NCBI GenBank assembly: GCA_016871055.1
Contig: VFZW01000025.1
Location: 1 to 33,195 of the forward strand
Reading direction: 5' to 3'
Origin: Acidobacteriota bacterium
GTDB lineage: Bacteria; Acidobacteriota; Terriglobia; Bryobacterales; Bryobacteraceae
Length of the DNA stretch: 33,195 nucleotides
Both the position numbers and the translations under genes were made by a program. The notes beneath the pieces were generated by a model that ran no database searches, was not told the origin of the DNA, and was given only the letters and a program-made list of their open reading frames with translations. Shown here in pieces: positions 1-33,195 of this stretch; position 1 is the first letter of the stretch; each line of letters starts with the position of its first letter.

Positions 1-418
1 GTTCTGGCAGGGCGGCGTACCAGATGACGGATTCCTGGTGGCCTTCGAGGAAGGCGAAGCAGAGTGCCGCGAGCGCGGCGATGCGCCAGCCGATGACGCG
101 CCAACTGCCGAGGGCGAAGACGAGCGTGGAGCAGAGAATATCGAGGAAAAGGCTGGTGAGTCGGTAGGGCAGGGGATCGATACCGAAGAGTTGTTCGGTC
201 CAGTGCGTCAAAATGAGCGACGTGGCGCGGCAGCGGTAGAGGGCGTCGCTGAAGAGTGCCGGCCAGTTTTCGAAGGCCCCGTACTTGCTGGCGTAGTGGA
301 TCTGGACGTAGTCATCCGAGATGAAGGGCAGCGAAAGGGAGCGGGCGTAGGTCAGCAGCGACAATACGAATATTGCGCCGAGCACAAGCAACGCCTGAGT
401 ACGGATCGATTTTTTCAT
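1..418 (-). CDS. Membrane glycosyltransferase-like protein, N-terminal part (cut by left window edge)
   Basis: An open frame starts at the ATG at 418-416 and stays open to the window edge, so only the first 139 residues are visible. Residues 8-24 form a hydrophobic membrane segment, followed by an outside-facing loop with ISDDY around residues 33-37. Further hydrophobic stretches follow around residues 85-120. A membrane helix followed by an acidic DD pair is typical of dolichyl-phosphate-mannose-type (GT-C) glycosyltransferases, where the Asp is catalytic. The Shine-Dalgarno-like ACGAGG lies just before the ATG. The family call is an inference from the topology and the DD motif; the rest of the gene is outside the window. 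The overlapping plus-strand frame lacks such features and is a shadow. Confidence 0.6.
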   Translation of the reverse strand, partial: MKKSIRTQALLVLGAIFVLSLLTYARSLSLPFISDDYVQIHYASKYGAFENWPALFSDALYRCRATSLILTHWTEQLFGIDPLPYRLTSLFLDILCSTLVFALGSWRVIGWRIAALAALCFAFLEGHQESVIWYAALPE

Positions 419-568
419 CCTCGTTGTTACGAACTGCAGTGTGGGCCAAGTATATAACAACTGGCCGAGTGTCCGGCGAGTTTTGTTAAAACGGCGGCCT
501 ACCCGACCGATGAGGTAATGGAGCGGCAGAAGGTCCGCCGCACTATCTCAAGGAGCTTGTACAAAAAG

Positions 569-697
569 ATGAAGAAATTTGCGACTTTCGCGGCCACGGC
601 TTTGGTGGCGCTGTCCTTTGTTGCGGTGAACTCGTTCGCCAGCGACGACCACAAGAAGGACGATCACAAGAAGGAAGAGAAGAAGAAGCCGCACTAG
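569..697 (+). CDS. Small secreted Lys/His-rich peptide (42 aa)
   Basis: ATG at 569, preceded by an AAGGAG-type ribosome site at 550-555, TAG at 695-697. The peptide has a textbook signal sequence (MKKFATFAATALVALSFVAV, cleavage expected near NSFAS) followed by only about 18 mature residues made almost entirely of Asp, His, Lys and Glu, with two copies of DDHKK. A strong terminator follows 26 bases downstream, so this is a compact single-gene unit with its own ribosome site and terminator. No family is recognised. The His/Asp-rich tail could bind metal or act as a charged periplasmic peptide, but this is only a guess from composition. Confidence 0.6.
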   Translation: MKKFATFAATALVALSFVAVNSFASDDHKKDDHKKEEKKKPH

Positions 698-723
698 GCT
701 CTCTTCGAAAACTTACTCCACGG

Positions 724-761
724 GCAAGCCGTCCGCCTGAGCGCGGACGGCTTGCGTTTTT
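724..761 (+). terminator. Rho-independent terminator, probably used from both sides
   Basis: A perfect 13-bp stem, 724-736 pairing with 743-755, closes a 6-base loop and is followed by GTTTTT. It ends the small secreted-peptide gene. The stop codon of the convergent 643-aa gene is at 761-763, directly at the T-tract, so the same hairpin may also cover the end of that message. Confidence 0.9.
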
Positions 762-2680
762 CATTTGGCGGCGGATGGATACCAACCGCGATCCCAGGGG
801 AACGCAAACGTCGGGCGGTTGACGTAGCGGGCCATTCGAAATGACAGCTTGGCGCCGGCGCCGGGCTCGAGGCGGACGGTGACGGTGGCTGCGGCGATCT
901 TGATCGTCTGACCGTTGACGGTGACCGAATCGAAGCGGTGTTCGCCGTAGCCGCCGGCCTGGACGGCGACCTCGCGAGGCTCGATGGGGTTGGTGTTGAC
1001 GAGGGTCACCGTGGCCGAATCGGCGGCGAGTTTGTCGACGAGTGCGCCGACATCTTCCGGAAGGCCGGCGCGGCGGCGAGCGGGATCGAAGTAGCGGAAA
1101 CGGCTGTGCAGGGTCCAAACGCGGCCGTTGGCGAAGTAGCCGCCGAGGGTGAGATTCGTCAATGCGTTCGTGGTGGCGGGATTGAGGTCGAGCAAGTAGT
1201 CGGCAAGGCGGGTGTCGGCGGAGGTTTCGTCCTCGCGAATCATTTGGACTCTCTGGCGGATGTGGGCCAGGTCGGCTTGCAACGCTTTTTCCGGGAAGGT
1301 CTCGAACTTGCCTTCGAGGTAGCCCAGCCAGGCCGAGGTGCGATCGGTTTCGGCGTAGCCGCCTCGGCCGGATTCCGCGCGCAGCGTGGTGGCGACGGGG
1401 ATGCGGTCGAGGTCCTTGCGATTCATCGACCAGAGGTAGATTTCCATGAGGCGGTCGTGATGAAGGCGCGGCGTCCAGTGATACCACTCTGGCTTGCCGT
1501 CATACTTGTAGCCGCGCGGATCGCCGTACATTTGGGGTAACGTGGTCTGCCCGTTCCGCTCCTTCTTCTGGGCGTAGATGAGGTCCATCTGTTTGCGCAG
1601 CGTGTCGATGTAGGACTGGTCGCCGGTCATCAGCAGAGCGTTGCCGAAACCGGGGAAATTACCGTCGGTAAAGTAGCCGCGATGGGCGATCTGTCCGAGT
1701 TCGCCGTCGAAGATGGTGAAGTTCCAGCCGTAGGTGCCTTTCCACCATTGGCCTTTGTGTTCGCCGCCGAGTTTGCCGTCCAGGCCGATGTTGGACGGGA
1801 TCATGCCGCCGGTTTCGGCGGCGCGAGCTTTCCATGCGCCCATGTAGTCGCTGACCCACTTGTGGTATTTCTCTTCGCCGGTAAGGGCGTAGGCGTTGAT
1901 GCCGAGGATTGTGGCCGAGAGATTGAGGAAATTGTCGCCGACGCTGTCGAGATACTCGTCGCAGTGCGAGAGCATCTTTTTGTAATTGGCTTCGAGGTCG
2001 AGCATTTTGCCTCGGCCGGCGGGATTGTGGAGGAGATGAAAGCGGCCGGGGACGGGATCGCCGACCCAATCGTAGGTCGTGGCTTTGCGGAGCATGGGGC
2101 CTTGCGAGCCGGTCCACATGCTGCGAATGATTTTCTTTTCGGGATCGTAGTTGGGGGCGTCGGTATCTTCGCCGGTATACATTTTGGCGAAGCGGATGGA
2201 GCGTTGCTTCCAGTGTTCGTCGTTGGGCGTGGAGAGGCCTTGCAGGAGGAATGCGCGCATGCCTTCGCCGGTGTGGAACCAGTCGGACTGGGTGAGGAAC
2301 TCCCGGTGATAGGCGCCGTTGGCGGCGAGCGTGGTGAGTTTGGTGCGCAGTTCGTTGTACTGTTTCCAGTGGCCTTCCTGGCCTTTTTTGAACATTTCGA
2401 GGACGGCGTCGTCGCCGCCGAGCGCGTGGAGGAGCGTCCAGTTCCAATAGGTCTCGATGGCGTCGTCGGGGCCGTCGAGCGTACCCCAGCGCGGCGTGTG
2501 GAGCAGATAGCCACGTTCGTCCACGAACTTCTTGTAGAACTCGGCGACAGCGAACGAGTTGTACTTGAGCAGTTCCCGCTCCAGCACGGCCCAGGCGGGC
2601 GGAGGCATGGGCGTCTTCACGTGGACGATGGGGGATTGGGCGAACGCAGCGGAGCTGAGGAGAGCGATCAGACGAATCAT
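761..2680 (-). CDS. Large secreted protein of unknown function, possible alpha/alpha-toroid enzyme
   Basis: The gene ends with TGA at 763-761. I place the start at the ATG at 2680, giving MIRLIALLSSAAFAQ, a clean signal peptide; a GTG four codons upstream (2692) would add MLAV. About 639 residues. The mature protein is rich in Trp, Tyr and His in the pattern of repeated helical hairpins (for example GDNFLNLSATILGINAYAL and GKWKGTYGW-like stretches), as seen in alpha/alpha-toroid glycoside hydrolases and polysaccharide lyases. The last 120 residues look beta-rich (TVTLVNTNP, TVTVRLEPGAGAKLSF), like the C-terminal beta domain of such enzymes. I do not recognise a specific family and no catalytic residues can be named. 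The genes upstream on the same strand end 134 bases away, so it may have its own promoter. Confidence 0.7.
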   Translation of the reverse strand: MIRLIALLSSAAFAQSPIVHVKTPMPPPAWAVLERELLKYNSFAVAEFYKKFVDERGYLLHTPRWGTLDGPDDAIETYWNWTLLHALGGDDAVLEMFKKGQEGHWKQYNELRTKLTTLAANGAYHREFLTQSDWFHTGEGMRAFLLQGLSTPNDEHWKQRSIRFAKMYTGEDTDAPNYDPEKKIIRSMWTGSQGPMLRKATTYDWVGDPVPGRFHLLHNPAGRGKMLDLEANYKKMLSHCDEYLDSVGDNFLNLSATILGINAYALTGEEKYHKWVSDYMGAWKARAAETGGMIPSNIGLDGKLGGEHKGQWWKGTYGWNFTIFDGELGQIAHRGYFTDGNFPGFGNALLMTGDQSYIDTLRKQMDLIYAQKKERNGQTTLPQMYGDPRGYKYDGKPEWYHWTPRLHHDRLMEIYLWSMNRKDLDRIPVATTLRAESGRGGYAETDRTSAWLGYLEGKFETFPEKALQADLAHIRQRVQMIREDETSADTRLADYLLDLNPATTNALTNLTLGGYFANGRVWTLHSRFRYFDPARRRAGLPEDVGALVDKLAADSATVTLVNTNPIEPREVAVQAGGYGEHRFDSVTVNGQTIKIAAATVTVRLEPGAGAKLSFRMARYVNRPTFAFPWDRGWYPSAAK

Positions 2681-2813
2681 GACAGCCAACACGATATCAA
2701 GTTCGAGCCGATGGCGGTAGGAGCGTTCGAGACGCTTGGCCTCTTCCTCCCGCGCGTCGAATTGGAACTCTGTTTGGCGTTTGGACGGGTTTACCGCCTA
2801 GGAGCGCCGCCGG

Positions 2814-3287
2814 TCAATTCCGCGCTTCATGGCAAAACGTGCAGTCATTGGGCGCCTTCTTGGCGCGGTGACATTCCATGCACGTGCCCATCGCAGTCGA
2901 TACTTCCTTGCGGAGCGTCTCCCGCTCGGCGACCGGACCGTGGCAATCGGCGCAGGTGTTCTTCGCCTCAATGTGGGCCTTGTGCGAGAAGAACACGTAG
3001 CTTGGAATCTGATAGATCCGAATCCAGGGAACCTTTCGCTGCTGTGCGTGGAACTCCGTCAGCTTTGCGATATGCGGCGAGTCCTTCTTCACCGCCGTGT
3101 GGCAGCCCATGCACTTCGCCGTCTCCGGAATACCCATCAATTCGCCAGGATCTTTGTTCTCATGACAGAACTTACACGCCAGTTTCTGATCGCCGGCGTG
3201 GATCTTGTGGCTATACGGAATCGGCTGCCGCGGGGCGATCTGCGCCATCACGCACAGCGCGCCGATTACTAAAACCGCGTTGCGCAT
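2814..3287 (-). CDS. Pentaheme c-type cytochrome, ActA / cytochrome c3-like
   Basis: 157 residues from the ATG at 3287, which shares one base with the stop of the GMC oxidoreductase (TGATG), so translation is coupled. A longer frame upstream only overlaps that gene. Residues 1-18 are a signal peptide. Five CxxCH heme sites are visible at 38-42, 59-63, 112-116, 136-140 and 149-153. Extra histidines (27, 30, 72, 80, 102, 105) include the two SHKxH motifs that usually give the second axial ligand, so bis-His hemes are likely. The spacing and the segment around residues 87-105 resemble the pentaheme subunit of alternative complex III (ActA). As the last gene of the dehydrogenase unit it probably takes electrons from the GMC enzyme into the respiratory chain. 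The function is inferred; the heme count is seen directly. Confidence 0.85.
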   Translation of the reverse strand: MRNAVLVIGALCVMAQIAPRQPIPYSHKIHAGDQKLACKFCHENKDPGELMGIPETAKCMGCHTAVKKDSPHIAKLTEFHAQQRKVPWIRIYQIPSYVFFSHKAHIEAKNTCADCHGPVAERETLRKEVSTAMGTCMECHRAKKAPNDCTFCHEARN

Positions 3288-4870
3288 CAAACGCTGCCCT
3301 TTTTCCGCTGCGCGATCAGGTACTCGCTCGCCCGCATCGTTAGCGCCAGGATCGTCAGTGTGGGGTTCTGCGCGCCGCCCGAGGCGAAGCTCGATCCATC
3401 CAGCACAAACAAATTCTTCACGTCGTGCGCCTGGTTCCACTTATTCAGCACGCTCTTTTTCGGATCGGCGCCCATGCGGCACGTGCCGAGCTCGTGAATG
3501 CTCTCGCCCGGCGGCACCATCTCCCAGTGCTTCGCCAGCACCTCGAATCCAGCGCCCTCCATTGCCGCCGCACCTGTTTCCATCGCGTGTTTGGCCATGT
3601 TGAATTCGTTATCGGTGTACTTCTGCTCGATGTGCAGGCACGGTATGCCCCAGGCGTCTTTCAGCGCCGGATGAATGCTCACCTTGTTCTCGTAGCGCGG
3701 CAGGCCCTCGCCCATGGTGGTCATCGAGAACGCCGCACCCTGTAGATCCGCGAGTTGCTTGACGAGTTGCTCGCCATAGGCCGGAATCAGCTCGGCGTTC
3801 GGCGTGCCGCCGCTGTGGAAGTCGTAGGCGTAACCGCGGATGAAGTTCAGATCGGTGTGCTTTAGATTGGTGAACCGGGGGATGTAGCCAGCGCCGCCCA
3901 TCAACGTGCGCGGGCCTTTGCCGCCGCGCGCTTCGGGCACAATCGCGACCACGGTGTTCTTTACGTAGAACTGATCGAACAGGTAGTGACCCAGTACGCC
4001 GCTCGAATTGGCGAGCCCGTTTGGATGGATCCTCGATCGCGAGTTCAGCATCAACCGCGTCGATTCCAATGTCGACGCGCCCAACATCAGATACTTGGCC
4101 GGGACGCTGAACTCCCGCTTGCTCCGCCGGTCCAGGAAATGAACCGCGTTCACCAGGCCGGTGTTCGAATCGACGCCGATCTCGCGCACGATCGCATTCG
4201 GCACGATCGTTAGATTGCCGGTTGCCAGCGCCTCCGGCAGCAGTAAGTTCACGCTCGACGCGAGCGTACCGGTCGACCGCCGCGGCTTCGACGTCGGCAC
4301 GCCCAACTTGGCCGCCGCCGCCTTAAATCGCTCGATCGAGGTTGAGTCGCGCGAGTCGTCCAAGATCAGCTTGCCGTCGGGCATTTGCGCCCAGCCCTCG
4401 TTGCGGCCCGAGACTTTGAAGATCGGCTCGACGCGATCGTAGAACGGGGAAAGCTCGGCTAGATCCACAGGCCAGTTTTCACCGAAGCCATCGTGGTCTT
4501 TGCACTTGAACTCGTAGTTGGAGAGCCGCCACGACGCGCGTCCCCAACGCAGCGTCTTGCCACCGACCATCCGAATGCGCACCCAATAATACGGATCGTT
4601 CTCCGGATAGGAATACGGGTTTGCCTTCTCGTCGATCCACATGTTGGCGTCGAACTCGGAGGCCTGCGTGATATGCGGAAAACGGCCCGGCTTGTTGAAC
4701 CCGCGATACGGCAACTCGTAGACGGCCTTCAGGGTCTTGTGCCGGTCGAGATCCGCCATCGGGCCGGCTTCGAGCATCAGGCACTTCACGCCCGCTTTGC
4801 ACAAAATATACGCGGCCATTCCGCCCGACGCACCGGAGCCGACGATGACGACATCGTAGTCTTTCGCCAT
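3287..4870 (-). CDS. GMC family FAD-dependent oxidoreductase (gluconate/sugar dehydrogenase-type large subunit)
   Basis: 527 residues from the ATG at 4870, which overlaps the stop of the upstream subunit-3 gene by one base (TAATG). The N-terminus has the FAD-binding [11 protein letters not shown] (residues 8-17) and the ribose-binding Glu34. The C-terminal GMC signature is present: HELGTCRMG with His459, and [17 protein letters not shown] with Asn502, the expected His/Asn catalytic pair. The protein has no signal peptide of its own. In known gluconate, fructose and glucose dehydrogenases the small subunit carries the Tat signal and brings the flavoprotein along, which fits the neighbour here. 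Likely reaction: oxidation of a sugar, sugar acid or polyol in the periplasm; the substrate cannot be read from the sequence. Confidence 0.9.
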
Positions 4871-5433
4871 TAGTCGATCACCTCCCAGTAGGTGTTCACA
4901 CCCGCGCCGCGCCGGCCGCCGGAGGCCTCCGCCCAGGCACGCGAGTTCATCGACGCTCGCAGAATATCGTTCTTCGCGTCGCGCAAGAATTTCGCCAGCA
5001 AATCCTTCGGCGCCGCCCAGGTCCACTTCGCGGTCAACGGCTTCAGGTGTTCGGCCGCCTCGGCCGCGTTCGTGCTTGCGAAGGCCTTGTTGTGCAGCTG
5101 CCGCGCGTTGACGTCGAGTTGGTCGAGCCCTTGACTGTAGAGCACCTGGCGAGCGGTGGGCGATTCCGCCAACAGGAAGTCGAGAAATTCCGGCACGCCC
5201 GCTTCGTTGGCGGAAGGGCGCCCGTTCACCGCGGGCAAGATCGCGCCGCAAAGCCGCGTCAGCGTTTTGAACTGCTGTTCGCTGAAGAACTTCGGTTTTG
5301 CATCGGCGACCGCCTCATGAGTCGAGGTGTCAAGCTTGACATTGTCTTCGGTGCGAGGAGCGTTGGAAGAAGGCGGCGTCTGGGCCGCTACTCCAACGCC
5401 AATCAGACTTCCTAGAGCGCTGCGGCGTTTCAT
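4870..5433 (-). CDS. Gluconate 2-dehydrogenase subunit 3 family protein
   Basis: 187 residues, start at 5433 in an ATGA overlap with the upstream gene. The N-terminus [18 protein letters not shown] is a Tat-like signal, though with only a KRR core. The region from about residue 50 ([19 protein letters not shown]) through [14 protein letters not shown] to the C-terminus matches the subunit-3 family (PF13618), which accompanies GMC dehydrogenases, probably as an export chaperone and structural subunit. Its position directly before the GMC gene with a one-base overlap supports this. The mature protein has no heme or flavin motif, so it is unlikely to be redox active itself. Confidence 0.88.
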
Positions 5434-7073
5434 TTGTTCAAGCTATCACATGGGATGCGCACGAGGACAATATCCTCCATATTCTCCGCATGGATGACAT
5501 AGAGGAATCCGCCGCGCTCGAGCAGCTGCGGGTAGTGATAGCCGCGATAACCCGGTTCTTTGCCGGCGTAGCGATAGATCGTCGGCTCGTCGCGCAGCGT
5601 ATAAATTTTGTCGAATACGATGCCGTCGTCGGAGAGCGATAGCGACAGCGGAATCCGCGTTCCATCGATGTTGGTATTGGATGCCAGCGCATAGCGCCCA
5701 TCGGATAGCCGTAGAACGTTGAACTTGGCCATCGCATCGGGGAAGTTGGTCTTTACCGGCGCCGCGAAGTTGATCGAGCGATAGAGGCGGCGGGATCGCT
5801 CTCCGTCGCGAAAGGCAGTATGAATATCGCCGTTGGCTGCCGTCCACCATTCCGGTTCATCGAGACCCTTCTGTTCGATCGCGATTGCCTTCCAATCGCC
5901 TGGCGACGTCACCCCGCCTCGCAGCATCGACACATTCATTTTGTGGTTTCGTTTCGACATCAGCCAGTCGCCGCTCGCCGTCTTGCGGGGCGGAAAATTG
6001 TTGATCGCATCGCGTGCGATTACGACCGGCGCATCGAACCGCTTGCCGTTCCACTTGTAACCCAATAAAGTGAGTCCCGGGCCGAACAGCGGCCGCACCG
6101 CTTCATCGCGCGCCGCCAGCGCGATCAGCTCGCCATCGCGCACCCAGAACCCGCGCGCGAAGGTTCGATAGCCCTCTTCGCTCGGCGTCAGCGCGCGTGC
6201 CTCCGACCAGCGCTCGCCATCCACGCTTGTCGCATAACGGACGTATTGGCCAGACTGCAAATCGCGAATCCGGTTCGTGCTCCACATCGCCCAAAACCGG
6301 CCCTTGTGCCAGGTGATGTAGGGGTGCATGTTGAAGCCCGTCTTGCCTTCGACGGCCTGGTAGATCACACGCCGCCGGCCCGGCAACTTGCCCGCGTTCC
6401 GCGCCGCGAACATGTTGGTTTCGATAAACCGGTTCGTCGCCCGCGCGACTTCTCCGGGCGCTTCTACTAACAAGGAGTGGCCGGAATTCTTGACCCAATG
6501 CAGAACGATGTTGTCCCGCTCGGGGACTCGCAGTAAAGCCCGCGATGGGCGCTCTCGGCCGCGATCTCCCCAAATCGAAAGCACCGGCAGATGTGTCTCC
6601 GCCAGTATCTTCGACCCGTCCCACTTGCGCCATGCTGTTGCGAACTCCTTCCGCTCGGCGTCGGTCAGCGTGTTCACGATCCGCTCGCGCAGCGCTTCCG
6701 CTCGGGCCGGCCGTGGTCCGGGATCGCCGCCGAACGCCTCGGTCTGTACCAGGTGATGGGTCCATCCTTCCATGGCGATCACGCCCTTCAATCCTTTCGG
6801 ATTGCGTCCGGCGATCTCGATCGCCACCATCCCGCCGATACTATGGCCGCCGATATAGAAGCTCTTTTCGTCGCGGATTTCATGCAGCACATGCGTCGCG
6901 AACGCTTCGACGGTTGGGTTCTTCATGCGCAACGGCAACTCGACCACGCGCACCTTGGCCGTCGAGCGCTTGCGAAACTCGTCGAAGACCTCGGGGCCGT
7001 TGAAGCTCCCCGGAATCAAAACCAGCGTTTGTGCATGAGACGCGACAGCGGCCAATAGCGCAAGGCGTCTCAT
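5430..7073 (-). CDS. Secreted fusion: alpha/beta hydrolase + sialidase-like beta-propeller
   Basis: 547 residues from the ATG at 7073. Residues 1-15 look like a signal peptide ending SHAQ. Residues 16-220 are an alpha/beta hydrolase: nucleophile elbow GGHSIGG with Ser78, likely Asp170 in SIWGD, and His199 in SGHSLLVEAP. Residues 235-547 resemble an exo-sialidase-type propeller: Asp-box-like motifs SVDGERW (283-289) and SDDGIVF (481-487), and the late YHYPQLL segment seen in sialidase-like proteins. The frame is open throughout with no stop at the join, so the fusion is encoded as one protein. A plausible role is removal of an acyl group and then the sugar from a glycan, but neither activity is proven. 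It begins 5 bases after guaB and overlaps the next gene by 4 bases. Confidence 0.8.
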   Translation of the reverse strand: MRRLALLAAVASHAQTLVLIPGSFNGPEVFDEFRKRSTAKVRVVELPLRMKNPTVEAFATHVLHEIRDEKSFYIGGHSIGGMVAIEIAGRNPKGLKGVIAMEGWTHHLVQTEAFGGDPGPRPARAEALRERIVNTLTDAERKEFATAWRKWDGSKILAETHLPVLSIWGDRGRERPSRALLRVPERDNIVLHWVKNSGHSLLVEAPGEVARATNRFIETNMFAARNAGKLPGRRRVIYQAVEGKTGFNMHPYITWHKGRFWAMWSTNRIRDLQSGQYVRYATSVDGERWSEARALTPSEEGYRTFARGFWVRDGELIALAARDEAVRPLFGPGLTLLGYKWNGKRFDAPVVIARDAINNFPPRKTASGDWLMSKRNHKMNVSMLRGGVTSPGDWKAIAIEQKGLDEPEWWTAANGDIHTAFRDGERSRRLYRSINFAAPVKTNFPDAMAKFNVLRLSDGRYALASNTNIDGTRIPLSLSLSDDGIVFDKIYTLRDEPTIYRYAGKEPGYRGYHYPQLLERGGFLYVIHAENMEDIVLVRIPCDSLNK

Positions 7074-7078
7074 CGTGC

Positions 7079-8551
<1,473 letters not shown>

Positions 8552-8566
8552 GGTGTGGAGGGTAGA

Positions 8567-8582
8567 GTATCATCCATGATAC
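8567..8582. promoter_or_regulatory. Inverted repeat in the guaB/efp divergent promoter region
   Basis: GTATCAT at 8567-8573 and ATGATAC at 8576-8582 form a perfect 7-bp inverted repeat with a 2-base spacer, 16 bases upstream of the guaB start. It overlaps a GATACT box that could be the guaB -10. The size fits a dimeric repressor site, but no regulator is known from this window. Confidence 0.35.
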
Positions 8583-8605
8583 GACAGGCGCGCTCGAAGG
8601 CCGTC

Positions 8606-8614
8606 TGCTAAAAT
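8606..8614 (+). promoter_or_regulatory. Putative extended -10 promoter of efp
   Basis: TGCTAAAAT is an extended -10 element (TGn followed by TAAAAT) 62 bases before the efp start. No good -35 is seen, as is common for extended -10 promoters. It would give a leader of about 55 bases containing the ribosome site CAGGAG near 8658-8664. Confidence 0.4.
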
Positions 8615-8675
8615 AGAAGCGAATCCCTCCCCTGGTGTTCCGAATCTTCCCCCTCAACAGGAGTCTTTTCTTCGC

Positions 8676-9233
8676 ATGATCAACGCGACCTCTTTGCGCC
8701 CTGGCATGGTGATCAAGTTCAACAACGAACTGCACAGCATCTTCACGTTCGTTCACCGCACGCCCGGCAACCTGCGCGCTTTCGTTCAGGTGAAGATGCG
8801 CAACCTGAAGAACGGATCGATGTTCGAGCACCGGTTCGCTTCCGAAGACCGCGTGGAGAAGGTGATGCTCGACGAGGTGGAAGTGGAGTTCCTCTACAAA
8901 GAGGTCGATACCTACCACTTCATGAACACCGAGACGTATGAGCAGTACGAGTTCACGGACGAAATCCTCGGCGACGCGGCGCAGTATCTCACGCCGAATC
9001 TCAAGGTAAAAGTCGAGTTCTTCGAAGAGAAGCCGATCGGCGTCGAGCTTCCCGCGGCGGTCGAAATGAAGGTCATCGAAACCGAACCCGGTCTGAAGGG
9101 CGCGACCGTTTCCAATGTCGGCAAACCGGCGAAGATGGAAAGCGGCCTCGTTGTTCAGGTTCCCGCCTTCATCGGCGAAGGCGAAGTGATTCGCGTTTCG
9201 ACCTCGACCGGCGAGTATTTGGAACGCGCGTAA
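8676..9233 (+). CDS. efp: Translation elongation factor P
   Basis: 185 residues, the usual EF-P length with three beta-barrel domains. It binds ribosomes stalled at polyproline stretches and promotes peptide bond formation. The N-terminal KOW-like domain (MINATSLRPGMVIKFNNELH), the central OB domain and the C-terminal GEVIRVSTSTGEYLERA are all typical. The loop that normally carries the modified Lys or Arg reads TPGNLRAF, which puts Asn32 at the tip where Bacillus has Lys32 and Pseudomonas Arg32. Asn cannot be beta-lysylated or rhamnosylated, so this EF-P probably works unmodified or in another way. An AGGAG ribosome site lies before the ATG. The gene stands alone, divergent from guaB. Confidence 0.96.
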   Translation: MINATSLRPGMVIKFNNELHSIFTFVHRTPGNLRAFVQVKMRNLKNGSMFEHRFASEDRVEKVMLDEVEVEFLYKEVDTYHFMNTETYEQYEFTDEILGDAAQYLTPNLKVKVEFFEEKPIGVELPAAVEMKVIETEPGLKGATVSNVGKPAKMESGLVVQVPAFIGEGEVIRVSTSTGEYLERA

Positions 9234-9254
9234 AGGCGGACAACGCTCCGCCGC

Positions 9255-9800
9255 CTACAATTGCCAGGCTGATATCGACGCGTACCCTGCCGCACCGGCG
9301 GCGACGCATGCCGGCGCGTTCGATTCGTTGACACCGCCCAGCGCGAGCACCGGAATCGAAACTCGGCGGGCGGCTTCGGCGAGTTGCGCGAGGCCGAGCG
9401 CGGGGCCGTAGCCGGGTTTAGACGGCGAAGGAAATATCGGACTCAAAAAAACGTAGCCGGCTTTTTGCGCGCGGACTACTTCGGCCACCGAGTGACAGGA
9501 AACGCCGAGCAGGAAGTTGGCCGGAATGTCGCTGGGAAATGGAACTCCCGACGGGAGGTGCGCTCCAGCGGCGCCACAGGCGCGAGCGACGTCGACGTTC
9601 GAATTCACGATGAGTTTCGGCGGCAGCTTGACGAGTTCGCGCGCAATCGCGAGCAGTTCATCCGATGGCAGATCTTTCTCTCGCAGTTGAATCCAATCGA
9701 CCGCGCCGGCGACGCGGCGTGCGTTTTCCAGCAGCGCATCGATGCCTCCTAGCGCGCGGCCTCCCAGCGCGCGCCGGTCCGTGATGTAGCAGCGGATCAT
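9255..9800 (-). CDS. Thiamine phosphate synthase / TenI family protein
   Basis: 181 residues from the ATG at 9800, which overlaps the modC stop as ATGA; the longer upstream frame lies inside modC. The fold is a ThiE/TenI TIM barrel: WIQLREKD (residues 37-43), NSNVDVARACGAAGAHLPSG (67-85), LGVSCHS, FLSPIFPSPSKPGYGP and VLALGGV. ThiE joins the thiazole and pyrimidine halves of thiamine; TenI is a thiazole tautomerase. The sequence mixes both: the SPIFPSPSKPG segment is ThiE-like, while HLPSG is TenI-like and the ND and AD aspartates expected in ThiE are Ser68 and Ala. The family is secure, the exact reaction is not. Lying at the end of a molybdate transport unit is unusual. Confidence 0.8.
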   Translation of the reverse strand: MIRCYITDRRALGGRALGGIDALLENARRVAGAVDWIQLREKDLPSDELLAIARELVKLPPKLIVNSNVDVARACGAAGAHLPSGVPFPSDIPANFLLGVSCHSVAEVVRAQKAGYVFLSPIFPSPSKPGYGPALGLAQLAEAARRVSIPVLALGGVNESNAPACVAAGAAGYASISAWQL

Positions 9801-10873
9801 CCTTTCAGTAACCGCAACGAGGATGGTTGGATTTCGATGGCGAAGTGTTCGGCGCGTTCGATCGCTTCCCATTCGGCGCGTGCGATTTCGGCGCGGAAAC
9901 CGCCCTCGAAAAGCAGCCGCGCGCGCTGCGCGCCTTCGACCACATGTTCCAACTCCATGGCGATCTGATTGGCGCGGGGTGAGCCGTTGCGGGCGGTGAC
10001 CGAGACCTGCGTCGGGTGCGCGCAGAGTGTAACGCGATCGCCCTTGAGATGGCCGGGGTAATACGTGCCGGCGATTTCGAAATCGCCGACGCGCAGGCGG
10101 CTCGTGTTGCGGCCGGGGTCGAGCGCGACGATCTCGGCCTCGATCAAATTGTAGATGCCGAGTTGGCGGGCGATGTCGGGTGAAGCCGGCGCGTCGAAAA
10201 CATCCCGCGGCGCACCGCTTTGCACGATGCGGCCGTCGCGAAAGACGTGCATTCGGTCGCCGAGTTCGATGGCTTCTTCGACGTCGTGGGTGACCAGTAG
10301 GATCGGCCGGGCGAAGTTGTCTTGCACGCCGCGAAGGACGGCGTAGAGCTCTTGCCGCAGCACGGCGTCGAGGCCCTGGGCGGGCTCGTCGAGCAGAAGC
10401 AGTTTGGGATCGGCGAGTAGGGCGCGGGCGATCGAGCCTCGCTGTTTTTGACCGCCACTCAACTCATGCGGCGCACGGCCGGCGACACCGCCGAGTTGAA
10501 ACCGGTCGAGCATTTCCGAGACGCGCTTGTGTCTTTCGACGTTGCCGCCGCGCGTGACGGCGAACTCCAGGTTCTCGCGCAGGGTCATGTGCGGGAAGAG
10601 GGCGTAGTTCTGGAAGACATATCCACAACGGCGCGCTTGCGGCGGCAGGTGAACGCCGGTGGGGCCATCGTAGAGCAGCGCGTCGTCGAGCAAAATGCGG
10701 CCATCGGTTGGGCGCACGAAGCCGGCGATGCAGTCGAGTGTGAGCGTTTTGCCGGAGCCGCTCGGCCCGAAGAGAACGGTCACGCCTTTGGCCGCTTCGA
10801 AAGCGACGTCGAGTGTGAAGGCGCGCGAGTCTTTGCCGCCGGGGTAGCTCTTTTTTAGGCGCGCGTTGATCAT
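9797..10873 (-). CDS. modC: Molybdate/tungstate ABC transporter ATP-binding protein
   Basis: 358 residues from the ATG at 10873, in an ATGA overlap with the stop of the small ORF upstream; a GTG at 10885 would add four residues. It powers import of an oxyanion through ModB at the inner membrane face. Seen in order: Walker A GPSGSGKT (near residues 34-41), Q-loop YVFQNYALFPH, signature LSGGQKQR, Walker B LLLLDEPAQGLD and the H-loop LLVTHD. The C-terminal 110 residues form a TOBE/molybdate-binding-type domain, which supports ModC rather than another importer ATPase. Molybdate versus tungstate or sulfate cannot be settled from this sequence. Confidence 0.9.
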   Translation of the reverse strand: MINARLKKSYPGGKDSRAFTLDVAFEAAKGVTVLFGPSGSGKTLTLDCIAGFVRPTDGRILLDDALLYDGPTGVHLPPQARRCGYVFQNYALFPHMTLRENLEFAVTRGGNVERHKRVSEMLDRFQLGGVAGRAPHELSGGQKQRGSIARALLADPKLLLLDEPAQGLDAVLRQELYAVLRGVQDNFARPILLVTHDVEEAIELGDRMHVFRDGRIVQSGAPRDVFDAPASPDIARQLGIYNLIEAEIVALDPGRNTSRLRVGDFEIAGTYYPGHLKGDRVTLCAHPTQVSVTARNGSPRANQIAMELEHVVEGAQRARLLFEGGFRAEIARAEWEAIERAEHFAIEIQPSSLRLLKG

Positions 10874-11133
10874 CGGCGCACCCACTGCTGAGCGGCGTCG
10901 TAGAATGCTGCATTGTCTCCGCTGGCTTCGCGCGACGGTGCCGGTTGGGGAAGGTGCGCTTCGTTGAAAGTCAGCATTTGGGGTTGGGGAAGGTCCGCTT
11001 CCTTGCGGTCGCGGCTCTGTAGGGTTGTCGGAGTAAATGGGGCGTTTGGGGTTGGGGAGGAGGTGGCGACTTTCATCGTTTTGAGCGGCCCGCGGCGGGC
11101 CACGGCGCGGTGGATGAGTGCCAGGGCGATCAT
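10870..11133 (-). CDS. Small Pro-rich ORF between modB and modC, containing DNA repeats
   Basis: An 87-codon frame with ATGA overlaps at both ends (start 11133 with the modB stop, stop 10870 with the modC start), so coupling is kept through it. The product is not recognised: it is hydrophilic and Pro-rich, with SSPTPNAP, EADLPQPQ and EAHLPQPAPS. These come from a repeated DNA motif present three times (10943-10962, 10982-11001 and a partial copy near 11050-11058). It may be a real small protein or an in-frame repeat insertion that preserved coupling of the transporter genes. The overlaps argue that it is translated; the composition argues against a folded protein. Confidence 0.45.
   Translation of the reverse strand: MIALALIHRAVARRGPLKTMKVATSSPTPNAPFTPTTLQSRDRKEADLPQPQMLTFNEAHLPQPAPSREASGDNAAFYDAAQQWVRR
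10943..11058. repeat. Short direct repeats GGTTGGGGAAGG-type inside the mod operon
   Basis: Copies 10943-10962 and 10982-11001 agree at 19 of 20 positions (GGTTGGGGAAGGTnCGCTTC), 39 bases apart. A third, partial copy (GGTTGGGGA) begins at 11050. Copies two and three also share the preceding TTTG. The spacing suggests duplication of a small unit, or part of a dispersed repeat family. Confidence 0.7.
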
Positions 11134-11810
11134 GACATGGCCCGCTTTGGCGTTAGACGGTTGGCGAGTGTGAGGAGAGCGAGAGCCAGTAGGCTTACCA
11201 CCAGTACCAGCGCGCGCGCGGCGGCGCCATTGCCACCCTCGACCGCGTCATAGATTGCAACGGCGACCGTCTGGGTGCGCCCCGGGATGTTGCCGGCGAC
11301 CATGATCGTGACGCCGAAATCGCCGAGAGACCGCGCGAACGCCAGCGCCGACGCGGCGAGTATGGGCCGGCGGGCTAACGGCAGAGTCACTTGGAAGAAA
11401 ACGCGCCATTCCGGGGCGCCGAGCGTGCGCGCGGCGCGTTCGTAAACGTGGTCGACCGATTCCAACGCCGCGCGCGAGGACTTGATCAACAGCGGCGCTG
11501 AGTGCAGCACGGCGGCGAGCACGGCGGCCTGCCAGGAGAACACAAGCGGCTCGCCGAAGATTGATTCGTACGCGCGGCCGGGCCAGCTTTCACGGCCGAG
11601 CAGCACCAATAAATAGTAGCCGAGCACTGTCGGCGGCAGCACGACTGGAAGCGTCGTGGCGGCGTCGACGAACTCTTTGAAACGGAAGTCGCGATTGGCG
11701 AGCCAATAGGCGATGGGGATGCCGGATGCGGCGGCCAGAAGGGTGGCGAGCAAGGCGACGCGGAGGCTGAGCCAGAGGGGAAACCAGTCGATGGGAAGCG
11801 ACTCAGCCAT
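11130..11810 (-). CDS. modB: Molybdate ABC transporter permease
   Basis: 226 residues with about five membrane helices, the usual ModB size. The cytoplasmic coupling loop is recognisable as ERAARTLGAPEWRVFFQVTL (EAA motif, near residues 144-163), which contacts the ATPase. TTLPVVLPPTVLGYYLL and DFGVTIMVAGNIPGRTQT are characteristic of molybdate permeases. The start is the ATG at 11810; a TATACT box lies only 8 bases upstream with no Shine-Dalgarno, so the message may be leaderless. It is the first gene of the unit modB > small ORF > modC > thiE-like. No modA is present in the window, so the binding protein must be encoded elsewhere or be absent. Confidence 0.92.
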   Translation of the reverse strand: MAESLPIDWFPLWLSLRVALLATLLAAASGIPIAYWLANRDFRFKEFVDAATTLPVVLPPTVLGYYLLVLLGRESWPGRAYESIFGEPLVFSWQAAVLAAVLHSAPLLIKSSRAALESVDHVYERAARTLGAPEWRVFFQVTLPLARRPILAASALAFARSLGDFGVTIMVAGNIPGRTQTVAVAIYDAVEGGNGAAARALVLVVSLLALALLTLANRLTPKRAMS

Positions 11811-11818
11811 TCGAACAA

Positions 11819-11824
11819 AGTATA
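11819..11824 (-). promoter_or_regulatory. Putative -10 box of the modB operon, leaderless layout
   Basis: TATACT on the minus strand lies 8 bases before the modB ATG. No Shine-Dalgarno is seen between, so transcription would begin at or next to the start codon. No convincing -35 is present. Confidence 0.4.
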
Positions 11825-11870
11825 CCGATTATGTTTTTGCCGTACGAGGCGGGTATGCTCGAAGGCGGAC

Positions 11871-12602
11871 ATGAATATTCAGGGCAAGGCGATTCTAGTA
11901 ACGGGCGGCGCGTCGGGATTGGGCGAGGCCACGGTGAAGGCGCTGCGGGAATCTGGGGCGCATCCGGTGGTTCTCGATTTGCAGCCGGCGGGCGAGGACT
12001 CGGTGGCCGGGAGCGTTTTGCATGCCGAGGATGTCGAGCGCGCGATTCATATCGCGGTTTCAACACGCGGCGGATTGCATGGCGTAGTGCACTGCGCGGG
12101 CATGGGCGCGGCGGGGCGGACGATCGGCAAGGATGGGCCGATGCCGCTCGAGCGTTTTGAGAAGGTCATTCAGGTCAATCTCGTCGGCGTGTTCAACGTC
12201 GTCCGCTTGGCGGCGGCGGCGATGATGCGGAACGAACCGGACGAAGGCGGCGAACGCGGAGTGATCGTCACGACATCGTCGATCGCGGCGTTTGAAGGGC
12301 AGATCGGCCAGGCGGCGTATGCGGCGTCGAAGGCGGGCGTGGCAGGCCTGACGCTGCCGCTCGCTCGCGAGTTCGCGCCGCGCGGGGTTCGCGTTGTCTC
12401 GATCGCGCCGGGATTGTTTGACACGCCGCTGCTGGCGAATCTGCCGCCGCAAGTGAAGCAGGAACTGGGGGCGACGGTTCCCTTTCCGCCGAGGCTGGGC
12501 CATCCTTCCGAGTTCGCGAAAATGGCGCTGGCGATCTTCGACAACCCGATGCTGAACGGAGAGGTGATCCGTTTGGACGGCGCACTGCGAATGCGACCCT
12601 AA
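11871..12602 (+). CDS. 3-hydroxyacyl-CoA dehydrogenase type 2 (SDR family, HSD17B10-like)
   Basis: 243 residues of a classical short-chain dehydrogenase. NAD-binding TGGASGLG (residues 11-18), VHCAGMG, catalytic Ser in TTSSIA and YAASK (Tyr/Lys pair) are visible. The C-terminus, [17 protein letters not shown], is nearly diagnostic of the type-2 3-hydroxyacyl-CoA dehydrogenases, which oxidise the L-3-hydroxyacyl-CoA of fatty acid and branched-chain amino acid breakdown. The gene follows a short region divergent from modB and has a GAAGG-type ribosome site. No other beta-oxidation gene is nearby, so it may act alone or with partners elsewhere. Confidence 0.88.
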
Positions 12603-12609
12603 CCGGCTG

Positions 12610-12618
12610 TGCTATCAT
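12610..12618 (+). promoter_or_regulatory. Putative extended -10 promoter of rpsO-pnp
   Basis: TGCTATCAT (TGn + TATCAT) lies just after the dehydrogenase stop and 54 bases before rpsO, within the only intergenic stretch available for a promoter. No clear -35 is seen. Confidence 0.35.
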
Positions 12619-12671
12619 AAAATCGACATAAAGCGATTAAGGTAAGACTAAGGAGTATCCACAGCAATCCC

Positions 12672-12941
12672 ATGGCCCTGGCTAGCGAGTCGAAGTCGGC
12701 GATTATTTCGAAGTACAAAGTTCATAAGAGCGATTGTGGCTCGCCAGAAGTACAGGTGGCTGTCTTGAGCACGCGCATCCTGCAGTTGACGGAGCACTTC
12801 AAGACGCACAAGAAGGATTTCGGTTCGCGGCGTGGTCTGTTGACCATGGTGTCGCGCCGCCGCCGCCTGCTTGACTACCTCAAGAGCCGGAGCCCGGAGC
12901 GGTACCAAGCGCTTATTGCGAAGCTTGGCCTCCGCCGCTAG
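12672..12941 (+). CDS. rpsO: 30S ribosomal protein S15
   Basis: 89 residues, the standard S15 length. S15 binds 16S rRNA helices 20-22 early in assembly of the small-subunit platform and also forms an intersubunit bridge. Family landmarks are [37 protein letters not shown] and the basic end [17 protein letters not shown]. The ATG at 12672 follows an AAGGAG at 12650-12655; the spacing of 16 bases is long. It is followed by pnp after 121 bases of structured RNA, the classic rpsO-pnp order known from many bacteria. Confidence 0.98.
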
Positions 12942-12959
12942 TGGACCTTCCAACGGTAC

Positions 12960-13001
12960 GGGCTTTCGGTTAAGCCCGGCAAACCCGCTCTTGTGAGCGG
13001 G
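12960..13001 (+). promoter_or_regulatory. Two hairpins between rpsO and pnp
   Basis: Hairpin one pairs GGGCTT (12960-12965) with AAGCCC (12972-12977). Hairpin two pairs CCCGCTC (12984-12990) with GAGCGGG (12995-13001) around a TTGT loop. Neither is followed by a T-tract, so they are more likely processing or attenuation elements than full terminators. In E. coli this same interval contains the RNase III site used for pnp autocontrol. Confidence 0.5.
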
Positions 13002-13027
13002 CCCAGCCGCATAAAAAGACTCCCGTC

Positions 13028-13056
13028 TCCTTGATCTGTAAATCAGACCTCAAGGA
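13028..13056 (+). promoter_or_regulatory. Hairpin sequestering the pnp ribosome binding site
   Basis: TCCTTGA (13028-13034) pairs with TCAAGGA (13050-13056), continued by TCTG (13035-13038) with CAGA (13044-13047), with a CC bulge and a 5-base loop. The 3' arm contains the Shine-Dalgarno AAGGA, 6 bases before the pnp ATG. Folding would hide the ribosome site, a layout suited to autocontrol by PNPase or to temperature control. Confidence 0.55.
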
Positions 13057-13062
13057 AAACAC

Positions 13063-15171
13063 ATGCTGAACAAAGTAGAGATCGACCTATTCGGGACTCC
13101 GATCTCCATTGAAACCGGCGTAATGGCGAAACAAGCCAACGGCGCCGTGATCGTACGTTCCTACGACAACGTCGTTCTCGTCTCCGCCTGCACCTCCGGT
13201 AAGGAGCGCGCTGGCGTCAGCTTCTTCCCCCTCACTTGCGACTACCGCGAGTACACCTACGCCGTGGGTAAGTTCCCCGGCGGCTTCATCAAACGTGAAG
13301 GCCGTATGTCGGAGAAAGAGACTCTGACCTCGCGCCTGATCGATCGCCCGATTCGCCCGCTGTTTCCCGAAGGCTTCCGCCACGAGACGCAGATCATCGC
13401 GATGGTACTGTCGGCCGAACCGACGCGCGACCCCGCCCCGCTGGCGATGGTCGGCGCGGCCGCCGCTCTCGCCATCTCCGACATTCCGTTCCACGAAGTG
13501 CTGGCCGGCCTCCGCGTCGGTAGCGTGAACGGCGAACTGGTCGCCAATCCGACCTACGACGAAACGAAGGCGTCGCCGATCAATATCACCGTCGCGGGTA
13601 CCGAGAGCGGTATCGTGATGGTGGAAGCCGGCGCGCAACATGTCGTCGAAGACGATGTGTTGAAGGCTCTCGAATTCGGCCACGAATGCTGCAAGAAGAT
13701 CGCCGCGGGTATCCGCGAGTTGGTTGCCAAGTGCGGCAAGAAGAAGTACGAATTCGTTGCCGCGCCGATCAATCAGGCGATGTTCGATCAGATCGACGCC
13801 GCGCTACGCGCCGAGCTGACCGATGCCCTGGATACCAAGAAGTACGCGAAGCTGGAATCGTACGCGCGCGTCGACGCCGCCCACGAGAAGGCCGAAGCGT
13901 TGTTCCCCGAAGAGCAGAAGAAGGAAGCCGGCCAGCTGTTCGACCGCTTGAAGGAACAGATCTTCCGCGACGAGATGTTGAAGGCCCGCCGCCGTCCCGA
14001 TGGCCGTGCGTTCGACGAAGTCCGCAATATCGACATTCAAGTCGGCGTGCTGCCCCGCACTCACGGTTCGGCGCTCTTCACGCGCGGCGAAACGCAGGCG
14101 CTGGTCACGGCGACGCTCGGCACCAAGGACGACGAACAGCGCATCGAGCTGTACGATCCGACGGTCGTTTCCAAGCGCTTCATGCTGCACTACAACTTCC
14201 CACCGTTCTCGGTGGGCGAAGTGGGGATGATGCGCGGGCCGGGCCGCCGCGAAATCGGCCACGGCGCACTGGCCGAGCGCGCGCTGAGCGCGGTTGTGCC
14301 GGACGAAAAGGGCTTCCCCTACACGGTGAAAATCGTGTCGGATATTTTGGAGTCGAACGGTTCTTCGTCGATGGCCTCGGTCTGCGGCGGCTCGCTCGCG
14401 ATGATGGACGCCGGCGTGCCGGTGCCGAAAGCGATCGCGGGTATCGCGATGGGTCTGGTAAAGGAAGGCGACGCGTACGCGATTCTCACCGACATCGCCG
14501 GCGCCGAAGATCACTACGGCGATATGGACTTCAAGGTCGCCGGTTCGAAGGAAGGCATCACGGCGCTGCAGATGGACCTCAAGGTTCCGAATGTGCCGCT
14601 TTCGCTGATGAAGGAAGCGCTCGAGCAGGCTCGCCGCGCCCGGCTGCACATCCTCGACAAGATGAACGCCGCGCTGGCCGAACCTCGCCCGAGTCTCTCG
14701 CTCTACGCGCCGCGCATCACGACGATCACGATTCCGGTGGACAAGATTCGCGAACTGATCGGCCCCGGCGGCAAGGTGATCCGCAATATCACCGACACCA
14801 CGGGCGTGAAGATCGACGTCAGCGACGACGGACAGGTGAACGTGTTCGCTACCGACGGCCGCGCCGGCGAGCGCGCGATGCAGATGATTCAAGACATCTG
14901 CGCCGTGGCCGAATCGGGCAAGACGTATCTCGGCAAAGTCGTTCGGATCGTCGACTTCGGCGCGTTCGTCGAGATCTTCCCCGGCACCGATGGCTTGCTG
15001 CACATTAGCGAGATCTCGGAGAGCCGCGTGAAGAACGTGCGCGACGAGTTGAACGAAGGCGACCAGATCATGGTGAAGGTCCTGGCTCTCGAAGGCAATA
15101 AGATTAAGCTCAGCCGCAAGGCGATCTTGAAGGAGCAGCGCGAGAAGCTGGCGGCTGCCAAGGGCGAGTAG
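13063..15171 (+). CDS. pnp: Polyribonucleotide nucleotidyltransferase (PNPase)
   Basis: 702 residues, full length. PNPase degrades RNA from the 3' end with phosphate, forming a trimer in the cytoplasm. Domains in order: RNase PH domain 1 (residues 1-145, with FPGGFIKREGRMSEKETLTSR as its landmark), an all-helical linker, RNase PH domain 2 (about 310-540, with GRREIGHGALAERAL and SNGSSSMASVCGGSLA around the active site), KH domain (IRELIGPGGKVIRNI) and S1 domain (GKVVRIVDFGAFVEI, then GTDGLLHISEIS). The start codon lies 6 bases after an AAGGA that is buried in a hairpin. A strong terminator follows. The long antisense frames here are codon-bias shadows. Confidence 0.98.
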   Translation: MLNKVEIDLFGTPISIETGVMAKQANGAVIVRSYDNVVLVSACTSGKERAGVSFFPLTCDYREYTYAVGKFPGGFIKREGRMSEKETLTSRLIDRPIRPLFPEGFRHETQIIAMVLSAEPTRDPAPLAMVGAAAALAISDIPFHEVLAGLRVGSVNGELVANPTYDETKASPINITVAGTESGIVMVEAGAQHVVEDDVLKALEFGHECCKKIAAGIRELVAKCGKKKYEFVAAPINQAMFDQIDAALRAELTDALDTKKYAKLESYARVDAAHEKAEALFPEEQKKEAGQLFDRLKEQIFRDEMLKARRRPDGRAFDEVRNIDIQVGVLPRTHGSALFTRGETQALVTATLGTKDDEQRIELYDPTVVSKRFMLHYNFPPFSVGEVGMMRGPGRREIGHGALAERALSAVVPDEKGFPYTVKIVSDILESNGSSSMASVCGGSLAMMDAGVPVPKAIAGIAMGLVKEGDAYAILTDIAGAEDHYGDMDFKVAGSKEGITALQMDLKVPNVPLSLMKEALEQARRARLHILDKMNAALAEPRPSLSLYAPRITTITIPVDKIRELIGPGGKVIRNITDTTGVKIDVSDDGQVNVFATDGRAGERAMQMIQDICAVAESGKTYLGKVVRIVDFGAFVEIFPGTDGLLHISEISESRVKNVRDELNEGDQIMVKVLALEGNKIKLSRKAILKEQREKLAAAKGE

Positions 15172-15189
15172 TCTTAGTTTTGATGTTGA

Positions 15190-15229
15190 AAAAGGGCGGG
15201 CCGTGAGGCTCGCCCGCCCTTTTGTTTTT
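15190..15229 (+). terminator. Rho-independent terminator after pnp
   Basis: AAAAGGGCGGGC (15190-15201) pairs with GCCCGCCCTTTT (15212-15223), a 12-bp stem followed by a GTTTTT tract. It ends the rpsO-pnp message 19 bases after the stop. Confidence 0.92.
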
Positions 15230-15237
15230 GCTATCTT
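15229..15237 (+). promoter_or_regulatory. Putative extended -10 of the Uma2 gene, leaderless layout
   Basis: TGCTATCTT (TGn + TATCTT) begins at the end of the pnp terminator T-tract and lies 7 bases before the ATG at 15245. No Shine-Dalgarno is visible, so the transcript would start at or near the start codon. Confidence 0.4.
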
Positions 15238-15244
15238 GAAGACG

Positions 15245-15769
15245 ATGAGCGTGGCGACACAAATCGCGATCGAGGAGTACCTCCGGACATCGTATCGACC
15301 AGACCGTGAGTATATCGATGGCGAGGTGAGGGAGCGAAACTTGGGAGAACAACCGCACAGCCTGCTTCAACTCCGAATTGCTGCGCGATTTCTGCGGATG
15401 GATCCAGGTCTGAGATTGATTCCTTACGTTGAGTGGCGAGTCCAGGTCTCGATGTCCCGCTTTCGAGTCCCCGATATTTGCGTTGTCCGCGGTAAGCGCC
15501 CGCCATCACGTATCTTGGAGATAGCGCCATATATCTTGATCGAAGTCTTGTCCCCGGAAGACAGTTGGTCCGACATGGCCGAACGCATCGAGGACTACAC
15601 CCGGTTCGGCATCGAAAACATTTGGGTCGTAGACCCGGTGCGTCGTCGCGCGTGGCGGATTTCCGGTGCGACGCGTGAAGAAGCCGTCGATCTCAATTTG
15701 ACGACGGTCGATTGCGAGATTACGCTACCGCTCAGCGAAGTCTTCGCGGAAATTGACGCGATCGAATAG
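15245..15769 (+). CDS. Uma2 family endonuclease-like protein (DUF820)
   Basis: 174 residues from the ATG at 15245; a GTG at 15203 lies inside the pnp terminator stem and is rejected. The PD-(D/E)xK nuclease fold is recognisable: IDGEV near residue 27, VPDICVV around residue 77, ILIEVLSPEDS around residue 99 supplying the acidic/Lys core, and YTRFGIENIWVVDP. Uma2 proteins are common in cyanobacteria, planctomycetes and acidobacteria, usually in many copies, and their role is not established. The gene is convergent with the DUF1592-type gene, with only 6 bases between stops. Confidence 0.88.
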   Translation: MSVATQIAIEEYLRTSYRPDREYIDGEVRERNLGEQPHSLLQLRIAARFLRMDPGLRLIPYVEWRVQVSMSRFRVPDICVVRGKRPPSRILEIAPYILIEVLSPEDSWSDMAERIEDYTRFGIENIWVVDPVRRRAWRISGATREEAVDLNLTTVDCEITLPLSEVFAEIDAIE

Positions 15770-15775
15770 ACGCCG

Positions 15776-18143
15776 CTATTTCCGCCGGAAGGCGTCGCTG
15801 AGTACGGCCTTCTCGACGAGATCTCGCAAACCGTCGCCCTTGGCCGAGGCCGCTTTTGCGATGCCGTCGATTGCTGGCGCGTCGATCGCGTCGAACTTGC
15901 GGCCGCAGGCGTAGGTCATAAGGCGGTCCGTTAGAAAGCGCGTGAATGCGGGCTTGCGTTTGGCGATCGTCTCGCGCAGGCCGGCGATGTCGGTGAACTT
16001 TTCGCCGGTTGTCATTTCGCCCGATGCGTCGATGGCGGCGCCATTCGGATACTTCGTGCGCCAGCGGCCGATGGGGTCGAAGTTTTCGAGCGCGAAGCCG
16101 GGCGGATCGATCGAACGATGGCACGACATGCAGGACTCGTTCTCGCGATGTTTTGTCAGCAGATCGCGGACTGATTTTGCGCCGCGCACGTCGGGGTCGA
16201 GCGCGGGCACATCGTCGGGAGGCGGCGAAGGCGGCGTGCCGAGAATGTTCTCCAGCACCCAGATGCCGCGCGTTACCGGCGACGTTTCGATGCCATTCGC
16301 CGACACTGTCAAAATGCTGCCGTGGCCGAGTAGACCGCCGCGGCGGGAATCGGTTAGCGCAACGCGGCGGAATTCGTGCCCGCCGGCGCTAGGCATTCCA
16401 TCCGCAATGCCATAAAGCCGCGCGAGAGGCTTGTTGATGAAGCTGTAGCGCGCGTCGAGGAAGTCGTGCACGCTCTTGTTTTCATCGAGCAGGTGACGCA
16501 TCAGCAAGCGCGTTTCGGTCTTCATCGCGTCCTGCAAGCCGTCGAAGTAGTACGCCGCGAACTGATCGCGTTCGGGCGGCATGTCGCCCAGTGAGCGCAG
16601 GTTCAACCAGGAATCCAGAAAACCGTCGACGAAGGCTTTGGCGCGCGGACTGGCCAACATTCGGCGTGTTTCGGCGCGCAGAATGTCATCGCGCAACAGT
16701 GCGCCCGACGCCGCCTGTTTCAGCAATGCTTCATCAGGCATCGACGACCAAAGGAAATACGACATCCGCGACGCGAGTGCGTACGGATCCAACCGGCTCT
16801 TGTCCTGCGCGGTGGAGATGTACAAAAAAGCCGGCGAACACAATGCCGCTTTCGGCGCGTCTTTTAACGCCACTTCCGCGCCCGCGTCGCGGCGCTTTTC
16901 GACCACGGCCATTAAGCGGTTCACTTCTTCCGGCGTTGCGGGACGGCGATACGCGCGTGAGGCGAAGTTGGCGATGATCTCGCGCGTGCGCTCGGGGGCG
17001 AACGGCCGATCGCCGTAGACGGCGCGCTGGCTGGCGGGAATGACGGGCGCGTTGAGCGGCCCGCGGATTTCGACATGATGAATGCGAATCTGCGGGATCT
17101 TGCCGTACTTCATCATCGCGATGCGGCCGGGCACGATGCCCGCGGCGACGTTGCGCTGATCTTCCGGGAGGAATTCCGGAAAGCGGCGCGCGAACTGCGA
17201 GAACACGCGGCGCACATCGTTCATGCCGTTGGGAAAAATGAAGCGCGGCTGATAGCCCGCGTCGAGGCGCACTTGGAAAGTAAGCCAGTACGGGCCGCCG
17301 TCTTCGAGCACGGTTTCGGCGAGCAGCGGTTGGATCGGCTGTTCATGCTGCAGGTAGCCAACGCGGGCGTTGCCGGCGACGACACCGAAGCGGAACGGCG
17401 CTTCCGGATCGGTGCCAAGCAACTTCGCGTCATATGGATTCTTGCGGTGCAGCGCCTCGACTTGCACCTTTACTTCGTAGACACCGTCGTAGGGAACTCC
17501 TTCGGAAAACGCATGCAGCGGCGCGTAGGCGCCTTCGTAGTGCGGCGTGCGCGGATGCTCGAACAGCGACATGTACTGCGTCAGCTTGTTCGCTCTGCGC
17601 GCGCCGTCGAGCTCCTTTTGCTGCTGAAACTGATCCTTAAAAACCCACGTGCGCGGCGCGGGCGGCGGTTGCGAAGGCAGCGCCTTGGCGACGACGGCTT
17701 CGGCGGCGTCGAGATATTGTTCGAGCAGATAGCCCGAAGTCACCAGCGTTTCGCCGATGTTGTCCATGTGCGTCCATTGCTGATCGCGCGGGAACTTCGA
17801 CGAGGGGTCGAACTGATCCATCGGCATCTGAAACAGGTCGCCGATGGTGTTCAAATACTCGCGGCGGTTCATACGGCGGAGGACGATCTTTTCCGGAGCC
17901 TGTCTTGCGACGTGCGCTAAATACGCTTGCCGCTGCGCGGCGGTTGGCTGTTTCGGTGCGGATTTCGGGGGGCATCGTGCCCGCTTCGACGCGGCGCATG
18001 ATCGCCGCGATGTCGACGTCGCCGCGATCGAAGCGGCGATTGGCCATCTGCACGGTTTCGCCGTGGCATCCAATGCAGTACGTCTTCAGAAAGCCCGCCG
18101 CGTCGTCGGCCGCGGCAAAGGCCAACAACATCACGAAGCTCAT
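15776..18143 (-). CDS. DUF1592-type cytochrome c protein (DUF1587/1595/1592/1588/1585), frameshifted at a C6 tract
   Basis: The gene starts at the ATG at 18143, in an ATGA overlap with the DUF1552 gene. That frame gives a signal peptide (MSFVMLLAFAAA) and heme site CIGCH, then TMPPEIRT, where similarity is lost. The other frame, open to 15776, picks up as PPKSAPKQPTAAQRQAYL and continues with family domains: DUF1587 (RRMNRREYLNTIGDLFQ), DUF1595, DUF1592 (SRMSYFLWSSMPDEALL), DUF1588 with a second heme site CMSCH, and DUF1585. The two frames join at six C residues (plus-strand G run 17967-17972); five would restore one 788-aa protein. Members are large secreted cytochromes of planctomycetes, verrucomicrobia and acidobacteria, usually beside DUF1552 or DUF1501 proteins; the reaction is unknown. 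The frameshift may be real, programmed, or a sequencing error. Confidence 0.85.
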
Positions 18144-19447
18144 ATGCCGCGCAGTGTGCCGGTGGAAAGCGCGAATTTTCGCTGCTCAATGCCGAAGCGT
18201 TGCAGCATGCTGACGAAGAGATTAGACAGCGGCTGCTTGTTTAGGCCGCTGGTTGGGAACGCGTGATACTGGCCGTGTTTGAAGCCGCCGCCCGCGAGGA
18301 CGACCGGCAGATTCAAGTTCGTATGCGCGTTACCGTTGCCCATGCCACTGCCGAACAGCACCATGGTGTGATCGAGCAGCGTGCCGTCGCCGTCGTCGAT
18401 GGACTTGAGCTTGGTCAGGAATCGCGCGAACTGTTCGGACTGGTAGCGTTCGAGTTTCACGAGCATCTCGATCGCCTCCGGCGCTTGGCCGTGGTGCGAG
18501 AGCGCGTGGTACTCCTTGCGAACACCGAGCACGGAGGCCTCGAAGCCGCCCGCGATTTCGAGTGTCGCGATGCGGGTTGAGTCGGTTTGGAGAGCCAGGG
18601 CCATGAGGTCATAAAGCACTGGGATATCATTCACCAGACCGCGGTTTTCGGGCTCCAGCATCGGCGCGTCGGGTTTGGGAACGTTGGCCCACTTCTGGCG
18701 CAGTTCGAGCACCTTTTCGACATCGCGCACCGAAGTGAAGTACTCGTCGAGCTTCTGTCGATCGCGCGCGCCGAGGCGATTTTTGAGCGACTTGGCGTCG
18801 CCGTGTACGGCGTCGAGAATCGATCCTTGTAATTGCAGGCGGTCCTTGGCGGCGGCGAGTCCGGCTTCGCTTTCATTGACGAAGAGCTTGCGGAAGAGTT
18901 CGCGCGGGCCTTGGATTGGATTGACGCGCGTGCCGCTGCGCGTCCAACACATCATGCAGCCGCCGTGCAGGCCTTCTTCGGAACCGAGCGTAAGGGAAGG
19001 GAAGCGTGTCGCGCCGCCGACGGTTTCGGCCGCGCGCTGATCAACGCTGATGTTGCCGTCGGGCATGCCTTTCGCATCCACTTGCCGCACGCCGCTTAGG
19101 AAAGAGTGCACCGCGAAGTGCCCGCCTTTGACGCCGTGATCGAGACCGGAGAAGACGCTGATGTCCTTGCGATGTTCCTTGGCGATTGGTTCGAGCAGAT
19201 GCGGGGTGTCGTAGTTGGCGCCTGCGGTTTGCGGAAAGAACTGTTGTGCGTAGAAACCGAATGCATTACCGATCGCGGCCATGCGCATGGGGCGGACTGT
19301 TTTTGCATTGGCGCTCAGCGCGGTGACGGCGAGTCCGGAACGCACCACGTTCGCGCCAAGGGAATCAAGAATCGGCAGAGCGAGACGGATGCCGGTGGCG
19401 CTCAGAAAGAAGCGGCGTCCGGCGAGATCGGGTCGCGAAGTCGGCAT
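18140..19447 (-). CDS. DUF1552 family secreted protein
   Basis: 435 residues from the ATG at 19447. The N-terminus RPDLAGRRFFLSATGIRLALP is a Tat-type signal. Family features include PMRMAAIGNAFGFYAQQFFP, the SGLDHGVKGGHFAVHSFLSG segment, SLTLGSEEG and the C-terminal MVLFGSGMGNGNAHTNLNLP with VVLAGGGFKHGQYHAF. These are typical of DUF1552 proteins, whose fold is related to alkaline phosphatase/sulfatase-like DUF1501 proteins but whose substrate is unknown. It is followed with a 4-base overlap by the DUF1592-type cytochrome, its regular partner. A TAAGAT box sits 6 bases before the ATG, so the message may be leaderless. Confidence 0.88.
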   Translation of the reverse strand: MPTSRPDLAGRRFFLSATGIRLALPILDSLGANVVRSGLAVTALSANAKTVRPMRMAAIGNAFGFYAQQFFPQTAGANYDTPHLLEPIAKEHRKDISVFSGLDHGVKGGHFAVHSFLSGVRQVDAKGMPDGNISVDQRAAETVGGATRFPSLTLGSEEGLHGGCMMCWTRSGTRVNPIQGPRELFRKLFVNESEAGLAAAKDRLQLQGSILDAVHGDAKSLKNRLGARDRQKLDEYFTSVRDVEKVLELRQKWANVPKPDAPMLEPENRGLVNDIPVLYDLMALALQTDSTRIATLEIAGGFEASVLGVRKEYHALSHHGQAPEAIEMLVKLERYQSEQFARFLTKLKSIDDGDGTLLDHTMVLFGSGMGNGNAHTNLNLPVVLAGGGFKHGQYHAFPTSGLNKQPLSNLFVSMLQRFGIEQRKFALSTGTLRGI

Positions 19448-19453
19448 GACTGC

Positions 19454-19482
19454 ATCTTATCATCGGCGGGAGGTACTATTAA
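19454..19482 (-). promoter_or_regulatory. Putative promoter of the DUF1552-DUF1592 unit, leaderless layout
   Basis: On the minus strand, TTAATA (19482-19477) and TAAGAT (19459-19454) are 17 bases apart, and the -10 lies 6 bases before the ATG at 19447. The -35 overlaps the leader of the divergent small ORF. Confidence 0.4.
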
Positions 19483-19485
19483 GTG

Positions 19486-19575
19486 ATGTCCGACTTCGTC
19501 GTTCCCATTCTTGCCTGCGCGGCTTATTTCGCCATGATGCGATGGGTGCTACCGCGCTTCGGTGTGAGCACTTGA
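19486..19575 (+). CDS. Small membrane peptide (29 aa), unrecognised
   Basis: A short frame with a clear GGGAGGT ribosome site at 19468-19474 and ATG at 19486. The product is a single hydrophobic helix (VVPILACAAYFAMM) followed by RWVLPRFGVST, with Arg residues placed for an inside C-terminus. It is divergent from DUF1552, and no family is recognised. It is too short for statistical support; the ribosome site and the membrane-peptide composition are the evidence. Confidence 0.4.
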   Translation: MSDFVVPILACAAYFAMMRWVLPRFGVST

Positions 19576-19609
19576 ATGAGCGGGGATTGCGGCCCGGAGG
19601 GCCGCGGCG

Positions 19610-20035
19610 TTAGTTCGCCGAAACCTGGGTCTGTGTCCACGCGGACTCGCCCAGCGAATTCCGCGAGCGGAGCTGGTAGCGATACGATCCCTTCGCGGTG
19701 ACGGGATCGGAGAGCGAAGTGGAACCGGCGGCGGGGTAGGCAAACGTGGCGAAACTACAGGTCTGGCTGGCGCCTTTGCCTTGCACCAGGCAGCGCTGCA
19801 ATTCAAAATCGGTTTCGTTATTCGACGAGTCGGTCCACGTGAGACTAATTCCCACCAACAACTTGTTCCGGCCCGAACCGCTATAGACCGGAGTCCCGGC
19901 GAGCGATGCGGGCGCCGCAGGCGGGCCGTTCGGCGTGAGCGCTTGCGCGGTGTTCGAGTAAGCTGAGTTTCCCGCGCTATTGGTCGCGCGCACTCGGTAG
20001 GCGTAATTCGTATTTCCGGTCAGCCCGGTGTTCGA
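19610..20035 (-). pseudogene. C-terminal fibronectin type III fragment, severed from the metalloprotease by an amber codon
   Basis: This stretch is in the same frame as the metalloprotease and continues it after the TAG at 20038-20036. It holds the end of the first FN3 domain (NTNYAYRVRATNSAGNSAYS) and a complete second FN3 domain (from PPAAPASLAG to the end, with LLVGISLTWTDSSNNETDFELQR). The first internal ATG is at 19993, in the middle of an FN3 strand, so an independent start is unlikely. Replacing TAG by TAC or TAT would give AYSNTGLTG, a normal FN3 linker. Without readthrough this part is not translated. Confidence 0.75.
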
Positions 20036-21400
20036 CTATGCGGTTACGTTCGCGCCGACGACGGCTACTTCGGCAAAAGCCCCGCCGCTGGAGGAGCGCT
20101 CGATGCGGAAGCCAGTCTCATCGTTTGCGTTGTCGGTCCAAGAGAGATTGATTTGGCTGGCAGAGACCGAGACGGCCGATAATAGCGACGGGGCTTGCGG
20201 TGGTGTCGCCGTCGAACCGCCGCGGAATCCGGCGACGATCGGAACCGTCAACCTCAGCGTGCGGGCGTTGTCGCGTTGTTCGGCGATGCCGGTGGCGTAG
20301 CCGAGATAGGACACCCCCGGATTCGAGTAATAGGCGACGCGCGTGCAACCGTTGGGGCACGGGCTTGCATACGACATGACGGTGCGGAACTGCGCGTTCA
20401 CGTAGTGGCCGAACGACCATGGGTAAGAAGCAGATGACGGCGCAGTACCGTTGGCGCGATCGTGCTCCAGGCCCGAGTTGTGGCCGTGTTCGTGCGCGAA
20501 GGTTAGATTGCCCACGGCGCAGTCGCGATCGGTGACTTGGAACGCGGAGTCGGCGAAACCGGGGCCGGGACTGCGCATGACGAAGCCGATGCCACATCCG
20601 CCGCCGCCGTTGGAAACGATCAACGACACCATGTCGGCGCCGTACTGATCGCGCAGCGCGGCTACGTTCGCGTTGGTAGAAACCCAATCGAGATCGGCGC
20701 TAGGGTTGCCGGAGTCGTTGTAGTTGGCCAGGGCCGTGTGCACAAGCGTGTATTGGGCCGAGACTTGCGAATTGACGAACGCGCCGTTAGCGGCGTCGAC
20801 GGCAGCCTGAATCTGCGCGGCGATTTGCGTGACACCGCCAGCCGCGTCGCGCGCCTGCGGTGTGTAGACCGATAGTAAGGTGATTTCGGTGACAGCGTCA
20901 GCGGCGGCGCTGGCGGTTACCGCGTTGGGGGCGCCGGTCGTATCGGCGGCAAAATTCGGACGAACCGTCCGTGCACCGGCGCACGGCGGGAACGACGCCA
21001 GATTGAGCCGTTCAACGACGGAACCGGCGGACGCGGGCCGAATCTCGTAGACGGCGCTGGCGCGCCGAATTGTACCCGCCAGTACGCCGTCGTGCCAGGT
21101 TAACGAAACGTCGCTCGATGGCTCAAATACCAGGCTGCCGCGCCAGTGCGCGCTACGGACACCGCGCAGGGTGTGGCGAGCCAATTCGGCGATGACCGAT
21201 TCACCGCCTGGCAGATCGATTCGAATCTGGCGCGATCCCCGGCGAACAATGTCTCCGGCAGGATCGATGGCAATGGCGGCGCTTCCGTGCGGACCTGGCG
21301 GCGTCGCGCGCGGAATCGAAGGAGAAAGGCGCTCCGGCTGAGCGAACAGAGCGGAGGACAAAAATAGCAGTGCGCCGGCGCGGCGCGTCCCGAAACACAT
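20036..21400 (-). CDS. Secreted reprolysin-like zinc metalloprotease (M12B-type) with FN3 domain, truncated by an amber codon
   Basis: 454 residues from the ATG at 21400, with signal peptide GALLFLSSALFAQ. A prodomain-like region of about 150 residues is followed by the protease: AVTEITLLSVYTPQARDAAGG, then zinc site HEHGHNSGLEHD (His303, Glu304, His307, His313) and Met-turn VMSYASPCPNGC, with Cys pairs in between. This HExxHxxGxxHD pattern marks metzincins of the reprolysin type, which cut extracellular proteins. From about residue 405 an FN3 domain begins (PPQAPSLLSAVSVSASQINL) but is stopped at 20036 by TAG; its remainder and a second FN3 follow in frame. The catalytic domain is intact, so the short form could still be active while losing a substrate-binding tail. 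Confidence 0.88.
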   Translation of the reverse strand: MCFGTRRAGALLFLSSALFAQPERLSPSIPRATPPGPHGSAAIAIDPAGDIVRRGSRQIRIDLPGGESVIAELARHTLRGVRSAHWRGSLVFEPSSDVSLTWHDGVLAGTIRRASAVYEIRPASAGSVVERLNLASFPPCAGARTVRPNFAADTTGAPNAVTASAAADAVTEITLLSVYTPQARDAAGGVTQIAAQIQAAVDAANGAFVNSQVSAQYTLVHTALANYNDSGNPSADLDWVSTNANVAALRDQYGADMVSLIVSNGGGGCGIGFVMRSPGPGFADSAFQVTDRDCAVGNLTFAHEHGHNSGLEHDRANGTAPSSASYPWSFGHYVNAQFRTVMSYASPCPNGCTRVAYYSNPGVSYLGYATGIAEQRDNARTLRLTVPIVAGFRGGSTATPPQAPSLLSAVSVSASQINLSWTDNANDETGFRIERSSSGGAFAEVAVVGANVTA

Positions 21401-21445
21401 GCGTCTTAGTGTTGCACGCCGAGGGCCAATTCCAAAACAATCTGA

Positions 21446-22507
21446 CTATTTTTTGTTTGGAGCTGCCGCGCGGATTTCCAATACGCCAGTTTGTCCTTTA
21501 CGAAAGACAATTTCCCAGAACGAGTCGCTGCCCATGAAGAGCCGGGCTCGCGCGCCGGCTTCCTTGTCGGTGTCGCCAGGATCGAGGCCAACGGTCATCG
21601 GGTACCAGCCGCCGCGCTCGACGATTCGTTCGGGTTCGGACCAGCCTTTGGGATTGGAGATATCAGGGTTGGTGCTCACGTAGATGCCCTCGGCAGGCCA
21701 ACCGGGCTCGCAACAGGAGTGGTTCAGGAGCATTACCCATTCACCGAGTTCGCGGTTGAAGTGAGTGGACGGCCCCCAGAACGCATCTGCGTTTGGGCGC
21801 TCCCAGGGGGTTTTGACTGAAAAGACCGGCGTGACAGGGTCATCAATCCCGGAAGACTCCCACGCCCCGTCATAGTATTTGAATACCGAGCCGGCTTGAT
21901 CGTTGCGATGCTCGTACGGCATTCGTGCGATCGCTATGCCTTGTTCGGCGGCTTCTCCTGTGTAGTTGGAAAAAAGGAAGTAGAAAAATTTTCTCTCCTT
22001 GTCCAAAACTACCGAGAAGTCGCCGTGGCCGCCGGCAAAGTAGCCGTTCTCCGCCGTGCAATTCGGCTCGCCGCGGGCCCGCAGTACGATGCCCATATTC
22101 TTAAACGTTCGGCCGTTGTCCTTGGATACCAGCGCACCTATCATTGGCACCGAGAGATACACGCCGGTTGTGTCGCTCTCGCAAACGTCCCATAGTTCAT
22201 GGTGATACCACGCAAAGATCGTGCCGTCGGGGTCGCGGAACGTCGACTCGATCCACCAAGGTGAGATCGGATTCTCCACTATGTGAGCGGAGCGTACGTT
22301 GCGAAGCGTCGTGAGAGACGATCCCTCGCTACGCAGCGGATTGCCATCGGAGTTGTACACATAGAGCTTGCCGCTGTTCCAATGCATGGGACTGTTGGAA
22401 TCGGCAACGCCAGGGAGATAAATGAGCTCTGCTTCTCGTACTTCCACCTTCTGGGCATTCATCGTCTGTGAACAAATGCCAAGAATAGCTACGGGTAAAA
22501 AACGCAT
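21446..22507 (-). CDS. Secreted five-bladed beta-propeller protein, glycosidase-like
   Basis: 353 residues from the ATG at 22507, with a signal peptide ending MNAQ. The body shows repeated beta-propeller strands, including a sialidase-type Asp-box-like SKDNGRTFKNMG (residues 128-139) and WGPSTHFNRELGEWVMLLNH. This pattern is seen in GH43/GH117-like and sialidase-like propellers that bind or cleave sugars. No catalytic residue set can be assigned with confidence. The gene is divergent from a sodium:solute symporter with a 56-base shared region, so the two might act together in sugar capture and uptake; this is inference. The metalloprotease gene starts 45 bases downstream on the same strand. 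Confidence 0.7.
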   Translation of the reverse strand: MRFLPVAILGICSQTMNAQKVEVREAELIYLPGVADSNSPMHWNSGKLYVYNSDGNPLRSEGSSLTTLRNVRSAHIVENPISPWWIESTFRDPDGTIFAWYHHELWDVCESDTTGVYLSVPMIGALVSKDNGRTFKNMGIVLRARGEPNCTAENGYFAGGHGDFSVVLDKERKFFYFLFSNYTGEAAEQGIAIARMPYEHRNDQAGSVFKYYDGAWESSGIDDPVTPVFSVKTPWERPNADAFWGPSTHFNRELGEWVMLLNHSCCEPGWPAEGIYVSTNPDISNPKGWSEPERIVERGGWYPMTVGLDPGDTDKEAGARARLFMGSDSFWEIVFRKGQTGVLEIRAAAPNKK

Positions 22508-22549
22508 CTCTTCTATTAGTGCAAACAGCGGGCCAAAGGTTACAGGGTT

Positions 22550-22555
22550 TATAAT
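22550..22555 (+). promoter_or_regulatory. Consensus -10 of the symporter gene, leaderless layout
   Basis: A perfect TATAAT lies 8 bases before the ATG at 22564 and no Shine-Dalgarno is present between them. A second ATG at 22557 is out of frame. No good -35 is seen. Confidence 0.5.
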
Positions 22556-22563
22556 TATGACCC

Positions 22564-24342
22564 ATGCAACTTTCCGTCGTCGACTGGGTGGTGGTCGCTG
22601 CCTACTTCCTCCTTAACATTGCAATTGGCTACTACTACAAGCAGCGGGCGGGCTCGTCGGTCGACGAGTTCTTCCTGTCCGGGCGTGATGTGCCGTGGTG
22701 GTTGGCGGGCACGTCGATGGTGGCGACCACCTTCGCCGCCGATACGCCGCTGGCCGTAACCGGGATGGTCGCCCGCAATGGCATTGCGGGGAACTGGCTG
22801 TGGTGGAACTTCGTCGCAGGTGGAATGCTGGTTGTGTTTTTCTACGCGCGGCTGTGGCGGCGGTCAGGGGTTATGACCGACATCGAGTTCTCCGAGATCC
22901 GCTACTCGGGCAAGCCAGCCGCGTTTCTTCGTGGGTTTCGGGCCTTGTACTTTGGGATACCTATCAATTGTATCGTGCTGGGCTGGGTTAACCTCGCGAT
23001 GGTCAAGATTTTGATGATGGTCCTCAACGTCGAGAAGACCACTGCTTTAGTAATCGTCATTTTTCTGATAGGCATTACTTCTTGGATCTCGACATTGTCG
23101 GGGTTGTGGGGCGTGCTGGTCACCGACGTCGTGCAGTTCTTCATTAAGATGGCGATGGTGGTGATCCTGGCCTATTGTGCGGTCGACGCCGTTGGCGGCA
23201 TGGACGCGCTGATGGCGAAGCTCGCGGCGGTTGATGCGGCGCGCGGCGCGACGCCCGGCGGCAAGGGATCGCTCCTCGCTTTTGTGCCGGATCTCGATTC
23301 GCCGTGGATGCCGATGATCACGTTTTTGGTCTACATTTCGCTGAACTGGTGGGCGACGTGGTATCCCGGTGCTGAACCCGGCGGCGGCGGATACGTCGCG
23401 CAACGCATGTTCTGTGCCCGCGATGAGAAGCATTCGCTATTGGCGACCCTGTGGTTCAACATCGCGCACTATGCGATTCGCCCCTGGCCGTGGATTCTGA
23501 CCGCGCTGGCGAGCATCGTGCTCTATCCGAATCTCGCCGATCCGGAGACGGGCTACATCAAAGTGATGATCGATCACATGCCGGCGTCGCTGCGCGGGCT
23601 GATGCTCGCGGGTTTCGCGGCGGCGTACATGTCGACCATCGCGACGCAACTCAACTGGGGTGCGAGTTACCTGGTCAACGACTTCTACCGTCGGTTTTGG
23701 AAACCGACGGCGACGGATGCACACTACGTGCTGATTTCGCAGATCGCGACGGTTGCGATTACTCTGATCTCGGCGGGCGTAACGTTCTACATGGACTCGA
23801 TCTCGGGTGCGTGGAAACTGCTCATCGTAACAGGCGCGGGCACCGGTGGTGTGCTGCTGCTGCGTTGGTACTGGTGGCGCGTGAATGCGTGGAGCGAGGT
23901 GGTTGCGATGGCGACAGCGTTTGTTGTGAGCGTCGGACTGCAACTGTTCGCGAAGTTGGATTCCGACAAGCCCGAGGAGTTCGCGTGGCTGATGATTATC
24001 ACGGTCGGAGTGACGACGGTGGCGTGGCTGGCGGCGACGTTCCTGACGCCGGCCGAGCCTCGTGAGACGCTCATTGCGTTCTACAAACGGACGCGGCCGG
24101 CGAGCGGTTGGGGCCCGATCGCGGCGTTGGCGCCGGAGGTGAAACCCGCCAGCGATGGATTGAGCAATCTGGCGTGTTGGGTCGCCGGCTGCGTGATGAT
24201 CTACATGGCGCTATTCGGGCTTGGCAAGGTGCTGTTGAAGGACACGATGATGGGCGCCGGCATGCTGGCGCTGGCGGCCGCGGCTGGAGCGTTTATCTAT
24301 TACGACTTGAACAAGCGCGGTTGGACTTCGATTTCAGAGTAG
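22564..24342 (+). CDS. Sodium:solute symporter (SSS family)
   Basis: 592 residues with about 13 predicted membrane segments. The N-terminal VDWVVVAAYFLLNIAIGYYY, then DEFFLSGRDVPWWLAGTSMVATTFAADTPLAVTGM, is the SSS family core around helix 1-2, where the sodium and substrate sites lie. The fold is LeuT-like and uses the sodium gradient to import sugars, organic acids or amino acids. Substrate cannot be told. A Trp-rich segment (SLNWWATWYPGAEPGGGGYVAQRMF) precedes a membrane helix, as in sugar-transporting members. The gene is divergent from a secreted propeller protein. Its end overlaps the convergent PIN-domain gene by 9 bases. Confidence 0.92.
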   Translation: MQLSVVDWVVVAAYFLLNIAIGYYYKQRAGSSVDEFFLSGRDVPWWLAGTSMVATTFAADTPLAVTGMVARNGIAGNWLWWNFVAGGMLVVFFYARLWRRSGVMTDIEFSEIRYSGKPAAFLRGFRALYFGIPINCIVLGWVNLAMVKILMMVLNVEKTTALVIVIFLIGITSWISTLSGLWGVLVTDVVQFFIKMAMVVILAYCAVDAVGGMDALMAKLAAVDAARGATPGGKGSLLAFVPDLDSPWMPMITFLVYISLNWWATWYPGAEPGGGGYVAQRMFCARDEKHSLLATLWFNIAHYAIRPWPWILTALASIVLYPNLADPETGYIKVMIDHMPASLRGLMLAGFAAAYMSTIATQLNWGASYLVNDFYRRFWKPTATDAHYVLISQIATVAITLISAGVTFYMDSISGAWKLLIVTGAGTGGVLLLRWYWWRVNAWSEVVAMATAFVVSVGLQLFAKLDSDKPEEFAWLMIITVGVTTVAWLAATFLTPAEPRETLIAFYKRTRPASGWGPIAALAPEVKPASDGLSNLACWVAGCVMIYMALFGLGKVLLKDTMMGAGMLALAAAAGAFIYYDLNKRGWTSISE

Positions 24343-24792
24343 GTCTGGGAGACTTTTCGCTTCGACGAGCTTCGTGAAGTGCCGCGGGTTCGTGGTTGCG
24401 ACGACAAGTTCCTCTGCGGGCGCTCCGAACGTGAGCACCTGCGCGGCGAGGATGATGTCGGCGTCGATGTTTCGTGAGCCGGCGGTCGGTTCGCCGGCTT
24501 GTCGCTTCATTGCCCACAATTCCGCGGCGAGGCGCAGGGCGGTATCGGTGAGCGGGACGTAGCGGTTGTGTCCTTGCGCGATAAAACCGTCGAGCCGTGC
24601 GATACTGCGCGTCTTTCCCGCGCGCAAGAACTCACGCTTGATTTCGTAATAAATGATTGCCGGTACGTGGAACTGCACGCCTTGGTGGGATAACTCCTCG
24701 ATTCGTTCCATAACGGCTTCCACCTCGGGACTTGGCGTTGGATTCACGAGCAGGCCCAGCGGCCCGGAATCGAGAAAAATGTATTTACTCAC
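24334..24792 (-). CDS. PIN-domain ribonuclease (VapC-like toxin)
   Basis: 152 residues from the ATG at 24792, in an ATGA overlap with the preceding small gene. The PIN-domain acidic set is visible: Asp8 in FLDSGPLG, Glu50 in IIYYEIKRE, and Asp110/Asp112 in NIDADIILAAQ. A TTNPRHF motif close to the end is also common in PIN toxins. VapC toxins cut tRNA or rRNA until bound by their antitoxin. The preceding gene encodes a small charged protein of antitoxin size and layout. The family is secure; toxin activity is inferred. Confidence 0.88.
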   Translation of the reverse strand: MSKYIFLDSGPLGLLVNPTPSPEVEAVMERIEELSHQGVQFHVPAIIYYEIKREFLRAGKTRSIARLDGFIAQGHNRYVPLTDTALRLAAELWAMKRQAGEPTAGSRNIDADIILAAQVLTFGAPAEELVVATTNPRHFTKLVEAKSLPDLL

Positions 24793-25019
24793 GGATAGAC
24801 GGGCGGCCTACCGTCTATCCGGCGGTTTTCATTCATGTTGCGCTTGAATTCTTCCAGTTCGATCTGCCTTTGCCGAATCACCTCGGGATCATCGGTGGCA
24901 TCTTCTTCGCGCCACTCGCGCAGCAGTTCAATGAGCGCGTAGTCGATCTCCGGCGGCGCGGGATTCGCAGCTGGTGGCGGCGTCGCCTCGTTATCTGGAA
25001 CCTTGATCGTCTTCTTCAT
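24789..25019 (-). CDS. Candidate antitoxin partner of the PIN-domain protein
   Basis: 76 residues ending in an ATGA overlap with the PIN gene, the normal antitoxin-first layout. The protein has a Pro/Ala-rich N-terminal third (ATPPPAANPAPPEID) and a strongly charged helical C-terminus (RQRQIELEEFKRNMNENRR). There is no AbrB, RHH, Phd/YefM or HTH signature, so it does not look like a DNA-binding antitoxin of known class. The charged C-terminus is the part likely to grip the toxin. An AAGGGA ribosome site precedes the ATG at 25019, and an extended -10 (TGCTAAGAT) lies 22 bases upstream. Confidence 0.6.
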   Translation of the reverse strand: MKKTIKVPDNEATPPPAANPAPPEIDYALIELLREWREEDATDDPEVIRQRQIELEEFKRNMNENRRIDGRPPVYP

Positions 25020-25041
25020 TGGTTACAGTCCCTTCGCCTTC

Positions 25042-25050
25042 ATCTTAGCA
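25042..25050 (-). promoter_or_regulatory. Putative extended -10 of the antitoxin-toxin operon
   Basis: TGCTAAGAT on the minus strand (TGn + TAAGAT) lies 22 bases before the antitoxin ATG, with an AAGGGA ribosome site between, a conventional leader. Confidence 0.4.
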
Positions 25051-25074
25051 ACGCGAGCGCCACTCCAGTAAGAT
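25045..25074 (+). promoter_or_regulatory. Putative sulfatase promoter, leaderless layout
   Basis: TTAGCA (25045-25050) and TAAGAT (25069-25074) are 18 bases apart. The -10 lies 6 bases before the sulfatase ATG, without a Shine-Dalgarno. The -35 overlaps the antitoxin promoter on the other strand, so the two transcription units may interfere. Confidence 0.45.
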
Positions 25075-25080
25075 ATCCCC

Positions 25081-26577
25081 ATGCTCTCCCGCCGAGGCTT
25101 TATCGCCTCCACCGCGCTGGCCGCTCAACCAAAACGAAAACCGAACTTTTTGTTTTTGATCTCCGACGACCACGCCGGCTACGTCCTCGGTTGTGATGGC
25201 AACACGAAAGTCTCGACGCCGAACATCGACCGGCTTGCCGGCGAGGGCGTCCGCTTCGCGCGCCACTACTGCAACTCGCCCGTTTGCACGCCTTCGCGGC
25301 AGAGTCTTCTCACCGGCCAGATGCCGGTGGCCGCCGGCGTCACGGTGTTGAGCACTTCTCTCGATCCCGGCAAGCCGACGCTCGCCAAGCAGTTCAAAGG
25401 CGCCGGTTATCGCACCGCCGTGTTCGGCAAGATGCATCTCAACAGGCCGAGTGCGCCGGGCCTCTACGGTTTCGATGAAATGATGACCGAGCAAGACATC
25501 GCCAAGGCCTGGGGCGTGGCGCCGGTTACCAAACCCGCGCCGGCCAATCAGCCCGTCAAACCGCGATGGCAGCCGTTCCGCGTGCACGCTCGAACGTGGC
25601 TCAACGCCGAAAAACTTCCCTTTCCACGCTACTACGAAGAGATGCGGGGCACCTTTACCGCCAATCGTGCGATCGACTGGCTGAACAAACACAGGGACGA
25701 CGCCGAACCGTTCGCGTTGTGGGTGAGCTTCCCCGATCCCCATTCGCCGTACGACTTCCCTGTCGACATGAAAGACCGCAACGACGCCAAGACCTTCGAC
25801 GTTCCCAAGGTCGGCCCCGAAGACGCCTGGCAGGTGCCCAATATTTTTCGGGATCTCACGCACGAAGAGAAACAAGGCATCGCCGCGGCCTACTACACCA
25901 GCGTCTCGATGGTCGATCGCAACATCGGCGATGTGCTGAACGCGCTCGACAAACTTGGTCTGGCGGAGAACACGTGCGTCGTCTACATGGCCGATCACGG
26001 CTACTGCCTCGGCCAGCATGGCCGATTCGAAAAGCACTGCGGCTACGAACCCGCGCTACGCGTGCCGCTGGTCATGCGGTATCCGAATCGCATCCGCAAG
26101 GGCGCTGTCGTGCGCGAGTTCACCGAACACATCGACGTGCCGGCGACGATTACCGATGTCATGGGCCTTGGCAAATTGCCGGTCGAGCATGGCGCATCGC
26201 TCAAACCGTACCTCGAAGGCAAGAAGCCGAAGAGTCCGCGCAAACGGATCTTCAGTCAGTATCTGGAAAACGAAGAAGCCTTCGCCGCCGACGACCGGTG
26301 GAAGTTCATCTTTGGCAGCGGCAAGCGGAAACGCACCGACGGCTACGAGACCGATAACCCAACACCGGGACGTTATGTTCGACTGTTCGACAAGAAGAAC
26401 GATCCGGGCGAGTTCGTCGATGTAACCGCGAAGTACCCTGAAGTAGTGAAGGCCATGCAAGAAGAGATCCTCGCGCGCTTCCGAAGCGTTCATCCCGACA
26501 CCGCCGCCGAACCGAAGCACCTGCCCGCACCGGAGGCGATCGAATACTACGTTCGCCCGCGCGACGCCGCGAAATGA
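25081..26577 (+). CDS. Secreted Cys-type sulfatase (alkaline phosphatase superfamily)
   Basis: 498 residues from the ATG at 25081. The N-terminus has a Tat-like signal (SRRGFIASTALAA), then the metal site NFLFLISDDH (Asp29/Asp30). The sulfatase signature CTPSRQSLLTGQ contains Cys69, which a formylglycine-generating enzyme would convert to the catalytic aldehyde. Further metal and substrate residues follow in FPDPHSPYDFP and VYMADHGYCLGQHG. The sequence resembles iduronate/heparan N-sulfatase or choline sulfatase-like members; the true substrate, a sulfated glycan or small ester, cannot be told. The maturation enzyme is not in the window. The stop overlaps the next gene as ATGA, so the two are translationally coupled. 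Confidence 0.92.
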   Translation: MLSRRGFIASTALAAQPKRKPNFLFLISDDHAGYVLGCDGNTKVSTPNIDRLAGEGVRFARHYCNSPVCTPSRQSLLTGQMPVAAGVTVLSTSLDPGKPTLAKQFKGAGYRTAVFGKMHLNRPSAPGLYGFDEMMTEQDIAKAWGVAPVTKPAPANQPVKPRWQPFRVHARTWLNAEKLPFPRYYEEMRGTFTANRAIDWLNKHRDDAEPFALWVSFPDPHSPYDFPVDMKDRNDAKTFDVPKVGPEDAWQVPNIFRDLTHEEKQGIAAAYYTSVSMVDRNIGDVLNALDKLGLAENTCVVYMADHGYCLGQHGRFEKHCGYEPALRVPLVMRYPNRIRKGAVVREFTEHIDVPATITDVMGLGKLPVEHGASLKPYLEGKKPKSPRKRIFSQYLENEEAFAADDRWKFIFGSGKRKRTDGYETDNPTPGRYVRLFDKKNDPGEFVDVTAKYPEVVKAMQEEILARFRSVHPDTAAEPKHLPAPEAIEYYVRPRDAAK

Positions 26578-27464
26578 GCGAGCTCAAGATGCCGTGCCGT
26601 GTATGCGGGAAGGACGCATCCTTCATCGGCGGCAAGTTCGGCAAGTACAACGTCCGCAAGTTCTCCTTTTACCGTTGCGCCGATTGCGCATTCACTTTCA
26701 TCGGCGATCCATGGACCGAGTACGCCGAGATTTACAATCGCGCCTACTATCGCGGGGAAGGCGCCGATCCGCTCGTCGACTACCACTTTGAACTCGACCA
26801 CCCCGACAAGACCATCCGGCTCTACGAATGGCGCGGAATTTTGGAGGCGGTGAACGCGCTGCACCGCATTACGCCCCAGACGAAATGGATCGACTTCGGC
26901 TGCGGCAACGGCGGCCTTGTGCGGTATGTAAAGCAACAGGCGCCGTGCGATATTCAGGGTTTCGAGGAGGGCTGGATCGCCGATACCGCGCGCTCTCTCG
27001 AAATTCCGATTCTTTACGAATCGGACTTGGCTTCGCGGGAAGGGACCTGCGATGTGGTCACGGCGATCGAAGTCATCGAACACGTTGAAAAACCTGTCGA
27101 ATTTTTGCAGGCTGTGCGGAAACTGCTCAAGCCCGGAGGCATCTTATTTCTGACGACAGGCAACGCCGCGCCGCATCGCAAGAATATCTTTGACTGGGGC
27201 TACACGACGCCGGAAATTCACATCAGCTTCTTTGAGCCTTCCACGCTTGAACGCGCGATGAACCTGGCCGGCTTCACGCCCGAGCATCACGGCTTTCTTC
27301 CCGGCTTCGCCGACATCATCCGCTTCAAGGTGCTGAAGAATCTAAAGCTGCGACAGCCCGCGCTTTGGGAGCGGGTGCTGCCTTGGCCGCTGCTTAGCCG
27401 AATTGTGGACCGGGTGGACCGCGTCACGGCGCACCCGGTCGGACGGGTTACTGCACCGCGATAG
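26574..27464 (+). CDS. Class I SAM-dependent methyltransferase with N-terminal zinc ribbon
   Basis: 296 residues, coupled to the sulfatase by ATGA. Residues 1-40 hold four cysteines in two CxxC pairs (CRVCGK and CADC), a zinc-ribbon as in sugar or nucleotide-sugar methyltransferases. The SAM-binding motif I is WIDFGCGNGG (about residue 103), followed by motif II-III CDVVTAIEVIEHVEKPVEF and RKLLKPGGILFLTTGN. The C-terminal 60 residues are an extension of unknown role. The substrate is unknown; the gene order suggests glycan metabolism, but the coupling to a secreted sulfatase is odd because this enzyme is cytoplasmic. Its 3' end overlaps the convergent NHL gene by 17 bases. Confidence 0.85.
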   Translation: MSELKMPCRVCGKDASFIGGKFGKYNVRKFSFYRCADCAFTFIGDPWTEYAEIYNRAYYRGEGADPLVDYHFELDHPDKTIRLYEWRGILEAVNALHRITPQTKWIDFGCGNGGLVRYVKQQAPCDIQGFEEGWIADTARSLEIPILYESDLASREGTCDVVTAIEVIEHVEKPVEFLQAVRKLLKPGGILFLTTGNAAPHRKNIFDWGYTTPEIHISFFEPSTLERAMNLAGFTPEHHGFLPGFADIIRFKVLKNLKLRQPALWERVLPWPLLSRIVDRVDRVTAHPVGRVTAPR

Positions 27465-30400
27465 TCACCGGACGGCTGCGCTGGCCGGCGGCTTCGACGA
27501 TGACCTCGACCGCGTTACCGCTTACTGACTTCTGCGGCACGAAGGCGTTGATCTGATAGAGACCGCTGAAGCCCGGCGCCAGCCCCGCGAACAGCACTTG
27601 CGCCTCGGCGCCGCCGATTGTCACCGTGACCGGATTCACCACCCCGCTTAATGGCGACGCCGGCGCAGGCCGTCCCGACTCCACAGCCGGACTCACCGGC
27701 CCCAGCCCCGCGCAATAGATAATAACGACTTCGCCCTTACGCGCGGGCGTGCCCGGTTCGGCCAGCGTCACGCCGTCTTGTTTCACGATCGCGCCTTGAC
27801 CCGATCCGCTCTGCGATTTCGTGAACACGCCCGGCTGCGCCGCGGCCACCGTCAGCGTCTCCGGCACCGCGAACGCAGAACCACGTTTGACCGTGACCTG
27901 GTGTTGCGTATCGGTGGGAACGTCGAACGGAACTTGCGCGTTCAATTGTCCGTCGCTGGTGAACAGCAACGGCAGCGGGCGGTCGCCCAGCCGCACTTCG
28001 GTGCCATTCAAAGTCGTGGGCAGCGGCAGGCCGGAAGCGAGGCCGGTCTGATCGGCCAATCGCGCGCCGAATAGTGTGATGAGCCCACCCGGTGCGATCG
28101 GCACGCCGCTTTCCAGGCTTGCCGCGTGGACAACGCCGTTGGCGGTCAACAAGGGCGCCGACTGCTGCTGCAAGCCGGTAACGGCGCCGCTCAATTCCAC
28201 TTTGCCCGCCTGGGTGCGGCCCGCGATGAGGTCCGCCGCCGTGCCCGTGAACAGCGCGACGATCGTCACGCGTGTTGACGTCGCCTCTCGCACGGGCCGC
28301 CAGGTTCCGCGCCACACGCCGCCGCCGACGTGCACCAGCACGATCTGTGGATCGCCGTTTTCGGGGCGCGCGACAACCTGGGCGCCCGTGCCGCCGGCAA
28401 GCGGCGTCAGAAGATTGCCGCATTCGTCGGAGGCGCGCACTTCGATCGTCGCCGCTTCGCCCACCCGCACCGCGAAACCGTTGCGTAGCGCGGTCGCTTC
28501 GACGCGCAGCGTGGGCGCCGCGCACGACGCCGCTTCCCGCCGGCCGTTGGCGTTTTTCACCGCATCGGCGGGAGCGACGATTGACAACACGTTCACCGTT
28601 CGCACGCTGCCGTCGTTGGAGGATAAAAGGGTCAGCACGCCGCGGCGTACCCCGGGCGGCAACCCGGCGAGCTTCGGCTGGACGACAATCGATACGGGTC
28701 CGTTGGCCGCCGCGCGGCCGAAGGATGGAGACGCGTCATAGAACGCGCCCAGCCGTGACGATTCAAACGTCGTCTCACCGCGGACAAGGTGGTTAAAGGT
28801 CACCGTTTGCGACCCCGGATTTTCCCCGGCCTTGCTGATAAAAACGACCGACGACGGCGATACCTCGGGACCCGGATTTGTACCTTCCGGGAGCACATTT
28901 AACAGTACCGTGACCAATTGTGGGGAGTTGTCGGCGTCGCCCGTTACTTCGATTTGTCCAAAATGACGGCCAGGCGCCAAACCCGCGCTATTCACCCTAA
29001 CTTGAATGTTGGCGATATCGAGCCACGGTTCGGCTAAGCGGCCCGCTTCCGATCCGACTGCGATCCAAGGCGTCTTCGACTCAGCGCGCCAGTTCATCGC
29101 GCCCTCGCCGATGTTCAGAATTCCAAACGCCTGCGCGGTCGGCTCGCCGCCGCCCGCGACGGCGGTAAATGTGAGCCCCGCCTGCGAAAGCAGGATCGTT
29201 CGCCGCCCGCCTTTCACGGTCAATGAGACAGGAACATTGACGCGTTCACTGCTGGAGCTTACCGTCACCGTGCCCGAATACGTTCCAGCGCCGAGGCCCG
29301 TTGGGTTCGCGACGACATTGAGCGAAACCACTCGTCCGGCCTGCACGGCTCCGGTCGCGGGTGTCACGCGAAGCCAAGGCGCGTTCGCGGCGCTCGCTTG
29401 AAAATTCAACGTACCGCCGCCCTCGTTGCGCACATCGACAACAGCGGCGTCTTCACCGCTTCGCCCGCTTCGCGTGAAGCGCAGCGACTCACCGCTCAGC
29501 CGGAGCCGCGGCGCGGCGCTCGTCACATCCAAGGCAACGGCAACCGCATTCGCGATTCCCGCCGGGTCGGTGACGAGGCTGAGCGTGGCCGAATACCGGC
29601 CCGGTTCGAGGCGCGACGCATCGGCGCTTAGCGTCAGCGAAGCGGGCAGCGTTTCGCTTGCCGCAGCGATACTCAGCCATCCCGCCGAGCCCGTCCCGTA
29701 GCCGATATTGACCCGGAAGGGCAGGCCTGCAGACTTCGTTGAGATCGTGACGTTTGCCGGCGCCGCGCTAGTGCTGCCGGCCCTGGCCGTCATGTTGATC
29801 GACGTCGGGGTGAGCGCGGACGAGGGTGTAACGGTTCGCAATCTGCGAATGCGATTGTTTCCGGAATCGGCGATGAAGAGGTCGCCGCCGCGATCGACAG
29901 CAAGTCCGACCGGCCGGAATAGCCGTGCGTTTGCGGGCGGGCCTCCGTCGCCGGAAAAACCGAATTCCGGGTTCCTGGTGATTGAAGACACCACACCGCT
30001 TCTGTCGATGCGCCGAATGACGCCGGTCCCTTGCTGCGACACGTAAATATTACCGGTCCCGTCGGAAGCGAGGGCGAGTGGGAACAGGAACGACGCCTCG
30101 GCGGCGAGCCGTCCGTCACCGGCCGAGAGACCTCTTCCGTCTCCGGCGAAGGTTCGGATCGCGCCAGCGGCGCTTACGGCCCGAATGCGATGATTGGCCC
30201 CGTCGGCGATTAGCAACTCGCCCGCCGCGCCAAAGGCCAAGCCGACCGGGTAATTCAAGCCGGCGTTGATCGCGAGTCCTCCGTCGCCTGAAAAAGCAGC
30301 TCTTCCGTTACCCGCGAAGGTGGTGATCACACCGTTGACCGCGATTCGTCGCACGCGATGGTTCAGGGTGTCGCAGAAGTAGATGTTGCCGGAAGCGTCG

Positions 30401-31899
30401 ATGGCAACGGCGGTCGGGGCATTCAGTCGCGCCTCGGTCGCGGTGCCGTTATCGCCGCCAAAGCTGCCGACTCGGGTCGATGCGGCCACCGAACCACCAA
30501 TCACCGATATCGTTCCGTCGGTCGACATGCGAAGGATGAGGTTATTGGCGTTGTCGGTGATCACGAGCCGGTTCTGCGGGTCGATCGCGACTCCATACGG
30601 GTATCGCATCGCGGCCAAGAGCGCCGGCCCTCCATTGGCGCAGCACCCATAAACTCCCTGCCCGGCGATGTGGGTGATCGTGCCGTCCGGATTCACGCGA
30701 TGAATCTTGTTGGCCACTGTATCCGCGATGTAAAGGCTGCCGTCGGACGCCAGCGCGATGCCAGATGGCTCCGACAGCCAGGCCAGAGATGCGCGAGTTC
30801 TCGGTGGGAAAACTTTGAAGCGCTGCTCGCCGGATACGATCTGAATCGACGTATTGCCCGTGATGCGCCATAGAGCGCCGTTGTAGAGATCGTTGATCAG
30901 AATCCGGCCTTGCGAGTCGATTGCGACCGAGGTGGGATAACCGATGGAGGCTCGCTCCGGCGCGCCTCCCGATCCACTCGCGTTGAGAATTCCAGTTCCG
31001 GAGATCGTCGTGATCGTCCCCGAAGGAGTGACCATGCGAACCCGGGCGGCGGAAGTGTCGCAAAGAATCAAATTGCCGCTCCGGTCGTAAACCATGCCGT
31101 CGACGTTCGTGATCGTCGCCGCGCGCGCCGGACCGCCGTCGCCGGAAAACCCTCGCGATCCGTTGCCCGCGATCGTTGTGAACGTTCCGTCAGCGTTCAA
31201 TCGCAGTATGCGAAAGTTTTGAGGATCGGAGACAACGAGCGCGCCGGAGGGATCAAAGGTAAGGGCAAAGGGGACCAGCGCGGTTTGGCTGGCGGGCCGG
31301 CCGTCGCCGGAGTAGACGAAGTCACCCGTGCCGGCAATCGTCGAGACCGTACCGTCGCGCGCGATGCGCCGCAAGCGGTTATTCGCCGTATCCGAGAAAT
31401 AGACGACCCCCTGGCGGTCCACCACGATCCGGTTCGGCGTCATTCCGGCACGTACAGCCGATCCGCCGTCCCCGGAAGAATCAAGGAAACCGTTTCCGCC
31501 GATCGTTGTGATAATTCCGGTCGTCGAAACCTTGCGAACGCGGCCGTTGCCGGTGTCGCCAATGTAAAGAGTTCCCTCGCCGTCGACGGCCAGTCCGAGT
31601 GGTGAATCCAATGACGCTTTTGTTGCGTCCCCTCCATCGCCGGAGTATCCGACAAGTCCGTTCCCGGCGACGACGCTGACGGCGCCGAGATTGCCCAACC
31701 GAAATACGCTGTTATTGCGCGTGTCGGCGAAGTAGAGGACACCATCGGCACCGGAAGCGAGCGTCAATTCCTGCGACAGCGCGGCCTCGGCGAGCGCGCG
31801 TCCGTTGCTCGGGAAAACCCAGTCCGTGCCCGCGAAGGTCGTGATGATCTGCTGCGCGAACATAACTTGCACAGCCGCAAGAACTGCCAAAATACGCAT
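27448..31899 (-). CDS. Secreted 12-repeat NHL protein with BACON-like domains and TIGR03437 C-terminus
   Basis: 1483 residues from the ATG at 31899, with signal peptide [16 protein letters not shown] and a GGAGAGG-type ribosome site. Residues 17-690 hold 12 NHL repeats of about 55 residues, each with a GFSGDGGPA-like turn, an LYIADTGNNRIR-like strand and an ITTIAG-like strand, enough for two six-bladed propellers. About 690-1110 are beta-sandwich, BACON-like domains ([21 protein letters not shown]). Residues 1250-1483 are the TIGR03437 domain ([43 protein letters not shown]), which is highly multiplied in Solibacter relatives. Role is unknown; a surface-attached or secreted binding protein is likely. 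Repeats 6-8 have diverged most. Confidence 0.9.
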
Positions 31900-31965
31900 G
31901 GGATGACGCCTCTCCGTAATTTGCGGAATTCAGCCCGCAATTGGATCATACGCCATAATGACGAT

Positions 31966-32334
31966 ATGTTGCACCGCCGAAGTTTCCTGCTGGCCGGTTT
32001 GGCCGCCTGCGCCGCCGCCCGGGAGTTGAAGTGCGATGTTGCCATTCTCGGCGGCGGGACCGGAGGCGTCGCGGCCGCGATCGCAGCCTTGCGTAACGGC
32101 ATGCGCGTCGTCATGACCGAAGAAACCGATTGGATCGGCGGCCAGCTTACTTCGCAGATGGTTCCGCCCGACGAGCACCCGTGGATCGAGCAGTTCGGCG
32201 GCAAGCCGAATAAACATCCAGCTATCGCTTCCTCGACGGCGTCTTCAGCCAGTTCACGAAGTTTGGTCGTAGAGGTGTCGGTACACGTCCCCGACGCGTC
32301 CGCATTACAGCAAATTACAGCAAAACAGGTCTAA
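31966..32334 (+). pseudogene. Truncated, frameshifted N-terminus of a FAD-dependent oxidoreductase
   Basis: From the ATG at 31966 the frame encodes a signal ([15 protein letters not shown]), the FAD site [20 protein letters not shown] and the family motif [20 protein letters not shown], as in FAD_oxidored (PF12831) proteins, normally 500 or more residues. After QFGG a 17-base segment (32203-32219) shifts the frame. The expected [12 protein letters not shown] then appears in another frame (from 32220). Soon afterwards similarity ends, with about 90 bases of unrelated sequence before the tRNA-His. The reading frame is therefore broken twice. No promoter evidence is strong, though a CATAAT lies 6 bases before the ATG. 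Confidence 0.75.
32304..32323. repeat. Tandem 10-bp direct repeat near the tRNA-His 3' end
   Basis: ATTACAGCAA occurs twice in immediate succession (32304-32313 and 32314-32323), 36 bases from the 3' end of the tRNA gene, between it and the truncated oxidoreductase. Such short repeats near tRNA genes can be remains of integration or excision; no integrase is seen in the window. Confidence 0.6.
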
Positions 32335-32359
32335 TTGCTTGTAAGTTGTTGATTTATTG

Positions 32360-32435
32360 GGGTGCCTAACGGGATTTGAACCCGTGACATCCGGAACCAC
32401 AATCCGGCGCTCTACCGACTGAGCTATAGGCACCC
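32360..32435 (-). tRNA. tRNA-His (GUG)
   Basis: A complete cloverleaf on the minus strand: acceptor stem GGTGCCT pairing with AGGCACC, an extra G at -1 opposite C73 (the tRNA-His identity pair), D arm GCTC...GAGC, anticodon stem CCGGA/TCCGG with loop TTGTGGT and anticodon GTG, T arm ACGGG TTCAAAT CCCGT. A full 3' CCA is not encoded. It begins 13 bases after the stop of the GltS gene on the same strand. Confidence 0.97.
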
Positions 32436-32448
32436 AACCTTATTCAGC

Positions 32449-33195
32449 TTACCAAACCCGCCGCACGAAGTCAGCACTGGAGAGGATCACAAATGAGTTG
32501 GTGAAATCGATCAGAAACGCGCCCACCACCGGCACCGCGACGCGCGCACCCGGAGCAGCGCCATGCCGCGCTTCAAGAGCATCCAGCGCCGCCACCGCGT
32601 TCGCCGTCGTGCCCAGCATGAACCCCAACCAACCCGCCGCGCCAGCCGCTCCTTCGTACCCGCGCCCCATCACGCGCCAGACAACCAACACCGCCATCGC
32701 GATTGTCACCACTGTCTGCACCGCAAGCAGAATAAACAGCGGCAGCGCCAGCGTCGCCAGCACCCACAGCTTCAGTGTCACCAGCGCCAACACAATGAAC
32801 AGACTCACGCTGATTCGAGCCGCCCGGTCCAGCACCCCATCGTCGAGCTTCCCCTCCCCGCGGTCGTCGATAAATCGAATCACCGCCGCTACGATCATCG
32901 CGCCGATATACCCCGGCAGCGTCAAACCCGCGCCCGCCATCGCGCGGCTCAGGACCGACCCCGCACCCATCGCCGCCACCAACATCCCAAGAGTCACTGC
33001 CACCGACCCCGATCGCATCTCCACGGCCTCAGCGCTCTTAACGCCGCCTTCGAACGAATGCCGCCGCACCAGGAATCCGCCGGCCGGCCCCGCCACAAGC
33101 CCCGCCACCAAAATCCCAAACACCGCGCACGCCACGCCAATCGTCGACGCCTCCGCCAAACCCATCCGCTCGAACGTCTGCCCAAACGCCAATGA
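32449..33195 (-). CDS. gltS: Sodium/glutamate symporter, GltS-type, C-terminal part (cut by right window edge)
   Basis: The frame is open to the window edge and ends with TAA at 32451-32449, giving about 248 residues of the C-terminal half of a roughly 400-residue protein. Membrane segments alternate throughout. GLVAGPAGGFLVRRH, and near the end LGTTANAVAALDAL and ARVAVPVVGAFLIDFTNSFVI, match the GltS family (PF03616), in which two inverted halves meet at the substrate site. It imports glutamate with sodium. The real start lies to the right of the window; internal TTG or ATG codons are not starts. The stop is 13 bases before tRNA-His. Confidence 0.85.
   Translation of the reverse strand, partial: SLAFGQTFERMGLAEASTIGVACAVFGILVAGLVAGPAGGFLVRRHSFEGGVKSAEAVEMRSGSVAVTLGMLVAAMGAGSVLSRAMAGAGLTLPGYIGAMIVAAVIRFIDDRGEGKLDDGVLDRAARISVSLFIVLALVTLKLWVLATLALPLFILLAVQTVVTIAMAVLVVWRVMGRGYEGAAGAAGWLGFMLGTTANAVAALDALEARHGAAPGARVAVPVVGAFLIDFTNSFVILSSADFVRRVW

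Follow-up and report, generated by a model that had tools for sequence, protein, structure and literature searches.

The window, the whole stretch of 33,195 nucleotides that was analysed, carries on its minus strand a gene in which an alpha/beta hydrolase is fused to a sialidase-fold propeller (Table 1). The gene runs from ATG to stop through 547 codons without an internal stop. Pfam recognised Abhydrolase_6 at residues 17-212 of the protein (30.7 bits, cut-off 26.3) and BNR_2 at residues 255-525 (62.5 bits, cut-off 31.4), and AlphaFold2 modelled the entire protein with a mean pLDDT of 79.9 (ten alignment rows). Signal-like N-termini, read by eye, suggest that the fusion protein is probably exported or secreted.

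Table 1. The fusion gene, its parts and its neighbours, with positions in the window
Feature	Position	Strand	Evidence or remark
Complete fusion gene (alpha/beta hydrolase, then sialidase-fold propeller), 547 aa	5430..7073	minus	Frame and Pfam
Signal-peptide-like N-terminus, residues 1-15	7029..7073	minus	Judged by eye; pLDDT low there in both models
Alpha/beta hydrolase domain, residues 17-212	6438..7025	minus	Pfam, triad alignment, model, structure comparison
Ser78 codon	6840-6842	minus	Hydrolase triad
Asp170 codon	6564-6566	minus	Hydrolase triad
His199 codon	6477-6479	minus	Hydrolase triad
Linker, residues ~221-232	6378..6413	minus	Lowest inter-domain model confidence; variable in A1
Sialidase-fold propeller (A type), residues 233-547	5433..6377	minus	Pfam, model, structure comparison, tree
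Residues 248-271: Asn248 (RIP-arginine place), Ser265 (acid/base place), Asp271	6261..6332	minus	Motif counting
Residues 406-422: Glu406 (putative nucleophile partner), Arg422 (second arginine)	5808..5858	minus	HMMER, hhalign, conservation
Arg473 (third arginine)	5655..5657	minus	hhalign, conservation
Tyr514 (would-be nucleophile)	5532..5534	minus	hhalign, conservation
Gluconate_2-dh3 family gene	4870..5433	minus	ATG overlaps fusion-gene stop by 4 bases (ATGA)
GMC oxidoreductase gene	3287..4870	minus	Same direction, next after Gluconate_2-dh3

The overlap of start and stop codons indicates that the Gluconate_2-dh3 gene and the fusion gene probably belong to one operon in the window genome. Using tblastn, no homologue of the Gluconate_2-dh3 or GMC genes was detected at the 13 other fusion loci, nor at L057 and L058, and the two genes were therefore rejected as general partners of the fusion. 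One of the loci, L033, is uninformative in this respect, as its contig ends before the place where these genes would lie.

Integrity and recurrence of the fusion

The hydrolase-propeller fusion is genuine and is conserved across relatives. The earlier note had described a single continuous frame holding both halves, and the open frame, the Pfam matches, the models and the recurrence of the gene agree with this. The window genome is fragmented (713 contigs), as would be noted in favour of an assembly or sequencing artefact. Such an origin is nevertheless hardly conceivable and was rejected, since the identical join is repeated in 13 further genomes, contains no stop and is surrounded by few amino-acid changes. 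We also looked for the missed stop or sequencing error at the join against which the earlier note had warned; none was found, and the join is intact in relatives.

Over the 375 codons compared with L033, 363 residues were identical (approximately 97%), with a dN of 0.016 and a dS of 0.137. The values were 0.023 and 0.124 for the hydrolase, 0.009 and 0.183 for the propeller portion, and 0.024 and 0.078 for the 56 codons of the join, which held just 6 base differences. The propeller was thus more strongly constrained than the hydrolase. As dN was far lower than dS on either side of the join, and the same frame occurred in 14 genomes, the fusion is beyond chance.

Propellers related to that of the window protein fell into two types, A (the type fused in the window) and B. 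The family searches scored only the best candidates of each genome (up to 13 for the hydrolase, 8 for the B propeller and 5 for the FAD oxidoreductase described below), so all counts from them are lower bounds. The hydrolase domain was found in at least 19 of the 237 family genomes (E 1e-15 or better), with arrangements assigned by open frame and context. It was fused to an A propeller in at least 12 of them (G000, G192, G069, G612, G088, G614, G164, G195, G172, G185, G197 and G026). The G192 copy stops with its contig after residue 375 and retains the join. G612 and G614 are the loci L034 and L037 by contig coordinates. In the remaining genomes, the hydrolase either had a B propeller as its fusion partner (G054) or was joined to an FAD oxidoreductase, the gene after it encoding a B propeller (G132). 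It was located beside an FAD oxidoreductase in G002, was cut by a contig end in G103 and had none of these partners nearby in G023, G118 and G066 (3 of 19). A further 396 genomes drawn from the phylum yielded one more fusion genome, from another family (G261). The earlier note had proposed a search for the same architecture elsewhere, and the total now stands at a minimum of 14 genomes including the window genome, at least 13 of which are among the 237.

A scan of genome contigs recovered 13 loci, their labels including Acidobacteria, Bryobacterales, Bryobacteraceae and, in one case, Candidatus Sulfopaludibacter. Eight of these loci contained the complete fusion (L034-L041). In L033 the join was present in a cut copy, and L042 consisted of a propeller end only, at a contig edge. 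L043 was an Acidobacteria hydrolase without a propeller, and L044 and L045 were hydrolases in Hydrogenedentes.

In a tree of 37 propellers, built with a quick method and including some long branches, the 12 A types formed one clade (SH-aLRT 99), separate from the B types and from four RIP proteins. All 12 full-length A-type propellers in the tree were fused to a hydrolase. Separate genes for the two halves, which the earlier note had seen as telling against its reading, thus exist for the hydrolase, found also alone or with the FAD oxidoreductase, but not for the full-length A propellers of the tree. In the hydrolase tree, the fused hydrolase of L053 shared a group (support 98) with two others, one of them fused to FAD and one standing alone. 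The hydrolase tree does not cleanly follow the propeller, and this points to swapping or loss.

Partner modules in related genomes

Four modules, namely the hydrolase, the A and B propellers and an FAD oxidoreductase (PF12831), reappear in many combinations, either fused or as neighbours. Besides the hydrolase-A order of the window and others, we found hydrolase-A-B followed by FAD (L050), hydrolase-B followed by FAD (L054), hydrolase-FAD followed by B (L058), a B-FAD fusion converging on hydrolase-A (L034) and B-B followed by FAD (L064 and L065). The paired B propellers of L062 and of L063 were in separate or broken frames. Hydrolase-A was preceded by an extra N-terminal domain in L047 (6690-7559) and L049 (6696-7565). 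This domain is about 290 aa long and possesses a GFSRG motif; for the L047 copy, Pfam gave nothing at E 0.1, and a sequence search of the PDB yielded no convincing relative.

B propellers were found in at least 27 of the 237 genomes, at 28 or more loci (E 1e-60 or better), after the removal of 11 A-type rows. A close FAD oxidoreductase was present on the same contig and strand at no fewer than 19 of the 28 loci, with gaps of up to 135 bases in 18 of them and of 890 in one. Conversely, 18 of the best 20 FAD matches adjoin a B propeller. Among the nine B loci without an FAD match, at least two were cut by contig ends (G616 and G177), and another is L002, from the window genome, in which the FAD part is adjacent but broken by stops. 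Of the 12 family genomes that carry the A fusion, at least 11 also had a B propeller, whereas among the remaining 225 genomes the number was at least 16 (Fisher p 5.6e-11, kinship ignored). Although the FAD oxidoreductase is a partner module in relatives, it is neither fused to nor adjoining the fusion gene of the window.

The B-propeller-FAD gene of the window genome itself (L002 1-2493; contig C10, propeller at approximately 23769-24758) is broken, with one TAG and one TAA within the propeller match. These stops may reflect a pseudogene or assembly errors.

Homologues of a sulfatase encoded in the window (25081-26577) were located directly upstream of three B-B-FAD sets (L063 4527-5966, L064 6464-7567 and L065 2305-3741), a hint that the glycan is sulfated and not pectic. 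Pfam confirmed the sulfatase identity for L064 and for the window copy, which is far from the fusion gene.

Folds and putative active-site residues

Modelled by itself, the hydrolase reached a mean pLDDT of 90.0 (thirteen alignment rows). The model resembled many serine esterases, among them the type-A feruloyl esterase of Alistipes shahii (7dq9; Z 21.8, rmsd 2.9, 201 aligned residues, many ties), and these shared its fold with Z values of about 20-22. Identity to them was 10-23% in the rows listed, and the substrate cannot be read from this likeness. The Ser78/Asp170/His199 set, which the earlier note had called apparently intact, is conserved: across the 13 hydrolase domains that were aligned, neither Ser78 nor His199 varies, and residue 170 is Asp in 11 and Glu in 2. 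By Pfam, the alignment and the model, the hydrolase has both the fold and the Ser-acid-His triad of a serine esterase.

Within residues 1-60 (about 6894-7073), the window protein and that of L033 are without the first strands and the GHG loop of most orthologues.

The sialidase-like propeller proposed in the earlier note was recovered as a BNR_2 match and, on the predicted model, as a likeness to sialidases (1eut Z 30.7, rmsd 2.6, 300 aligned residues). The model looked six-bladed by strand count and aligned over nearly its full length with six-bladed sialidases, as expected of the GH33 fold. The Foldseek matches also included propeller lectins of Photorhabdus, and 5mqr was sixth in the Foldseek list, yet outside the 50 VIA rows listed. 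Both of the Asp-box-like motifs claimed previously are present, read by eye, and both are non-canonical (283-289 SVDGERW and 481-487 SDDGIVF). Several orthologues possess an extra Asp box (SxDGGxxW) at a gap in the window protein. NCBIfam gave no match to the propellers.

The roles of a tyrosine, a glutamate, an aspartate and three arginines in sialidases are described in passages of PMC4747158 and PMC6811678. We counted conservation at the corresponding positions in 30 full-length A and B propellers, the set that remained of 39 rows after 3 duplicates and 6 short sequences were removed. Glu406, Arg422, Arg473, Tyr514, Glu324 and Ser265 were kept in all 30, and Asn248 in 28, the other two having Ala or Ser. 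Residue 271 was Asp in 12 and Glu in 18.

With HMMER, the propeller profile aligned its LDEPEW-AFRDG segment with MDENKT-NSRDS of 1eur, where Glu406 and Arg422 match Glu260 and Arg276. A profile comparison of the propellers with the four RIP proteins (hhalign; probability 95%, E 3.1e-8 for one comparison) set Glu406, Arg422, Arg473 and Tyr514 on their Glu, arginines and Tyr. The same alignment placed the first blade of the propeller onto the second sialidase blade and left the RIP-containing blade unaligned. Because of this misplacement, the RIP and acid/base positions were taken from gap-free counting between the RIP motif and the first Asp box, together with the start of the structural alignment. 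By this count Asn248 takes the place of the RIP arginine and Ser265 that of the acid/base residue, with Asp271 six residues further on. The acid/base place is Asp in three of the four RIP proteins and Glu in the other.

Judged on sequence only, Tyr514 and Glu406 would supply the Glu-activated tyrosine nucleophile of GH33. Of the three arginines that bind the carboxylate, Arg422 and Arg473 are present and the RIP arginine is replaced by Asn248. The Asp acid/base is likewise replaced, by Ser265, though another residue may serve. The propeller thus differs from a standard sialidase. It shares the fold, the Glu-Tyr pair and the second and third arginines with the GH33 exo-sialidases (1eut and others), but departs from them at the first arginine and the acid/base aspartate.

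Among proteins of solved structure, the closest in sequence to the propeller was BT_1020 of Bacteroides thetaiotaomicron (5mqr, 5mqs), with E values of 3.2e-6 for the window protein and 2.9e-16 for a B propeller. The joint profile matched 5mqr at 2e-25 and true sialidases at 6e-5 and weaker. BT_1020 appears in a passage of PMC7263609 as a GH142 beta-L-arabinofuranosidase. The GH143 Dha hydrolase, according to parts of PMC6811678, keeps the Tyr-Glu pair, and the family contains a bi-modular Bacteroides protein; its propeller is described there as five-fold, whereas that of the window protein looks six-bladed in the model. Like the window protein, BT_1020 is a polypeptide of two enzymes, but the partner of its propeller is an (alpha/alpha)6 glycosidase (the GH142 domain) behind it, and that of the window propeller is an alpha/beta hydrolase in front. 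From these two papers we take the BT_1020 propeller to be the GH143 Dha hydrolase. Dha is a sialic-acid-like sugar.

Both propellers have Asn at the RIP place, and the Arg and Tyr of their last blades align. Counted on the printed alignment, the BT_1020 residues at the acid/base and Asp271 places are Leu and Glu, respectively. Judged on sequence, the window propeller also has the Tyr-Glu nucleophile pair of GH143. The window propeller scored 13.4-14.5 bits with PF24067, below the cut-off of 27. The B-propeller-bearing L050 passed with 37.9 bits, and 11 of 16 propellers matched at E <=0.01.

Possible function of the fusion protein

We suggest that the fusion gene encodes a secreted esterase joined to a Tyr-nucleophile glycosidase for a carboxylated, ulosonic-type sugar, its modules being allied in relatives to the FAD oxidoreductase. 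We give this reading a probability of roughly 0.45. The protein would be exported by way of its signal-like N-terminus. The Ser78-Asp170-His199 hydrolase would most likely remove an ester (an acyl group or a methyl ester) from a glycan. The propeller, most likely an active retaining glycosidase, would then attack the sugar through Tyr514, activated by Glu406, with Arg422 and Arg473 holding the sugar carboxylate. Asp271 is proposed as the replacement acid catalyst, based on position counting. The substrate would be a carboxylated sugar of ulosonic type, such as Kdo, Dha or one akin to them, and not an ordinary sialic acid, and in relatives the FAD oxidoreductase probably acts on the same glycan or on the released sugar. 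Against this proposal stand the absence of the two canonical sialidase sites, the PF24067 score below the cut-off, the five-fold propeller described for GH143 beside a model that looks six-bladed, and a fused hydrolase that does not track the propeller in the tree.

The changed RIP-arginine and acid/base places would also be consistent with a propeller that is no longer catalytic and instead binds sugar, thereby directing the esterase to acidic glycans, and the Photorhabdus lectins among the structural matches fit such a role. We consider this rather unlikely, as Glu406, Tyr514, Arg422 and Arg473 are kept in 30 of 30 propellers and, over the 375 codons, the propeller has been more tightly constrained than the hydrolase. 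The removal of acylated sialic acid in two steps, a strict form of the idea in the earlier note, is not the reading that we favour. An esterase acting with a true sialidase on O-acylated sialic acids would account for the sialidase fold and for the retained Glu, Tyr and two arginines. It is made very unlikely by the Asn that replaces the first arginine (28 of 30) and the Ser at the acid/base place (30 of 30), and by the fact that the nearest solved sequence is BT_1020 and not a RIP-type sialidase. The window genome, moreover, separately encodes at least four sialidase-like proteins with a true RIP motif (L088, L090, L091 and L092).

The relationship to BT_1020, with which the Asn at the RIP place is shared, raises the alternative that the propeller, like GH143, cleaves Dha (or Kdo) from the rhamnogalacturonan II of plants, the hydrolase removing acetyl or methyl esters of this pectin. 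GH106 is one marker of rhamnogalacturonan II use. It was absent from the window genome and was found in 7 of the 14 module-bearing genomes; of the 12 A-fusion genomes in the family, just 5 had it. The absence of this one marker makes pectin-derived Dha a less likely substrate, and the neighbour at three B-propeller loci is a sulfatase homologue instead. We regard pectic Dha as an improbable substrate, and prefer the esterase and ulosonic-type glycosidase described above.

More speculatively, the modules may constitute a new extracellular system of Acidobacteriota, made up of an esterase, one or two GH143-like propellers with a relocated acid (Asp271 or Glu) and the FAD oxidoreductase. Through shuffled fusions and operons, this system would release a carboxylated, ester-bearing sugar from some as yet unrecognised glycan of the environment and oxidise it, and the A propeller would merit a GH family or subfamily of its own. 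This broader proposal is tentative and, if anything, doubtful. If the proposed function is right, it would provide a defined target for identifying the sialic-acid-like sugars on which Acidobacteria of soils and lakes feed. It would also link a glycosidase to an FAD oxidoreductase family about which little is understood, and offer a clean test of catalysis in a sialidase fold that lacks its first arginine and its customary acid.

Both folds are already known. The open-licence literature that we searched yielded no publication on the hydrolase-propeller pairing, its exchange with PF12831 or the changed active site. A title cited in PMC12856340 refers to one protein with sialidase and esterase activity, a likeness to the window protein that we draw from the title itself.

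With 25 BNR_2 matches (loci L087-L111), the window genome holds a sizeable stock of sialidase-fold proteins for one free-living Acidobacterium. Elsewhere in the window, a PSD/PSCyt gene (DUF1592, 1588, 1587, 1585 and 1595) adjoins a DUF1552 (HXXSHH) gene on the same strand, at 15776-19447.
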